64,000 bases of DNA. Origin: Aliarcobacter cryaerophilus ATCC 43158. Its GTDB lineage: Bacteria; Campylobacterota; Campylobacteria; Campylobacterales; Arcobacteraceae. Location of the stretch: the NCBI RefSeq assembly GCF_003660105.1, contig NZ_CP032823.1, positions 682,001 to 746,000 on the forward strand, written 5' to 3'. Under the pieces are notes generated by a model. That model ran no database searches and had not been told where the DNA came from. It saw nothing but the letters and a program-made list of their open reading frames with translations. Below, piece after piece: positions 1-64,000 of the stretch (within the stretch, counting starts at the first letter, position 1; each line of letters begins with the position of its first letter). A program made the translations under genes and the position numbers.

Positions 1-10
1 CTGGCAAGTT

Positions 11-1966
11 TTAAAAACTTGTCCATTCTTCTGAATCTTCATTTTTTGAAGGAGTATCTTTTGATTTCTCTTTTTTTAAATTAGGTTTTTTGATATCTAA
101 AACAGATTTATTTGTGCTATTTTCATCTAAGTTTTTAGATTTTACTTCATTTTTTCCAATAAACTCTTTTGAATTTGCATTTGAAACAATAAGTTTTGCA
201 ATAGTATCTGTTTGCATTGCAACATTATATGTTTGTGAAGCAATTTGTGCATTTTGTTGAGTTTGTTGGTCTAAAGAGTTAATTGCATGATTTATTTGTT
301 CAATTCCAGCAAGTTGCTCTTTACTAGAAGATTCAACACCTTTGATTAAAGTAATAGTTTGAATAATATTTTCATTTAATGTTTTATACCCACTTATCAT
401 ATCTTCAGAGATTTTTTTACCCAGATCTGCTTTTTTTGTAGCATTTTCAACTATTGCTTTTATCTCACGTGCTGCTTCTGCACTTCTTGTTGCTAGATTT
501 CTCACCTCTTGAGCAACAACTGCAAAACCTTTTCCTGCTTCTCCTGCAGTTGCAGCTTCAACTGCAGCATTAAGAGAAAGAATATTTGTTTGGAATGCTA
601 TTTGATCAATTACAGTTATTGCTTCGTTTATTGAATTTACTTCTTTATCTATTTCATTCATAGATTCTGTTGTTTGATTTGCAAGAGTTTCGCCTTTTGT
701 TACAGAATTTGTAACATTTGAAGCTAATTTTGACATTTGAATAATATTATCTGTATTATTTGAGATATTACTAGAAATTTCTTCAACTGCAGCTGCTGTT
801 TCTTCTAATGCAGCTGCTGCTTCATTTGAATTTTTATTTAAAATATCTACATTATTTAATAAAATTCCACTACTTACATCAAGAGTCAAACCATTTGATT
901 TATTTTCTACTAACATACTATTTATAATATCTGCTAAATTATTTAGTCCAACAGTAACTCCACTATTACAACCTTTTATTCTATGAGTAAAATCAAGTTT
1001 AGAATATTTTTCAAGAGCATAAGAGATATCATTTACATTTGTACAAATTCTAAGTTGTAAACTATATAACATCTCATTTATATGAATTCTTAATTTTTCC
1101 ATACTTTGCGATTCAACTTTTTCTTCAAGTCTTTTATTTAAATAACCATTTTTTACAATTTCTACAACTTCATTTATTTGTTCTAAAAATTTATTATCAG
1201 AATCAATTGTTTTTTTTGTTTTTAGAATATTTTCATTTACAATTTTTGCCATATTTCCGAATTCATCTTCATATTTCTCATCTAACATTTCAACATTTGT
1301 ATTCTCTTTATTTACATATCCAAAGAAACTTAATAAACCTTTTTGGAAGTTTTTTAATGAGTTAATTAACTGATTTGATAAAATAATAGAAAAAGTTAAA
1401 AAAATTATTATAGAAATTATTGCAATTAAGATTAAAACAGTAGTCATGGTTTTTTCTGATTTAGATTTTAGCTCTATAGTATTTTTATTCATAAGTGCCA
1501 ATTTTTCTTCAAGTTCTAATCCTACACTTACCATTTGTTTTATAATAGTTGAGATTTCATCACTCTCATTTTGTATCCCACTATTATAATCACTAATTCT
1601 TTTTTGATAAAACTTATCAAAATTAGAAATATAATCCGCAGACAATTTTAAAATTTGATTACTTAAATCAATATTCTCTTTTTCTGTCAATAAAGGTTTT
1701 AAGTTTTCAACAAAGTTATCTAACTCTTTAAAGTCTCTCTTAACTTTTTGAGCATTTTGTTCTGAAGGAACTCTTAAAAATTGATATACAGAAATTCTCC
1801 CCTTTAATACTTGTTGTATAAAAATATCTGTTTGGGTCGCAGTTTTAATTCTTTGATTACTTATTTGATTAAAATAACTGAATACTAAACCACAGACAAT
1901 TACAATTACTACAAATGTAATTGGTAAAAGCATCAATTTCTTTTTTGTAGAAAGATTATTTAACAT
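11..1966 (-). CDS. Methyl-accepting chemotaxis protein with C-terminal CheR-type tether
   Basis: This is a 651-residue transmembrane chemoreceptor that would signal to CheA/CheW. A membrane segment at about residues 12-30 and a second at about 172-197 enclose a roughly 140-residue periplasmic helical region that I cannot assign to a named sensor family. A cytoplasmic linker follows, then the coiled-coil signalling domain with the hairpin-tip core ([19 protein letters not shown], then [18 protein letters not shown]). After the point where the second receptor of this window (29494-31716) ends (NSKEF.GK in both), this protein continues with about 45 charged residues and finishes in EWTSF. That fits the xWxxF pentapeptide that recruits CheR/CheB in other bacteria. 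The start has a good GGAG ribosome site. The ligand is unknown. Confidence 0.93.
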
Positions 1967-1991
1967 AGTATGAACTCCAAAGTTTTATAAG

Positions 1992-2032
1992 GTTACTATT
2001 GATAATTAATATCATAATATAAATATAGTAAC
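1992..2032. promoter_or_regulatory. Inverted repeat upstream of the chemoreceptor gene
   Basis: GTTACTAT at 1992-1999 is repeated in inverted form as ATAGTAAC at 2025-2032, with an AT-rich 25-base spacer. It lies 26-66 bases before the chemoreceptor start, where a promoter or operator is expected. It could be a regulator site or chance in AT-rich DNA. No regulator is assigned. Confidence 0.35.
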
Positions 2033-2159
2033 ATAAAATAGATGCAAAGAAATAGCATTATAAATATTTAAAACATCAGAATTATTTATTTATATATTGT
2101 TATAAAATACCTAAGTGAGTAGATAAATTTATACTAATCATAATATTAAAACTTTTTGT

Positions 2160-3098
2160 TTAATACTTTATATTCTGCTGAAATCTTTTTCTAAAATCTT
2201 TTGGATTTAAAGATGTCTCTTGTTTAAAAAGTTTTCTAAAACTATTTTCATCAAAATACCCAAGTTCAAACGTAATATCACTAAAGCTTTTATTAGTAGA
2301 GATTAAAAGCTCTTTTGATTTTTCAACTTTTAAGATTTTCAAATATTGTAAAGGTGAGATATTAAGAGCTTTTTTAAATCTTCTATAAAATGTTTTCTCC
2401 GTAAGATTTATATTATTTGCTATTTCCAAAATAGAGAGTTGTTTATCTATATTATCTTTCATATATGATATAGAACTTTTTATATCTTCATCATCAAAAA
2501 GCAAAATTGTAGAAAATGCTTTATATGATTTTTGAGAATCTCTTCCTCTATCAATTAGCATTAAGTTTGCAAGTTGAGTTGCCGTTTTACAACTATGTAT
2601 TTTTTCAATAATATATAAACACAAATCTAAATAAGCATTAACTCCACCAACAGTTATAATGTTTTTTTCATCTATTAATATTTTATCTATATCAAGATTT
2701 ACAAGTGGATACTCTTTTTTAAATAGCTCTTCATAAGCCCAATGTGTAGTTGCAAATTTGCCATCTAGTAAATGAGTTTTTGCTAAGATAAAACTTCCTA
2801 TACAAGCTGATGATAAAATAGCTCTATTATTATATTGATAGATTAGCCAATCAATAATTTTAGGTGATATATCAAACACTTCTTCTTTTTGTATTGGAGG
2901 AATAATAACTACATCATAAATAGTATTGCTTATAGAAGTAGTTTCAAAATACTTTGTCTCTTCATCACTTACAAATATAGTTTTAATCTCAACTTCATCT
3001 TTTGATTTACAACTAATATTATTTATATAAAACAGCTCTTCTATTCCATAAGCAGAAGATTTAAAAACATCTTTTAATATTAAAATAGCAATATTCAT
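2160..3098 (-). CDS. GlxA-type transcriptional regulator (DJ-1/PfpI domain plus AraC helix-turn-helix)
   Basis: The protein has 312 residues in two parts. Residues 1-185 resemble the DJ-1/PfpI glutamine-amidotransferase-like fold, with Cys99 at the nucleophile-elbow position (SSACIGSFILA) and a following TTHW motif at 117-120. Residues about 210-310 are an AraC/XylS double helix-turn-helix ending in the typical FGYFDENSFRKLFKQ-type block. Such proteins act in the cytoplasm as DNA-binding regulators; the amidase-like half usually senses something rather than catalysing. It is divergent from the metallo-hydrolase gene across 95 bases, so that gene is the natural candidate target. The signal is not known. 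Confidence 0.9.
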   Translation of the reverse strand: MNIAILILKDVFKSSAYGIEELFYINNISCKSKDEVEIKTIFVSDEETKYFETTSISNTIYDVVIIPPIQKEEVFDISPKIIDWLIYQYNNRAILSSACIGSFILAKTHLLDGKFATTHWAYEELFKKEYPLVNLDIDKILIDEKNIITVGGVNAYLDLCLYIIEKIHSCKTATQLANLMLIDRGRDSQKSYKAFSTILLFDDEDIKSSISYMKDNIDKQLSILEIANNINLTEKTFYRRFKKALNISPLQYLKILKVEKSKELLISTNKSFSDITFELGYFDENSFRKLFKQETSLNPKDFRKRFQQNIKY

Positions 3099-3193
3099 AA
3101 TTTGTCCTAAATAACCTTTTATATGTCAAATACACCTATTTTAAATTGTAACATAATATGAAATAATTACAAAATTTAAAAAAGGATAAAAAT

Positions 3194-4042
3194 ATGTTAA
3201 AAAATATTTTAGTTTTGTTTATTGGTTTTATTTTTAGTTTAAATGCTTTTGCAATAGATTCTAATAAAACAGAGATTACGCTAATTAGAAATGCAACTGT
3301 AAAAATTACTTATGAGGGTAAAGTTTTTTTAATCGATCCACTATTTGCCCCAAAAAATAGTTATGAAGGTTTTGCTGGAACTTTAAATAGTCATATAAGA
3401 TGGCCAAAAGTTGAACTACCTTTTGATATAAAAGAGATATTAAAAGATGTTGATGCTGTAATTATAACTCACACACATGAAGATCATATAGATAAAGTAG
3501 CACTTGAAACAATACCAAAAGATTTGCTAATTTTTACACAAAATAAAAAAGATAAAGAGTATTTACAAAGTTTTGGTTTTACAAATATTAAAATTATGCA
3601 AGAAAATAGTTATCTTGGAGATGTAAAATTATCTATTACCTCTGGAGAACATGCTTCAAATGAAGTAATGTTTTATGCAAAAGAGGTTCTAGGGGTTGTT
3701 AGTGGAGTTATATTTTCTTCTAAAAATAGTAAAACAATCTATTTAGCAGGAGATACAGTTTTTAATAAAAATGTAGAAGATGTGGTTAAAAAATATAATC
3801 CAGATATTATTATACTAAACTCAGGAGATGCAAAGTTAGCAAACAATGCCTCGATTCTTATGAGCAAAGAGGAAGTTTTAAAAACTCATAATATTTCTTC
3901 AACTTCAAAAATTATAGCTGTACATATGGAAGCTGTAAATCATGCGACACTTACAAGAGATGAGTTAAAATCTTTTGTAAAAGAGAAGAAGATAGAAGAT
4001 TTTATAATTATTCCAAAAGATGGAGAGAGTATTAGATTTTGA
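3194..4042 (+). CDS. Exported metallo-beta-lactamase-fold hydrolase (UlaG-like)
   Basis: This 282-residue protein has a signal peptide (residues 1-20, cleavage probably after NAFA), so it should be periplasmic. The metal motif HTHEDHID is at residues 93-100 (His93, His95, Asp97, His98). A later AGDTVF block supplies the bridging Asp, and HMEAVNH near residue 245 supplies a further His. The architecture resembles the UlaG-like branch of the MBL superfamily, whose members hydrolyse varied esters or lactones. I cannot name the substrate. An AAAAGGA ribosome site precedes the ATG. Its divergent GlxA-type neighbour is a likely regulator. Confidence 0.88.
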   Translation: MLKNILVLFIGFIFSLNAFAIDSNKTEITLIRNATVKITYEGKVFLIDPLFAPKNSYEGFAGTLNSHIRWPKVELPFDIKEILKDVDAVIITHTHEDHIDKVALETIPKDLLIFTQNKKDKEYLQSFGFTNIKIMQENSYLGDVKLSITSGEHASNEVMFYAKEVLGVVSGVIFSSKNSKTIYLAGDTVFNKNVEDVVKKYNPDIIILNSGDAKLANNASILMSKEEVLKTHNISSTSKIIAVHMEAVNHATLTRDELKSFVKEKKIEDFIIIPKDGESIRF

Positions 4043-4479
4043 GTTGATAGATAAAATATACATTCTTTAAAATTGTAAATAGTAATATTCATACACTACA
4101 TCTTTGTAATACAAAAGTATAGGTGTAATAAAGCTATAAGCCAGTCATTATAAAACAATTTGACAGAGTTAATTGTGAAGTATTACATTTTTTCATTCAG
4201 TTGTAGGGCTAATTAATACAAACTCTATATCTAATTAAATAGATTTTATCTATTTCTTTGTTGTTTTCGTTTATAATACTTTTATAGAAGATACCCTATT
4301 CGTTGGTTGGAATTCTTTTGGTAGAGTACTTTAAATTGTCATTTTTAGTCCTTATTTAGTCCGTGTGATTTTATAAATATTGCTAAATATCGATAATTTA
4401 TTATACTCTAACAAAACATTTAAAACAGCGATTTGATGGATATTGTATGATATTTATAAATAAAGATAAAAGGATGATT
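4043..4479. other. Gene-poor 437-base stretch with a short direct repeat
   Basis: No convincing gene, tRNA or strong hairpin is visible. Two copies of TTTAGTCC (4344-4351 and 4355-4362) sit 11 bases apart, a pattern reminiscent of arm-type sites beside tyrosine-recombinase attachment sites. TATAAT-like hexamers occur near 4273 and TATACT at 4402-4407; the latter is a plausible -10 box for ychF. The stretch is long compared with the usual spacing in this window and may be a relic of a past insertion. Confidence 0.4.
4402..4407 (+). promoter_or_regulatory. Candidate -10 box for ychF
   Basis: TATACT lies about 70 bases before the ychF start in AT-rich DNA. Campylobacterota sigma-70 promoters depend mainly on the -10 hexamer, so no -35 box is claimed. 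Confidence 0.4.
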
Positions 4480-5583
4480 ATGGGACTAGGTGTAGGAATA
4501 GTAGGGCTTCCAAATGTAGGAAAAAGTACAACTTTTAATGCTTTAACAAAAGCACAAAATGCGCAAGCGGAAAATTATCCGTTTTGTACGATTGAGCCAA
4601 ATAAAGCGATAGTTCCAGTTCCTGATAAAAGATTAGACGAATTAGCAAAAATCGTTAATCCAGATAAAATTCAGCATTCTACTATTGATTTTGTTGATAT
4701 TGCTGGTTTAGTGCGAGGTGCAAGTAAGGGAGAAGGGCTTGGAAATCAATTTTTATCAAATATTAGAGAAGTTGAAGTTATTTTGCATATGGTTAGATGT
4801 TTTGAAGATGGAAATATTGTTCATGTTGAGGGGGATGTAAATCCTCTAAGAGATATTGAAATAATTGAAACAGAGCTTATATATGCAGATATTTCACAAC
4901 TTGAAAAAAAGATAGAAAGACTTAAAAAACAGTCAAAAGGAAGTAAAGAAGCAGCAGCTCAACTTGTAATTGCTGAAGAGTTATATGCTCACATAGGAGA
5001 ACTTCAACCTGTAAAAACTTTTGAAAATAGTGATAATGAAGCATTTATAGCTTTAGATAAAGAGCTTAGATTTTTATCAAACAAAGATGTGATTTATGGA
5101 GCAAATGTAGATGAAGATACTCTAAGCTCTGGAACAAACAAATATGTAGAACTTGTAAAAGAGTATGCCCAAACAGTTAATGCAGATGTTATTGTCCTTT
5201 GTGCAAAAATAGAAGAAGAGCTTGTTGGTCTTGAAGATGACGAAGCAAGAGCATTTTTGGATGATTTAGGAGTTGCTGAGTCAGGACTAGAGCAAATTAT
5301 TCAAAAAGCATTTGATAAACTAGGGCTTCAAAGCTACTTTACAGCTGGAAAGATAGAAGTTCGAGCTTGGACTATAAGAAAAAATACAAAAGCACCACAA
5401 GCAGCAGCAGTAATTCACAACGATTTTGAAAAAGGTTTTATAAAAGCTGAGGTTATATCTTATGAAGATTTTATTAAATTTGGTGGAGAATCTAAGTGTA
5501 AAGATGCTGGAAAATTAAGACTAGAAGGTAAGGATTATGTTGTTCAAGATGGTGATGTAATGCATTTTAGATTTAATGTTTAG
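4480..5583 (+). CDS. ychF: Redox-regulated ribosome-binding ATPase YchF
   Basis: This is an Obg-family P-loop protein that binds the ribosome and prefers ATP. The P loop GLPNVGKST is at residues 9-17, followed by a DIAGLVRGASKGEGLGN switch region, a coiled-coil insertion (about 125-190) and a C-terminal TGS domain ending in QDGDVMHFRFNV. An upstream in-frame ATG at 4447 exists, but the AAAAGGA ribosome site and the family's canonical MGL.VGIVGLPN beginning favour 4480, giving 367 residues against about 363 in E. coli. It is followed after 20 bases by the HDOD gene, probably co-transcribed. Confidence 0.96.
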   Translation: MGLGVGIVGLPNVGKSTTFNALTKAQNAQAENYPFCTIEPNKAIVPVPDKRLDELAKIVNPDKIQHSTIDFVDIAGLVRGASKGEGLGNQFLSNIREVEVILHMVRCFEDGNIVHVEGDVNPLRDIEIIETELIYADISQLEKKIERLKKQSKGSKEAAAQLVIAEELYAHIGELQPVKTFENSDNEAFIALDKELRFLSNKDVIYGANVDEDTLSSGTNKYVELVKEYAQTVNADVIVLCAKIEEELVGLEDDEARAFLDDLGVAESGLEQIIQKAFDKLGLQSYFTAGKIEVRAWTIRKNTKAPQAAAVIHNDFEKGFIKAEVISYEDFIKFGGESKCKDAGKLRLEGKDYVVQDGDVMHFRFNV

Positions 5584-5603
5584 ATAAAATTCAAGGGGAT
5601 ATT

Positions 5604-6428
5604 TTGCAAATTGATGATTTATTAAGAAGAGTTGAGTCCCTTCCACCTCTTCCCCGAACAATTATTTTAATAGAAGAGTATAGAAGAAAAAATGAAAAAG
5701 AGATAAGCGAACTTCATGATATTATAAGCAAAGATGCTTTGATTGTAACAAACCTTTTAAAAATAGCAAATTCAGCTATGTTTGGTTTTAGAAGTAAAGT
5801 TGAAACTCCTCTTAGAGCAATATCTCTGCTGGGAATAAACTTTACAATATCTGTTGCTATTTCAGCTAGTAGCCAAAAGTTATTAGTTACAACTTTGGCT
5901 CCATATGGACTTACAAATGATAATTTTATGAATTCATCAAATATTGCATCTGTTTTGGCTAGTTTATGGTTAGGTAAAATAGATGAAAGTATAAGAGATG
6001 AGATTATTCTACCGGCTCTTTTACTTGATATTGGTAAATATATTATTGCAGATATGATTATGAATGAACAAAAAGAGAAAGAGTTTAAAGCAAAAATAGA
6101 TGAAGGAATTTTATCTATTGAAGAGGTAGAAAAAGAGTTTTTAGGATTTTCTAGCGCATATGTAACATCACAAATTTTTAAACATTGGAAGCTTAGCCCA
6201 AATTTAATAAATAGTATTGAATTTGTAGATGATATCAAAAATGTTTCAGTAGAGTTTGAAAGAAAAGCAAAAATTTTAAGTGTAATCAAAACAGTTGCAA
6301 ATATAAAAGAACCTTTAAGCGAAAAATCAATTAAAGAGGGAATTATTAAGGCAAAAGAGTATGGCTTTGATGCAAAGATATTAGCTCAAACTATAGAAAA
6401 TCTTAAAACAAAAATAGATTTATATTAA
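5604..6428 (+). CDS. HDOD domain protein
   Basis: The product is a 274-residue soluble protein that is essentially a single HDOD domain (a degenerate relative of HD phosphohydrolases): LPPLPRT near the N-terminus, SKDALIVTNLLKIANSAMFG, then RAISLLGIN and LLDIGKYI blocks. HDOD proteins serve as signalling or scaffold proteins in chemotaxis, motility and stress control, and usually lack hydrolase activity. Translation starts at TTG, with AAGGGG five bases upstream and no better start nearby. It lies 20 bases after ychF and converges on recO. The partner is unknown. Confidence 0.85.
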   Translation: MQIDDLLRRVESLPPLPRTIILIEEYRRKNEKEISELHDIISKDALIVTNLLKIANSAMFGFRSKVETPLRAISLLGINFTISVAISASSQKLLVTTLAPYGLTNDNFMNSSNIASVLASLWLGKIDESIRDEIILPALLLDIGKYIIADMIMNEQKEKEFKAKIDEGILSIEEVEKEFLGFSSAYVTSQIFKHWKLSPNLINSIEFVDDIKNVSVEFERKAKILSVIKTVANIKEPLSEKSIKEGIIKAKEYGFDAKILAQTIENLKTKIDLY

Positions 6429-6435
6429 GCTAATT

Positions 6436-7050
6436 TCAAAGTCCAAGAAGTAGAATTTCAAAAAGATTTTCTACTTCATCATCATTTAGATTTATAGTTT
6501 TTTTTGTAATAAAAAGCTCTTTTATTTTCAGATAATCAAACACTTTCCCTCTTATACAAGCTTTGTGAACAGGTAAAAAACCTCTTACTATTGATAAGTC
6601 ACTATTTATTTCAACTTCACAAATAAAACACTCAAAATCAGTATGAAGTCTTCCTTCATGTTCTAAAATTGAGAGGTATGATTCTATAATAGCTCTATAA
6701 ATATTTTGTTTCTCTATTTTTGAAACTAAATTTTCTAAAAGAAAAAAGTAGAATGGTTCTAACTCATGAAGCTCTTTTAAGTGAGTGTAAAAAAGTTTAA
6801 GATATCTTTGCCAAGCATACATTTTCTGGTTATTTAAAATCCAAGGAAAACCTAGTTGAATTACATCTTTAAGTCTTGAAATAGAAGACTTTGTACTTTC
6901 AAGTTCAAAGTCTATTTTATAGCCAATATTGATATTTGAGTGCCTTGCTCCATAAAATCTATATGTTGTAATCAACTCATTTTCGCATATAATAGTGACA
7001 ATTAAATCATCATCTTTTACAGCTTTTATATCAATAATATAGCCTTGCAC
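6436..7050 (-). CDS. recO: DNA repair protein RecO (short Campylobacterota type)
   Basis: This 204-residue protein matches the RecO family, the mediator that helps load RecA in the RecFOR pathway. The N-terminal OB-fold (residues 1-70) begins MQGYIIDIKAVKDDDLIVTI, and a helical domain follows. A CxxC pair (Cys141, Cys144) with Cys165 downstream is a reduced version of the zinc site seen in longer RecO proteins. It is the second gene of a two-gene leftward unit, 15 bases after a small acidic gene, and converges with the HDOD gene. Confidence 0.85.
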   Translation of the reverse strand: MQGYIIDIKAVKDDDLIVTIICENELITTYRFYGARHSNINIGYKIDFELESTKSSISRLKDVIQLGFPWILNNQKMYAWQRYLKLFYTHLKELHELEPFYFFLLENLVSKIEKQNIYRAIIESYLSILEHEGRLHTDFECFICEVEINSDLSIVRGFLPVHKACIRGKVFDYLKIKELFITKKTINLNDDEVENLFEILLLGL

Positions 7051-7065
7051 ATCTTAATCTTAGAG

Positions 7066-7329
7066 TTAATCTTCGTTTGAACCTTCAAGCATATCAACTA
7101 TTTCATCATAAATCTCTTTTGCTTCTTCATCATCAATTTCACCAGCTTCTAAATCTTTTAAAAGCTCCTCAAAATCTTTTTTCATCTCTTGCATATTTTC
7201 AAGCTCTTCTTTTAACTCAGGAGTGTCTTTCTTTGCAGCAATTATTTCAAAAATATCATCTATGTGATCTTCTATTTCAACTAAAACTTCATTATTTATT
7301 ATCTCTTTAAGCTCTTCTTGGATACTCAT
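7066..7329 (-). CDS. Small acidic helical protein, paralogue of the protein at 58218-58478
   Basis: This encodes 87 residues, strongly acidic (many Glu/Asp), almost entirely predicted helix or coiled coil, with no Cys, signal peptide or membrane segment. I do not recognise a named family. It aligns end to end with the 86-residue protein at 58218-58478: shared EELK near the N-terminus, EVL.E at about residue 14, KEEL near 40, then KK..(E/D)E.LK, EA..I and a terminal DM plus acidic tail. It sits 15 bases before recO in the same direction and probably shares its transcript. The role is unknown. Confidence 0.75.
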   Translation of the reverse strand: MSIQEELKEIINNEVLVEIEDHIDDIFEIIAAKKDTPELKEELENMQEMKKDFEELLKDLEAGEIDDEEAKEIYDEIVDMLEGSNED

Positions 7330-7410
7330 TTTCTTACCTTCTTTAATTTTTCAAATTATATCAAAAGATTTCTAGCCTTTTGCTTCAATAATATCGTATA
7401 ATTGATTTGA

Positions 7411-7416
7411 TATAAT
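7411..7416 (+). promoter_or_regulatory. Candidate -10 box for ppnP
   Basis: TATAAT is preceded by TTGA and lies 28 bases before the ppnP start codon, the expected place for a sigma-70 promoter with a short leader. Confidence 0.5.
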
Positions 7417-7443
7417 ATTGCGATAAATTTTAAGGAGACTATA

Positions 7444-7758
7444 ATGTCATATTTTAAAGGTGTTTCTATAGCAAAAGCAGCAAATATTTTATACGATGGA
7501 AATATTACAAGCCGTGCTATTACATTTGAAGATGGAAGCAAAAAAACTTTAGGAATTATGTTAGAAGGTGAGTATGAGCTTAATACTGTAAATAAAGAAG
7601 TTATTGATATTCAAAGAGGAAAAATTGATTTATTACTTCCTGCTTCTGATTGGCAAGAGTTTGAAGGTCCAGCATCTTTTATTATTCCTGCAAATACAAA
7701 ATTTAGATTAAGAGTACACAGTTTAGTTGATTATTGTTGCTCTTTTATTAAAGATTGA
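7444..7758 (+). CDS. ppnP: Pyrimidine/purine nucleoside phosphorylase PpnP
   Basis: This 104-residue single-domain cupin matches the PpnP (formerly YaiE/DUF1255) family, which phosphorolyses several nucleosides to free base and ribose 1-phosphate in the cytoplasm. Recognisable blocks are FKGVSIAKAANILYDG at the N-terminus, TLGIMLEGEYEL in the middle and PASDWQEFEGPASFIIPAN before the C-terminus; the length is normal. An AAGGAG ribosome site precedes the ATG. It is a single-gene unit ending at a hairpin shared with nosL. Confidence 0.93.
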   Translation: MSYFKGVSIAKAANILYDGNITSRAITFEDGSKKTLGIMLEGEYELNTVNKEVIDIQRGKIDLLLPASDWQEFEGPASFIIPANTKFRLRVHSLVDYCCSFIKD

Positions 7759-7765
7759 TTTTATC

Positions 7766-7790
7766 AAACAATGCGAAAATCGCATTGTTT
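7766..7790. terminator. Bidirectional terminator between ppnP and nosL
   Basis: This is a perfect 11-base-pair stem (7766-7776 with 7780-7790) around an AAA loop, with T-rich DNA on the rightward side. It spans the convergent ends of ppnP and nosL and reaches the nosL stop codon. Confidence 0.75.
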
Positions 7791-8304
7791 AGTGATGTTT
7801 TTTTGGTAATGTATCTAAATTTATATCTTCAAATTTCAAAACTTTTACTCCAAAATGGTCTTTTGAAAACTCATTTGCACTATTTTCATCTTTAAATGGT
7901 ATTAATTCATTTCCCATAGGTCCCATAACATTTGAGCCAATTACAAAAAAAGCACTTTTTGCATCTATTTGCTCAAGAGTGTAGTAATCAGTAACGCTTA
8001 TAGTTGAATTTTTTAAATCAGCATTTTTTATATATTTTGTTGGTTCAAAATAAAATTTCATCATATCTTTTACTCCATCAAAATAGTAACTCTCTTTATC
8101 TGTTTTAATAGTAGCAATCCATTTCTCATATTTTGCTACAAACATACCACAAACAGGGCATTTTTCATCTTTTTGGATAGTTAAACTACTATTTTGATTA
8201 GATACTTCATTTCTATTTTGATGTTGCATATTGTGATTAGAATGCTCCATTGCAAAAAGTGTTGTACTAAAAAGTAACATTGAAGTAAGAATTTTTTTTC
8301 TCAT
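7789..8304 (-). CDS. nosL: NosL-family copper-binding protein
   Basis: The 171-residue protein begins with an export signal (residues about 1-18, ending LFAM), followed by a His/Asn/Met-rich linker and a NosL domain with the KCPVCGM copper motif (Cys49, Cys52, Met54). NosL delivers Cu(I) to nitrous oxide reductase in the periplasm. No lipobox is obvious, whereas many NosL proteins are lipoproteins. No other nos genes lie nearby, so either it acts at a distance or it belongs to the broader NosL-like copper proteins. It converges with ppnP and is divergent from the zinc-ribbon gene. Confidence 0.85.
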   Translation of the reverse strand: MRKKILTSMLLFSTTLFAMEHSNHNMQHQNRNEVSNQNSSLTIQKDEKCPVCGMFVAKYEKWIATIKTDKESYYFDGVKDMMKFYFEPTKYIKNADLKNSTISVTDYYTLEQIDAKSAFFVIGSNVMGPMGNELIPFKDENSANEFSKDHFGVKVLKFEDINLDTLPKKHH

Positions 8305-8422
8305 AATTTCCCTTTATTTTAAATTATATAAGTATATGAAAAATGAGTTAATTTTTAGTTAATTTTTTAGGTTTTTATATATCAAAAGTTTATATAATGT
8401 CTAAAAATTAAAGGTATTTTAT

Positions 8423-8779
8423 ATGTTACTAGGAAAATGTCCATATTGTGATGATGGAGAAATTGAAGTTAGAAAAAAAGAGGTAAGAGGAAAAAAAGTT
8501 GAATTATATGCTTGTAGCAATGCTTCTTGGACAACTGAAGATGGAGAATTCTTTGAATTAACATCTACTTCAAAATGTGGATTTAAAATTTGGCAAAATT
8601 CGCTTAGTCGTTATGGACATTGGCTAAAGCATAGTGAAATAAGAGAACTTTTGAGTAACAATGAAGTAGAGATAAAATTAAAAACCCAAAAAAGATTTGG
8701 GTTTAAAAATGAAAATAGAAAAGATTACTACAAAATTGCTATTTTAGATCCTGAATATGGTATTAAAATAGTGTTTTAA
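8423..8779 (+). CDS. Stand-alone topoisomerase-type zinc-ribbon protein
   Basis: The 118-residue protein resembles the C-terminal repeat of bacterial topoisomerases. GKCPYCDDGEI opens a putative four-Cys site (Cys6, Cys9, Cys31, Cys52), then comes the characteristic CGFKIWQNSL segment and a helix ending EIRELLSNNEVEIK. No topoisomerase catalytic region is attached. It could bind single-stranded nucleic acid, but this is inference. It overlaps the convergent TauE/SafE gene by 4 bases at its stop. No clear operon partner is visible. Confidence 0.7.
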   Translation: MLLGKCPYCDDGEIEVRKKEVRGKKVELYACSNASWTTEDGEFFELTSTSKCGFKIWQNSLSRYGHWLKHSEIRELLSNNEVEIKLKTQKRFGFKNENRKDYYKIAILDPEYGIKIVF

Positions 8780-9516
8780 AACTCCACCGTTTTATAAATC
8801 ATAGTTATTAAGACAAAAAGATTTAAAAGTAATACAAATTTTTTATAAGAAGTTGATTTTGTTTTTTCTTTTATTTTTATTCCAAAATATACTCCAATTA
8901 AAGAACCAATACCAATAATAGCTCCCTCATAATATAGCATATTTCCATATAATGAAGTAGATATAAATCCACCAATAGATGAAAAAATAACAAAAAACAG
9001 TCCCAAAGCAGTAGCTACTTTTAAATCATATTTTAAAAATTGAACTAATATTGGAAGAAGCATTAAAGATCCACCAATTCCGATACTCATTGCAAAAATT
9101 CCAACACAAAAACCAATAAATGCAAGTAAAAATATATTCTTATCTGCTTGTATTACTTCTTGAGAAGCAGGTGCTTTAAATAGAGTATAAATGGTATAAA
9201 TAAGCACAGCAATAAAAAGATATTGAAGATAAATATCTGGAATTGAAGGTAAAAAATAACCACTAAAAAGTCCACCAACGCTAGCACCAACTCCTAAAAT
9301 TATACCATCACGAAATAGACCTTTTATCTTTTTTGAGTTTAAAAAAGAGCCATAAATAGATGAAAAAACCATTTGCATTATAGATATAGCAACAGCTTCT
9401 TTCATAGCAAATCCAGCAACTAAAAGCATTGGAATTAAAATACTTCCACCACCAATTCCAAAAAAACCAGATGTAAATCCTGTAATAAGACCAAAGGCTA
9501 ATAATTCAAATTCCAA
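8776..9516 (-). CDS. TauE/SafE-family membrane transporter
   Basis: The product is a 246-residue integral membrane protein with about eight hydrophobic segments. Both halves carry the family's glycine-rich repeats (GFFGIGGGSILIPMLL near residue 18 and a MSIGIGGSLMLLPILV copy near residue 143). Family members export or import sulfite, sulfoacetate, taurine-derived anions or related organic acids. It is the last gene of the leftward operon, directly after cysE, so a link with sulfur-containing anions is plausible but not shown. Confidence 0.85.
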   Translation of the reverse strand: MEFELLAFGLITGFTSGFFGIGGGSILIPMLLVAGFAMKEAVAISIMQMVFSSIYGSFLNSKKIKGLFRDGIILGVGASVGGLFSGYFLPSIPDIYLQYLFIAVLIYTIYTLFKAPASQEVIQADKNIFLLAFIGFCVGIFAMSIGIGGSLMLLPILVQFLKYDLKVATALGLFFVIFSSIGGFISTSLYGNMLYYEGAIIGIGSLIGVYFGIKIKEKTKSTSYKKFVLLLNLFVLITMIYKTVEF

Positions 9517-9518
9517 AA

Positions 9519-10274
9519 TTACTCTTTTTTATTTGATTTTAATGTATCTATGAAACAAAGATACTCTTTTTCCAAGATTTCATTTTTTTCATTTATATCA
9601 CAATCGCACTCATGCTCTTTTTTTATATTATTTTCTAAAATTGTAATTCTCTCTATTAAATATTTAAACATCTCTTTATTTATATCTGGTAGCTCATTAT
9701 GAGCCATTTTATCTCTTTTGCTATCTTTTTTTATAATTCTTGCTGGTACTCCAACAGCAGTTGAGTTTTCAGGAACATCAGTAACTACAACAGAGTTTGC
9801 TCCAATTTTTGAGTTAGAACCAACTGTAATATTTCCTAAAATTTTTGCTCCGCTTCCAATTACAACATTTGATTTAATCGTAGGGTGTCGTTTTCCTTTA
9901 TCAAGACTCACTCCTCCCAAAGTTACACCTTGATAGATTAAAACATCATCTTCTATAATAGAAGTTGAACCAATAACAACTCCAATCGCATGGTCTAAAA
10001 ATACTCTTCTTCCAATTCTTGCAGCAGGATGAATATCTGTTTTTGTAAAAAAAGATGATATCCCAGAAATAGCACGAGAAAGTTTCTCAAACCCTTTTTT
10101 ATATAATCTATTTGCAATTCTATGATTTATAATTGCCCAAACTCCAGGGTAATTAAAAAATATCTCAAAGCTTGAATTAAAAGCTGGGTCATTTAGTTTC
10201 GGAACAGAAAAATCTTCTTTGATTTGACTCCACAAAGATATTTTTTCTTCTTCATTTTTTATTTCATTCGTCAT
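9519..10274 (-). CDS. cysE: Serine O-acetyltransferase
   Basis: This enzyme acetylates L-serine with acetyl-CoA, the committed step to cysteine. The 251-residue protein has the helical N-terminal domain and a left-handed beta-helix of hexapeptide repeats. The catalytic Asp94-His95 pair is in VFLDHAIGVVIG, and GVTLGGVSLDKGKRHP and the GAKILGNITVG repeats follow. A charged C-terminal extension of about 50 residues (Glu/Lys/Asn-rich, CDCD) is longer than in many homologues. Its start overlaps the end of speA by 11 bases, implying translational coupling. Confidence 0.95.
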   Translation of the reverse strand: MTNEIKNEEEKISLWSQIKEDFSVPKLNDPAFNSSFEIFFNYPGVWAIINHRIANRLYKKGFEKLSRAISGISSFFTKTDIHPAARIGRRVFLDHAIGVVIGSTSIIEDDVLIYQGVTLGGVSLDKGKRHPTIKSNVVIGSGAKILGNITVGSNSKIGANSVVVTDVPENSTAVGVPARIIKKDSKRDKMAHNELPDINKEMFKYLIERITILENNIKKEHECDCDINEKNEILEKEYLCFIDTLKSNKKE

Positions 10275-12078
10275 CGTAATAACTCCAGATTGTTTTTAAA
10301 TAACTATTGTCATCTAAATATTTTTTTAAGGTCTCATAAGTCTCACTTGGAAGATTTCTGCTTAAAATTGTTTGTATCTCTTGTGTATCGTAGTCAATAT
10401 CATCTAAAATATCTATAACTTTTTGAGATTCCAAAAGTTTTTCTAAAATTACTTCTTCATCTTTAAAGACAACATTAACTTCTGTTGGATGAGAAAAAAG
10501 ATTGTGTTTCATTCCCAAAGTATCCTGATATGCTCCTACATTGAAAAATCCTAAGAAATAATCTTCTTTATTTAAGTTTACATCATGTAAATATAGAGGT
10601 TTTTTCATATCAAAAGGAATTTCTCCATCGCTATCACAAGTTATATCCCAAAGACTTGCACTTCTTGTTGGTTTTTTATCCAAATGAGTTATTGGCATAA
10701 TTGGAAACTCTTGGTCTATTCCCCAATAATCAGGTAAAGATTGGAAAAGTGAGAAATTAAGTAGATATTTTTCTTGAATATTTTTATCAAATCTTTTAAG
10801 CTCTTCATAATCATCAACTTGAAGAAGTGAAATGGCTTTTTTTATAATTTGATGAGTCAATATTTCAGCATTTGATCTATCTTGTAAATCTATATATCCT
10901 AAATCAAAAAGAGTTAAAAGTGATTCTAAATGGTCAATACTATCATGCATAAACTCATAGGCTTTTTTCTTTGTCATATCTTTGAAAAGTTCTCTTAACT
11001 CTTCTATTAAAGGAGGATTTACCTCTTTTAGTCTTAAGTGGTCAAGTTCATATTCAGCTGAAAATAGCTCTAAAACAGGAGTTATAAGAACAGTTGAAGC
11101 TGCACTTATAAATCTTCCTGATTCAGTAAAAATATTTGGCTCTTCAACTCCTTTTTGTCTTGCAATATCTTTTAAAGTAAATACAACATCACTTGCAAAT
11201 TCAGCTAGAGAGTAAAATCTAGATTGCTCGTAAGCACTATATTCTACACTTAATCCACCACCAATATTTATAGAGTTAAGTTTTTTTGCACCCAAATTTT
11301 TAAGCTCAGCATATATATGACCTGATTCTCTAAGAGCTTTTTTTAAAGGTTTAATAGTATTCATAGCAGAACCTATGTGAAAATGAATCATTGTTAATAA
11401 ATCCTCAAGTTCATTTTCTTGCATAAGCTCAAAAGCTTCTAAAATTTCTGTTGATGTAAGTCCAAATTTTGAGTCAATTCCACCACTTTTTGCCCAAACA
11501 CCACTTCCTCCACTATGAAGTCGTACTCTTAAACCTATATTTGGAGCTTCCATTTTTGTCTCTTTTAAAACTTCCAAAATCATCTCTAGCTCATTTAAAC
11601 CCTCTATAATAACAGTAATATCGTGTCCCATAGATTTTGCAATGAAGCATAGATGTATCATCTCTTTATCTTTAAAACCATTTACAGTTATTGGGCTTCC
11701 CATATTGTTGTAAGTCATAGCAATAATCAATTCAGCTTTACTTCCAGCTTCAAGACCATAGTTGTATTTTTTTCCAGAATTTACTAGAGGATGAATAAAG
11801 TTTGGTAACTGATTTACTTTTAGAGGAAAAACAGCATTAAATTTTCCTTTATAATCATACTCTTTTATACTCGCATTAAAAGTGTTAAAAAGTGTTTTAA
11901 CTTGTTTTTTTGTAATGTGTGGAAATCTTAAAAGTAGTGGTCCTTTAAAACCTTGTTTTCTAACATCTTTTACAATTTTTATTAAAGATGGATATGGTTT
12001 GTAGTTTACTTTTACAACTCCATCTTCAATAAAAAAGTTATCATCACTCCAAATATCTATTCCATATCTGTTTTTCAT
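10264..12078 (-). CDS. speA: Biosynthetic arginine decarboxylase
   Basis: This PLP enzyme converts arginine to agmatine for polyamine synthesis. The 604-residue length fits the biosynthetic SpeA family (about 630). The PLP lysine is probably Lys87 in FPLKVNQ; the barrel continues through IGLRVRLHSGG and SINIGGGLSVEYS, and the C-terminal half holds ESGRFI and GAYQD blocks. It lies one base after hisS and overlaps cysE by 11 bases. No agmatinase-type gene is present in the window. Confidence 0.96.
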   Translation of the reverse strand: MKNRYGIDIWSDDNFFIEDGVVKVNYKPYPSLIKIVKDVRKQGFKGPLLLRFPHITKKQVKTLFNTFNASIKEYDYKGKFNAVFPLKVNQLPNFIHPLVNSGKKYNYGLEAGSKAELIIAMTYNNMGSPITVNGFKDKEMIHLCFIAKSMGHDITVIIEGLNELEMILEVLKETKMEAPNIGLRVRLHSGGSGVWAKSGGIDSKFGLTSTEILEAFELMQENELEDLLTMIHFHIGSAMNTIKPLKKALRESGHIYAELKNLGAKKLNSINIGGGLSVEYSAYEQSRFYSLAEFASDVVFTLKDIARQKGVEEPNIFTESGRFISAASTVLITPVLELFSAEYELDHLRLKEVNPPLIEELRELFKDMTKKKAYEFMHDSIDHLESLLTLFDLGYIDLQDRSNAEILTHQIIKKAISLLQVDDYEELKRFDKNIQEKYLLNFSLFQSLPDYWGIDQEFPIMPITHLDKKPTRSASLWDITCDSDGEIPFDMKKPLYLHDVNLNKEDYFLGFFNVGAYQDTLGMKHNLFSHPTEVNVVFKDEEVILEKLLESQKVIDILDDIDYDTQEIQTILSRNLPSETYETLKKYLDDNSYLKTIWSYYDDE

Positions 12079-12079
12079 A

Positions 12080-13300
12080 TTAAAAATCCTCTAAAATTAT
12101 ATTATTTTCTTCTTTTGTATTTAAATTTTTTGTATAAATCATTCCATTTTCTAGCTCTTTTTCTCCAATAAGTGCAACAATATTGCATCCTATCTTTTGG
12201 GCTATTCCAAAATGCTTTGCAAAACCTCTTGGAGTATATTCTATATGAGTTTTTGTTGTTTTTCTTTTTTTAATTGCTATTTCAAAAGCTTTATTTAGAC
12301 TAATTTCATCTAAAACACCAATATACAAAAACTCTTTTTCTTCTTTTTTTATTTTTACAAGCTCTAACAATCTTTCTATACCAATAGCAAAACCAATTCC
12401 AGCAGTACTTTTTCCACCTAAAAATTCAACCAATCTATCATATCTTCCACCGCCAGCAATTGCACTTTGAGCACCAATTTCATTGCTTACAAACTCAAAT
12501 GCCGTTTTGTTGTAATAATCAAGCCCACGAACCAAATTTGAGTCAACTTCATAGCTTACTTTATTAAAATCTAATATCTCTTTTAGTTTTTCAAAATCAC
12601 TATCACAAGAGCTACATAAACTATTTGTTATTTTTGGAGCATCTTTTAAAAGAGTTTGGCACTTCTCATTTTTACAATCTAAAACTCTAATTGGATTTGT
12701 GGTAACTCTTCTATTACAATCAACGCATAGCTCAGATTTGAAGCTATTTAGATGATTTATTAGATTCTCTTTGTATTTTGGCATACAATCACTACACCCC
12801 AAAGAGTTTAGTTTTAATGTAAATCCAATACCAAAATAGTCAAGAATCTCTTTGATTAGCATAATAATATTTGCATCTTCATAAACATTTGCTACTCCAA
12901 AAACTTCACAACCAAATTGATGAAACTCTCTAAGTCTTCCTTTTTGAGGTCTTTCATATCTAAACATAGGTCCATAGTAGTACCATTTATAAGTTCCACC
13001 AGCCTTATCTAGCTTTTTCTCAACAAAATGTCTTACAACTCCAGCAGTTCCTTCAGGTCGCAGACATACATCATTTTCACCCTTATCAATAAATTGATAC
13101 ATCTCTTTATTTACAATATCACTGCTTTCTCCAACGCTTCTTTTAAAAAGTGCTGTTTCTTCTAAAAGTGGAGTTTCTATGTAAGAAAAATCATATTTTT
13201 GTGCAATTTTTGAGGCATTTTCTATAAAATATGTAAAAAGTTCACTGTCACTTCCTACAATGTCTTTCATTCCTCTTAAACTTTGAATTGTGTTACTCAT
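12080..13300 (-). CDS. hisS: Histidyl-tRNA synthetase
   Basis: The product is a class II synthetase of 406 residues. Motif 2 is visible as MFRYERPQKGRLREFHQFG, the His-specific block as VRGLDYYNKTAFEFV, and motif 3 as GIGFAIGIERLLELV; the C-terminal anticodon-binding domain follows. A CDCNRR-type cysteine cluster around residues 194-215 (several CxxC) lies in the insertion domain. Its start overlaps the tmk stop by 8 bases, and speA follows after one base. Confidence 0.97.
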   Translation of the reverse strand: MSNTIQSLRGMKDIVGSDSELFTYFIENASKIAQKYDFSYIETPLLEETALFKRSVGESSDIVNKEMYQFIDKGENDVCLRPEGTAGVVRHFVEKKLDKAGGTYKWYYYGPMFRYERPQKGRLREFHQFGCEVFGVANVYEDANIIMLIKEILDYFGIGFTLKLNSLGCSDCMPKYKENLINHLNSFKSELCVDCNRRVTTNPIRVLDCKNEKCQTLLKDAPKITNSLCSSCDSDFEKLKEILDFNKVSYEVDSNLVRGLDYYNKTAFEFVSNEIGAQSAIAGGGRYDRLVEFLGGKSTAGIGFAIGIERLLELVKIKKEEKEFLYIGVLDEISLNKAFEIAIKKRKTTKTHIEYTPRGFAKHFGIAQKIGCNIVALIGEKELENGMIYTKNLNTKEENNIILEDF

Positions 13301-13859
13301 TTATAAAATCCTCAATCTGTTTTGCAATCTCATCTATACTTAAACTAGCATCTATAAAAATATAATCTATATCTAGTTTCAAAATAGTCTCTTTTAGTCT
13401 CGCTTGAATATCTAAAAGATAATCTAAACCTCTTTTTTCAATACTATCATTTTGTTTTTGAGACAATCTTTTTTGTAATTCATCTTTTTTAAGCTCTAGT
13501 AAGATTACTTTTTGTGGAAAACTATTTGAAGTTGCTAACCGATTTAATTCTATTAAATCTTCTATTTTTTTATCTTTTGCATATGCAATTCCAGATATAA
13601 ATGAACGGTCACTAATAATTAATTTATTTTTATTTTTTAAGATTATCTCTTGAGTGTGTTCAGCTCGATCTGCAAGAAACATAAACATTTCAGCTAAACT
13701 ACTATTTGCTTCTCCACTTAAAATCATCTCTCTTAGTTTTGTACCTAATGTAGTTCCTCCTGGCTCTTTTGTAAAAATTGCATTTTGAAACTTATTTTTC
13801 AAAATTTCTAACTGAGTTGATTTTCCAGCTGTATCAATTCCTTCAATAACTACATACAT
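13293..13859 (-). CDS. tmk: Thymidylate kinase
   Basis: This enzyme phosphorylates dTMP to dTDP. The 188-residue protein starts MYVVIEGIDTAGKSTQ, where GIDTAGKST is the P loop. FTKEPGGTTLG (the EPG motif for dTMP), the AEMFMFLADRAEH block and SDRSFISGIAYA follow. Its length is slightly under the usual 200-215. It overlaps coaD by 10 bases and hisS by 8 bases in the leftward operon. Confidence 0.96.
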   Translation of the reverse strand: MYVVIEGIDTAGKSTQLEILKNKFQNAIFTKEPGGTTLGTKLREMILSGEANSSLAEMFMFLADRAEHTQEIILKNKNKLIISDRSFISGIAYAKDKKIEDLIELNRLATSNSFPQKVILLELKKDELQKRLSQKQNDSIEKRGLDYLLDIQARLKETILKLDIDYIFIDASLSIDEIAKQIEDFINE

Positions 13860-14356
13860 TCTAAAACCTCTTTAGGAACTAGATGTTCAAATTTTCCCTT
13901 AAATCTTATAATTTCTCGCACAATAGTAGAGCTTACAAATGCATGTTCTAGTGTTGGCATTAGGTAAACTGTTTCAAGATTATGATTTATTGAAGAGTTT
14001 GCATATCCCATTTGAAGTTCAAATTCAAAATCACTAACAGCTCTTAATCCCCTGATTATAGTGTTAATTTGTAAATCCTTTGCTAAATCAACCAAAAGAG
14101 TATCGAAACCAACAACTCTTACATTTTTAAGATGAGCTGTAGCAGCTTTTACAAATTCTACTCTTTTATTATGAGAAAACATAGGTTTTTTTAGTTCACT
14201 TTTTGCAACACTTATAATTACTTCATCAAAAACTTTTATTGCTCTTTCAATAATATCTAAATGGCCAATAGTAATAGGGTCAAATGTCCCACTGTATATA
14301 GCTTTTTTATATGAGCCAGTATAGTTATAATCGTTATTTTTCATATCTATTTCCAT
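13850..14356 (-). CDS. coaD: Phosphopantetheine adenylyltransferase
   Basis: This catalyses the fourth step of coenzyme A synthesis from pantothenate, adding AMP to 4'-phosphopantetheine. It is recognised by AIYSGTFDPITIGHLDII (the (T/H)xGH nucleotide-binding motif) and VSSTIVREI near the C-terminus. The first ATG overlaps the ubiX stop by 10 bases and gives 168 residues. A second ATG four codons later (14344) is equally possible, because the ribosome site is weak for both, and either leaves an unusual 13-17 residue N-terminal extension relative to the common MKIAIYPGTFDP start. Confidence 0.95.
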   Translation of the reverse strand: MEIDMKNNDYNYTGSYKKAIYSGTFDPITIGHLDIIERAIKVFDEVIISVAKSELKKPMFSHNKRVEFVKAATAHLKNVRVVGFDTLLVDLAKDLQINTIIRGLRAVSDFEFELQMGYANSSINHNLETVYLMPTLEHAFVSSTIVREIIRFKGKFEHLVPKEVLECM

Positions 14357-14901
14357 CTTTTATATAGTTTGTTATCTATTTTTAATAAATCCATCCACTT
14401 TCCAATAATAAAGTTTTCCATATCTTCTAAAGTTTGCTGAGAGCTATAATATCCCAAAATTGGAGGTGCAATTACAACTCCTAAATTTGATAGTTTTAGC
14501 ATATTTTCTAGCATTATTGTATTTAGAGGTAACTCTCGTGGAGCTATTATAATCTCTCTTTTTTCTTTTAGCATTACAGAAAAAGCTCTAGTAATTAAGC
14601 TATCTGCTATTCCTATACTGCATTTTGCCAAAGTATTTGAGCTGCAAGGAAGAATAATCATTTTATCAACTTTAAATGAGCCAGATGCTAAAGAAGCTCC
14701 TATATTTTTGTCTTTAAAAAGTGTTATATTTTCATCATTTTTGAATATCTCTTTAGTTTTTATACCATTTTCAAGTTTTAAAGCCTTTTTAGAACTTTTT
14801 GAAAATACTACAAAAATCTCAATATCTTTTGGTATTTGTTTTATAAATTTCAAAGCTAGATTTACTCCACTAGCACCTGAAATTCCAACTGTTAATCTCA
14901 A
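14347..14901 (-). CDS. ubiX: Flavin prenyltransferase UbiX
   Basis: UbiX prenylates FMN to make the cofactor of UbiD-type decarboxylases. The 184-residue flavoprotein has GISGASGVNLALKF at its N-terminus, a LASGSFKVDKMIILPCSSNTLAKCSIGIADSLITRA core, and the late REIIIAPRELPL block typical of the family. It is the first gene of the leftward operon that runs through coaD, tmk, hisS, speA and cysE. In organisms with the futalosine menaquinone route, UbiX also serves that pathway's decarboxylase; which applies here cannot be told. Confidence 0.95.
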   Translation of the reverse strand: MRLTVGISGASGVNLALKFIKQIPKDIEIFVVFSKSSKKALKLENGIKTKEIFKNDENITLFKDKNIGASLASGSFKVDKMIILPCSSNTLAKCSIGIADSLITRAFSVMLKEKREIIIAPRELPLNTIMLENMLKLSNLGVVIAPPILGYYSSQQTLEDMENFIIGKWMDLLKIDNKLYKRWK

Positions 14902-15064
14902 TATTTACCTCTTGAATTATTTAATTATAAAAAGCTTGATAGTAGCAAATAAAAGCTTCAAGTTTTATTTTATGTTAAAATATGTATAAGCTTTTATTAA
15001 ATATTAAAAGGATAACATTTTGTATAAATTTATATATAAAACTATTACAAAAAGAGGTACAAGA

Positions 15065-15694
15065 ATGTCAAAAAATTTCACATATATTAGAAAAAATAGA
15101 AATAATATGAGTTATACAGATGAGCAAAAAGAACTTATTTCAAAATATATTTTAAAAAATTCATTAACTATTTATAAAAATATTGAAATAGATATAAATA
15201 GACCTTCTCAAGAGAAAAATATTATTCAACTTTTAGAAAATTGTGAAAAAAACTCTACAATAATTGTTGCAAACTTAAATGTTTTTGGAAGAACTATTGA
15301 TAGAATTTTAGAAATTGTAAAGTTTTTATTATCAAATAAGATAAGAATAATTGTTGTTGAACAAAATTTAGATTTGCTAAGTAACGATGATAAACTCACA
15401 TTGATGATTTTAAATATTATAAAAATGACTATCTCCTTAGAAAAAGAGCTTCAAAGCTTAAGAACAAAAGAGGCATTAAATGCAAAAAAAGAAGATGGTA
15501 TTGCTCTTGGAAAACCAAAAGGAACTATTCAAAAATCAAAATTCGATGAGCAAAGAGGCAAAATTGAAGAATTGCTAGCTATGGGTCTTAGTGTTAGAAA
15601 AATATCAAAACTTTTAGGATACAACAACCATATAGGTTTAAATAGTTATGTAAAAAAGAGAGATATTAGAGCGATTGCAGTTGATAAAAAGTAG
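15065..15694 (+). CDS. Degenerate serine recombinase-like protein, catalytic serine absent
   Basis: The 209-residue protein has the layout of a small resolvase/invertase: an N-terminal catalytic-like domain (about 1-140) with TYIRKN, STIIVANLNVFGRTIDRI and MTISLEKELQSLRTKEAL, then a GKPKGTI hinge and a helix-turn-helix (SVRKISKLLGYN). Aligned with gamma-delta resolvase, Arg8 is kept (Arg9), but Ser10 is Asn11, Asp67 is Asn72 and Arg68 is Val73; Arg71 is kept as Arg76. It should not be able to cut DNA and may be a DNA-binding or structural protein. An in-frame TTG at 15020 with its own AAAAGGA is possible, but ATG 15065 has AGAGG and starts at the fold. It precedes rplI. Confidence 0.78.
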   Translation: MSKNFTYIRKNRNNMSYTDEQKELISKYILKNSLTIYKNIEIDINRPSQEKNIIQLLENCEKNSTIIVANLNVFGRTIDRILEIVKFLLSNKIRIIVVEQNLDLLSNDDKLTLMILNIIKMTISLEKELQSLRTKEALNAKKEDGIALGKPKGTIQKSKFDEQRGKIEELLAMGLSVRKISKLLGYNNHIGLNSYVKKRDIRAIAVDKK

Positions 15695-15766
15695 CTTTAA
15701 AATTTTTTATATGGCTTTAAAAAAATTAATAGTAGAATGATGAGTTAAAAATTAAAGGAATAGTAA

Positions 15767-16213
15767 ATGAAAGTATTATTAATAAAAGATGTAAAAACTT
15801 TAGGAAAAGCAGGTGAAATCAAAGAAGTAGCCGATGGGTATGGTAAAAATTTTTTAATAGGGAAAGGCTTAGCTTTACAAGCAACAAATGAAGTAATAGC
15901 AAAACATAATGCAGAGCAAAAAAAGTTAGCACTTAAAGAAGAAGAAGAGATAAAATCTGCAAAAGAATTAGCAGAAAAAATAAATTCAACAAAGCTTACA
16001 ATTAGACATAAAGCTGGAGCAAATGGTCAGCTTATTGGGAGTGTTACAAATAAAGAGATAAGTGAAGAGCTTGAAAAACAATTCTCTATTATGGTTGATA
16101 AAAAAAGTATAGTTGTTGATAATAAATTAAAAAATATTGGTATTTATGAAGTATCTTGTAAATTAGGACACTCTGTAAATGCAATTTTAAAAATCGATAT
16201 AATCGCTGGTTAA
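15767..16213 (+). CDS. rplI: 50S ribosomal protein L9
   Basis: The 148-residue protein has the L9 signature at its N-terminus ([21 protein letters not shown] followed by [14 protein letters not shown]), the long connecting helix rich in Lys/Glu/Ala and the C-terminal RNA-binding domain ending [18 protein letters not shown]. An AAAGGA ribosome site is present. hslV starts two bases after its stop, so the two are co-transcribed, as is common in Campylobacterota. Confidence 0.98.
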
Positions 16214-16215
16214 TT

Positions 16216-16752
16216 ATGTTTCATGCAACTACGATTTTAGCCTACAAAGGTAAAAATAAAGCTGTTATTGGTGGAGATGGACAAGTATCTTTTGGAAACA
16301 CAGTTTTAAAGGGAAATGCCACAAAGATTAGAACTTTGTATAAAGGTCAAATTTTAGCAGGTTTTGCAGGAAGCACAGCAGATGCTTTTAATCTTTTTGA
16401 TATGTTTGAAGCTCATCTTGAAACTTGTAAAGGTGATTTATTAAAATCTGTTATTGCATTTTCAAAAGAGTGGAGAAAAGATAAGTATTTAAGACGTCTT
16501 GAAGCCATGATGATAGTTTTAAACAAAGAAAAAATATTTATTTTAAGTGGAAATGGAGATGTTGTTGAGCCTGAAGATGGAGAAATAGCAAGTATTGGAA
16601 GTGGTGGAAATTTTGCAATATCTGCTGCACGAGCACTAGCAAAACATTCACAACTTGATGAAGAAGATCTAGTAAGAGAGTCTTTGATGATTGCTGGTGA
16701 GCTTTGTATTTATACAAATCAAAATATAAAAATATTAAAAATAGAGGAATAA
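16216..16752 (+). CDS. hslV: ATP-dependent protease subunit HslV
   Basis: This is the proteolytic subunit of the HslUV (ClpQY) protease, an N-terminal-threonine hydrolase. The 178-residue protein has [51 protein letters not shown] and [15 protein letters not shown] blocks. The N-terminus reads MFHATTI, so the catalytic Thr aligns with Thr5, not residue 2. Activity would need removal of the four-residue MFHA leader. H. pylori HslV has a similar MF.ATTI start from memory. It is encoded just before hslU (7-base gap). Confidence 0.96.
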
Positions 16753-16759
16753 AAACAAT

Positions 16760-18088
16760 ATGGATATGACACCTAGGCAGATTGTTGCTTATTTAGATGA
16801 TTATATTATTGGTCAAAATGATGCAAAGAAGACCATTGCCCTTGCTTTAAGAAATCGATATAGAAGAATGAGAGTTGAGCCAAATCTACAAGAAGAGATT
16901 ATGCCAAAAAATATTCTAATGATTGGAAGTACAGGAGTTGGTAAAACTGAAATTGCAAGAAGAATGGCAAAAATGATGGGACTTCCTTTTGTAAAAGTAG
17001 AAGCTAGTAAATATACAGAAGTTGGATTTGTAGGAAGAGATGTTGAGTCTATGATTAGAGACCTTCTTTATGAAAGTATAAATCTTGTTACAAAAGAGTT
17101 TGAAGAGAAAATTAAAGATAAAATTGATGATGAAGTAAATAAAAAAATAATTGAGAAATTAGTACCACCACTTCCTGAAAGTGCAAGTGAGAGTGCAAAA
17201 GAGTCATTTATAAAAACTTATAATCTAATGGAAAAGAAGTTATTAAATGGTGATTTAGATGACAAAAAAATTGAAATAGAATTACCTAAAAAAGCTCATG
17301 TTGAGATAATTGATTCTAGCTTACCATTTGATATGAGTTCTATGCAAGAGAGTCTTAATAAAATGTTAGGAAGCTTAAATAAAGAAAAAATAAAAAAAGA
17401 AGTAAGCATAAAAGATGCAAAAATTCTTTTAAGAGGTGTTGCTAGTGAGAGTTTATTAGATACTGAAGCTATTAAAATAGAAGCTTTAAAAAGAGCTGAA
17501 AACGGTGGAATTATTTTTATAGACGAGATAGATAAAATTGCAAGTGGAAAGAAAAATCAAGGACAAGATCCATCAAAAGAGGGAGTTCAAAGAGATTTAC
17601 TTCCAATAGTTGAAGGTAGTAGTGTTCAAACTAAATTTGGACAAATAAAAACTGATCATATTTTATTTATAGCTGCTGGTGCATTTCATGTATCAAAACC
17701 TAGTGATTTAATACCAGAACTACAAGGAAGATTTCCTCTTAGAGTTGAGTTAGAAAGTCTTGATGAAGAAGCTCTTTATAAAATTTTAACAAATACAAAA
17801 AATTCACTTTTAAGACAATATAAGGCTCTTTTAAAAGTTGAAGATGTTGAGCTTGAATTTGATGATGATGCTATAAAAGCTTTTGCAAAATATAGTGTTG
17901 CAGCAAATGAAAAAACAGAAGATATAGGTGCAAGAAGACTTCATACTGTTATTGAAAAAGTTATTGAAGATATATCTTTTGATGCAGATGAGAAAAAAGG
18001 TTCAAAAGTAGTTGTAACGAGTAAATTAGTATCAGAAAAACTTGAGAAGATTGTTGATAATGTTGATGTTACAAGATATATATTGTAA
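16760..18088 (+). CDS. hslU: HslU ATPase subunit of the HslUV protease
   Basis: This is a AAA+ unfoldase that feeds substrates to HslV. The 442-residue protein carries MTPRQIVAYLDDYIIGQ, Walker A GSTGVGKTE, the pore-loop region near KYTEVGFVGRDVESM, a variable I-domain (about 120-220), Walker B IIFIDEIDKI, sensor and arginine blocks (ELQGRFPLRVEL) and the GARRLHTVIEK sensor 2. The C-terminal tail ends in RYIL, matching the family's docking tail that activates HslV. Confidence 0.98.
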   Translation: MDMTPRQIVAYLDDYIIGQNDAKKTIALALRNRYRRMRVEPNLQEEIMPKNILMIGSTGVGKTEIARRMAKMMGLPFVKVEASKYTEVGFVGRDVESMIRDLLYESINLVTKEFEEKIKDKIDDEVNKKIIEKLVPPLPESASESAKESFIKTYNLMEKKLLNGDLDDKKIEIELPKKAHVEIIDSSLPFDMSSMQESLNKMLGSLNKEKIKKEVSIKDAKILLRGVASESLLDTEAIKIEALKRAENGGIIFIDEIDKIASGKKNQGQDPSKEGVQRDLLPIVEGSSVQTKFGQIKTDHILFIAAGAFHVSKPSDLIPELQGRFPLRVELESLDEEALYKILTNTKNSLLRQYKALLKVEDVELEFDDDAIKAFAKYSVAANEKTEDIGARRLHTVIEKVIEDISFDADEKKGSKVVVTSKLVSEKLEKIVDNVDVTRYIL

Positions 18089-18138
18089 TTTAATACTATT
18101 TTGATAGAATACTAAATTATTAAAAATACGGGGGATAT

Positions 18139-18444
18139 ATGAAAATCATAACTTTTTGTCAAATTGATGAGTCGCTTTTTAATCCAGAATTCGATGTTGA
18201 GTCTTTTCACTCAAAAGGTGAAGGTAAAGCTGATATAGCAATAATAGACATAGAATCTATTTTTGAATATGAAGAAAATAAACATAGTGTTTGCAAAGAA
18301 AAATATGTATCTATTGCAATAATAGAAGATGAGAGCGATTATGATGCTTTCAAAAACTTTGGAATAGATGCTTGGATAAAATATTCAGATATTTCTCAAA
18401 TCAACAATTTAATAAATCTTTTAAATAAAAGATTTTTGTCTTAA
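18139..18444 (+). CDS. Small protein with a degenerate receiver-like fold
   Basis: This is a 101-residue soluble protein that I cannot place in a named family. Its second half resembles the end of a response-regulator receiver domain: a strand ending ADIAIIDIES (Asp at the phospho-acceptor-like place), then YVSIAIIEDESDYDAFKNFGIDAWIKYSDISQINNLINLLNKRF, where IKYS aligns with the usual (V/I)KP(F/P). The first half is too short to contain a complete receiver acidic pocket, so phosphorylation is doubtful. A GGGGGA ribosome site precedes it. tatD starts about 11 bases after its stop, probably by coupled translation. Confidence 0.6.
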   Translation: MKIITFCQIDESLFNPEFDVESFHSKGEGKADIAIIDIESIFEYEENKHSVCKEKYVSIAIIEDESDYDAFKNFGIDAWIKYSDISQINNLINLLNKRFLS

Positions 18445-18454
18445 AGGTTTAAAT

Positions 18455-19243
18455 ATTATTATAGATACTCATTGCCATCTTGATAATGAAGCTTATTTAA
18501 GTGATATAGATGGTGTTATCACAAATGCAAAAGAATCTGGAGTTAATGCTTTTTTAATTCCAGGAGCAAGTTTTGAAACTATTCACAAAGCTATAGAATT
18601 AAGTGAAAAATATGATGAAGTTTTTTTTGCTGTTGGAATTCATCCTTATGATATAGATGAGTATGATGAAGCAGTAATAGAGAGATATATAAATCATCCA
18701 AAGTGTATAGCTATAGGTGAGTGTGGATTAGATTATTATAGGCTTACAGATGATGAAATTGAGAAGCAAGAGAATATAAAAAAACAAAAAGAAGTTTTTA
18801 TTTCTCAAATAAATTTAGCAAAAAAGTACAAAAAACCACTAATTATTCATATTAGAGAGGCTTCAAATGATTCAAGAGAGATTTTGGAAAAATATGCCTC
18901 AAAAGATTTAGGTGGAGTTTTGCACTGTTTTAATGCAAGCCCACATCTTCTTCCTTTGGTAAATATGAATTTTTATTTCGGAATAGGTGGTGTTATTACT
19001 TTTAAAAATGCAAAAAAATTAGTAGATATTTTGCCACAAATTCCTAAAGAAAAACTCCTAATAGAAACAGATGCTCCATATTTAACACCACATCCTTACA
19101 GAGGTGTCAGAAATGAGCCATATTATACAAAATATGTAGCTCAAAAAATGGCGGAGATTTTAAATATGAGTGATGAGGAGATTCAAAGTATTACTACAAA
19201 TAATGCCAAAAATCTTTTTAAAGAGTTTTCTAATATTTCTTAG
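18455..19243 (+). CDS. tatD: TatD-family metal-dependent nuclease, apparent ATT start
   Basis: The reading frame encodes a full TatD-type TIM barrel of 262 residues: THCHLD (His6, His8), GECGLDY (Glu89), IIHIREAS, GVLHCFNAS and ETDAPYLTPHPYRG carry the metal and active-site residues. TatD nucleases act as 3'-5' exonucleases in DNA repair or turnover. There is no ATG, GTG or TTG between the in-frame stop at 18422-18424 and the conserved IIDTHCHLD. An AAAGG site at 18443-18447 is spaced exactly 7 bases before ATT at 18455, so I take ATT as the start. Using the first internal ATG (18884) would remove the metal site. Confidence 0.85.
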   Translation: MIIDTHCHLDNEAYLSDIDGVITNAKESGVNAFLIPGASFETIHKAIELSEKYDEVFFAVGIHPYDIDEYDEAVIERYINHPKCIAIGECGLDYYRLTDDEIEKQENIKKQKEVFISQINLAKKYKKPLIIHIREASNDSREILEKYASKDLGGVLHCFNASPHLLPLVNMNFYFGIGGVITFKNAKKLVDILPQIPKEKLLIETDAPYLTPHPYRGVRNEPYYTKYVAQKMAEILNMSDEEIQSITTNNAKNLFKEFSNIS

Positions 19244-19278
19244 GTATAATCAAAGAATTCTAAAATAAAGAGGAAACC

Positions 19279-20517
19279 TTGAAAAAAATTTTAGTAGCAA
19301 TAATCATTTTAATTTCTTCTGTTTTTGCAAATAATCTTGAGCAAAATATGGTTATATTAGAAGAGTTAAATCTTCCAAAAGAGTTTTTGAATGAACAATC
19401 TTTTAAATCAAAATATAAAGAACTATCAACTACAAAAAAAATTCAGTATTACGATAACTTAATAAAAAAATCATCATTAAATGCAAAAATAGTAAAAGAA
19501 GAGTTAGAGTTAAAAAATCTTCCTAAGGTTCTTTTTTTCCTACCTTTAATAGAGTCAAGTTTTAAGAATTTAGTTAATAAAAATGGTCCTTCTGGACTTT
19601 GGCAAATTATGCCTTTAACTGCTAGTAATCTTAAATTAAAAAGAAATGAGTTTGTTGATGAGAGACTAGATTTAATAAAATCAACAGATGCTGCTACAAA
19701 TTATTTAAGAAAATATTATAAAAAATTTGGAAAATGGTATTTGTCTGTTTTGGCTTATAATGCAGGAGAAGGAAGAATTATTCATGGAGTTGCAAGAGCT
19801 ACTTTGGATAAATATTTAGATGAGCATCCAACTATGTATCATGATAAGGTTATAAAAATTTATAATTTATATATTGCGGATTATACAAAAAATAAAAAAG
19901 GTATAGACAATTTATATACGATATATAAAGATTTGGGTTTAAAATCTGGGCATTTTGACTATCTTTATCTTTTAAAGCATAATTCAAAAAGAGATTATTT
20001 GCCAAAAACTAGTGTAAATTATATAAATATGTTGGTCTCTTTTTCAATTCTTGAAAATAGTGATAGATTTAAAAACTTAGATAAAAAAACAAAGTATGAT
20101 TTAGAAAAAGTCAATGCAAATAAAGGCTTAAGATTAAAAACTATTGCAGATGAACTTTCTATGAGTTATGAAGAGTTAAAAATTATAAATAAGCATCTTT
20201 TAAAAGAGATGATACCAACAGATAAAAATAGTTATAACTTATACATTCCTCATACAAAAATTGAGTTATTTAATAATAAAGTTGCAAATATGAAAGATTT
20301 ACCTTATATCGAAAATAAAGTAAATTTAGAAAAAATAAAAAAAGAGTCAAATAGTAAAGAATTAGCTACAAATAAAGTTATTCATAAAGTAAAACAAGGT
20401 GATACACTAGAAGCTATTGCAAAAAAATATAAAGTTAGTGTAAAAAAACTTAAAATTGATAATAAAAAAAGTAGTAGTAAGTTGAAAATAGGAGAGAACA
20501 TTGAGATTATCAAATAG
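19279..20517 (+). CDS. mltD: Membrane-bound lytic murein transglycosylase D
   Basis: This exported enzyme cleaves peptidoglycan glycan strands to 1,6-anhydro products. The 412-residue protein has a signal peptide (residues 1-17, ending VFAN), an SLT domain with the catalytic Glu in LPLIESSFKN, then GPSGLWQIMP and LAYNAGEGRI blocks, and one C-terminal LysM repeat (HKVKQGDTLEAIAKKYKVS). Translation begins at TTG behind AAGAGGA. It overlaps rlpA by 17 bases, pairing two septal/cell-wall lytic enzymes. Confidence 0.93.
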   Translation: MKKILVAIIILISSVFANNLEQNMVILEELNLPKEFLNEQSFKSKYKELSTTKKIQYYDNLIKKSSLNAKIVKEELELKNLPKVLFFLPLIESSFKNLVNKNGPSGLWQIMPLTASNLKLKRNEFVDERLDLIKSTDAATNYLRKYYKKFGKWYLSVLAYNAGEGRIIHGVARATLDKYLDEHPTMYHDKVIKIYNLYIADYTKNKKGIDNLYTIYKDLGLKSGHFDYLYLLKHNSKRDYLPKTSVNYINMLVSFSILENSDRFKNLDKKTKYDLEKVNANKGLRLKTIADELSMSYEELKIINKHLLKEMIPTDKNSYNLYIPHTKIELFNNKVANMKDLPYIENKVNLEKIKKESNSKELATNKVIHKVKQGDTLEAIAKKYKVSVKKLKIDNKKSSSKLKIGENIEIIK

Positions 20518-21409
20518 AATTTATAGTATTACTTTTTTAATTTTTTGTTCGTCTTTTTTATTTACTGGTTGTTCTACTAAACAAACTTATGATTATAACT
20601 CATATCGTAAGGATACGGGTGATAAAAGTATAAATAATAGTGAAGCCATGCATAGAGCTACAATGAGACCTTACAATGTTTTTGGAATCAGATATTATCC
20701 TTTTGTTGCAAATGTTGGAGATAAATTTGATGGAATTGCCTCTTGGTATGGACCAGATTTTCATGCAAAAAAGACTTCAAATGGTGAAATTTATAATATG
20801 TATGCTATGACAGCTGCTCATAAAACTTTGCCTATGAATACAGTTGTAAGAGTTGATAACTTAGACAATGGAAGAAGTACAATAGTTAGAATAAATGATA
20901 GAGGACCTTTTGTTGCTGGAAGAATTATTGACCTATCAAATAAAGCAGCTCATGAGATAGATATGGTTAGAAAAGGTACAGCAAGGGTTAAGGTTACTGT
21001 TTTGGGTTATAATGGATTAATTGATGATAAAAATGCTCCAAGTGTAAACTCAATTGAGCAAAAACCAGAAGTTGAGAAAATTGAGGTAGTTGAAGACGAT
21101 ATAGTAGCTACAAATATTAATACTAATATTGGTATGGCTGCACCTGTTATATCTTCAAAAAGTAGTTCAAATCAGGGCTCAAAATCTTCTTCTGGCGGAA
21201 AATTTAGTGTTCAAGTAGGAGCATTTAGCTTACAAGCAGGAGCTTTAAAAACAGTAGATGAGTATAAAGCAAAATTTCCATCAAAAAAGATAGAGTATGT
21301 TGAAAATGGTGGAATTTATAGAGTTTATATAAGAGGTTTTTCATCTTATGATGATGGACAAAATTTTAAAGCAAAAAATAGTTTAACAAATGCAATTGTA
21401 GTTCAATAA
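20501..21409 (+). CDS. rlpA: RlpA-family septal lytic transglycosylase lipoprotein
   Basis: The 302-residue lipoprotein has a signal with lipobox LFTGC (lipid on Cys24). A double-psi beta-barrel follows (about 80-175; GIASWYGPDFHAKKTSNGE, MTAAHKTLPMNT and INDRGPF), then a Ser/Lys/Gly-rich linker and a C-terminal SPOR domain (about 228-302) that binds denuded septal glycan. RlpA of Pseudomonas cleaves such glycan. The start is TTG with AGGAGA just upstream, inside the 3' end of mltD. Confidence 0.93.
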   Translation: MRLSNRIYSITFLIFCSSFLFTGCSTKQTYDYNSYRKDTGDKSINNSEAMHRATMRPYNVFGIRYYPFVANVGDKFDGIASWYGPDFHAKKTSNGEIYNMYAMTAAHKTLPMNTVVRVDNLDNGRSTIVRINDRGPFVAGRIIDLSNKAAHEIDMVRKGTARVKVTVLGYNGLIDDKNAPSVNSIEQKPEVEKIEVVEDDIVATNINTNIGMAAPVISSKSSSNQGSKSSSGGKFSVQVGAFSLQAGALKTVDEYKAKFPSKKIEYVENGGIYRVYIRGFSSYDDGQNFKAKNSLTNAIVVQ

Positions 21410-21420
21410 GGATTTAAAAG

Positions 21421-21993
21421 ATGGTAGAGATAAAAAGAGATACAAAAGAGACACAAATAAAGTGTAGTTTGACTTTAGATGGTTGTGGAAAATTTTCTAT
21501 AAATACAGGTGTTGGTTTTTTTGACCATATGCTTGAAGCTTTGAGTAAACATAGCGGAATTGATATAAATTTGGAGTGTAAAGGTGATTTACACATTGAT
21601 TCTCATCATACAGTTGAAGATTGTGGAATAGTTTTAGGACAAGCTTTGAAAAAAGCTATTTTTCCTATTGCTGCAATTGAGAGATATGGAAATGCTACTG
21701 TTGTTATGGACGAAGCAGCAACAACATGTGCTTTGGATTTATCAAATCGACCATTTTTAGTTTATGAAGTAAATGTTAGCGGAAAAGTTGGAGAGTTTGA
21801 TGTTGAATTAGTAGAAGAGTTTTTCCATGCTTTAAGTGGAAATGCTGGAATCACACTTCACTTAATTTCTGAAAGAGGAAGAAATAAACATCATATTATT
21901 GAAGCAACATTTAAAGCTTTTGCAGTTGCTTTAAGACGTGCTTTGGTAAAAAATGAAAAACTTGGAATTCCTAGCACAAAAGGTGTTTTATGA
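21421..21993 (+). CDS. hisB: Imidazoleglycerol-phosphate dehydratase
   Basis: This catalyses a histidine biosynthesis step, imidazole glycerol phosphate to imidazole acetol phosphate. The 190-residue protein is the monofunctional form without the histidinol phosphatase domain. Metal-binding motifs are present twice: FFDHMLEALSKHSG with DSHHTVEDCGI, and EEFFHALSGNAGITLH with NKHHIIEATFKAF. It overlaps kdsC by 4 bases. No other his biosynthesis gene is in the window. Confidence 0.97.
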   Translation: MVEIKRDTKETQIKCSLTLDGCGKFSINTGVGFFDHMLEALSKHSGIDINLECKGDLHIDSHHTVEDCGIVLGQALKKAIFPIAAIERYGNATVVMDEAATTCALDLSNRPFLVYEVNVSGKVGEFDVELVEEFFHALSGNAGITLHLISERGRNKHHIIEATFKAFAVALRRALVKNEKLGIPSTKGVL

Positions 21994-22487
21994 TAGAACT
22001 TTTAGTTTTTGATGTTGATGGAACTTTAACAAATGGTGATATTACATATTCAAGCAACCTTGAAGAGTTTAAAACTTTTAATGTAAATGATGGTTTTGCA
22101 ATAGTTTTTTGGACAAAACATTTAGGAAAAAAAGCAGCAATTATCACAGGAAGAGAGTCAAAAATTGTTGAGTATAGAGCAAATGAGTTAAAAATAGAGT
22201 ATCTATACCAAAATGTAAAAGATAAGTTACAAGTTTTAGATGAAATTTTGAAAAAAGAGGGTTTAAATTACAATGAAGTTGCTGCAATTGGAGATGATTT
22301 AAATGATCTAAAAATGTTAAAAAAAGCTGGATTATCTTTTGCTCCACAAAATGCACATGAACTTATAAAAAATAGTGTAAATGTAGTTTGCAAAAAAAGT
22401 GGTGGAAGTGGAGCTGCAAGAGAGATGATTGAGTATATCTTAAAAGAAGATGGACTTGAAGAGGAGTTTTTAAACTTATGGCTTTAA
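21990..22487 (+). CDS. kdsC: 3-deoxy-D-manno-octulosonate 8-phosphate phosphatase
   Basis: This HAD-superfamily phosphatase releases KDO for the lipid A core. The 165-residue protein has the nucleophile motif DVDGTLTNGDI, the Thr-containing AAIITGRES motif and AAIGDDLNDLKML, with no cap domain, as expected for KdsC. It overlaps hisB by 4 bases and lptC by 10 bases, and the following lptC-lptA pair makes an LPS assembly cluster. Confidence 0.94.
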   Translation: MIELLVFDVDGTLTNGDITYSSNLEEFKTFNVNDGFAIVFWTKHLGKKAAIITGRESKIVEYRANELKIEYLYQNVKDKLQVLDEILKKEGLNYNEVAAIGDDLNDLKMLKKAGLSFAPQNAHELIKNSVNVVCKKSGGSGAAREMIEYILKEDGLEEEFLNLWL

Positions 22488-23029
22488 AAATATTTGTTTT
22501 TGTATCTCTTGTTTTAGCAATAATTTTTTATTTCTTGCCAGTTGATAAAATAAAAAAGGATTTTAAAAAAGAGGATATAGCTCTTTTTATATTTGAAAAT
22601 CCAGTAATGTATAGTTTAGATGAAAATATGGTTAGTAAAAAAATTGTTGCAGCACAAGCCGTAAGATATGAAACTAGAGATGAGATGTATTATGGTGATA
22701 TTACTTTAAATAACAATAATATTGCAAAAAATTTCAAAAGTGAAAATATTAAAGCAGATTTTATAGTAAAAAAGGGTGCTATTTATAACTTAAAAGATAA
22801 TGTTAAGTATAAAAGAGATGATTTTATTAAAATAGATACAAAAGAGATGATTTATGATGATTTAAATAAAATTGCAAAAAATAGTTCTCCTTTTAAAGCA
22901 GAGTATTATGCACATAAGTACAATGGAGAAAATTTGTATTTAGAAAGTGAGAAAAATATTATAAATTCTAAAAATACACATTTTGAGATAGATATTGAAA
23001 AGAGAAAGGGAAAAGATGATAAAAAATAG
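22478..23029 (+). CDS. lptC: LPS export ABC transporter periplasmic protein LptC
   Basis: The 183-residue protein has a single N-terminal membrane anchor (residues 3-22) and a periplasmic beta-jellyroll of LptC type. LptC bridges the inner-membrane LptBFG transporter to LptA. Sequence similarity to the family is modest; assignment rests on topology, size and its place between kdsC and lptA. It overlaps both neighbours. Confidence 0.85.
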   Translation: MALKIFVFVSLVLAIIFYFLPVDKIKKDFKKEDIALFIFENPVMYSLDENMVSKKIVAAQAVRYETRDEMYYGDITLNNNNIAKNFKSENIKADFIVKKGAIYNLKDNVKYKRDDFIKIDTKEMIYDDLNKIAKNSSPFKAEYYAHKYNGENLYLESEKNIINSKNTHFEIDIEKRKGKDDKK

Positions 23030-23516
23030 TATAAAAGTTTTAGTTGGTTTGTTTTTTTGTTCTTCACTTTTGTTTGCACAAAGTGAAACATTAGTAATAG
23101 ATGCTTTAGATTTCAAAGCAGATGATAATAAAGGAATTTCTACTTTTACAGGAAATGTAAAAATAAGAATGGCAGAAGATAAGTTAAATGCACAAAAAGT
23201 TGATGTATTTTTTGAAACAGATAAAGATACAAAAAATAAAGTAGCAACTAAATATGAAGCTACTGGAGATGCTGATTTTGAAGTAATTTCAAAAGATAAA
23301 CACTATGTTGGAAAAGGTGATAAAATTATTTATGTACCTTTAAAAGAGGAGTATATAATTATTGGAAATGGATATGTTCATGAGAAAAATGATGATAGAA
23401 AAATTTATGGAGATAATATTTATATCAATCAGTTAACAGGTGAAGCAAAGGTTAAAGGAAGCGAAAATAAACCTGTAAAGTTTATTATAAATATTGAACG
23501 AGGCGAAAAAAAATAG
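23016..23516 (+). CDS. lptA: LPS transport periplasmic protein LptA
   Basis: LptA carries lipopolysaccharide across the periplasm. The protein has a signal peptide (about 1-22, ending LFAQS) and an OstA-like beta-jellyroll with DALDFKADDNKGISTFTGNVKI and the GDADFEV block. I place the start at ATG 23016, which has AAAGGGA upstream and opens the signal peptide directly, giving 166 residues. An earlier in-frame ATG at 22995 would add seven charged residues before the signal. It overlaps the lptC end by 14 bases. Confidence 0.9.
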   Translation: MIKNSIKVLVGLFFCSSLLFAQSETLVIDALDFKADDNKGISTFTGNVKIRMAEDKLNAQKVDVFFETDKDTKNKVATKYEATGDADFEVISKDKHYVGKGDKIIYVPLKEEYIIIGNGYVHEKNDDRKIYGDNIYINQLTGEAKVKGSENKPVKFIINIERGEKK

Positions 23517-23517
23517 T

Positions 23518-24120
23518 ATGAATTTAATAGATGCAAAATTTTTACAATCCGCTCAAAGTATTGAAGATTCACCACCACCATCAGTAGCTGAAGTTGCTTT
23601 TTTAGGTAGATCAAATGTTGGAAAATCTTCAGTTTTAAACTCTTTAACAAAACATAAAGGTTTAGCTAAATCGTCTTCAACTCCTGGAAAAACTCAACTT
23701 ATAAACTATTTTGAGATTAAGTTTAAAACTCAAGATGTTGAAACGCCTTATGTTTATACAAGATTTGTTGATTTACCAGGTTTTGGATATGCTAAAGTTG
23801 CTAAAACATTAAAAGCAGCTTGGAATAGAAATCTTACAGAATATTTAGAACAAAGACCAAATCTTCAAATATTTGTTCATTTAATAGATTCTAGACACAC
23901 TAATCTAGAAATTGATAAAAATGTTTATGAGTTTGTAAAACATATTAAAAGAGGCGATCAAATAATTATAAATGCTTTTACTAAAATAGATAAACTAAAT
24001 AGTGCAGAGCTTAATAAGTTAAAAAGAGATTTTCCAGATGGAATTTTTGTTTCAAACTTAAAGAAAAAAGGTATAATTGATCTTCAAAATAAAATTACGG
24101 AGCATTTGTTTGGAAATTAG
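23518..24120 (+). CDS. engB: Ribosome biogenesis GTPase YsxC/EngB
   Basis: This is an essential GTPase in large-subunit assembly. The 200-residue protein has G1 GRSNVGKSS, G2/G3 in STPGKTQLINYF and DLPGFGYAK, and G4 FTKIDK (as NAFTKIDKL). Start ATG 23518 lies just after the lptA stop, with a GAGG-like site. An upstream in-frame ATG at 23494 would overlap lptA by 23 bases and is less likely. Confidence 0.94.
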   Translation: MNLIDAKFLQSAQSIEDSPPPSVAEVAFLGRSNVGKSSVLNSLTKHKGLAKSSSTPGKTQLINYFEIKFKTQDVETPYVYTRFVDLPGFGYAKVAKTLKAAWNRNLTEYLEQRPNLQIFVHLIDSRHTNLEIDKNVYEFVKHIKRGDQIIINAFTKIDKLNSAELNKLKRDFPDGIFVSNLKKKGIIDLQNKITEHLFGN

Positions 24121-24577
24121 ATTTTATAAGCCAACAGTTCTTGATATTCCAAAAATGCAAGAGCTAGTACGTCCAGAAGTTGAAAAAGGAATAATTCTTT
24201 TAAGAACAGAAGATGAGATGGCTACAACTATCAGATCATATATTATTGTTGAAGTAGATGGAAAGATGGCTGGTTTTACAGCTACACATATCCACTCTGC
24301 TAGAATGGCAGAAGTTAGAAGTTTGATAGTAAATGAAGAGTTTAGAGGTTTGGGCTTAGGTAAAAAGCTTGTAGATGAGTGTGTTAAAGAGGCAAAATTT
24401 TATGGAATAAAACAGGTTTTATCTCTTACTTATGAAAAAGATTTTTTCATTTCATGTGGATTTAGAGAGATTCCAAAAGAAGATATTCCTGAACAAAAAA
24501 TATGGGCTGATTGCATTAAATGTAAACTTTTTCCAATTTGTAACGAAATAGCGATGGTAAAGGATATTGAGTTTTAA
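24110..24577 (+). CDS. GNAT N-acetyltransferase, probable ArgA-type amino-acid acetyltransferase
   Basis: This is a single GNAT domain of about 155 residues. Motif A reads EVRSLIVNEEFRGLGLGKKLVDE (acetyl-CoA pyrophosphate loop), preceded by RTEDEMATTIRSYIIVEVDG and followed by FFISCGFREI and IWADCIKCKLFPICNE. The last block, with its Cys pattern, resembles the short N-acetylglutamate synthases that start arginine synthesis. I prefer TTG 24110 (MEIRFYKP, with GGAG upstream) over an earlier TTG at 24077. It overlaps the engB end by 11 bases and the convergent gene by 4. Confidence 0.78.
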   Translation: MEIRFYKPTVLDIPKMQELVRPEVEKGIILLRTEDEMATTIRSYIIVEVDGKMAGFTATHIHSARMAEVRSLIVNEEFRGLGLGKKLVDECVKEAKFYGIKQVLSLTYEKDFFISCGFREIPKEDIPEQKIWADCIKCKLFPICNEIAMVKDIEF

Positions 24578-25518
24578 TCTCTAGCTTCTATAACTCTTTT
24601 TAGAAGCTCTTCTTTTGTAAATATTTGGGATATTTTTTGACTAGATACACCATTTGATAGTGTTATACTTATCCCTTTATTTTCCAGATATTGTGCATTT
24701 TTTATAATAACTTTTACTCTATTTTTAAATTCATCAAAAATATAAATCTTTCTTCCTACAAAAAGTTCATATAAACTAGGCTCTTTGTAAACTCCTACTA
24801 ACTCTTTATTTGAATATAGATATTTCCAAATTTTAATCTCTTGCTCATAATTTAGAAAATATTGAGTATAGTCAGAAAAAACTCTATTCCCTTTTATATA
24901 AAAATTTGTTTCAGGAAAAAAATTTGGTACGCAGTTACATAAGAACATATCTTTTTGTACTTCATTTATCTTTGAAATACAAAAATATTTAAACTTCTTT
25001 AATTTTTCTAAATAAAGAATAGTTTGTGAATTTTGATTTTCTAGTATTGCAAAAATATCAAAAAGTTCTTCAAAATCGCCTTTATTTGAAGCCAATATTT
25101 CAAGAACTTTTATACTTAAATTTGAGTTTTCCAAGCTACTTTTTGGAATTTTATACATTTTTAGATTTGAATTTTTTAAATCAACTATATTTATGCTATT
25201 TTTTATTTGATTAAGAAGATATATTTTATTTTCACTATTTTTTTCTACAATAAAAATATTATTAATATCAACTTGAAGAGTTTTGTATTTTGCCAAAATT
25301 TGTTTTTTAAAATCAGTGATTTTTTCTTCAACCATAGTGTATGAAAAGTTATGATTTTTTAAAAATTCAGTTATCTCAAATAGATTATCAAAGCTTATTT
25401 CACTACTATTTGAATACTCTTTTTTTGTGCTATTAAACTCTAAATCCAAGCCAATAAGATAGTTTTTGTGTCTATATAACTCTTTTTGGTCTTTAATTAC
25501 AATTTTTTTTAAAATCAT
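24574..25518 (-). CDS. Unknown protein in a flagellar-export-type operon
   Basis: This 314-residue protein is one I do not recognise. It has no signal peptide or membrane segment, is rich in Lys/Asn/Ile, and holds a short Cys pair (FLCNC at about 195) and a C-terminal block reading KNRVKVIIKNAQYLENKGISITLSNG. It is the third gene of a leftward group after a FliK-like and an FlhB C-domain-like gene (3-base gap), so a role in flagellar assembly or motility is the best contextual guess. It could equally be unrelated. Confidence 0.6.
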   Translation of the reverse strand: MILKKIVIKDQKELYRHKNYLIGLDLEFNSTKKEYSNSSEISFDNLFEITEFLKNHNFSYTMVEEKITDFKKQILAKYKTLQVDINNIFIVEKNSENKIYLLNQIKNSINIVDLKNSNLKMYKIPKSSLENSNLSIKVLEILASNKGDFEELFDIFAILENQNSQTILYLEKLKKFKYFCISKINEVQKDMFLCNCVPNFFPETNFYIKGNRVFSDYTQYFLNYEQEIKIWKYLYSNKELVGVYKEPSLYELFVGRKIYIFDEFKNRVKVIIKNAQYLENKGISITLSNGVSSQKISQIFTKEELLKRVIEARD

Positions 25519-25521
25519 TTT

Positions 25522-25794
25522 TTACCTTTTGTTTGATAATTCATAAATAAATGCAAAAATTTCTGCAACAGCTTTGTACATAGAAGTTGGTATCTCTTTA
25601 TCTATATCTATTTTAGACAATAATTCAACCAAATCTTCATCTTTTTTAATAGGAATTTTGTTATCTTTTGCAATTTTTATTATATTATTTGCTGTTTCAC
25701 CTTTTCCTTTTGCAGTTATTTTAGGAGCATTATTTGCATTTTTATCATATTGTAAAGCTACTGCTTTTTGTACTTTTTGATTATCTTCTTGCAT
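25522..25794 (-). CDS. FlhB C-terminal-domain homologue (FlhX-like)
   Basis: The 90-residue protein matches the cytoplasmic C-terminal domain of FlhB/YscU type III export switches: AVALQYDKNANNAPKITAKGKGE, IIKIAKDNKIPI and IPTSMYKAVAEIFAFIYEL. It begins just after where the NPTH self-cleavage motif would be, so it mimics the cleaved fragment. Stand-alone copies of this kind are known in Helicobacter (FlhX) and many other bacteria and can partly replace the cleaved FlhB domain. It lies 3 bases after the FliK-like gene. Confidence 0.88.
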   Translation of the reverse strand: MQEDNQKVQKAVALQYDKNANNAPKITAKGKGETANNIIKIAKDNKIPIKKDEDLVELLSKIDIDKEIPTSMYKAVAEIFAFIYELSNKR

Positions 25795-25797
25795 TTA

Positions 25798-27495
25798 TTA
25801 TGCCTTTATATCTATTTTTGAACTAGATATAAAATCGTTGTTATAGTTGTTTTGATAAACATTTGTTGGTTTTTGTTCTTTAGTTTCACTCTCTTCTTTC
25901 ATATCAAGAAGTTTAATATTCATAGGAATAATATTTGCTTCATTTAGAGCTAGTTTTAATTTTTGTAAATTATCTCTTAGTGCTACTTTAAAATGCTCTC
26001 TTTGTGCATAAATTGTCATATCAAGCTTATTGTCATCATACATTGAAAGCATTAAATCTATTTTACCAAAATCTTTTAAGGTAAGTTTAATTTGACAAAA
26101 AAACTTATCTTCATCTTTTTGTTTAATCTCAACTGAGCCATCTTCTAGCATCTCCCAAAAAAATGGAATATATACAAAATTTGAATTTGAAACAAGTGAA
26201 GTTAGCTGTTGCATATCGATTTGAGTTAGAAGATTGTTTATTGTTTTTAAGCTATCTTGAGACTTTATATCTGTTTTTTGTGCAACTTCTTCTTGCATTT
26301 TAAGAAGTATTGATTTGAAATCATTATCAAGCTTTTGATTATCTTTTGGATTGTCCAAGTTATTATTTGTATATTCTTGAATAATATTTTCTACTTTTTT
26401 TATCAAAGAGTTTATCTGATTTTGTATCTCTATATTTTTTGGATTAATAGCTTGTAGGCTCTCTTTTAATGCAGTTAAAAGTGGGTTTAAGTTTGTAGCA
26501 AAATTATTTGAAAAATTTGAGATATTTGTATTTTGTACACTATTTAAAATAGCTTCACTTTTTGAAAATAGATCTGGTAGTGAGATTAATTTATCAATCA
26601 AAGGTAAGATATTTTTATTTTGTACTATATTTTGATTTTGTGTAAAGTCTTGTTTTATTTGAGATAAGAGCTCTTTTACTTGATTATTTATCAAGTTTTT
26701 AATTTGTGTATTTTCTATATTTATATCTTCAGTTTGTGGTGTTTGTATTAATGTTTTTGGTACTATATTTTCAGTTCTTGACTCTATCATTGAGCCATTT
26801 TGTATAAAATTTTTTAATTCATTTGCAAGGTTATTTAGAGTTTGTGTTTGATTTGGATTTAAAGAATTACTTAAATTTTGTAAAGAGCTTACTAAAGTTT
26901 TAATATTATTTAATAGCTCACTACTTTTAAAAGAGCTATCTTTTGGTATGTTTTTTAAAATATTATCAATTATTTGACTGCTGTTTTTTGCCTCTGGAGT
27001 ATCTATTGTTTTTATAAGATTTGAGATATTTTGCAAAAGATTTTCTAGTTTTGCATTTGGATTTGAAGATAACTTATTTTCTAAGAAAATACCACTATTT
27101 TTTATTTGCTCTTTTAAATTATCAGCAGTAATATCTTTTATATTTTTTAAAAAACTCTCCAAAAGAGGTTTGAATTTTTGAAGTGATTCTTCATCTTTTA
27201 TATTTTCCAATAAAGATGATAAATTTGAAGATAGAGTTCCTAAATCTTTAAAAGCAGTTGAGTTTTTTAATATATTTTCTAAACTACTATTTGATTTTGT
27301 ACCATCTTTTATTGAGTTTAAAACCTCTTTTAAAATAGAACTAGCATTTGTATTTGTAGCGCTTGAAGAATTTTGGCTATCTTGTTTTAAAATATTATTT
27401 AGAGTTTTATTATCTGCTTCTTTTAAAGCATCATTTAAAACTCTATTATTGTTTGCTAAAAGTATATTTAGTGCTGATCCATTTGAAATTAACAT
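25798..27495 (-). CDS. FliK-like flagellar hook-length control protein
   Basis: The 565-residue protein has a long Asn/Ser/Leu-rich low-complexity N-terminal region (1-430) with many NILKN/NLL repeats, then a Flg_hook-type C-terminal domain (about 445-545: CQIKLTLKDFGKIDLMLSMYDD, FKVALRDNLQKLKLALNEANI). FliK measures hook length and switches export specificity by touching the FlhB C-domain. That this gene is followed by an FlhB C-domain homologue strengthens the reading. Whether it is the main FliK or a second one cannot be told from this window. Confidence 0.78.
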   Translation of the reverse strand: MLISNGSALNILLANNNRVLNDALKEADNKTLNNILKQDSQNSSSATNTNASSILKEVLNSIKDGTKSNSSLENILKNSTAFKDLGTLSSNLSSLLENIKDEESLQKFKPLLESFLKNIKDITADNLKEQIKNSGIFLENKLSSNPNAKLENLLQNISNLIKTIDTPEAKNSSQIIDNILKNIPKDSSFKSSELLNNIKTLVSSLQNLSNSLNPNQTQTLNNLANELKNFIQNGSMIESRTENIVPKTLIQTPQTEDINIENTQIKNLINNQVKELLSQIKQDFTQNQNIVQNKNILPLIDKLISLPDLFSKSEAILNSVQNTNISNFSNNFATNLNPLLTALKESLQAINPKNIEIQNQINSLIKKVENIIQEYTNNNLDNPKDNQKLDNDFKSILLKMQEEVAQKTDIKSQDSLKTINNLLTQIDMQQLTSLVSNSNFVYIPFFWEMLEDGSVEIKQKDEDKFFCQIKLTLKDFGKIDLMLSMYDDNKLDMTIYAQREHFKVALRDNLQKLKLALNEANIIPMNIKLLDMKEESETKEQKPTNVYQNNYNNDFISSSKIDIKA

Positions 27496-27537
27496 TTTAG
27501 ACCATAGTGTAATATATTTTTCTAGAGTAGATTTTAT

Positions 27538-28509
27538 CTACTCCATAAAAGAGATATTTTTAAAAAACTCTCTATATTTTGTATCTTTTTCATCTCTAGC
27601 TTTCATAGCAGCTCTTGGATGTTCATTTAATTGCCCTGTTATCATGTATGGAATACTATATCCCCAATCAAGTTTTTTCTCTAATTCAACTATATAATTT
27701 TCAATAAACTCTAAAACAGGCATCTGTTTATATTTTGGGTTTTTTAAAAATCCTAAAAGAAGCTCTAGTGGACAATTTCCTGCTCCTCTTCCTAGTCCTG
27801 AAACAGTAACATCTAGAAAACTTGCCCCATAAATCATTGCTTCTAATGTATTTGCATATGCAAGTTGAAGATTATTGTGTGCATGAATTCCAACTTTTTT
27901 ACCTGATTTTTGAGCAAAACTAAGATATTTTTCTGTTAATTTTCGTATTTGTTCAGGATAAAAAGAACCAAAACTATCAGCTATATAAATTACATCAACA
28001 TTTGTTTTAGAAAGTTGTTCTAAAACTTCATCTAGCTCATCATCAAATGATTTTGAAATAGCCATTATATTTACAGTTGTTTCATAACCTTTTGCATGAG
28101 CATCTTCTATTAGCTCAATTGCTGCTGGAATTTGGTGAATATATGTTGCAATTCTAATCATATCAACAACACTTTGCTCTTTTGGTCTAAGTTCTTCTTT
28201 TAAACTTCTTCCAATATCACTCATAACAGCAATTTTTAGATTTGTATTATTTTCCCCTACGATTCTTCTTATGTCTTCTTCTTTACAAAAATTCCAAGGT
28301 CCATACTCCTCTTCACTCATTAAAGTTGGAGATACATTTTTTCCTATTTCCATATAATCAACACCACTAGCAACACACATTTCATAGTGAGCTTTTACAA
28401 ACTCATCACTAAAATGGAAGTTATTTACAAGTCCACCATCTCTAATAGTACAATCAAAAACTTTTAAATCTTCTCTAACTGAAAGTATAGTTCCTTTTTT
28501 CTCTAGCAT
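27538..28509 (-). CDS. HMG-CoA lyase-like/DRE-TIM aldolase-family protein
   Basis: The 323-residue protein belongs to the DRE-TIM metallolyase superfamily. The barrel opens with VFDCTIRDGGLVNNFHF (Asp-x-Thr-x-Arg-Asp), and the metal-binding HAHNNLQLAYANTLEA motif and SGLGRGAGNCPLELLL follow. Relatives include 4-hydroxy-2-oxovalerate aldolase, isopropylmalate synthase and HMG-CoA lyase. No acylating aldehyde dehydrogenase partner is nearby, so the substrate is not assigned; similar enzymes sit in sugar or surface-polysaccharide loci. It is followed by the flagellar-type group after 42 bases. Confidence 0.8.
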   Translation of the reverse strand: MLEKKGTILSVREDLKVFDCTIRDGGLVNNFHFSDEFVKAHYEMCVASGVDYMEIGKNVSPTLMSEEEYGPWNFCKEEDIRRIVGENNTNLKIAVMSDIGRSLKEELRPKEQSVVDMIRIATYIHQIPAAIELIEDAHAKGYETTVNIMAISKSFDDELDEVLEQLSKTNVDVIYIADSFGSFYPEQIRKLTEKYLSFAQKSGKKVGIHAHNNLQLAYANTLEAMIYGASFLDVTVSGLGRGAGNCPLELLLGFLKNPKYKQMPVLEFIENYIVELEKKLDWGYSIPYMITGQLNEHPRAAMKARDEKDTKYREFFKNISFME

Positions 28510-28575
28510 TATCTCTTTTCCTTAATTTTTTTAGTTCTAAATATTAGCCAAATGTAACAAAAATTTTTATTAATA

Positions 28576-29367
28576 CTATTTTATTTTTAGAACTTCCTCT
28601 ATTTCTTCGTATTTAAAGCTTTTATAATCGATAGATTTTTGTTTTATTGCATTTATTGCCATTCTATCTGCTAGTTCATTACCTTCAATTCCATTATGAC
28701 CTTTTACATACTCTAGGTTTACTTTTGATTTTAACTTTTCAAAGAGTTCATGTGATTTTATAATTAAAGGAAGATTTTTTATCTCGCCACCTTTTTTACT
28801 CCATCCATTTTTTTTCCAAGAGTAAGCCCATGTCGAGATACAATCTATTGCATATCTAGAGTCTGTAAAAATTGATATAGCATTATTACTACTTGTTTCA
28901 TTTGCTATTTGCAAAGCTTTATATAGAGCATTTAGTTCAGCTATATTGTTTGTTCCCATCTCAACAAAATCTCCATATAATAAAACTGGATTTTTGTCAT
29001 CAAAATAAACTGCTATTCCACTTCCTGCATTTCCAGGATTTCCACTACAAGCTCCATCACAATATATTTTTAAAATATTATTTGGTGTTGAGATATTGTT
29101 ATCTATATTTTTATATACATTTGCTTTTATTTTGTTGTGCTCTAATACTAAATGATAGTTTGAAATTATTTTCTCTTGGCATTCTAAATCAGTAATACCT
29201 TTTAGAAGCATTAGTAAATTTGAGTCATTTTTTGAGATCTCTTTTCCTAAAGCTTCATTTTCATAATTTTTCTCAAAACTAAAATCTATCTTTAATATAT
29301 CAAGCTGTTTTTTATTTAAAGTACCATTGTAATCAATCTTACTTAAAAAATTTTTATCTATTTTCAT
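28576..29367 (-). CDS. rnhA: Ribonuclease HI with N-terminal extension
   Basis: RNase HI degrades the RNA strand of RNA-DNA hybrids. Residues about 98-250 are the catalytic domain, with the Asp104-Glu144-Asp169-Asp234 metal-binding set (YCDGACSGNPG, NNIAELNAL, FTDSRYA, GNELADRMA) and His224. The total is 263 residues against about 150 in E. coli; residues 1-95 form an extra N-terminal region with no hybrid-binding (HBD) motif that I can recognise. It is divergent from the NIT chemoreceptor. Confidence 0.92.
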   Translation of the reverse strand: MKIDKNFLSKIDYNGTLNKKQLDILKIDFSFEKNYENEALGKEISKNDSNLLMLLKGITDLECQEKIISNYHLVLEHNKIKANVYKNIDNNISTPNNILKIYCDGACSGNPGNAGSGIAVYFDDKNPVLLYGDFVEMGTNNIAELNALYKALQIANETSSNNAISIFTDSRYAIDCISTWAYSWKKNGWSKKGGEIKNLPLIIKSHELFEKLKSKVNLEYVKGHNGIEGNELADRMAINAIKQKSIDYKSFKYEEIEEVLKIK

Positions 29368-29459
29368 ATCACTTTTACTTATAATTAATTTTTATATTTG
29401 AAAATTGTACAAAAATAGGGCTTTATTGTTGTTGTAAATTAATGAAAAATAGCCAAAAT

Positions 29460-29465
29460 TATGCT
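29460..29465 (+). promoter_or_regulatory. Candidate -10 box for the NIT chemoreceptor gene
   Basis: TATGCT lies 28 bases before the ATG in the region between the divergent rnhA and chemoreceptor genes. The assignment rests on position and hexamer similarity only. Confidence 0.35.
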
Positions 29466-29493
29466 ACAGTTACGCAAAAACTTAGGATTTTAA

Positions 29494-31716
29494 ATGATTT
29501 CAAAACTATCTATAAAACAAAAACTAATAGCAATTATGCTTATTCCACTGATTATTGTGATTTTGTTAGCAGCAAAATTAGCCTATGACTCGTATCAGAG
29601 TTTGGAAAACCTTAAATCATTAGATAAAGTTGTTATCTTATCTACAAAAATTGGTGCTTTGGTTCATGAAACTCAAAAAGAGAGAGGTATGACAGCTGGA
29701 TTTATTGGAAGTAAAGGTGTTAAATTTAAAGATGAATTACCAAAACAAAGAGAAGATGTAAATAAACAAATAACTTTTTTAAATGATTTTTTAACAAGTT
29801 TTGATAAATCAAAATATAGTGATGAATTTATAAAAAATCTAAATAGTGGTTTAGAAAAGTTAAAAGATTTACAAGCTGTAAGAAATAGTGTAAATAGTTT
29901 AAATATTGCAGCACCTATTGCAATAGCTTATTATACAGATGCAAATACTCTTTTACTTAATACTTTAGGAACTATTGTAAAATTTTCAAATAGCCCAAAT
30001 ATTACAAAAGAGCTGGGAAGTTATATGAACTTTTTACTTGCAAAAGAGCGAACTGGAATAGAAAGAGCAGTTGGTACAAATACTTTTGCACAAAATAAGT
30101 TTACAGAAGGTTTAAAAGCTAGATTTTATACTCTTATAGCTGAACAAACTGCATATTTGGATATTTTTTCAAAAATTGCTTCAAAAGATATGGTAGATTT
30201 TTACTTAAAAACAGTTGTTGGAAAAGATATAGAAGAGGTTGAAAAGATGCGAAAAATAGCACTTTTTAGTAATATCGAAGAGAACTTTGAAGTAGATCCA
30301 AATTATTGGTTTGAAACAATTACAAAAAAGATAAATCTTTTGAAAAATGTTGAAGATCATATTTCTATTCATCTTTTAAATGAGATTAATCTAGAAAAAG
30401 ATGAAGCAACATTTCATCTAGTACTTTTCTCACTATTAAGTATTTTTGGTATTGGTATTACGATGATTTTGGCAAGAACTATTGCATTTACAATCTTAAT
30501 AGATGTTGCTAGTGTACGATCTGGAATAGAAGAGTTTTTTGCTTTCATTAATTTTGAAAAAGATGATATTAAATTAATTGGTGTTGATTCAACAGATGAG
30601 TTAGGAATGATGTCTAAAATTATTAATAAAAATATTTCAAATACTAAAGCAAATATACAAAAAGATAGAGAGTTAATAGCAGATACAATAAGAGTTGCAA
30701 ATAGTATTAATAAAGGACATTTGGACCAAAAAATTATGGTTAATTCAAATAATCCGGCATTAAATGAGCTTAAAGACATTATAAATGAGATGTTAAATAC
30801 TCTAAACAGTAATATTTTAAATATTTTAAAAGTTCTAACTTCTTACTCAAAACTAGATTTTAAACCAAGATTGAAAGATAATGATCTTGAGGGAATTATT
30901 CAAGAGTTGGAAAAAGATATAAATATTTTAAGAGATGTTATTACTCAAACATTACTTGATAACAAAAAAGTTGGGTTCACTTTAAAAGATAATGCTAATA
31001 TTCTAAGTTTTAATATGCAAAGTATATCAACAGCTGCAAATTCACAAGCTGCATCTTTAGAAGAAACTGCTGCTTCTTTAGAAGAGATAACATCAAATAT
31101 TACAAATAATACACAAACAACTACAAAGATGGCAAGTTATGGTGAAAAAGTAAAAGAGTCAATAAAAATTGGGCAAGATTTAGCAAACAAAACTGTTAGT
31201 TCTATGGAAGATATAAATAAACAAGCATTGGCTATAAATGAAGCTATTGGTGTAATTGACCAAATAGCATTTCAAACAAATATTCTAAGTCTAAATGCTG
31301 CTGTTGAAGCTGCAACTGCGGGAGAAGCTGGAAAAGGTTTTGCTGTTGTTGCTGGAGAAGTTCGAAATCTTGCAAGTAGAAGTGCTGAAGCTGCAAATGA
31401 GATAAAAAGAATAGTACAGTTAGCTACAAGCAAAACAAAAGAGGGTAGTGAAATTGCAAATAGTATGATAGAGGGATACACATCTTTAAATGAAAATATA
31501 TCTATAACTTTAGACTTAATACAAAATGTAACAACAGCTAGTAAAGAGCAATCAGTTGGAATGGTACAAATAAATGATGCTGTAAACAACCTTGATCAAA
31601 TTACTCAAAGAAATGCACAAAGTGCATCTGAAGCAAATGAAATTGCAAAACAAACACTAGAAATATCAAATGAGATTATAGAACAAGTAAACTCTAAAGA
31701 GTTTGATGGAAAGTAA
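29494..31716 (+). CDS. Methyl-accepting chemotaxis protein with NIT sensor domain
   Basis: The 740-residue receptor has a membrane segment near residues 12-30, a large periplasmic helical domain (about 35-300) and a second membrane segment near 308-328. The periplasmic part contains [19 protein letters not shown] and [12 protein letters not shown], the hallmarks of NIT domains associated with nitrate/nitrite sensing. A HAMP-like linker and the signalling domain ([37 protein letters not shown]) follow. It ends at NSKEFDGK, with no CheR-recruiting pentapeptide, unlike the receptor at 11-1966. The nitrate/nitrite ligand is a family-based guess. Confidence 0.93.
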
Positions 31717-31725
31717 GAAATAATA

Positions 31726-31752
31726 AGAGTTATATTTATGGAATATAACTCT
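31726..31752. terminator. Bidirectional terminator between chemoreceptor and DUF2721 genes
   Basis: This is a perfect 11-base-pair stem (31726-31736 with 31742-31752) with a five-base loop. It lies just after the chemoreceptor stop and includes the last codons and stop of the convergent gene, followed by T-rich DNA. Confidence 0.7.
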
Positions 31753-32203
31753 CTTTATTGTTTATAAATTTTGTAGTATAAAAAAGCTCTCTTAAAAATA
31801 AAATTAGTGAAACTACTAAACAACTCATAGCCAAAATAAATAAAATTGCTATTAAAAAAGTATGTTCAAAATGAAAAAATGAACTTAAAAATATTGTGAT
31901 AATAACCAAAGCAATTAAAAGACCAGTAGTTGTCCCAAAAAATATTGCACGGTTCGTATTATTCATTCTCATAGTTAAAAAATCTCTTCTAGATTTTATC
32001 ATATCTCTTAATTCATCATCTATTTTATTTTCCTCTTTTTTTTCACTCTCAAATTTATCTAATTTATCAACTTTATCAATGATTCTAACTAATCTTCCTG
32101 TAAAAACATTTAGAAGCCCTGCAACACCTGCTAATAAAAAAACAGGTGCAACAGAGAGTTGAATCATACTTGATACTGAATTTATTTCATTTATATTTAT
32201 CAC
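31736..32203 (-). CDS. DUF2721 membrane protein
   Basis: The 155-residue protein has three hydrophobic segments (about 13-33, 85-107, 112-135) and a charged loop (about 45-75). The N-terminus, VSSMIQLSVAPVFLLAGVAGLLNVFTGRLVRIIDK, matches the DUF2721 family, whose function is unknown. Its start overlaps the stop of the upstream DUF302 gene by 1 base, so the two are translated from one message. Confidence 0.85.
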   Translation of the reverse strand: MININEINSVSSMIQLSVAPVFLLAGVAGLLNVFTGRLVRIIDKVDKLDKFESEKKEENKIDDELRDMIKSRRDFLTMRMNNTNRAIFFGTTTGLLIALVIITIFLSSFFHFEHTFLIAILFILAMSCLVVSLILFLRELFYTTKFINNKESYIP

Positions 32204-32580
32204 TATTTTGCTTCTTCAATTATTTTTAAAAGCCCTTCTTGTGTTTTTTGTGCAAGTTCTATTAAATCAGGGTTTATATCATCTACTAATTGAACTAAAG
32301 AGTTTAAAGTTATATTTGTCTCTCCATCTTGAGTGTAAACTGCTATTTTGCAAGGCATAATACAAGCTAAACTAATATCTTCATTTAAAAAAGTTTCAGC
32401 AACATTTGGATTACAAATATCAACTATTTGGCACTGTGCATCTAATTTTTTACCTTTTGAGTTTAAAGTCTCTTTTATATTGTGTATGTGTTGAACTCCA
32501 AAACCATGGTTTGGGGCTAACTCTTTTATGCTATCAACTACTTCTTGAACTGTTTTGTTTGATATTTCTATATATTGCAT
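32203..32580 (-). CDS. DUF302 domain protein
   Basis: The 125-residue protein is a single DUF302 domain, recognisable by KELAPNHGFGVQHIHNI near the N-terminus, CQIVDICNPNVAETFL in the middle and MPCKIAVYTQDGETNITL after it. There is no signal peptide, so it is likely cytoplasmic. DUF302 proteins have a small alpha-beta fold; the function is not settled. The conserved Cys residues in the CQIVDIC and MPCK positions are retained. It is the first gene of a two-gene unit with DUF2721. Confidence 0.85.
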   Translation of the reverse strand: MQYIEISNKTVQEVVDSIKELAPNHGFGVQHIHNIKETLNSKGKKLDAQCQIVDICNPNVAETFLNEDISLACIMPCKIAVYTQDGETNITLNSLVQLVDDINPDLIELAQKTQEGLLKIIEEAK

Positions 32581-32670
32581 TTTTTTTTCCTTTTATATAT
32601 TTTTTATTGATTGTAGCAAATTAATTTTTATAAAAACCTATTCTTTACACTTTATGAATAAAAATGAAAA

Positions 32671-32823
32671 AATTGTGATATAATCTCACAATTTCGGCAT
32701 ACTTCGGTCTATGCCTGACTTCGTTTATGTAGATTTTCTACAACTCATTTAAACTCAAATTATTCAACCTAGATCGTAACTTAAGCTAATAACTTTTGTA
32801 GGTTCATAAAACAAAAGGTACTT
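32671..32823 (+). promoter_or_regulatory. Structured leader of the RNA helicase gene
   Basis: A candidate -10 box TATAAT (32679-32684) sits in the spacer of an 8-base inverted repeat (32671-32678 with 32686-32693). Downstream are three stem-loops: 32696-32701 with 32710-32715 (CUUCGG-containing loop), 32728-32733 with 32737-32742, and 32793-32799 with 32811-32817. The last stem takes in most of the AAAAGG ribosome site before the ATG at 32824. Long structured leaders are known for cold-shock helicase messages; control here is inferred. Confidence 0.5.
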
Positions 32824-34200
32824 ATGTCATTTTTAAATTTAGGATTATGTGCACAAATTCTTCGTGCAGTAAAAGAAGAGGGCTATACAACAGCAACTCC
32901 TATTCAAACAGAGTCTATTCCTGTTATATTAGCAAAAAAAGATGTTTTAGCGGCTGCTCAAACAGGAACTGGAAAAACAGCAGGTTTTACACTTCCATTA
33001 TTGGAATTATTAAATAAAAACTATTCAAAAGATAAAAAAATTGTTGTAAAAGCACTTATTTTAACACCAACAAGAGAGTTAGCAACTCAAGTAGGACAAA
33101 GTGTTGAAGTTTATGGAAAATATCTTCCATTTAAATCAGCTGTTATTTTTGGAGGAGTTGGAATAAATCCTCAAAAAGCAATTTTGAAAAAAGGTGTTGA
33201 TATTATTACAGCAACTCCTGGAAGATTGCTTGATTTGGTTTCTCAAGATTGTTTAGATTTATCAAAAGTAGAGTTTTTGGTTTTAGATGAAGCTGATAGA
33301 ATGCTTGATATGGGATTTATTCATGATATTAAAAAGATATTATCAATTTTGCCAAAACAAAGACAAAATTTACTTTTTTCAGCTACTTTTTCACCAGAGA
33401 TTAAAAAATTAGCAGATGGTTTACTAAATTCTCCAACTTTAATAGAGGCTTCAAAAGCAAATAGTACTTCACATAAAGTTGAACAAACTGTTCATCATGT
33501 TGATAAAGAGAGAAAAAAAGAGCTTTTAATTCATCTTTTGAATAAAAATAGCTGGAGACAAGTTTTAGTATTTACAAGAACAAAACATGGTGCAAATAAA
33601 CTAAGTGAAGCTTTAATAAAAGATAAAATAACTTCAGCTGCAATTCATGGAAATAAATCTCAAGGTGCGAGAACAAAAGCTTTGGATGATTTTAAAGCTG
33701 GAAGCGTAAGAGTTTTGGTAGCAACTGATATAGCTGCAAGGGGAATTGATATAGACCAACTTCCTCATGTAATAAATTTTGAGTTACCAAATGTTCCTGA
33801 AGATTATGTTCATAGAATTGGTAGAACTGGACGAGCTGGAAATAGTGGAGATGCTATATCTTTGGTTTGTATTGATGAGCATGATTATTTGTTTGGAATT
33901 GAGAAATTAATTAAACAAAAAATAAATAAAATAGCAATCGAAGGCTTTAAAGTAAATCCAAATATAAAAGCAGAACCTATTTCAAATGGTAGAAACAGAG
34001 CAACACAAAGTAGAGCTTCTAAAACAGAAGATAAAACTTCTAGCTCAAAAAGAACTTTTGGTAAGAAAAGAGATGAAGAAAAATCACCATCAAGTGTAAA
34101 ACCAAGAGGAAATAGCAATAGATTTGGCTCAAAAAGAGGTGAAACTTCATCTAGTAACTCAAGAAACAGAAGAGTAAGCTCAAGTTTAAAAAGTAAATAA
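32824..34200 (+). CDS. DEAD-box RNA helicase (RhlE-like)
   Basis: The 458-residue protein has the full DEAD-box motif set: the Q motif ([14 protein letters not shown]), [11 protein letters not shown] (motif I), [25 protein letters not shown] (motif II), FSATF (motif III), [13 protein letters not shown] and [10 protein letters not shown] (motif VI). Residues about 380-458 form a basic Ser/Arg/Lys tail typical of RhlE-type helicases that bind RNA non-specifically. These enzymes act in ribosome assembly and RNA turnover, often in the cold. The gene has its own promoter and a 130-base structured leader. Confidence 0.95.
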
Positions 34201-34212
34201 ACTCAAATGTTA

Positions 34213-34240
34213 AAGTAAGATATTTCAAAATATCTTACTT
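34213..34240 (+). terminator. Probable terminator after the RNA helicase gene
   Basis: A perfect 13-base inverted repeat (34213-34225 with 34228-34240) lies 13 bases after the helicase stop. The tail is only weakly T-rich, so some read-through to the metal ATPase gene is possible. Confidence 0.55.
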
Positions 34241-34324
34241 GCTTCATAAAATTAATATTCAATTCATAGCCATATAGATATACTTTTTTCTTTAAAAATA
34301 TTGTAAAATAGAAAGAATTTATAT

Positions 34325-36409
34325 ATGAATAAAATAAAACTACAAAATCTTGATTGTGCAAATTGTGCTTTAAAAATAGAGAAAACTTTAAATAATATGC
34401 CAGAACTATCAAATGTACGACTTAATTTTTCAACTTCAACTTTAACATTTGAACAAAATACAAACAAAGATTTAACTTTTATAATAGAAAAAGAGATTCA
34501 AAAAATAGAAAAAGAAGTTTTTATAGTAAAGCAAGAGAATAAAAAGAAAAAAACATTTTGGCAAAATTTGGACAAAAAGCTTTTAATTATTACTTTAATA
34601 TCACTCTTTTTAACTTATATCTCTTATAACTATATAGAAAATATACAATTACAAATAGCAGTTTTTGTTATAGCATATATGATTGTTGCTTGGGATGTTT
34701 TATATAAGGCATTTAAAAATATTATTGTTGGTAAAGTTTTTGATGAGTATTTTTTAATGTCAATTGCAACAATTGGAGCTATTGCTCTTTTTGATTTTGT
34801 TGAGGCAATTGCTGTTATGATTTTTTATCAAGTTGGTGAGATGTTTCAAAGAGTTGCTGTAAGTAATTCAAGAGATAGTATAAATGCACTTATAGATATA
34901 AAACCAGAATTTGCATTTGTAAAAGAGGGTGAAACTATAGTTCAAAAAATTCCCCAAGAGTTAAAACTAGATGATACTATTTTAGTAAAAGTAGGTGAGA
35001 AAGTTCCAGTTGATGCTATTTTGCTTGAAAACTCTTGCTCTTTTGATACAAGTGCAATAACAGGTGAGTTTAAACCAAAAACTCTAAAAGAGAAAGAAGA
35101 GGTTTTAAGTGGATATATAAATGTTTCAAATGCTGTTTATTTAAAAGTTAATTCACTTTACAAAGACTCAACAATTGCAAAGATAATTGAGTTAATTGAA
35201 AATGCAAGTTTAAAAAAAGCAAATGCTGAAAAGTTTATTACAAAATTTGCTTCAGTTTATACTCCCATAGTTGTTATTCTAGCTTTATTTTTAGCATTTT
35301 TACCACCACTTTTTATCCAAAATACTTCTTATGCTGACTGGATTGAAAGAGCTTTAGTCTTTTTGGTAATCTCTTGTCCTTGTGCTTTACTTGTGTCTGT
35401 TCCTCTATCATATTTTAGTGCTATTGGAGCTGTTTCAAAAAAAGGTGTATTAGTAAAAGGTGCAAACTATATAGAAAAACTAACTGAAATTGAAAATTTC
35501 GTTTTTGATAAAACAGGAACTTTGACAAAAGGGGTTTTTGAAGTTACAAAAATAAAAGCTTTTAATATGAGTAAAGATGAGCTTCTAAGAGTTGTTGCAA
35601 TAGTTGAGAGCTTTTCAAATCATCCAATAGCAAAATCAGTTGTAAAAGAGTGTAAAGAGGAGTTAAATCTAAAAGAGCTTAGTTTTAGCCAAGAGTTTAG
35701 TGGTTTAGGTATAAAAGCTATTGTAAATGAAAAAGAGATTTTAGTAGGAAACAAAAAACTTCTTGAAAAATATGGTGTAGAAATTTCACAAAATCTAAAC
35801 GATAGTTTAAATGTTGTTTATGTAGCAATAGACTCAAAATTTGCTGGATATATTGTTGTAAGTGATGTTATAAAATCTGAAGCAAAAGAGTTTTTAAAAG
35901 AGTTAAAAAAACTAAATATTTTAAAAACTTATATGCTAACAGGTGATAAAAAAGAACAAGCCTTAGAAGTTGCAAAAAATATAGGAATAGATGAAGTAAG
36001 ATATGAACTTTTACCCCAAGATAAACTAAAAATTTATGAAAATATAAAAAATGAAACAAGAAAAACAACAGCTTTTGTAGGAGATGGAATAAATGATTCC
36101 CCAACACTTGCAAATTCTGATATAGGCTTTGCAATGGGTGTAATAGGAAGTGATTTGGCTATAAAATCTGCTGATGTTATAGTTTTAAATGATAATTTGA
36201 ATTCAATAATTGATGCAATAAAAATAGCTAAAAAAACAAAAGTGATTGTATACCAAAATATTATATTTATTATGCTTGTAAAAATTGGTTTTTTATTTTT
36301 AGGTGCAGGTGCAGTTATTGGCATGCAAGAGGCAATTTTTGCAGATATGGGAGTAGCTTTAATAGCTATATTTAACTCTATGAGAATTTTAAAAGATATT
36401 AAAAAATAG
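34325..36409 (+). CDS. Heavy-metal P1B-type ATPase, probably Zn/Cd/Pb exporting
   Basis: The 694-residue membrane ATPase has a short N-terminal metal-binding domain with LDCANC (Cys11, Cys14) and eight expected membrane segments. The transport motif SCPCALL (Cys351-Pro-Cys353), phosphorylation site DKTGTLT (Asp395), the HP motif (SNHPIAK) and GDGINDSP (Asp587) follow. The last membrane segment reads ADMGVALIAIFNSMRIL, where the Asp is the hallmark of ZntA/CadA-type Zn2+/Cd2+/Pb2+ pumps rather than copper pumps. No metal regulator is adjacent. Nine bases separate it from the next gene, so they may share a transcript. Confidence 0.92.
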   Translation: MNKIKLQNLDCANCALKIEKTLNNMPELSNVRLNFSTSTLTFEQNTNKDLTFIIEKEIQKIEKEVFIVKQENKKKKTFWQNLDKKLLIITLISLFLTYISYNYIENIQLQIAVFVIAYMIVAWDVLYKAFKNIIVGKVFDEYFLMSIATIGAIALFDFVEAIAVMIFYQVGEMFQRVAVSNSRDSINALIDIKPEFAFVKEGETIVQKIPQELKLDDTILVKVGEKVPVDAILLENSCSFDTSAITGEFKPKTLKEKEEVLSGYINVSNAVYLKVNSLYKDSTIAKIIELIENASLKKANAEKFITKFASVYTPIVVILALFLAFLPPLFIQNTSYADWIERALVFLVISCPCALLVSVPLSYFSAIGAVSKKGVLVKGANYIEKLTEIENFVFDKTGTLTKGVFEVTKIKAFNMSKDELLRVVAIVESFSNHPIAKSVVKECKEELNLKELSFSQEFSGLGIKAIVNEKEILVGNKKLLEKYGVEISQNLNDSLNVVYVAIDSKFAGYIVVSDVIKSEAKEFLKELKKLNILKTYMLTGDKKEQALEVAKNIGIDEVRYELLPQDKLKIYENIKNETRKTTAFVGDGINDSPTLANSDIGFAMGVIGSDLAIKSADVIVLNDNLNSIIDAIKIAKKTKVIVYQNIIFIMLVKIGFLFLGAGAVIGMQEAIFADMGVALIAIFNSMRILKDIKK

Positions 36410-36418
36410 GAAAATATT

Positions 36419-37267
36419 TTGAATTATGAGATAAAAAATAGTTTTGTAAAAGCAAAAATCAAATCTTTTGGAGCTGAATTAAATAGTTTACAAAAAATAG
36501 AAAATGATTTTGAATATATTTGGCAAGCAGATTCAAAATACTGGGCAAGACATTCACCTGTACTTTTCCCAATAGTTGGAAGATTAAAAGATGATAACTA
36601 TTTTTATAAAGGTAAAAAATACAATTTATCTCAACACGGTTTTGCAAGAGATAAAGAGTTTGAACTTATAAAAAAAGATGAAGATTTTATTGAATTTAGC
36701 CTAAAAAATGATGAAAAAACTTTTGAAATTTATCCATTTTTGTTTGAGTTAAATATCTCTTATAAATTAGAGAAAACAAAACTAATAATTTCATATAAGG
36801 TTAAAAACAGAAGTGAAGATAGACTATATTTTTCAATTGGAGCTCATCCAGCTTTTAATATTTCAAGTGGTGATTTTTTAGATTTTGAAGATATTAGAAC
36901 TTCTAAAAGGTATTTTTTAAATGATAAAGGTTTGATTTATAAAAATCAAGAGATGAATTTTATAGAAAATAAGCTCATTTTAGATAAAGAAATATTTAAA
37001 AATGATGCTTTAATTTTTAATGATGAAAATATAAATTCTATTATTCTAAGAGATAAAAACAATAACAAAATTTTAAAAGTAGAATTCAAAAATTTTCCAT
37101 ATTTAGGAGTTTGGTCAAAACCAAATCTTCCACCATTTGTTTGTATTGAACCTTGGTTTGGAGTTGCAAATGAGGAAAATTCAAATCAAAATCTAGAAGA
37201 TAAAAGAGGAATTCAAGTTTTGCTAAAAGATGAGCTTTTTTCTTGTTTTTATAGTGTTGAAATATGA
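36419..37267 (+). CDS. Aldose 1-epimerase family protein (LacX-like)
   Basis: The 282-residue beta-sandwich protein has the galactose-mutarotase fold: FPIVGRLKDDNYFYKGKKYNLSQHGFARDKEFEL near residues 50-80 and GAHPAFNI near 140, with EPWFGVAN near 240 carrying the second acidic position. It is the LacX-like branch, whose substrate is a free or phosphorylated hexose that cannot be named here. Translation starts at TTG behind AGGAAAA. It follows the metal ATPase by 9 bases. Confidence 0.85.
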   Translation: MNYEIKNSFVKAKIKSFGAELNSLQKIENDFEYIWQADSKYWARHSPVLFPIVGRLKDDNYFYKGKKYNLSQHGFARDKEFELIKKDEDFIEFSLKNDEKTFEIYPFLFELNISYKLEKTKLIISYKVKNRSEDRLYFSIGAHPAFNISSGDFLDFEDIRTSKRYFLNDKGLIYKNQEMNFIENKLILDKEIFKNDALIFNDENINSIILRDKNNNKILKVEFKNFPYLGVWSKPNLPPFVCIEPWFGVANEENSNQNLEDKRGIQVLLKDELFSCFYSVEI

Positions 37268-37353
37268 ATTAAAATACTATTGCATTCTGTAATATTTATT
37301 TATATTTTTAAGTTTATCTTCTAATATAATCTAAAATATATTAAAGAGTCAAA

Positions 37354-37389
37354 ATGAAATCAAGTGAAGTTATAAAAATATTTGAATAA
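37354..37389 (+). pseudogene. Eleven-codon scrap resembling a HicA toxin start
   Basis: An ATG preceded by AAAGAG opens an 11-codon frame, MKSSEVIKIFE, then stops. The start resembles HicA mRNA-interferase toxins (MKSSE.IK.LE). Nothing of the rest of HicA or of a HicB antitoxin is visible. At this length chance cannot be excluded. Confidence 0.3.
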
Positions 37390-37454
37390 TTTAAAACAAA
37401 GATTAAAAGAAGAAGGAAAGTGATTGATAAGTTAGTCTTTAAATTAAGAAAACA

Positions 37455-37481
37455 TAGTTGCCCGAAAAAATCGGACAACTA
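37455..37481. terminator. Terminator downstream of lpd
   Basis: An 11-base stem with one C-A mismatch (37455-37465 with 37471-37481) closes around an A-rich loop 10 bases beyond the lpd stop. In the leftward direction it is followed by T-rich sequence, which fits termination of the pyruvate dehydrogenase operon. Confidence 0.65.
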
Positions 37482-37490
37482 AAAATAAAA

Positions 37491-38921
37491 TCACTTTCTC
37501 TTTACAGCTTTTGCGTTTGGTAAATCTGTTATAGATCCTTCATAAATCTCAGCAGCCATACCAATAGATTCATGTAGTGTTGGGTGAGCATGAATTGTAA
37601 GTGCCAAATCTTGCGCATCACAATCCATCTCAAGAGCAAGAGAGATTTCACCTAAAAGCTCTCCTGCATTTTCTCCAACAATCGCTCCACCAATTAATTG
37701 GTTTGTATCTTTATTGAAAATTAGTTTTGTAAGACCAGTATTTGAAACATCACTAGCTAGTGCTCTTCCACTTGCACTCCAAGGAAATGAGCTAACTTCA
37801 TAGTTAATACCAGCTTTTTTAGCCTCGATTTCAGTCATACCAGCCCATGCAATCTCAGGGAATGTATATGCGATAGATGGTATTTGTTTTGGTTCAAAAT
37901 ATACTTTATGACCAGCAATAACTTCAGCAGCTACATGCCCTTCATGTACGGCTTTGTGAGCAAGCATAGGTTGACCAATAATATCTCCAATAGCAAATAT
38001 ATGAGAAACTTTTGTTCGTAGTTGATTATCAACTTTGATAAGCCCTTGTTCATCTACTTCTACATTTGTATTTTCAAGTCCTAGTTTATTTCCATTTGCA
38101 CTTCTTCCAAGAGCTACTAAAACAGCATCATATAAAATTCCCTCTTTAGGTGCATTTTCACCTTTGAACTCTACATAAATTCCATCTTGTTTTGGAATTA
38201 TACTTTGAGTTTGAGTTTTGCTGATAATATTAAATCTATCTTTATTTGATTTTGTATAAAGTTTTATCAAATCAGCATCAGTTCCAGTCATTAGTTGTTC
38301 ACCTCTAATTGCAACATCAACTTCGCTTCCTAAAGTTGAATAAACTGTACCCATCTCAAGACCAATAATTCCACCACCAAGAATTAGAAGTTTTTTAGGA
38401 ACTTCTTTTACTTCTAAAGCATCTGTTGAATCCCAAATTCTAGGGTCTTCATGAGGAATAAATGACATTTTAGAGCTTTGGCTTCCAGCTGCAATTATGC
38501 AGTAATCAAAACTTACTTTTGATTTTTCACCATTTGTAAGAGTTACTTCAACACTATGCTCATCTAAAAACTTAGCATAACCTTGAATATGATTTACTTT
38601 TCTCATTTTTGCCATTGCATCTAAACCACCAGTTAGTTTTTTTACAACGCCACTTTTATATTGTGCAACTTTTTGTATATCTATTTTTGGTTCTTCGTAA
38701 AATATACCAGCATTTTTTATATGTTTTGCCTCTTCAATAACTTTTGCAACATGAAGTAAAGCTTTTGAAGGAATACACCCTACATTTAAACAAACTCCAC
38801 CTAAAGTTGAGTATCTCTCAACAATAGTTGTTTCAAATCCTAAATCAGCACATCTAAAAGCAGCAGAATAACCACCAGGTCCTGCTCCTATTACTAAAAC
38901 TTGAGTTTTTATTTCATTCAT
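37491..38921 (-). CDS. lpdA: Dihydrolipoyl dehydrogenase (E3)
   Basis: This flavoprotein reoxidises the dihydrolipoyl arms of the pyruvate dehydrogenase complex with NAD+. The 476-residue protein has the FAD site GAGPGGYSAAFRCADLG, the redox disulfide GGVCLNVGC (Cys44, Cys49), the NAD site GGGIIGLEMGTVY, the AIGDI block and the C-terminal HAHPTLHE catalytic His-Glu pair. There is no N-terminal lipoyl domain. It is third in the leftward aceE-aceF-lpd operon, separated from aceF by a 126-base spacer with hairpins. Confidence 0.97.
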   Translation of the reverse strand: MNEIKTQVLVIGAGPGGYSAAFRCADLGFETTIVERYSTLGGVCLNVGCIPSKALLHVAKVIEEAKHIKNAGIFYEEPKIDIQKVAQYKSGVVKKLTGGLDAMAKMRKVNHIQGYAKFLDEHSVEVTLTNGEKSKVSFDYCIIAAGSQSSKMSFIPHEDPRIWDSTDALEVKEVPKKLLILGGGIIGLEMGTVYSTLGSEVDVAIRGEQLMTGTDADLIKLYTKSNKDRFNIISKTQTQSIIPKQDGIYVEFKGENAPKEGILYDAVLVALGRSANGNKLGLENTNVEVDEQGLIKVDNQLRTKVSHIFAIGDIIGQPMLAHKAVHEGHVAAEVIAGHKVYFEPKQIPSIAYTFPEIAWAGMTEIEAKKAGINYEVSSFPWSASGRALASDVSNTGLTKLIFNKDTNQLIGGAIVGENAGELLGEISLALEMDCDAQDLALTIHAHPTLHESIGMAAEIYEGSITDLPNAKAVKRK

Positions 38922-38933
38922 ACTTATCCTTTT

Positions 38934-39043
38934 AAATGGTTCCCATTTAAAAGGGAACCGTTTTATTTAATGACTACTTTTTAACACAATTTATAAAAAA
39001 TTGCTAAAAGTAGCAAAATTCTAAAGGGCGTAACGAGTTACGC
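38934..39043 (-). promoter_or_regulatory. Three stem-loops in the aceF-lpd spacer
   Basis: The spacer holds an 11-base-pair stem with one G-U pair (38934-38944 with 38953-38963), a 6-base-pair stem (39001-39006 with 39011-39016) and a 7-base inverted repeat just after the aceF stop (39028-39034 with 39037-39043). They may be partial terminators, processing sites or RNA-stability elements that set lpd expression apart from aceEF. A new lpd promoter between them is also possible. Confidence 0.5.
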
Positions 39044-39047
39044 TTAA

Positions 39048-40712
39048 TTATAGACTTAACAATCTAATATCACTTAAAAGTTGTGATAAAGTTGTTGTAA
39101 ATCTAGCACCATCTGCACCATCTATTACTTTATGGTCATAAGATAGACTAATTGGTAGCATAAGTCTAGGTTTAAATTTCTTACCATTAAACACTGGTTT
39201 AATAGAAGATTTTGAAACCCCTAAAATGGCAACTTCAGGAGAGTTTATAATTGGTGTAAAGTATGTTCCACCAATTCCCCCAAGGCTTGAAATAGTAAAG
39301 CATCCACCACTCATATCATTTGAAGTTAATTTTCCTTCTCTTGCTTTTTGTGATAGTTGTGCTAATTCAATTGCAATCTCTTTGAAACCTTTTTTATCTA
39401 CATCTTTAATAACAGGTACTAAAAGTCCATTTGGTGTATCAACTGCAACTCCAATATTAAAGTACTCTTTCATAATTAGCTCTTGTCCATCGCTACTTAA
39501 GCTTGAGTTGAATTTTGGATGAATTTTTAGAGCTTTTTCAACTGCTTTTATTATAAATACAATAGGTGAAAGTTTGAAATCTTTTGCTTTTTCATTTTGT
39601 TGTTTTCTAAACTCTTCAAGCTCTGTAATATCAGCTTCATCAAATTGTGTAACATGAGGTGCTGATAGATAGTTTTTATGTAAAAATGGTCCTGATACTT
39701 TTTGAACACGACTAAGCTCAACTCTATTTACTTTTCCAAATAAAGAAAAATCTATCTCTTTTGACTCAGGAAGACTAAACCCAAATCCAATGCTTGAAGC
39801 AGATGCAGGTTTATTAAGTTGCTCTTTTACATAAGCTTTTATATCTTCTGCTAAAATTCTTCCTTTTTTTGCACTACCTTTTACAAAACCTAAATCAACT
39901 CCAAACTCTCTTGCAATTTTTCTTACACTTGGACTTGCATATACTTTTGTAGCTTTTTTAGATAATACTTTACTCTCTTCTTCAATATCTGCACTTCTTG
40001 CAGCTACTTCTTGAAGAGTTGGTTTAGAACTAATATCTTTTTCTACAGTTGTAGGAGTAGAGCTTGCAGCAAAAGTTGGAGTTGGAACTTTGTTTTCTAT
40101 AACAACAGTTTTAATAACTTTTGCTATTAAATCTCCACTATTAATTTTTTGACCTTTTTGAACACAAATCTCAATCACTTCTCCACCAAAAGGTGCAGGA
40201 ACATCCATAGAAGCTTTTTCAGTTTCAAGAGTTATGATACTGTAATCTTTTACAATAATATCTCCAACATGAATCATAACATCAATTAAATCAACATCTT
40301 TTTCAGCACCTAAATCAGGAACTCTTACCTCTTCAACAACAGATTGAATAGATTGCTCTTTTACAAATTGAGGAGGAGTTGAAATAGCTACAACTTCTTC
40401 TTTTTGCTCTTCAAGTTTTGAAGCACTAGAAGCAACTTCATCAGCTTGATTGCTATTTTCTTCACCTTCATTCGTTGCTTCAACTTTAGCAATTAAGTCT
40501 CCACTATTTACCTTATCTCCAACTTTTACTAAAATTTCAACGATTTTACCCTTGTATGGAGTTGGAACATCCATAGATGCTTTTTCAGTTTCAAGAGTGA
40601 TTAAACCATCTTCAATCTCAACAATATCACCAACTTTTATCATAACATCAATTAAATCAACATCTTTGTCAGCACCTAAGTCTGGAATAAAAACATCATA
40701 TATTTTTGCCAT
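39048..40712 (-). CDS. aceF: Dihydrolipoamide acetyltransferase (E2) with two lipoyl domains
   Basis: This is the E2 core of pyruvate dehydrogenase. The 554-residue protein has two lipoyl domains, each with ETEKASMDVP (lipoyl Lys44 and Lys166), an Ala/Ser/Pro-rich linker and a peripheral subunit-binding domain (about 255-295: YASPSVRKIAREFGVDLGFVKGSAKKGRILAEDI, quoted only in parts here for position). The C-terminal catalytic domain has His527 in SYDHKVIDGADGARF. It lies 10 bases after aceE. Its lipoyl lysines are the likely targets of the LipM-like/LipA pair across the divergent promoter. Confidence 0.96.
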   Translation of the reverse strand: MAKIYDVFIPDLGADKDVDLIDVMIKVGDIVEIEDGLITLETEKASMDVPTPYKGKIVEILVKVGDKVNSGDLIAKVEATNEGEENSNQADEVASSASKLEEQKEEVVAISTPPQFVKEQSIQSVVEEVRVPDLGAEKDVDLIDVMIHVGDIIVKDYSIITLETEKASMDVPAPFGGEVIEICVQKGQKINSGDLIAKVIKTVVIENKVPTPTFAASSTPTTVEKDISSKPTLQEVAARSADIEEESKVLSKKATKVYASPSVRKIAREFGVDLGFVKGSAKKGRILAEDIKAYVKEQLNKPASASSIGFGFSLPESKEIDFSLFGKVNRVELSRVQKVSGPFLHKNYLSAPHVTQFDEADITELEEFRKQQNEKAKDFKLSPIVFIIKAVEKALKIHPKFNSSLSSDGQELIMKEYFNIGVAVDTPNGLLVPVIKDVDKKGFKEIAIELAQLSQKAREGKLTSNDMSGGCFTISSLGGIGGTYFTPIINSPEVAILGVSKSSIKPVFNGKKFKPRLMLPISLSYDHKVIDGADGARFTTTLSQLLSDIRLLSL

Positions 40713-40722
40713 TTTTTACTCC

Positions 40723-43395
40723 TTACGAATTTCTAGGATTGATTTTATTTGTATCAATCGCATATCTATTTTTAGCTTCAAGAGCCACTTTTTTATCTAT
40801 TTTCCCATTTATTGCTAATTGTGCTAATGTTGTATAAATGATAAAGTTTGTATCAACTTCAAAGAATTTTCTTAAATTTGCTCTACTATCACTTCTTCCA
40901 AAACCATCTGTTCCTAAAGCTTTGAAATTTCCTTTGATATAAGGTCTTAACTGTTCAGAATAAGCTTTCATATAGTCAGTTGCGCTTATAATAATACTAT
41001 CTTCATCACTTCCTAAAACTTTTTCTATATATGGAATTTTAGCACTTGCATCAAGATTTAATAAATTCTCTCTTTCTAAATCTTGAGCTTCTCTTGTTAA
41101 TTCATTGTAAGAAGTAACTGAGAAAATATCAACTTTTATATCATACTCTGTTGATAAAATAAGAGCTGCTTTCATAGCTTCTTGGAATATAGAACCTGAA
41201 CCTAGAAGTTTAACTTTGTAGTCATTTTTTGCCTCAAAAGTTTTTACTTTATAAATTCCTTTTATAATTCCTTCTTGTGAATTTTCTGGCATTGCAGGTT
41301 GTGCATAATTCTCATTTAATGTTGTAATATAGTAGAAAATATCTTCTTGATTTTCTCCATACATTCTTTGTATTCCATTTTGAACTATAACAGCAACTTC
41401 ATATCCATAAGTTGGATCATAAGTAACACAATTTGGAATAGTATTTGCTAAAATATGAGAGTGTCCATCTTCATGCTGTAACCCTTCTCCATTTAGTGTT
41501 GTTCTTCCACTAGTTCCACCTACAAGGAATCCTCTTGCTTTTTGATCACCAGCTGCCCAACATAAATCTCCAGTTCTTTGAAATCCAAACATTGAGTAGA
41601 ATATATAAAATGGAATCATTGGATAATCATTTACAGAATAAGATGTTGCAGCTGCAATCCATGAGCTCATAGCTCCAAGCTCATTTATTCCTTCTTGTAA
41701 AACTTGACCTTTTATATCTTCTTTATAAAATGCAACTTGGTCTTTATCTTGTGGAATATACTTTTGTCCAGCACTTGAATAAATTCCAAATTGTCTAAAC
41801 ATACCTTCCATTCCAAATGTTCTAGCTTCATCGGGAACTATTGGAACAATATTTTTTCCTATTTGTTTATCTTTTAGTAAAGCATTTAAAACTCTTACAA
41901 ATGCCATAGTTGTAGATATTTCTCTATCTCCACTACCTGCAATTATACTTTCAAATTCACTTAAAGCTGGGATTTCAAGTTTATTTGAAAATTTCTCTCT
42001 TCTTTGTGGTACAAACCCACCAAGAGCTGCTCTTTTTTCTTTTAAATATTGAACTTCTGCAGAGTTTTCATCTGGTTTGTAGTATGAGTAAGATTCAACA
42101 TCTTCATCACTAATTGGTAAATCAAATCTATCTCTAAATGCTTTTAACTGATTTACATCTACTTTTTTAACACCGTGAGCAATATTCATACCCTCAGCTG
42201 CACTTCCCATACCGTAACCTTTTACAGTTTTTGCTAAAATTACAGAAGGTCTTCCTTTTGTCTCATTTGCTCTTTTATAAGCTGCATAAACCTTAACAGG
42301 GTCATGTCCACCACGATTAAGTTTCCAAATATCATTATCACTTAGGTTTTCAACAAGTTTTGCAGTTTCTGGGAATTTATTAAAGAAATTTTCTCTTGTA
42401 TAAGCTCCACCTTTTTGTTTAAAGTTTTGATACTCTCCATCAACTGTTTGCTCCATTAGTTCAAGAAGTTTTCCAGATGTGTCTTTTTCAAGTAGATTAT
42501 CCCATAATCCTCCCCAAATTACTTTGATTACTTCCCAACCAGCTCCTCTAAATTCACCTTCAAGTTCTTGGATAATTTTTCCATTTCCTCTTACTGGACC
42601 ATCTAGTCTTTGTAAGTTACAGTTTATTACAAAAATTAAATTATCCAACTCTTCTCTAGCAGCCATACCAATAGCACCTAAAGACTCAGGTTCATCACAC
42701 TCTCCATCTCCCATAAAGCAGTAAACTTTTTGAGCACTACAATCTTTAATTCCTCTATTTGTAAGGTATTTTAAAAATCTCGCTTGATAAATTGCTTGCA
42801 AAGGTCCTAATCCCATAGAAACTGTTGGGAATTGCCAATATGTAGGCATCAGTTTTGGGTGTGGATATGAAGATAATCCATCTGCAAAAGCTTCCTGTCT
42901 GAAGTTATCCATCTGCTCTTGAGTAAATCTTCCTTCTAGAAAACTTCTAGCATAAATACCAGGACTTATATGTCCTTGGAAAAATATCAAATCTCCACCA
43001 TTTTTTTCATTTGGTGCTTTGAAAAAATGATTAAAAGCTACATCATAAAGTGTTGCAGATGATTGAAAAGATGCAATATGACCACCAAGTTCAAGTTGCT
43101 TATTTGAAGCTCTTTGAACCATAATTTGTGCATTCCATCTAATAATAGATCTTATTTTTCTTTCCAAATCCATATTTGCTGGAATTTTAGGTTCTTCCTC
43201 TTTTGGAATAGAGTTTATATAAGCAGTTGTTGCACTAAAAGGTAAGTGTGCACCACTTCTTCTTGATTTATCTATTAATTTTTCTAGTAAAAAGTGAGCT
43301 CTTTGTACTCCCTCTTCGTCTATAACAGCCTCTAAAGCTTCCATCCACTCTTTAGTTTCTAGCGGATTAACATCTTCTAATTGTATTTTTGGCAT
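40723..43395 (-). CDS. aceE: Pyruvate dehydrogenase E1 component (homodimeric type)
   Basis: This thiamine-diphosphate enzyme decarboxylates pyruvate and acetylates the E2 lipoyl arms. The 890-residue length and sequence match the E. coli AceE type rather than the two-subunit E1. The ThDP motif begins GDGECDEPE (about residue 230) and ends in a downstream NCNLQRLDGPVRGN block; the GQKYIPQDKDQ and QEGINELGAM blocks are in the second half. It is the first gene of the operon, divergent from the lipoate genes across 105 bases. Confidence 0.97.
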   Translation of the reverse strand: MPKIQLEDVNPLETKEWMEALEAVIDEEGVQRAHFLLEKLIDKSRRSGAHLPFSATTAYINSIPKEEEPKIPANMDLERKIRSIIRWNAQIMVQRASNKQLELGGHIASFQSSATLYDVAFNHFFKAPNEKNGGDLIFFQGHISPGIYARSFLEGRFTQEQMDNFRQEAFADGLSSYPHPKLMPTYWQFPTVSMGLGPLQAIYQARFLKYLTNRGIKDCSAQKVYCFMGDGECDEPESLGAIGMAAREELDNLIFVINCNLQRLDGPVRGNGKIIQELEGEFRGAGWEVIKVIWGGLWDNLLEKDTSGKLLELMEQTVDGEYQNFKQKGGAYTRENFFNKFPETAKLVENLSDNDIWKLNRGGHDPVKVYAAYKRANETKGRPSVILAKTVKGYGMGSAAEGMNIAHGVKKVDVNQLKAFRDRFDLPISDEDVESYSYYKPDENSAEVQYLKEKRAALGGFVPQRREKFSNKLEIPALSEFESIIAGSGDREISTTMAFVRVLNALLKDKQIGKNIVPIVPDEARTFGMEGMFRQFGIYSSAGQKYIPQDKDQVAFYKEDIKGQVLQEGINELGAMSSWIAAATSYSVNDYPMIPFYIFYSMFGFQRTGDLCWAAGDQKARGFLVGGTSGRTTLNGEGLQHEDGHSHILANTIPNCVTYDPTYGYEVAVIVQNGIQRMYGENQEDIFYYITTLNENYAQPAMPENSQEGIIKGIYKVKTFEAKNDYKVKLLGSGSIFQEAMKAALILSTEYDIKVDIFSVTSYNELTREAQDLERENLLNLDASAKIPYIEKVLGSDEDSIIISATDYMKAYSEQLRPYIKGNFKALGTDGFGRSDSRANLRKFFEVDTNFIIYTTLAQLAINGKIDKKVALEAKNRYAIDTNKINPRNS

Positions 43396-43460
43396 AAATA
43401 TCCTTTATAAAAGTTTTCTTAATTTTTAAAACTAATTTGTAATTTTAATTTAAAATAAAT

Positions 43461-43466
43461 TATAAT
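43461..43466 (+). promoter_or_regulatory. Candidate -10 box for the LipM-like/lipA operon
   Basis: TATAAT lies 35 bases before the start codon of the lipoate-attachment gene, within the 105-base region shared with the divergent aceE promoter. Confidence 0.45.
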
Positions 43467-43500
43467 TCGCTTATATCAAATATTTTAAGGATTAAAATAG

Positions 43501-44217
43501 ATGAAAATTAACAATAAATTTAGATTGATTATAACACAAAATCTTAGTTCTAAGATTAATTCAAATATAGATAAAGCACTATTTAAAGCTTTCAAAAATG
43601 ATAGTATTCCAATATTAAGAGTCTATTCTTGGGAGGATTGTATTACTTTTGGAGCAGGACAAGATATTGATGATTACAAAAAATTACAAAGTGATTACAA
43701 AAACAATGTTTCAAAAAGATTAACAGGTGGAGGAGTACTTTTTCATGGACACGATATTTCATATACAATTTTATTAAATCCAAGTGCAATAGAAAATCGT
43801 GATGTAAAAGAGACATATTTTTTTATTTGTCAATTTTTATTAAAATTTTATGAGAATTTAGGATTAAAACCAAAATTTGCAAAAGATGATGAAAGTATAG
43901 TTTTAAGTAAAAGTCCTTTTTGTCAAGTTGGATTTGAAGCATATGATATTATAATTGATGGTAAAAAAATAGGTGGAAATGCACAAAAAAGAGCTAAAAA
44001 CTCTATTTTACAGCATGGTTCAATTCCACTTTTTAGTAAATCAAAAGTTGAGTTTATGGGTAGTTCTTTACAAGATTTTGGAATAAATTTGAGCTTTGAA
44101 GAGGCAAAAGATGGTTTAATAAAAGCTTTTAAAGAAGTTTTTGAAGTTGAAATATTTGAAGATAGTTTAAATGAAGAAGAGAAAAATATTTTAGAAAAAA
44201 TAGAAGAGGAAAAATAG
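43501..44217 (+). CDS. LipM-like octanoyltransferase / lipoate-protein ligase family protein
   Basis: The 238-residue protein belongs to the LplA/LipB/LipM acyl-transfer fold: SKRLTGGGVLFHGHDISYTI (substrate loop), then GKKIGGNAQKRAKNSILQHGSIPL. A cysteine (Cys141 in SPFCQVGFEAYDI) lies seven residues before the conserved Tyr, where LipM octanoyltransferases have their catalytic Cys, so I favour transfer of octanoate from acyl-carrier protein over ATP-dependent lipoate ligation. The next gene is lipA (1-base overlap), which needs octanoylated protein as substrate. A free-lipoate ligase remains possible. Confidence 0.8.
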   Translation: MKINNKFRLIITQNLSSKINSNIDKALFKAFKNDSIPILRVYSWEDCITFGAGQDIDDYKKLQSDYKNNVSKRLTGGGVLFHGHDISYTILLNPSAIENRDVKETYFFICQFLLKFYENLGLKPKFAKDDESIVLSKSPFCQVGFEAYDIIIDGKKIGGNAQKRAKNSILQHGSIPLFSKSKVEFMGSSLQDFGINLSFEEAKDGLIKAFKEVFEVEIFEDSLNEEEKNILEKIEEEK

Positions 44218-45107
44218 TGACACAAACAATAAATACAAATGAAGTAGCTTATAAAAAGCCACAGTGGTTAAGAAAAAAATTAACTCCACATACACAAGTT
44301 GAGATGGAAAATTTACTTAAAGATGTTGGTGGACTTCATACAATTTGTCAAGAGGCAAAATGTCCAAATATTAGTGAATGTTTTTCAAATAAAAATGCAA
44401 CTTTTTTGATTTTGGGAAATATTTGTACAAGAAGATGTACCTATTGTAATGTAACAACAGGAATGCCAAAAAAAGTAGATGAAAGTGAAATAAAAAAAGT
44501 AACTACTTCTGTTTTAACTTTGGGCTTAAAATTTGTAGTTATTACAAGTCCAGCAAGAGATGATTTACCTGATGGTGGAGCAGAGCAGTTTTACAAAGTT
44601 ACAAGAGATATTATTGAAAAATCTCCAGATACAAAAGTTGAGATACTAATCCCTGATTTTAAAGGAAATGATGAGAGTTTAAAAAGAGTTATAGATTCAG
44701 GTGCTACAATTATTGGACACAATGTAGAAACAGTTCCTTCTTTATATCGTATAAGAAGAAATGGAACTTATGGAAGAAGCTTAGAAGTTTTAAAAAGATT
44801 AAAAGAGTTGGGTGGTGATAAGATTAAAACAAAAAGTGCTTTGATGGTAGGACTTGGAGAAACACAAGATGAGATGATTCAAGTTTTTCAAGATTTATTA
44901 GATGTTGGTTGTAAGTTTTTAAGTATTGGACAATATCTTGCTCCTAGTGGAGATTTTGAGAAAGTTATTGAATTTGTAAAGCCAGAACAATTTGAGAAGT
45001 ACGAAAAAATAGCTTATTCTATGGGCTTTGAATTTGTAAAAGCAAGTCCATATGCAAGAAGTTCTTATATGGCTCATCACTATTTAAATATGGCAAGTGC
45101 TTTGTAA
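44217..45107 (+). CDS. lipA: Lipoyl synthase
   Basis: This radical-SAM enzyme inserts two sulfurs into protein-bound octanoate. The 296-residue protein has both cluster motifs: the auxiliary cluster Cys44, Cys49, Cys55 (CQEAKCPNISEC) and the SAM cluster Cys70, Cys74, Cys77 (CTRRCTYC). A C-terminal ASPYARSSYMA block supplies the conserved Ser ligand. Translation starts at GTG overlapping the previous stop by one base, with GAGG upstream. A toxin-antitoxin-like relic abuts its 3' end. Confidence 0.97.
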   Translation: MTQTINTNEVAYKKPQWLRKKLTPHTQVEMENLLKDVGGLHTICQEAKCPNISECFSNKNATFLILGNICTRRCTYCNVTTGMPKKVDESEIKKVTTSVLTLGLKFVVITSPARDDLPDGGAEQFYKVTRDIIEKSPDTKVEILIPDFKGNDESLKRVIDSGATIIGHNVETVPSLYRIRRNGTYGRSLEVLKRLKELGGDKIKTKSALMVGLGETQDEMIQVFQDLLDVGCKFLSIGQYLAPSGDFEKVIEFVKPEQFEKYEKIAYSMGFEFVKASPYARSSYMAHHYLNMASAL

Positions 45108-45111
45108 AATA

Positions 45112-45228
45112 GAAAATTGCTTTATAGATGAGGTTGGTATTAAAAAAATTGAGGTAATTTTGGATTTATTAGGTGTTGAGTTTTCTTTAAGACCAAAAGG
45201 AAGACCAAGAACTCTTGAAGAGTTATAA
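45112..45228 (+). pseudogene. Relic of an XRE/HipB-type antitoxin C-terminus
   Basis: In the +1 frame relative to lipA and starting at its stop, about 37 codons read through to a TAA at 45226-45228. The end, VILDLLGVEFSLRPKGRPRT followed by LEEL, resembles the C-terminal tail of HipB/XRE-family antitoxins, which commonly end in L.LRPK.RPRTL.EL. No start codon with a ribosome site and no helix-turn-helix remain, so I read it as the 3' remnant of a lost gene. Confidence 0.5.
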
Positions 45229-45260
45229 TAAAAATAACCAACCTCTAACACAAAATATAA

Positions 45261-45266
45261 TATAAT
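45261..45266 (+). promoter_or_regulatory. Candidate -10 box for the ABC-F gene
   Basis: TATAAT lies 36 bases before the start codon of the ABC-F gene, after the antitoxin relic. Confidence 0.45.
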
Positions 45267-45301
45267 CCCACCTTAAAAATTTCAAAAAATAGAGAAAACA
45301 T

Positions 45302-47062
45302 ATGATAGAGCTAATAAACATACAAAAATCATACCCAACACAGACTTTATATCAAGATTTAAATCTACGTCTAAATAAAGGCGATAAAGTAGGGCTTGTC
45401 GGGCGAAATGGTACAGGAAAATCAACACTTTTTAAACTTATTTTAGGAGAAGAACAACCTGATAGTGGAGATGTCGCAACTCCAAAAAATTATAAAATAG
45501 GTGCTTTAAAACAATATTTTGACTTTAAAGAGAAGACTTTACTTGATGAAACAGCAACTGCTTTAAGTGAAGATGATAAGTACAATATTTATAAAGCTGA
45601 AAAAATATTGTTTGGTCTAGGATTTAGTGAAGAAGATTTACAAAAAGAGCCAAAGAGTTTTTCAGGTGGTTACCAAATACGAATAAATCTAGCAAAACTT
45701 CTTTTAACAGAACCAAATATGCTTTTACTTGATGAGCCTACAAACTACTTGGATATTTTATCTATTAGATGGTTAAGAGAGTTTTTAAAATCTTTTGATG
45801 GTGAAGTTATACTTATTACTCATGATAGAGATTTTATGAACAGTGTTTGTACTCACACTATGGGAATTATTAGAAAAAATGCTTTTATAATTGCTGGAAG
45901 TACAACTAAATTTTTTGAACAATTAGCAGCAAATGAAGAGCATTATGAAAAACAAAAAATTGCTCAAGATAAGAAAATAAAAGACCTCGAAGAGTTTATT
46001 GCAAAAAATAAAGCTCGTGCTTCTACAGCAACTTTGGCTCAATCAAAGGTAAAAATTCTAGAGAAAATGGAAGTTTTGGAAGATATTGTGTATGAAAAAG
46101 ATTTGAAATTCGATTTCAATTACAAAGATACAAGTGCAAAATATCTACTTGAAGTAAAAGATGTAAGCTTTGGATACGATAAAAGTAATATTCTTTTTGA
46201 AGATATAACTTTTGCACTAAGCCGTGGCGAAACTTTGGGAATTATTGGAAAAAATGGAAAAGGTAAATCTACACTTTTAAATGTTCTTGCAGGTGAATTA
46301 AAGGCTCTTAGTGGAAGCGTAGATTTTCATCCAAGTACAGTTTTTGGTCATTTTGGTCAAACAAATATAAATCATTTAAATCAAAAACATACGATTATAG
46401 AAGAGATACAAAGTGTAAATAACAAAATATCAGAGTCAGTTATACGAAATATTTGTGGAATTATGATGTTTAGTGGAGATAATGCAAAGAAAAAGATATC
46501 TCTTCTTTCAGGTGGAGAAAAAAGTAGGGTAATGCTTGGAAAAATTATTGCACAAGATGTAAATCTTCTTTTCCTTGATGAGCCTACAAATCACCTTGAT
46601 ATTGAATCAATTGAAGCACTTACAACTGCTATAAAAGAGTTTGCTGGTTCAAGTATTATAGTAACTCATAGTGAAGAGTTATTAAGAGCAGTTTGTGATA
46701 GATTGATAGTTTTTACAAATGATGGAGCTGATTATTTTAATGGAACTTATGATGAGTTTTTAGAAAAAATAGGTTGGGGTGATGATATTGATGATTCAAA
46801 ACCAACAAAAACTAAAGAGAGTGAAAAAAGCGATAAACCAAAAATAAATAAAAAAGAGAGCAAACAATTAAGAGCCCAATTGGTTGCTAAAAAAAGTCAA
46901 GATTTAAAACCTCTAAAAGCTAAAATAGAAGAGTTAGAAAATAAAGCTTCTACACTTTTGGGTCTTGATAAAACAAAAGTAGAAAATGAGATTTTAGAAG
47001 TTATGCAAAAAATTGAGAGTATAAACAGTGAATTTGACAAAAAAATGAGTGAGTTATCTTAA
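45302..47062 (+). CDS. ABC-F family ATPase (Uup/EttA-like)
   Basis: This 586-residue soluble protein has two ABC cassettes and no membrane domain. Walker A motifs are GRNGTGKST and GKNGKGKST; signatures are FSGGYQIRINLA and LLSGGEKSRVML; both Walker B motifs read LLLDEPTN/LFLDEPTN. A charged linker joins the cassettes, and a Lys/Glu-rich coiled-coil tail (about 490-586) resembles Uup. ABC-F proteins act on translating ribosomes; a resistance role is not suggested by the sequence. It is a single-gene unit. Confidence 0.93.
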   Translation: MIELINIQKSYPTQTLYQDLNLRLNKGDKVGLVGRNGTGKSTLFKLILGEEQPDSGDVATPKNYKIGALKQYFDFKEKTLLDETATALSEDDKYNIYKAEKILFGLGFSEEDLQKEPKSFSGGYQIRINLAKLLLTEPNMLLLDEPTNYLDILSIRWLREFLKSFDGEVILITHDRDFMNSVCTHTMGIIRKNAFIIAGSTTKFFEQLAANEEHYEKQKIAQDKKIKDLEEFIAKNKARASTATLAQSKVKILEKMEVLEDIVYEKDLKFDFNYKDTSAKYLLEVKDVSFGYDKSNILFEDITFALSRGETLGIIGKNGKGKSTLLNVLAGELKALSGSVDFHPSTVFGHFGQTNINHLNQKHTIIEEIQSVNNKISESVIRNICGIMMFSGDNAKKKISLLSGGEKSRVMLGKIIAQDVNLLFLDEPTNHLDIESIEALTTAIKEFAGSSIIVTHSEELLRAVCDRLIVFTNDGADYFNGTYDEFLEKIGWGDDIDDSKPTKTKESEKSDKPKINKKESKQLRAQLVAKKSQDLKPLKAKIEELENKASTLLGLDKTKVENEILEVMQKIESINSEFDKKMSELS

Positions 47063-47071
47063 TTAAAAATG

Positions 47072-47097
47072 AGCAAGGTGCAAAAAAGCACCAAGCT
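47072..47097. terminator. Terminator between the ABC-F and fccB genes
   Basis: The arms AGC..GGTGC (47072-47081) and GCACC..GCT (47088-47097) form a stem around an A-rich loop between convergent genes. It can serve both directions; the leftward-gene side is more T-rich. Confidence 0.6.
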
Positions 47098-47104
47098 AAA
47101 ACTT

Positions 47105-48397
47105 TTATTTGAATATGTCAGCTGTTTGGCTCTCATACCAAGCATAAGCATATTTTGCTTCTAAAATTCTAATATGACCATCTGGATCAGTTTCAGGACT
47201 TACTCCACCTGCTCCATCAACATTTTGTATTTTATCATCAAGTGCATTGTAAACAGCGGCAATAGAAATACCGTAGTTTGGACTTAATAAACTATAACAA
47301 GTATTTGCTAGTTTTGGAGGATTTAAAGGTTCTTGTTGTTTTAGCATTCTTGCTATTTGAAGAGCTACAACTTTTCCTTGAGTACTTGCACTAAATGCTG
47401 ATTTTGGCATAGGTGCTGCATTTGAAGCATCTCCAATAACATGAACATTTTTAACTAATTTAGATTCAAAAGTTTTTGGATGAATATCACACCAATCTTT
47501 TCCTTCAGATACAAGTCCTGAATCAAATGCTAATTGAGAAGCTTTTTGATTTGGAATATAGTTTAAAACATCTGCTTTAAGCTCTTCATCTTCAGTTACA
47601 ACTATTTTTTTAACTGGATCAACACTTACAACTTTTCCACCAAATTGTGCTGCTCTCCATTCAATTAAATCACCATAAAGCTCTTTCCAACCATTTGTAA
47701 ATAGAGCTTGTTTTGAGAATTTATCTTTTTGGTCAAGAACTATTATTTTTGAATTTGGTTTGTTATTTTTAATATAGTGAGCTACAAGTGAAATTCTCTC
47801 ATAAGGTCCAGGAGGACATCTAAAAGGATCAGCAGGTGCTACCATTACAAAAGTTCCACCATCTTTCATATTTTCAAGTTGTTTTTGAAGAATTGTAGTT
47901 TGCTCTCCTGCTTTTACAGCATGTGGTGCATGTTTTTCATTCTCTTTTGTATAACCTTTTTCATATTTAAAATCAATTCCAGGGCTTACAACAGCTTTTG
48001 TATAAGAGATTTTTTCTCCATTTTCCAAAATCACATTTTGATTTGCTCCATCAACTTTTGCAACTTTAGCATGTACTACTTTTATATTGTGTTTTTTTTC
48101 TAAAGTAGATAAATCACGTTTTATGAAATCCATTTTTTCCATACCAGCAATTACTGCATTTGAAAATGGACAAGTGTAATACTCTTTATTTTGTTCAACC
48201 AAAACAATTTCAACATTTGAATCAAATTTTCTCAAATATCTAGCAGTTGCAGCTCCACCAAAACCACCACCTACAATTACAACTCTTTTTTTGTTTGCAG
48301 GAATTGTAGATAAACCACTCGCTAAACTACCACAAGCAGTAAAAGATAGAGCCGTAGCTCCTAAAACTAATTTTCCGAAATCTCTTCTATTTATCAT
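47105..48397 (-). CDS. fccB: Sulfide dehydrogenase flavoprotein subunit (FccB-like)
   Basis: The 430-residue protein starts with a twin-arginine signal (NRRDFGKLVLGATAL), so it is exported folded with FAD. It has a FAD-binding site VVIVGGGFGGAATARYLRK, a redox Cys region (YYTCPFSNAVIAG) and a C-terminal flavocytochrome-c sulfide dehydrogenase domain (CYSLLSPNYGISIAAVY). FccB oxidises sulfide in the periplasm and passes electrons to a c-type cytochrome, which is encoded 16 bases upstream in the same operon. Confidence 0.92.
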   Translation of the reverse strand: MINRRDFGKLVLGATALSFTACGSLASGLSTIPANKKRVVIVGGGFGGAATARYLRKFDSNVEIVLVEQNKEYYTCPFSNAVIAGMEKMDFIKRDLSTLEKKHNIKVVHAKVAKVDGANQNVILENGEKISYTKAVVSPGIDFKYEKGYTKENEKHAPHAVKAGEQTTILQKQLENMKDGGTFVMVAPADPFRCPPGPYERISLVAHYIKNNKPNSKIIVLDQKDKFSKQALFTNGWKELYGDLIEWRAAQFGGKVVSVDPVKKIVVTEDEELKADVLNYIPNQKASQLAFDSGLVSEGKDWCDIHPKTFESKLVKNVHVIGDASNAAPMPKSAFSASTQGKVVALQIARMLKQQEPLNPPKLANTCYSLLSPNYGISIAAVYNALDDKIQNVDGAGGVSPETDPDGHIRILEAKYAYAWYESQTADIFK

Positions 48398-48413
48398 CGT
48401 TTATCCTTTTTGC

Positions 48414-48710
48414 TTATTTAACTTTTGAAAAGTAGTAAGATAGTTGCTCAAGCTCTTCATCAGTGAAACCTTTTGTGTGCTTTTGCATCATATGTGTATC
48501 AACTCTTTTTCCAGTTTTGTACTCAAGTAAAGTTTGATACATATAATTTTTGTCTAATCCAGCTATTTTTGGAATAGCAGTAGTAGATTTTCCATCAGTT
48601 CCATGACAGTTTGCACAAGAAAGTGATAGCATCTCACCTCTTACAGGGTCATAATCTACAGCAAACGATAAACTTGCGAAAGTTGCAAGTAAAAATGCCA
48701 GTTTTTTCAT
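48414..48710 (-). CDS. Periplasmic c-type cytochrome, partner of FccB
   Basis: The 98-residue protein has a signal peptide (1-17, ending SFA) and a single heme c site CANCH (Cys32, Cys35, His36). A Met-containing segment (DTHMMQKHTKG) near residue 75 can supply the sixth ligand. Size and position immediately before fccB indicate the FccA-like electron acceptor of flavocytochrome c sulfide dehydrogenase, in its monoheme form. The 210-base region upstream is shared with the divergent Y-family polymerase gene. Confidence 0.9.
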   Translation of the reverse strand: MKKLAFLLATFASLSFAVDYDPVRGEMLSLSCANCHGTDGKSTTAIPKIAGLDKNYMYQTLLEYKTGKRVDTHMMQKHTKGFTDEELEQLSYYFSKVK

Positions 48711-48855
48711 TTTATCTTCTCCTTTTATATAACAAATACAAATGAATGATAATTTAATAAACTTAATAAAAATTTAAAATATTAAATATATCTTATATAG
48801 AATTATAAAAAAAAATTATGTGTAAATTCTTCTCAATTTTTAATAAGGGGTAAAT

Positions 48856-48920
48856 TATAAAAACATTGCAAAATGCAATATTTTTTAATGAATTTATAAA
48901 AAAGATAGTAATATTGCATT
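48856..48920 (+). promoter_or_regulatory. Promoter and competing inverted repeats before the Y-family polymerase gene
   Basis: TATAAA (48856-48861) is a candidate -10 box. ATTGCA (48865-48870) can pair with TGCAAT (48874-48879) over a 3-base loop. Alternatively, the 11-base segment 48872-48882 pairs perfectly with 48910-48920, the bases directly before the ATG. The two pairings exclude each other. This may be an RNA switch at the ribosome site or a set of repressor half-sites. Confidence 0.5.
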
Positions 48921-50186
48921 ATGTTTATTCACATTGATTTAGATTGCTATTTTGTATCAGCACACAGAACTCTTGATAAAAGTTTACACAATATTCCAGT
49001 TGCTGTTGGTGGAAAAAGTAATGTAGATATTTTTTCACATACAAGAGTAAAAAGAACAATGGCAACAAATCGTGCCAGTTTTTCAAGCAAAATCTTAGAT
49101 AACGAAGATGAAAAAAGTTCAGATAATTATTTTCTTGATGAAAATAATAAAATAAGAGGAATTATAACATCAGCTTCATATGAGGCAAGAGCTTTTGGAG
49201 TAAAAACAGCTATGAGTGTAAATGAAGCTTTAAAACTTTGTCCACACTTGAAGATGATAACTCCACAATATAATCTTTATGACGATTTATCTTCAAAATT
49301 AAAAGAGCTTTTAGAACTTGAAATTCCACTAATAGAGCAGTTTTCTATTGATGAATTTTTTGGTGATTTAAGTGGTTATATAAAAGAAGATGAAGCAGAA
49401 GAGTTTGCAATAAAGTTAAAAGATAAGATATTTAAAGAGCTAAATCTTCCTTGTTCTATTGGTTTAGCAAATACAAAATATTTATCAAAGCTTATGACAA
49501 ATGAGGCAAAACCAAACAATATAAAGCTTTTAAAAAAAGATAATATTGAAGAGTTTACAAAAAATATTTTAATAGAAAATTTCACAGGTATAGGAAAATC
49601 TTTTTGTGAAAAACTAAGTGGTTATAATATAAAAACTTTAGGAGATATTAGAAAAAATAAAAATCTATTTTACTCTTTTGGAAAAGTTGGAGTAGATACA
49701 TATAATAGAGTTTGTGGGATAAAAGATAGTAAATTAAATATAACAAAAGAGAAAAAAAGCATAGGTATTGGAAGAAGTTTTGATGTAGTTTTTAATAGAG
49801 ATGAGCTTAAAAGAAGAACTATAATTTTAAGTAGATATTTGAGTTTTATAGTAAAAAAAGATGGACACAATCCTCTTTCTTTTCAAATTCAAATAAAATA
49901 TGAGTCCGATATTAAATCAAAAGCACAAGAAAATAGTAATAAAATTTTTAATGAATTTGATTTTAGAAACTCTATAGTTAATCTATTTATAAAAGCAGAT
50001 AAGCACAAAAATCATGGAGTTATTCAATTATATATTACAGTTTTCAATTTTGCAAAAAAAGGAGAACATACTTATAATTTATTTGAGTATGAAGAAGATT
50101 TAAAAAAAGACAAATTGGGTCAAAATATACAAAAACTAAGAGAAAAATTTGGAATAGATATATTTAAAAGTGCTTTTGAACTATAG
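48921..50186 (+). CDS. Y-family DNA polymerase (DinB/Pol IV-like)
   Basis: This is a 421-residue translesion polymerase. Catalytic acidic residues are Asp6/Asp8 (FIHIDLDCYF) and the SIDEFFGDL pair; a helix-hairpin-helix (IENFTGIGKSFCEKLSGYNIKTLGD, cited for position about 215-240) and a little-finger domain (about 280-421, RSFDVVFNRDE onward) follow. Compared with E. coli DinB, about 45 residues are inserted between VAVGG (about 31) and RGIITSASYEAR (about 79), in the finger/palm junction. The gene is divergent from the sulfide dehydrogenase operon. Confidence 0.92.
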   Translation: MFIHIDLDCYFVSAHRTLDKSLHNIPVAVGGKSNVDIFSHTRVKRTMATNRASFSSKILDNEDEKSSDNYFLDENNKIRGIITSASYEARAFGVKTAMSVNEALKLCPHLKMITPQYNLYDDLSSKLKELLELEIPLIEQFSIDEFFGDLSGYIKEDEAEEFAIKLKDKIFKELNLPCSIGLANTKYLSKLMTNEAKPNNIKLLKKDNIEEFTKNILIENFTGIGKSFCEKLSGYNIKTLGDIRKNKNLFYSFGKVGVDTYNRVCGIKDSKLNITKEKKSIGIGRSFDVVFNRDELKRRTIILSRYLSFIVKKDGHNPLSFQIQIKYESDIKSKAQENSNKIFNEFDFRNSIVNLFIKADKHKNHGVIQLYITVFNFAKKGEHTYNLFEYEEDLKKDKLGQNIQKLREKFGIDIFKSAFEL

Positions 50187-50219
50187 TTAAAATATCACAA
50201 TTTGTAATATTTTAACTAT
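50183..50219 (+). terminator. Terminator of the Y-family polymerase gene
   Basis: A perfect 13-base inverted repeat (50183-50195 with 50207-50219) begins within the stop codon and is followed by T-rich DNA. The stem is AT-rich but long. Confidence 0.6.
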
Positions 50220-50305
50220 TTTAAAATAGATTTGGTTATAATCTTATAATTTAAAAAAAAGTGATATTAAAAATAATATGATTCAAAAAATATTAAAGTT
50301 AAAAA

Positions 50306-50671
50306 ATGGGTTTTGAAATAAACGAAAAACAGTTAAGAATTCGTTATATAAGAGTTGTTGAGAAATTTCTAACAAGAACAATATCTTTGTTGAAACTGGA
50401 AAATTTCAATAAAGAACTTTTTTTAAAAAGAACTTCAAAAAATTATGAAGATATGTGTAAATCACAAAAAGTTGATCTTTATTCAGATTATTACTCTTTA
50501 CTAAATAGTTTTATTGAAAAGACTATTGCTTTTACAAAAAATCCTAGCGAAAGTTTTGAAGATGAGAGAGCTATACTTTTAAAAGAGGCAAATTTACTTC
50601 AAAAAGAGAAAAACAAGAGTTCATATAAAAAAGATAAGCATAAAAAAGATAAGTATGATGATGGAAACTAG
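50306..50671 (+). CDS. Unknown small basic protein before the RecD2-like helicase
   Basis: This encodes 121 residues with no family that I recognise. Residues 1-95 are predicted helical (RYIRVVEKFLTRTISLLKL; Y-rich centre); the last 25 are a Lys/Asp-rich tail (KKDKHKKDKYDD). There is no signal, membrane segment or Cys cluster. The start has no strong ribosome site. The gene overlaps the helicase start by 17 bases, so coupled translation and a DNA-associated role are plausible but unproven. Confidence 0.65.
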   Translation: MGFEINEKQLRIRYIRVVEKFLTRTISLLKLENFNKELFLKRTSKNYEDMCKSQKVDLYSDYYSLLNSFIEKTIAFTKNPSESFEDERAILLKEANLLQKEKNKSSYKKDKHKKDKYDDGN

Positions 50672-52985
50672 TGAAAAAAGCTTCAATCTTAGTGGAGTTT
50701 TAAAAAAAGTTTTATACAAAAATGATGAAACAAAATATACTATTGCAGTTTTAGAAAATAATCAAAAAATTTGTGGAGTCTATTTTGATGCAGATATTGA
50801 AAAACTTGTAGGAGAAGAGGTAATATTAACTGGAAATTGGATAACTCATAGTAAATATGGAGTTCAATTTGAGTTTAATACTTTACAGGTAAAAGAGCAC
50901 GAACTCTTTTTTTTCCTTACAAAAATAATTAAAGGTTTTACAAAAAAATCAGCAACAGAGATTTTAGAAAAATATGGAGAAGAAGGCTTAATAAAGATTT
51001 TAGATGAAAATCCAAATGAACTTTTAAATTTTAAAGGTATAAAAGAGAAAAAACTAAAATCAATTTTAAACTCTTGGCACTCTTTTAAACATCTTCGAGA
51101 ACTTGGTGCTTTTTTAGGAAAATTTGGAGTTACTTCAAATCTAATTACAAAAATATATTCAACTTTTAGTGAAGTTGAAAACTTAATTGAAAAGATAAAA
51201 CAAAATCCATATATGTTGATAAACATAAAAGGAATAGGATTTAAAAGAGCAGATGAGATAGCAAAAGCTTTAGGAATAGATGTAAAATCACCTTTTAGAA
51301 TAAAAGCTTGTTTAAATTATACTTTAAGAGAGTATTGCGATAACAACGGCAACTCTTCAATAGATAAATTTCATCTTTATAAACTTTTAGATGATAGTTT
51401 GAGGTTTTTTAAAGAGGATTTACTTTATGAAAATATATTAGTTGAAATGTTAGCAAAAGAGGAGATTTATAGTACAACTGAAAATCGTATTGCTCTTTCA
51501 ATGTTATATTATTGTGAAAAGAAAATATTAGATTTTTTTAATATAAGAAAAGATAGTAAAAATAAAAAAATTATAGATAGTTTTGATGAATATTTAGAAA
51601 AAAAACAAAAAACTTTGGGGTTTACTCTAAGTAGTGAACAACAAAAAGCAGTTGAATTAATAAATTCTGGAGAAAAAACGCTATTTTTAATAGGATATGC
51701 AGGAACAGGAAAATCTACTTCAAGTAGAGCCATTTTAGAGCTTTTAGAAGAGATTGCTAGTTATGATGACATTATAGCTATTGCTTTAAGTGGAATTGCA
51801 AGTCAAAGAATAAGTGATACAACAGGTTATAACTCAAGCACAATTCAAAGTCTTTTAGTAAAACATAAAGAGAAAGATTTTTTTCCATATAAAGTTATTT
51901 TACTAGATGAAGCTTCAATGGTAAATTCTGTTACCTTTTCTCAAATTATAAGTAAAATAAGTGATGATACAATTTTTATAATTGTGGGAGATGATGGGCA
52001 ACTTCCAGCTATTGGAGCTGGAAATATATTAGCTGATAGTATAAAATATGAACTAGCCCCAATATGTAAACTTACAAAAATTTATAGACAAAATGAGAAT
52101 CAAGCAATAGCAGTAATTGCAAATGATATAAGAAAAGGTGAATTACCAAATTATAAAGAAGAGTATGAGGATTTTAAGTTTGTTGATGTATCAATAGGAA
52201 ATTACTACTCTATGAAAAATTCTTTAAGTCAAAATGAATTTTCAGATATGAGAGGTGAAAATAGTGATTATATTTTAAATAATATTTTAAATATTGCAAG
52301 TAATTATATACAAAATTACTATGATTTTATAAAAGAGAAAAATATAGGAAAAGCACTTACTTTGTTTCAAGTAATTACACCTATGAAAGGTGGAGTTTTA
52401 GGAGTTGAAAATTTAAATATAGAACTTCAAAGATTATTTAATCATACAAAAAATAAAAGTTTGAAGATAAAAGAGATTGAATATAAGCTTACAGATAAAG
52501 TAATTCATATAAAAAATGAGAATATGAAAGCTCAGACTATGAGTATGTATAAATCAAATTCTACTGAATTTATGGAAAGAAGAGTTTATAACGGACAGCT
52601 TGGATTAGTAATAAAATTAGATTTTGATGAGAAAAAGTGTGTAGTTTTATATCCAAATGATGATATGGTTGTCTTTTACGACTTTGATAATATTCATCAT
52701 CTTTTAAATTTAGCATATTGTCTAACAATTCACAAAACACAAGGAATGGAGTATGAAAATGCGTTAATTCCTATGAGTTTCTCACACTATATAATGCACA
52801 ACACAAAACTACTTTATACAGCAATAACAAGAGCAAAAAGTATGTGTTTTATTGTTGGAGAAGAAGAAGCTTTTAAAAGTGCTTGTAAAAAAATAGAAGT
52901 AACAATAAGAGAGAGTGTTATAAATGATTTATTGTGCAATAAAGATAAAAAAATTGAAACAAATAGTTTATCCATAAGCGTTTAA
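50655..52985 (+). CDS. RecD2-like ATP-dependent helicase (superfamily 1)
   Basis: The 776-residue protein has an N-terminal OB-like domain (about 8-80, FNLSGVLKKVLYKNDETKYTIAVLEN in part), helix-hairpin-helix repeats (LNFKGIKEKKL, INIKGIGFKRADEI), Walker A GYAGTGKST (about 343), Walker B LLDEASMV, GDDGQLP, the QVITPMKGG block and the final THKTQGMEYE-type motif. This is the RecD2/YrrC form, a 5'-3' helicase that works without RecBC. Three consecutive ATG codons make the exact start uncertain by two codons. Confidence 0.93.
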   Translation: MMMETSEKSFNLSGVLKKVLYKNDETKYTIAVLENNQKICGVYFDADIEKLVGEEVILTGNWITHSKYGVQFEFNTLQVKEHELFFFLTKIIKGFTKKSATEILEKYGEEGLIKILDENPNELLNFKGIKEKKLKSILNSWHSFKHLRELGAFLGKFGVTSNLITKIYSTFSEVENLIEKIKQNPYMLINIKGIGFKRADEIAKALGIDVKSPFRIKACLNYTLREYCDNNGNSSIDKFHLYKLLDDSLRFFKEDLLYENILVEMLAKEEIYSTTENRIALSMLYYCEKKILDFFNIRKDSKNKKIIDSFDEYLEKKQKTLGFTLSSEQQKAVELINSGEKTLFLIGYAGTGKSTSSRAILELLEEIASYDDIIAIALSGIASQRISDTTGYNSSTIQSLLVKHKEKDFFPYKVILLDEASMVNSVTFSQIISKISDDTIFIIVGDDGQLPAIGAGNILADSIKYELAPICKLTKIYRQNENQAIAVIANDIRKGELPNYKEEYEDFKFVDVSIGNYYSMKNSLSQNEFSDMRGENSDYILNNILNIASNYIQNYYDFIKEKNIGKALTLFQVITPMKGGVLGVENLNIELQRLFNHTKNKSLKIKEIEYKLTDKVIHIKNENMKAQTMSMYKSNSTEFMERRVYNGQLGLVIKLDFDEKKCVVLYPNDDMVVFYDFDNIHHLLNLAYCLTIHKTQGMEYENALIPMSFSHYIMHNTKLLYTAITRAKSMCFIVGEEEAFKSACKKIEVTIRESVINDLLCNKDKKIETNSLSISV

Positions 52986-53045
52986 ATAACATAAAAGCAA
53001 GATTTTTGTATCATAATCTCTAAATTTTTTTTAAGGGTTTATTTT

Positions 53046-54512
53046 ATGATAACTTGGATGCAAAGACATAAAAAGTGGTTGGTTATTACGATTTGGATTA
53101 GTACTATTGCCTTTGTAGGTGCTGGATTTGTAGGTTGGGGATCATATGACTATGGTAGTAAAGGTGGCGTTGTTGCAACTGTTGGAGATAAAGAGATTAG
53201 TGTAGAAGAGTACCAGCAAGAGTATTCAAATCTTTATAATCAATATTCACAAATTTTTGGAGCATCTTTTAATAAAGAGTTAGCAGAGCAATTAAGATTA
53301 AAAGATGTTGCATTTTCTCAACTTTTACAAAAAAACCTTCTTATGTCTTATGGTAACTCTTTAGGCTTGATGGTAACTGATGAAGAGATTGCAAAAGAGT
53401 TGATTAATTATGAAGAGTTTAAAGTAGATGGTAAATTTAACAAAAATCAATATGTAAATGTTTTACAACAAAATAGAATGTCACCTCAAGAGTTTGAAAA
53501 TAGTCTTAAAAATTCAATACTTTTTCAAAAAGTTCAAGCTCTTTTTAGTATAGAACCAACTCCAAATGAGATAGAAAATATTAGCAAACTATTATTTATA
53601 GAAGATGATATTACTTATAAAATATTAACTTTGGATGATGTTGATGTAAACAGTGTAGATGAGAGTGAACTTAAAAAATATTTTGATGAAAATCAAAATG
53701 CATATAAAAGTGAAGTTTCTTATGATTTAGAGATAAAAGAGTTTCCTCTTTCTTCTTCTAACTCTACGCAAGAAGATATAAAAAATCATTTTGACAAATT
53801 TAAAAGTGACTATAAATTTGAAAATGGAAAGTTAAAATCTTTTGAAGAGGCAAAAGATGAGATTATAAGAGATTTAGATGAGAGTTTTAGTAAAAAAGAG
53901 GCTCTTACTCTTTACTTAAAACTTAAAAAATCTGAAGATAATTTTGATAAAAAAGCAACTTATTCTGAGACTAAAATTCCATTTTTACCTGAAAATGTTC
54001 AAAAAATTAAAGAGTTAAAAAAAGAAGAGATTTTAAAACCATTTTTTGAAAATAATAGATTTTATATAGTAAAACTATCAAAATTAAACTCTTCTGTTAA
54101 TTTAACTTTTGAACAAGCAAGGGCAAAAGTAATTGAAAACTATAAGCTTAATTTGAAAGCAAAAAAATTAGACGAATTAGCAAAAAATAGTCTAAAAGAT
54201 TTTAAAGGAAATGAAGCAACTGGTGTAAATAGAGCAAGTGCTGCTAAAATTAAAGGATTAAACGAGCAAGAAGCAATAGAGTTTCTTGGACAACTTTTTG
54301 CTAGTTCTACAAAAGATGGAATTGCAAAAGTTGGTTCAAAAGTTGTTTTATATAGAATAAACGACTCAAAAATGGCTTCTTATGACAAGGCAAAAGATAG
54401 TTTTGTAAGAGATGAGATAAAACAAGTTCAGAATTCTGATTTATTATCAAATTTACTTAAAAAACTTGAAAATAGTATTGCAATAAAAACATCAATGCAA
54501 ACAAAGGAGTAG
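53046..54512 (+). CDS. Membrane-anchored PpiD/SurA-type chaperone
   Basis: The 488-residue protein has a short cytoplasmic N-terminus with a single membrane anchor (about 11-33, WLVITIWISTIAFVGAGFVGWG) and a large periplasmic part. The SurA-N-like domain (about 40-180: VATVGDKEISVEEYQQEY) and a parvulin-like region with weak conservation follow. PpiD assists proteins emerging from the Sec channel. The parvulin core is divergent, so isomerase activity is uncertain. It lies directly upstream of ftsA (2-base gap), as in related genomes as far as I know. Confidence 0.87.
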   Translation: MITWMQRHKKWLVITIWISTIAFVGAGFVGWGSYDYGSKGGVVATVGDKEISVEEYQQEYSNLYNQYSQIFGASFNKELAEQLRLKDVAFSQLLQKNLLMSYGNSLGLMVTDEEIAKELINYEEFKVDGKFNKNQYVNVLQQNRMSPQEFENSLKNSILFQKVQALFSIEPTPNEIENISKLLFIEDDITYKILTLDDVDVNSVDESELKKYFDENQNAYKSEVSYDLEIKEFPLSSSNSTQEDIKNHFDKFKSDYKFENGKLKSFEEAKDEIIRDLDESFSKKEALTLYLKLKKSEDNFDKKATYSETKIPFLPENVQKIKELKKEEILKPFFENNRFYIVKLSKLNSSVNLTFEQARAKVIENYKLNLKAKKLDELAKNSLKDFKGNEATGVNRASAAKIKGLNEQEAIEFLGQLFASSTKDGIAKVGSKVVLYRINDSKMASYDKAKDSFVRDEIKQVQNSDLLSNLLKKLENSIAIKTSMQTKE

Positions 54513-54514
54513 TT

Positions 54515-55897
54515 TTGAATAATACAAATGATATTTTTCTTACAATAAATATTGGTTCAAGTGTTACAAGTGCAGTAATAACTAAACCAAAATATGATTT
54601 AGATAATAGTATTGAAATTTTAGGTTTTGGTGTTCAAGATAGTGTTGGAGTAAATAAAGGACTTATAACAAATATTGAAGATGTTTCAAGAACAATAAAA
54701 GATGCAATACTTCAAGCAAAAGAGAGTGTAACAGAGACTATTGGAACGACTGTTGTATCTATTTCTGGAAATTACACAAGAGGAATCAAAGCAACTGGAT
54801 ATGTAACTATTCCAAATGGACTTGTTTCTGAAACTGATATAAATCAAGCAATGCAAATGGCTCTTTCAAACTCTATAATTTTGCCTGATTATGATGTTGT
54901 TCACGTAATACCACTATTTTTTAAAGTAGATGATCAAGAAGTAGAAAACCCTTTTAATATGAATGGTTCAAAACTTGAAGCATCTGTTTATATTGTAACT
55001 GCAAAAAGAAATGCACTAATTAATATAAAATCAGCACTAAGAATTTTTGGTATAGATGATGTTAGATTTGTACTTGATTCTTATGCAGCATCTTTAGCAG
55101 TTTTAGATGAACAACAAAAAAGAATAGGTGCAGTTGTGATTAACTTAGGTGCTTCAACAACTGAGTTTGTATATCACAAAGGAAACTCTATAATTTATAA
55201 TGGATTTATTCCAGTTGGTTCAAAAAATATTACAAATGACTTATCTTTGATGTTAAATACACCTCTTAGAACAGCTGAAAAAATAAAAATTGAGTATGGT
55301 TCTTTAATCAAAGATTACTTTGGAAATGGAGAAGTTGGACCTTCAAATGTTGGAGTTTCACAAATAAATGATGAAGAGTATTTCAAAGAGTTCCCTTTAG
55401 GACATATTCAAACAATTATTCATGCAAGAGTAGAAGAACTTTTGGTTTTAGTTAAAAATGAGTTAAAAAAGAATGCATTACTTGATAATATTGGTTCAGG
55501 AATAGTACTAACAGGTGGAATGAGTGAACTAGGTGGAATAAAAGAGCTTACAAAAAATATCTTTGAGAAAATTCCAGTAACAGTTTCAGCTCCAAAAAAT
55601 CTTCCAAATTCATTTAGAGTTAGTTTTGATGAACCAAATATGGCAACAGTTGTTGGATTAATTATGTTTGCTTTAGGAATGAATAGAGGTTATCAATTAG
55701 ATTCTAGTAAAAAATTAATTAGACCTATTAGAAAAGGTCAAGTTCATGATAAGTTTATTGCTCCACCAACTTCACATATTGGACAAGCTGGACCTGATAT
55801 GAGAATAAGAACAAATGATACAATCTTAGACCCTTTACCAAAAGATAAAAAGAAAAAAGGTCTTGGACTTTGGAAAAAAATTGAGGAGTGGTTTTAA
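54515..55897 (+). CDS. ftsA: Cell division protein FtsA
   Basis: This is an actin-like ATPase that anchors FtsZ to the membrane. The 460-residue protein has phosphate-1 DIFLTINIGSSVTSAVI, the FtsA-specific 1C domain, VINLGASTTEFVYH (phosphate-2), VLTGGMSELGG (adenosine motif) and a C-terminal amphipathic helix ending LGLWKKIEEWF, which is the membrane-targeting sequence. It starts at TTG with AAGGAG upstream. ftsZ overlaps its stop by one base. Confidence 0.96.
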   Translation: MNNTNDIFLTINIGSSVTSAVITKPKYDLDNSIEILGFGVQDSVGVNKGLITNIEDVSRTIKDAILQAKESVTETIGTTVVSISGNYTRGIKATGYVTIPNGLVSETDINQAMQMALSNSIILPDYDVVHVIPLFFKVDDQEVENPFNMNGSKLEASVYIVTAKRNALINIKSALRIFGIDDVRFVLDSYAASLAVLDEQQKRIGAVVINLGASTTEFVYHKGNSIIYNGFIPVGSKNITNDLSLMLNTPLRTAEKIKIEYGSLIKDYFGNGEVGPSNVGVSQINDEEYFKEFPLGHIQTIIHARVEELLVLVKNELKKNALLDNIGSGIVLTGGMSELGGIKELTKNIFEKIPVTVSAPKNLPNSFRVSFDEPNMATVVGLIMFALGMNRGYQLDSSKKLIRPIRKGQVHDKFIAPPTSHIGQAGPDMRIRTNDTILDPLPKDKKKKGLGLWKKIEEWF

Positions 55898-57054
55898 TGG
55901 AAAATAGTAGCAGTCATAATCTATTTAGAGTAGATGATATAACAATAAAAGAGGATATGCCTACAAAAGCACTATCAAACAATCTTCCAAAAATCGCTGT
56001 AATAGGTGTTGGTGGAGGTGGTTGTAATATGATTAATTATATGATTGAAGAAGGTAGTCATATGATTGATTTAATAGTTGCAAATACAGATTTAAAAGTT
56101 CTTCATATCTCAAAAGCTCCAAAAAAGATTGAATTAGGACCTATGCTTACAAATGGTTTTGGTGCTGGAATGGATCCTGAAGTTGGAAGAAACTCAGCAC
56201 TTGAAAGTTATGATGAGATAAAAGAGACACTAAAAGGTTCAGATATTGTTTTTGTTGCCGCTGGATTGGGTGGAGGTACGGGAACAGGAGCTGCTCCTAT
56301 TATTGCAAAAGCAGCTAGAGAAGTTGGAGCTTTGACTGTTTCTGTTGTTACTAAGCCTTTTGGTTTTGAAGGACGAATGAGAGCCGCTTTGGCTAATTTA
56401 GGTCTTGAAGAGCTTAAAAAAGTTAGTGACTCTTTGATTGTTATTGCAAATGATAAACTAAGAGAAGCTGTTGATGAGACAATTGGTATAAAAAATGCTT
56501 TTAAAGTTACAGATAATATTTTATATCAAGCTGTAAATGGAATGAGCCAAGTTATATTAAATCCAGGTAGTGGAAATGATATAAATGCCGATTTTGCAGA
56601 TGTTAAAACTATTATGAAGCATAAAGGTATCGCCTTAATGGGAATAGGAAAAGCAAAAGGCGATGAAGCTACAAGTAGAGCTTTGGATAATGCTATAAAC
56701 TCTCCTTTACTAGAAAAAGTGCCTTTGGATGGAGCAAAAGGAATTTTAATTCACTTTACAATAAGTCCAGAAATCTCTCTTTTTGCAATAGAAGATGTTA
56801 TGAATAATATAAATCAAAGAGTAGATATAAATGCTCAAATTATTTTTGGAACTACAACAGATACAGATTTTGAAAGAGATGAAGTAAAAATTACTATCAT
56901 AGCAACTGGATTTGAATCTAAAAATGAGATAAAAGAGGAACAAAAAGAGAGCAATGAAAATGAGATTGAAGCTATAAAAGTTGAAGCAGTTGAAAGCACT
57001 CTTGATACTCCACCTCTTATGAGAGGTTATACAGTAGAGTATCCTCTTCACTAA
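55897..57054 (+). CDS. ftsZ: Cell division protein FtsZ
   Basis: This is a tubulin-like GTPase that forms the division ring. The 385-residue protein has an N-terminal extension of about 28 residues, VIGVGGGGCNMINYM, the tubulin signature GGGTGTGAAP, and DNAINSPLLEK in the T7 region. The variable linker ends in a short C-terminal peptide (TPPLMRGYTVEYPLH) that would bind FtsA. Start ATG 55897 overlaps the ftsA stop (TAATG) with GAGGAG upstream; an in-frame GTG-like extension at 55888 is less likely. A strong terminator follows. Confidence 0.97.
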   Translation: MENSSSHNLFRVDDITIKEDMPTKALSNNLPKIAVIGVGGGGCNMINYMIEEGSHMIDLIVANTDLKVLHISKAPKKIELGPMLTNGFGAGMDPEVGRNSALESYDEIKETLKGSDIVFVAAGLGGGTGTGAAPIIAKAAREVGALTVSVVTKPFGFEGRMRAALANLGLEELKKVSDSLIVIANDKLREAVDETIGIKNAFKVTDNILYQAVNGMSQVILNPGSGNDINADFADVKTIMKHKGIALMGIGKAKGDEATSRALDNAINSPLLEKVPLDGAKGILIHFTISPEISLFAIEDVMNNINQRVDINAQIIFGTTTDTDFERDEVKITIIATGFESKNEIKEEQKESNENEIEAIKVEAVESTLDTPPLMRGYTVEYPLH

Positions 57055-57080
57055 AACTAAAATCATTTAATAAAATATAT

Positions 57081-57121
57081 AAGCATACAAACTCAAATAT
57101 TTGAGCTTGTATGCTTTTTTT
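57081..57121. terminator. Strong intrinsic terminator after ftsZ
   Basis: Arms 57081-57097 and 57099-57115 form an extended stem (10 plus 7 base pairs with one internal mismatch, tight AT loop), followed by a run of T on the rightward strand. It ends the ftsZ message and, read leftward, also lies just after the yeeE-like gene. Confidence 0.85.
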
Positions 57122-57123
57122 AT

Positions 57124-58218
57124 TTATATTTCGTAATCCAAAGGTTTTTGTTTTTTATCATCATCTTCCCACTCAAATAAGAAACACATAGGAAGTTTAT
57201 CTTTTTTATAAAGTATTTTTCCAGTTATAAAACCAGATACTCCTATAGAAATTATTGCTAAAAATGAGCTAAACACAAGAGTAGAAATACCACTTAAACC
57301 TTGCCCTACAGTACATCCAATAGCCATAATTCCACCAACTCCCATCATAGAGCCACCTATCATATTGTATTTTAGTTTATTAAAATTCATTTTTGATGTA
57401 CATCCAAAACTATATTTTTTATTAAAAAATGTTGAAAAATATGCACCAAAAATTGCACCTAAAACAATACAAACTCCAATAGATAACTCTGTTATTTCAA
57501 AAAAAGTAAAAAATTCTAAAGTTTTTGCACTAGGAAATACATAACTTAAAGCTTGAACTTGAATCTCTTTTTCAATACTTTCAGCTCCAATATATCCAGA
57601 AATCAACCAAGAAAGACCAACTAAAAATCCAATAATAACACCATCATATAAACTAAAAACTCTTTTTACTTTTTTTACAAAATATGCCAAAAGTAAAACT
57701 AAAATAACTAAAACAAAGTAGATATTTAGAGTAAAGTTTGATAAATTACTTGAAATATCTATCATAAATTGATTGTTTATAAAACCATTTACAACTCCAA
57801 ACAAAATCCCTTTTGTACTTGCAAATGCAAAAATTGCAATAAAAAGAAGAGTTACCAAAGCATTTGCATCACCTTGAGAAAATTTTACTATACTTCTGCT
57901 ACTACAACCATCTGCTATCATCATTCCAGCACCAAATAAAGCACCACCAACAATAATAGCAAAGTAGTTAATATTATTTTTAAAATAACTACTAGAACTC
58001 AAATCTATATCAAAAATAGATGCAAATATTTGAGTAGAAAGAATAGCTACAATCATAGCCATAACTACGCTAGCTGCTCTTTTTGTTGATTTAATTTGTA
58101 TATAATCTTTTAAACTTCCACTAAAACAGAACTGTTTTTGTTGAGCAAAAAAACCAAATACAAAAGCAATAGCAAAAAATGCTATAAAAACAATTTCATA
58201 AATTTCTAAATCAAACAC
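57124..58218 (-). CDS. YeeE/YedE-family sulfur transporter (TsuA-like)
   Basis: The 364-residue membrane protein has about ten hydrophobic segments. The two family motifs with conserved Cys are present: ADGCSSRSIVKFSQGD (about residue 102) and AIGCTVGQGLSG (about 300). TsuA of this family takes up thiosulfate through such cysteines, so sulfur-compound import is the best guess. Its start overlaps by 1 base the stop of the small acidic gene upstream, indicating coupled translation. No TusA-type gene is adjacent. Confidence 0.87.
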   Translation of the reverse strand: MFDLEIYEIVFIAFFAIAFVFGFFAQQKQFCFSGSLKDYIQIKSTKRAASVVMAMIVAILSTQIFASIFDIDLSSSSYFKNNINYFAIIVGGALFGAGMMIADGCSSRSIVKFSQGDANALVTLLFIAIFAFASTKGILFGVVNGFINNQFMIDISSNLSNFTLNIYFVLVILVLLLAYFVKKVKRVFSLYDGVIIGFLVGLSWLISGYIGAESIEKEIQVQALSYVFPSAKTLEFFTFFEITELSIGVCIVLGAIFGAYFSTFFNKKYSFGCTSKMNFNKLKYNMIGGSMMGVGGIMAIGCTVGQGLSGISTLVFSSFLAIISIGVSGFITGKILYKKDKLPMCFLFEWEDDDKKQKPLDYEI

Positions 58219-58478
58219 TAAATTTCCTCCTCATCATCTTCCATGTCTTCTAAATCTAGCAAAATATTTTCTGCTTCATTTTGAGTTAATTTATTTTCAT
58301 TTATAAGTTTCAAAGCCTCATCATAAAACTTTTTTACTTCTAAAAAATAGTTTAATTCCTCTTTTATCTCTTCATCATTTTTCTTTGAAAGTAACTTTTC
58401 TAAAGCTTCTATTTCAGTTTTTAATTCTGGTAAAACCTCTTTTTCTAAAAGTTTTTTTAACTCTTCAATTTTATTCAC
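58218..58478 (-). CDS. Small acidic helical protein, paralogue of the protein at 7066-7329
   Basis: This encodes 86 residues, rich in Glu/Lys/Leu and ending in an acidic run (EDMEDDEEEI), fully helical by composition, with no Cys or membrane segment. It aligns without large gaps to the 87-residue product at 7066-7329 (shared EELK, EVL.E, KEEL, EVKK/EMKK, LK, EAENI/EAKEI and DM). Both genes sit directly before an unrelated gene in the same direction. The family is unknown to me; an adaptor or anti-factor role is speculation. Confidence 0.75.
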   Translation of the reverse strand: MNKIEELKKLLEKEVLPELKTEIEALEKLLSKKNDEEIKEELNYFLEVKKFYDEALKLINENKLTQNEAENILLDLEDMEDDEEEI

Positions 58479-58634
58479 AAAAATCCTTTATATAATTTTT
58501 AACTATAATTATATAAAAATTTACTTATATTATATGTGTAAAAAGTTTTTTATGTTTAAATTTCTTAAAAATATGTCACTAAAAGGCTTTTTTATTTTAG
58601 TTTAGATAGACTTTAATCCAAAAAATAGAAAAAT

Positions 58635-59750
58635 TTGGAATATATTTTGGAAATAGAGACAAAAAAAGAGAAATTTAATGAACCACTTTATCTTGAAAGT
58701 GGAAGACTTCTTGAAGAGTTTGAGATAGTTTATGAAACTTATGGAAAATTAAATGAAGATAAATCAAACGTTATAATTATTTGTCATGCTTTATCTGGAA
58801 GTCATCACGCAGCTGGTCGTTATGAAAATGAGGCGAAAGCTGGTTGGTGGGATAAATTTATTGGAGATAAAAAAGCTATTGATACAGAAAAATATTTTGT
58901 AATTTGCTCAAATAACATAGGAAGTTCATATGGTTCTACGAGTCCTTTGAGTATTAATCCATCAACAAAAAAAGAGTATAGATTAAAATTTCCTGTTCTA
59001 ACAATTTCAGATATTGTAAATGCTCAAATGAGACTTTATAAAAAATTGGGTATAAAAAATGCAGTTGCAGTTGTTGGTGGAAGTATGGGTGGAATGCAAG
59101 CACTTTGTTATGCAATCGAACATCCAACTTTTGCAAAACACTATATTCCAATGGCAACAACTGCATATACAAGACCTTGGGCAATAGCTTTAAATAAAAT
59201 AGCTATTGAGGCAATAAGACACGATATAAATTTTAAAAATGGAAATTATGAAAAAGATGATTTAAAAGCAAAAGGATTAGTTGGACTTGCTGTTGGAAGA
59301 ATGGCTGGATTAATAGCATATTTGAGTCCAAATTTATTTATAAACAAATTTGGAAGAGATTATGTTGAAACAGATGGACTTTATGAACTTTTTGGAAGAT
59401 TTGAGATAGAAAAATATCTTGAACACAACTCTTATAGTTTTCCCAAATTTTTTGATCCATTATCTTATCTTTATATTTGTAAAACAATTAATATTTTTGA
59501 TGCAGGAAGAAATAAAGATAAATTAGAGGATTCATTTTTAAAAATAGAAGGAAAACTTCATTTAATTGCTTTTAAAGATGATATGTTGTTTTTTCCAAAT
59601 GAGATGGAAGAGATTAGAGATATTATGATAAAAATAGGTAAAAAAGAGCAAGTTACATTTAAATTAGTAGATAGTTCAAGTGGTCATGACTCTTTTTTAG
59701 TTGAAGTTGAGAAATTTAAAGAACATATAAAAGATATTTTAAAGGATTAA
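58635..59750 (+). CDS. metX: Homoserine O-acetyltransferase
   Basis: This enzyme acetylates homoserine with acetyl-CoA for methionine synthesis by direct sulfhydrylation. The 371-residue alpha/beta hydrolase has ICHALSGSHHAAG, the nucleophile elbow GGSMGGMQAL (Ser) and the catalytic Asp/His near the end (KDDMLFFP, SSGHDSFL). Two in-frame TTG codons (58635 and 58647) can serve as start and no ATG fits; the ribosome site is poor for both. I give the longer form. It is followed by xseB after 2 bases. Confidence 0.95.
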   Translation: MEYILEIETKKEKFNEPLYLESGRLLEEFEIVYETYGKLNEDKSNVIIICHALSGSHHAAGRYENEAKAGWWDKFIGDKKAIDTEKYFVICSNNIGSSYGSTSPLSINPSTKKEYRLKFPVLTISDIVNAQMRLYKKLGIKNAVAVVGGSMGGMQALCYAIEHPTFAKHYIPMATTAYTRPWAIALNKIAIEAIRHDINFKNGNYEKDDLKAKGLVGLAVGRMAGLIAYLSPNLFINKFGRDYVETDGLYELFGRFEIEKYLEHNSYSFPKFFDPLSYLYICKTINIFDAGRNKDKLEDSFLKIEGKLHLIAFKDDMLFFPNEMEEIRDIMIKIGKKEQVTFKLVDSSSGHDSFLVEVEKFKEHIKDILKD

Positions 59751-59752
59751 AA

Positions 59753-59962
59753 ATGGAAGATATTAAAAATAAAGAAGATATTAATTTTGAAGATAAAATT
59801 GCAAAAGCAAAAGAGCTTTTAGAAAAACTTTCAAACCCACAAATTACAATAAATGAGTCATTAAAGTTATATAACGATGGTTTAAAAGAGTTAGAACTTG
59901 CTCAAAAGTTGCTAGAAGAAGCAAAATTAATTTTTGTTACTCAAAGCAATAATTCCTTATAA
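59753..59962 (+). CDS. xseB: Exodeoxyribonuclease VII small subunit
   Basis: The 69-residue acidic helical hairpin protein has the XseB pattern: FEDKIAKAKELLEKLSNPQITINESLKLYNDG, then GLKELELAQKLLEEA (cited in parts). It combines with XseA, not present here, to degrade single-stranded DNA. It lies 2 bases after metX. An 87-base gap with no evident structure separates it from carB. Confidence 0.93.
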   Translation: MEDIKNKEDINFEDKIAKAKELLEKLSNPQITINESLKLYNDGLKELELAQKLLEEAKLIFVTQSNNSL

Positions 59963-60049
59963 AACTTTATACAATAGAGGCTTTATAACGAAACCTTAAG
60001 TGCTTTTTAGATAAACTTGCCAAATTTTTAAATCAGTGAAAGGAAAGTT

Positions 60050-63000
60050 ATGCCAAAAAGAGAAGATATAAAAAACATTTTGTTGATTGGTTCAGGACCA
60101 ATTGTTATAGGACAGGCGTGTGAGTTTGATTATTCTGGTACTCAAGCAACAAAAACTTTAAAAGAGCTAGGATATAGAGTTGTTCTTGTGAACTCAAACC
60201 CAGCAACTATCATGACAGATCCAGAATTTGCTGATAAAACTTATATAGAACCAATTACAGAAGAGGTTGTTTTAAATATAATTAAAAAAGAGAATATAGA
60301 TGCTATTTTGCCAACAATGGGTGGACAAACTGCATTAAATATAGCAACATCAATGTATTCAAAAGGGCTTTTAGAGGGAATTACTTTTTTAGGAGTTCAT
60401 CCAGAAGCTATTAAAAAAGGTGAAGATAGACATCTTTTTACTGAAAGTATGAAAAAAATAGGATTAGATTTACCAAGAAGTGAAAATGCTTATACTCTTG
60501 AAGAAGCTATGAAGCTTGCAAAAGATATAGGATTCCCTGTTATTAGTCGTGCTTCATTTACTCTTGCAGGAGCTGGAAGTGGAGTTGCTTATAATATGGA
60601 AGAGTTTAAATCTTTGGCACAAGCTGGACTAGATGCTTCACCAATTAATGAAATTGAGATTTTAGAGTCTGTTTTAGGTTGGAAAGAGTATGAAATGGAG
60701 ATAATTAGAGATACAAATGATAATTGTATTGTTGTTTGTTCTATTGAAAATCTTGATCCTATGGGAGTTCATACAGGTGATAGTATTACTATTGCACCAG
60801 CACTTACACTTACAGATAAAGAGTATGCAGTTATGAGAGAAGCTTCTTTTGCAATTTTAAGAGAAGTGGGAGTAAATAGTGGTGGTTCAAATGTGCAATT
60901 TGCTATGTGCCCAAATACAGGAAGAATGATTGTAATTGAGATGAATCCTAGAGTTTCAAGAAGCTCAGCACTTGCATCTAAAGCTACTGGTTACCCAATA
61001 GCAAAAGTTTCAACACTTCTAGCAGTTGGATTTACACTAGATGAGATTACAAATGATATGACAGGAACATTAGCAAGTTTTGAGCCTGCAGTTGATTATA
61101 TTGTTGCAAAAGTTCCTAGATTTACATTTGAAAAGTTCCCAAAAGCAAATTCTACTTTGACAACTTCTATGAAAAGTGTTGGTGAAGTTATGTCTATTGG
61201 AAGAAATTTTAATGAGACTATTCAAAAAGCTTATTGTTCATTAGAGACTGGTCTTAGTGGATTTGATAGTATAACAACAGATTTAGAATTAATCAAAAAA
61301 GAAATCAGAAGACCAAATGATAAAAGACTTCAATATCTAATGGATGGTATGAGACAAGGTTTAACAAATGAAGATATTTTTGAGTTATCAAAAATAGACC
61401 CTTGGTTTTTAGCTAAGTTTAGAGAGATGTACGAGATGGAACTTTCTATGACTCCTGCAATTTTAAAAGATGAAGCACTTTTAAGAAAAGTTAAATCAAA
61501 TGGATTTAGCGATAAATTTATTTCAAATGTTATTGGAAAAACTGAAGAAGATGTATATCTTGCACGAAAAGCTTTGGATATAGATTTTGAATACAATGAA
61601 GTTGATACTTGTGCAGGAGAGTTTAAAGCTCTAAACCAATACTTATATTCAACTACAAATGTTTCAAAAATTCCAAAAGTAGAAATTCCTAAATCAACTC
61701 AGAAAAAAGTTATGATTATTGGTGGAGGACCAAATAGAATTGGTCAAGGAATTGAGTTTGACTACTGTTGTGTACATGCAAGTTTTGCACTAACTGAAAT
61801 GGGTGTTAAAACAATTATGTATAACTGTAACCCTGAAACTGTAAGTACAGATTATGATACATCAGATGTTTTATATTTTGAACCAATTGATTTTGAACAT
61901 GTAAGAAGTGTAGTTGAAAAAGAGCAACCAGATGGTGTAATAGTTCATTTTGGTGGACAAACTCCTTTAAAACTTGCACAAGTTTTAACGAAAGCTGGAG
62001 CAAAAATTATTGGAACAACAGCAGATGTTATTGATTTAGCGGAAGATAGAAAAAAATTCTCTGCATTTGTTGAAAAAATTGGTCTTTTACAACCAGAAAA
62101 TGGAACAGCTGTAAAACTCGATGAAGCTATAAAAATAGCTGAAAAAATTGGATATCCAGTATTAGTAAGACCTTCATTTGTTCTTGGTGGAAGAGGTATG
62201 AAGATTGTTTACTCTACTGAAGAGTTAAAACAATATATGGATGAAGCAGTAAGTGTTTCAAATGATGCTCCTGTTTTAATTGATAAATTCCTTGATAGAG
62301 CAATCGAACTTGATGTTGATTGTATTTGTGATGGAAAAGAGGTTTATATTGGTGGAATTATGCAACATATTGAAGAAGCTGGTATTCACTCAGGTGATAG
62401 TGCTTGTTCACTTCCTCCAATTTCTATAAGTGATGATTTAATTAAAGAATTAGAATCAAAAACTAAAGAGATGGCTTTAGGTCTTGGAGTTGTTGGGCTT
62501 ATGAACACTCAATATGCAATTCATAAAGGAGAGATTTATTTAATCGAAGTAAATCCAAGAGCATCTAGAACTGTTCCTTTTGTATCTAAAGCAACAGGAA
62601 TGCCACTTGCTAAAATAGCAACTAGAGTTATGTGGGGACAAAGTTTAAAAGAGGCATTAAAAGTATATGATAGAGATATTGTATATGAAGAAAATGGTGT
62701 TTTAAAACCAAGATTAAAAGATCATGTTGCTGTTAAAGAGTCTGTTTTCCCATTTAATAAACTAGTAGGTGCAGATTTACTTTTAAGTCCTGAAATGAAA
62801 AGTACAGGTGAAGTTATGGGAATTGCTTCAAATTTTGCGATGGCATTTGCAAAATCACAAAATGCAGCTAAAAACTCTCTTCCAAAAAGTGGAAAAGTAT
62901 TTATCTCTTTATGTGATTTGGACAAAGAGTTTGCTTCAACTATTGCAAAAAGTTTAGTTGATAGTGGATTTACAATATGTGCAACAGGTGGAACTGAAAA

Positions 63001-63292
63001 AATTATATCTGAAGCTGGAATTGCTTGTGAGAAAGTTTTAAAAGTTAGTGAAGGAAGACCAAATATCACAGATTTATTGACAAATGGTGATATAGTAATG
63101 GCAATAAATACAAGTGGAGAACAAGAAGCTTCAAAAGATGACGGAAAAGAGATAAGAAGAGCAGTTTTAAGAATGAGTGTTCCTTATTTTACAACTGTTG
63201 CTGCTGCATTTGCTGCTACAGATGCAATCAAAGAGATGAAAACGTCAGATGTTTCAACTCCGAAATCAATTCAAGAGTATTTAAACTACTAA
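60050..63292 (+). CDS. carB: Carbamoyl-phosphate synthase large subunit
   Basis: This subunit makes carbamoyl phosphate from ammonia (supplied by CarA), bicarbonate and two ATP for arginine and pyrimidine synthesis. The 1080-residue protein has two homologous ATP-grasp halves ([18 protein letters not shown] near the N-terminus; [17 protein letters not shown] near residue 560), an oligomerisation domain and a C-terminal allosteric MGS-like domain ([18 protein letters not shown]). Length is normal. GAAAGGAAAG precedes the ATG. carA is not in this window. Confidence 0.98.
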
Positions 63293-63294
63293 AA

Positions 63295-63738
63295 ATGAAT
63301 CCAGATTTAGTATATTTGGTACAAACAGATACAACTGTTGGTTTCTCATCATTTAATGATGAGAAACTATCAAATATAAAACAAAGACCTTCCAATCAAA
63401 AAATTCTTAAAACTTTGGATAGTTTTGTAACTTTAAAAGAGTTTGCAAGAGTTCCAAAAAAGTTTAGAAAAATCGTGAGAAATAGTTCTAAAACTACATT
63501 TATATATCCAAATTCAAACTCTTTTAGGGTTGTAAAATCTGATTCTAGCTTTTTTGATTTTATAAAAAAATTCAGAGTTTTATCTTCAACCTCTGCAAAT
63601 AAAACAAAAGAAAGTTTTGATTATGATTTTGCTTTTGAAAAATGTGATGTTGAAGTTGTAGGAAATGTTGGATTTTTTGAAACTTTCTCTTCAAAGATTT
63701 ATAAATTAAGTAAAAATAGATTAAAAAAAATAAGATAG
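63295..63738 (+). CDS. Short YrdC/Sua5-like protein
   Basis: The 147-residue protein resembles the TsaC/Sua5/YrdC fold that makes threonylcarbamoyl-AMP for tRNA t6A: VYLVQTDTTVGFSSFNDEKLSNIKQRPSNQK near the N-terminus and VLSSTSANKTKESF. It is shorter than TsaC (about 185), and the canonical K.R substrate residues are altered (KQRPSNQK instead of KGRP..KPL), so activity is uncertain; a full-length TsaC may exist elsewhere. It starts 3 bases after the carB stop and is probably co-transcribed. Confidence 0.75.
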   Translation: MNPDLVYLVQTDTTVGFSSFNDEKLSNIKQRPSNQKILKTLDSFVTLKEFARVPKKFRKIVRNSSKTTFIYPNSNSFRVVKSDSSFFDFIKKFRVLSSTSANKTKESFDYDFAFEKCDVEVVGNVGFFETFSSKIYKLSKNRLKKIR

Positions 63739-63778
63739 TCATTGTCTTGTTTTAAGCAAAATAAAACGCAAACTAAAC

Positions 63779-63784
63779 TATAAT
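63779..63784 (+). promoter_or_regulatory. Candidate -10 box for tRNA-Glu
   Basis: TATAAT lies 17 bases before the mature tRNA start, the expected position for transcription beginning about 10 bases upstream of the tRNA. Confidence 0.55.
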
Positions 63785-63800
63785 CAAAATTCTTTTTTAA

Positions 63801-63876
63801 GACCCTGTCGTCTAGCGGCCAAGGACCTCAAGATTTCCTCTTGATGACGAAAGTTCGAATCTTTCTGGGGTCGCCA
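63801..63876 (+). tRNA. tRNA-Glu (anticodon TTC)
   Basis: The 76-base cloverleaf folds completely. The acceptor stem is GACCCTG with TGGGGTC (two G-U pairs), the D arm GTCTAGCGGCCAAGGAC, the anticodon stem TCAAG/CTTGA with loop ATTTCCT (anticodon TTC), the T stem GAAAG/CTTTC with loop TTCGAAT, then discriminator G and an encoded CCA. Position 32 is A and 37 is C, slightly unusual for this tRNA. It reads GAA/GAG codons, which are very common in this genome. Confidence 0.95.
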
Positions 63877-63945
63877 TTTCAAAGTACTATATAATCGTAG
63901 TTTAATCTATATAAATATTTTTTATTGCCTAAAAGAAATAAAGTA

Positions 63946-63968
63946 GGGTGTGGTTTGGGGTGTGGTTT
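63946..63968 (+). repeat. GC-richer tandem repeat just after tRNA-Glu
   Basis: GGGTGTGGTTT occurs twice, 12 bases apart (63946-63956 and 63958-63968), 70 bases past the tRNA in otherwise AT-rich DNA. Repeats of this kind are often found at the tRNA-proximal edge of integrated elements. The window ends before any integrase gene could be seen. Confidence 0.45.
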
Positions 63969-64000
63969 TGAACAAATAATATTGAGTTATAAAGCCAAAA

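Follow-up and report, generated by a model that had tools for sequence, protein, structure and literature searches.

The gene at 15065-15694 most probably encodes a domesticated, catalytically dead Tn3-family resolvase that would act as an autorepressing DNA-binding protein. We put the probability of this reading at about 0.72, both DNA binding and repression being predicted from sequence. The gene lies in the window, a stretch of 64,000 nucleotides from Aliarcobacter cryaerophilus ATCC 43158. What has been lost comprises the catalytic residues (Ser in most orthologues, Arg68 in all of them), the crossover site and the tnpA neighbour, while the sequences retain the E-helix, the DNA arm and the helix-turn-helix (HTH), together with predicted res-type half-sites in the gene's own promoter. 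The features referred to below are as follows.

14347-14901, minus strand: ubiX-like flavin prenyltransferase gene (named from its sequence), the divergent neighbour common to most orthologues
14983-15017, no strand: putative upstream dimer site of 35 bp, TGT...ACA, TGTATAAGC...GATAACA, proposed by analogy with res-site ends on weaker evidence than 15021-15049
14985-15001, plus strand: TATAAG-CTTTT-ATTAAA, like the HP1043/HsrA activator box and resembling TTTAAG-5-TTTAAG
15015-15023, no strand: element 1, ACATTTTGT, conserved at the junction and sharing bases with the extended -10 TTTTGTATAAA
15021-15049, no strand: putative dimer site of 29 bp, TGTATAAATTTATATATAAAACTATTACA, recognised with a matrix from active Tn3 TnpR res half-sites only
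15053-15057, plus strand: Shine-Dalgarno sequence AGAGG
15065-15694, plus strand: serine-recombinase-like (TnpR-like) gene, catalytically dead, 209 aa (reading frame, Pfam, alignment, AlphaFold2, Foldseek)
Regions of the protein: core 4-109 (with N11 and V73), E-helix 110-143, DNA arm 144-158, HTH 159-199
15767-16213, plus strand: rplI, the downstream neighbour in most, not all, relatives

The resolvase-like protein and its active site

The reading frame is unbroken over all 209 codons and follows the AGAGG sequence, in agreement with the preliminary description of an intact gene with a good ribosome site. An in-frame TTG is present upstream, at 15020; since it falls inside the putative operator, translation is likely to begin with the ATG at 15065. 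The protein matches the Pfam Resolvase family with an E value of 5e-12, past the family cut-off. Its AlphaFold2 model (mean pLDDT 89.8, pTM 0.63) has its strands and helices arranged as in a resolvase and includes the long E-helix, the arm and the HTH helices, and a Foldseek search of the PDB with this model gave Tn3 and gamma-delta resolvases among the top matches. The resolvase layout with a C-terminal HTH, proposed earlier from the letters alone, is thus borne out by profile and by structure prediction. The top NCBIfam and PHROG models are of DNA-invertase type (NF009949, E 4e-22; PHROG 125, E 1e-17), and the Mpi-type invertase model NF009949 reached 78.8 bits, below its curated cut-off of 272 bits.

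Alignment with 27 intact relatives located the losses in the active site. Ser10 corresponds to Asn11 in the window protein and Arg68 to Val73, both original residues being present in 27/27 relatives, and Arg45, found in 26 of the 27, corresponds to Lys51. Arg8 (R9) and Arg71 (R76) are retained. The replacement of the nucleophile by Asn11 and the survival of Arg9 and Arg76, both claimed before, are therefore confirmed, and no other serine of the window protein aligns at the nucleophile position. The claimed change of an Asp-Arg pair to Asn-Val holds for its second half only: at the position of D67, now Asn72, all 27 intact relatives already have Ser, so the change was from Ser-Arg to Asn-Val.

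The same pattern extends over 84 orthologues: at position 11, 74 have Asn, seven Ser and three Ile, and at position 73, 80 have Val and none has Arg; R9 is kept in 80/84 and R76 in all. By comparison, the 21 other paralogues all carry both Ser and Arg68. Every one of the seven orthologues with Ser at position 11 is devoid of Arg68. Three of these are nested within the genus of the window as a sub-clade (L024, L031, L033), and their Ser11 looks like a later substitution; the other four form the long-branch genus g5 (L067-L070), which combines Lys9 with Ser11, keeps the HTH, has no array upstream and carries the gene in unrelated genome places.

Tn3-family relatives and the upstream array

The closest sequences outside the family, taken from a scan of GTDB genomes, are 40-46% identical and come from Legionella, Paracaedibacter, a Rickettsia endosymbiont, Ktedonobacteria, Methyloglobulus and others. 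Ser10, Arg68 and Arg71 are present in all 27 full-length ones, and these relatives have in common the GKPKGTIQKSKFD arm and a GLSVRKI..LGY.NHI.LN.Y HTH. In 3/3 annotated plasmid records a Tn3-family transposase gene is divergent from the relative's gene (in one of the three a DUF4158 gene stands between the two), and for this reason we regard the nearest outside relatives as TnpR resolvases. In 23/25 active relatives the upstream sequence contains a palindromic crossover core, A[AT][CT]GnnCGTT, in most cases AACGnnCGTT, which typically precedes the start by 109-121 bp and is flanked by TGTATA... and often ...TTATACA; it is followed by a TGTATAATT block and then, nearer the gene, by a GTTAAACATTAAC-like block. 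This upstream region is the res region of the active relatives. The preliminary description had set the gene apart from mobile-element remnants, and this did not hold: the gene is derived from a mobile element, with Tn3-family TnpR as its nearest relatives and res-type sites predicted in its promoter. No Tn3-family tnpA was found near it, its neighbours being ubiX-coaD-tmk-hisS and rplI-hslVU, and the crossover core is present in 0/78 family promoters, against 23/25 for the active relatives.

A res region is laid out in dimer sites of about 28 bp that end in TGT...ACA. In the Arcobacteraceae the region ahead of the gene repeats the motif WWWACAWWWTGTWWW at about -83, -49 and -18, with a spacing of 31-34 bp, and when each TGT is read to the next ACA the repeats become dimer sites of 28-31 bp, inverted pairs that have TGTATAA at one end and TTAAACA at the other. 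Of 78 promoters, 44 contain two elements at a distance of 30-35 bp (200 shuffles: mean 0.76, maximum 4) and 29 contain three (shuffles: mean 0.005), counts for which shuffling overstates independence because the upstream sequences share kinship. A matrix built from half-sites of the active transposons scores 12.7 bits on the family promoters, against 5.6 +/- 0.34 on shuffles and 3.2 bits on the downstream flank of the family genes, and a matrix from site I only scores 10.4 bits against 5.6 +/- 0.29; the active transposon sites thus detect the array 16-20 SD over shuffles, where the half-sites are AT-rich within an AT-rich genome. Both the array counts and the matrix tests point to predicted dimer sites of the accessory type, TGT...ACA, upstream of the gene. 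Among 104 genomes the two-element pattern gave 51 matches, all but one at the orthologue gene, counting one at a contig end where that gene is cut off; the reversed control pattern gave few.

Of this array the window has kept the two putative dimer sites at 14983-15017 and 15021-15049. This shortening is common to its clade, where the right half-site is weak (1.0 bit with the active half-site matrix). The genome contains the 15-mer TAACATTTTGTATAA a single time, at 15013-15027 of the window. Element 1 coincides with the extended -10, so its conservation is partly that of a promoter, and element 3 abuts the Shine-Dalgarno sequence. An orthologue of genus g8 (L072:1-219) appears to have an extended array, with more ACAWWWTGT-type elements upstream of the usual three.

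Tn3-family TnpR represses its own transcription at res. By analogy, a TnpR that lost strand exchange and kept sequence-specific DNA binding would, as a dimer, bind the TGTATAA-type sites through its HTH and minor-groove arm, and the bound dimer could cover the -10 and the ribosome site and so repress the gene. The steady low level of protein that results might then serve elsewhere, on sites that are weaker or have diverged, or close by on the promoter of the divergent ubiX gene.

Distribution, constraint and alternative readings

The gene is single-copy, with an orthologue in 99/104 Arcobacteraceae genomes at the search threshold used; this count includes one genome (G018) in which only a paralogue matched, the gene being apparently cut at a contig end. 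The five genomes with no match are draft assemblies of 61-95% completeness. In a search of the phylum the lowest orthologue scored 264 bits and the next match 154 bits; on this gap, candidates outside Arcobacteraceae were rejected as orthologues, being paralogues or transposon relatives. The earlier suggestion to look for conserved orthologues is answered positively for Arcobacteraceae (99/104, with Asn11 in 74/84) and negatively for the other families of the order, which have distant Ser-bearing paralogues only. The genome of the window itself has a second resolvase/invertase-like gene, Ser-bearing and 31% identical (L002:1498-2115, contig C1 at about 55.8-56.4 kb), which adjoins the gene of a DNA cytosine methyltransferase. 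The small second contig C2 has yet another serine recombinase gene, the third (L003:1339-1902), whose active site looks intact (YARVST...KLDRLAR).

The orthologues form one clade (support 100/98) that largely tracks the genera, and inheritance is vertical. With dN/dS of 0.02-0.20 over eleven close pairs the gene is under purifying selection. Mean identity among the orthologues rises from 0.54 in the core through 0.78 in the E-helix and 0.82 in the arm to 0.88 in the HTH, whereas among the Ser-bearing paralogues core and HTH are equal (0.44 each; E-helix 0.51, arm 0.57), which argues that the constraint falls on DNA binding. Nearly universal presence in the family, purifying selection, a conserved place and conservation of the DNA-binding part together support the earlier proposal of selection for something besides strand exchange. 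Absence of the gene from all close relatives, which would have refuted that proposal, does not hold.

That the protein regulates its neighbours, either the divergent ubiX-coaD-tmk-hisS operon or the downstream rplI-hslVU, is compatible with autorepression, and we consider it unlikely though well within reach. In most genera ubiX is divergent and rplI downstream, rplI-hslV-hslU following the gene directly in many genomes; the res of a Tn3 element also sits between divergent tnpA and tnpR, and nothing resembling a terminator was found in the interval that separates the gene from rplI. Against this, the genus g6 orthologues lie in an unrelated place and still have an element, and inserts of about 1-4 kb, containing two-component genes, a PF03601 membrane protein and a CBS-domain protein, part the gene from rplI in several genera. 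The rplI neighbourhood, named earlier as a thing to check, is found in most relatives and is the weaker side of the synteny, the ubiX-coaD-tmk-hisS side being steadier. With these inserts, and with the gene relocated to unrelated places in g5 and g6, an operon with rplI as the key to function is weakened. In genus g9 (L094, L095, L098, L105) a CBS-domain gene (MFAIYN..., about 220 aa) begins about 26 bp downstream on the same strand and is possibly co-transcribed with the resolvase-like gene. In the window, a 101-aa reading frame after hslU (18139-18444) is conserved in the family at that place and has no Pfam match at E 0.01.

The array might instead be bound by another regulator, the resolvase-like protein acting elsewhere or via protein contacts. 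Other regulators may indeed act at this promoter: 50/77 promoters have a box of the HP1043 type (consensus from PMC8345958) ahead of element 1, with a spacing that is mostly constant and is exactly 26 bp in 42 of them (shuffles: mean 2.2 of 77). Genus g5, whose orthologues are 44-49% identical, keeps the HTH with no array, which also fits. However, the half-sites have the length of a resolvase dimer and were picked out with a matrix derived from active TnpR relatives whose arm and HTH are nearly the same, and a general regulator would have more targets than an array seen essentially only at the orthologue gene in 104 genomes; we hold this reading to be improbable.

As a chromosomal silencer of incoming Tn3-family elements, the protein would bind their res, repress tnpA and block resolution. 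The arm, HTH and half-site in common with active Tn3 TnpR systems would suit such a role, but no live or intact res site I of the active-relative class was found in the 104 host genomes, leaving no present-day target in view, and the nearest systems that are active belong to other phyla and classes, so that we give it very little credence. A recombinase with an unusual active site is hardly tenable: in its favour are the surviving counterparts of Arg8 and Arg71 and the Ser11 of a few orthologues, but Arg68 is lost in 84/84 and Ser in 77/84, the crossover core is absent upstream in 78/78, and the sequence drifts in the catalytic core and hardly changes in the part that binds DNA.

To return to the domesticated, autorepressing resolvase, sites beyond its own promoter were sought by pattern. 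The strict dimer pattern gave no other target in the genome of the window, and in 12 genomes it was no more frequent than its reversed control; a single 15-mer element with 2 mismatches was not commoner than the control in the window's own genome, and the small g5 and g8 genomes yielded no convincing further targets. One site pair conserved between two g5 species was rejected, as it falls within a coding sequence, apparently pdxA. The suggestion of a DNA-binding regulator or nucleoid protein therefore fares unequally: DNA binding is most likely, judged from sequence, and a general nucleoid protein is not favoured, because the only recognisable sites lie at the gene itself. Since g5 keeps the HTH with no array, autoregulation cannot be the only function, which argues for other targets even though the strict patterns found none. 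We tentatively propose, at somewhat less than even odds, that a single domestication before the radiation of Arcobacteraceae gave a dedicated DNA-binding regulator, or else a protein of local architecture, whose targets are not confined to its own promoter, the operator being the leftover accessory half of res.

Significance and comparison with known systems

Domesticated transposases are well known. A literature search on inactive serine recombinases as regulators, and on this locus in Arcobacter, found nothing relevant, including no family-wide dead serine resolvase with a res-like operator. A resolvase turned DNA-binding protein, with a res fossil as its operator, is the probable interpretation; it would show a recombination module becoming a regulatory one, in which tnpA, the crossover site, Ser and Arg68 were lost and the arm, the HTH and the accessory-type sites kept. 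It also corrects the automatic annotation as 'recombinase' and offers a ready test system of one small protein and one defined putative operator of about 70 bp.

Of the known systems, the Mpi-type DNA invertases (NF009949, PHROG 125) are the best NCBIfam and PHROG matches, but the match is below the cut-off, the active-site residues here are inactive and no invertible segment is known at this locus. Gamma-delta/Tn3 resolvase on res (PDB 5cy1, 1gdt) has a fold like the predicted one at a sequence identity of about 17%, and its dimer sites of about 28 bp with TGT...ACA ends are alike, whereas the catalytic residues and the crossover site are missing here. Closest are the TnpR proteins with the GKPKGTIQKSKFD arm, from Legionella fallonii plasmid II, Moellerella pW65-a and Megaera plasmid p2, which have the same fold and E-helix; the window protein has a mean identity of 84% in the arm and 66% in the HTH with the 27 active TnpR relatives. 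Both systems have TGTATAA half-sites upstream, a promoter-like -10 within the sites and a divergent gene opposite. The TnpR systems possess Ser10, Arg45, Arg68, a nearby Tn3 tnpA and crossover site I, all of which are lost here, where the gene, unlike theirs, has become a permanent part of the chromosome in a single bacterial family.
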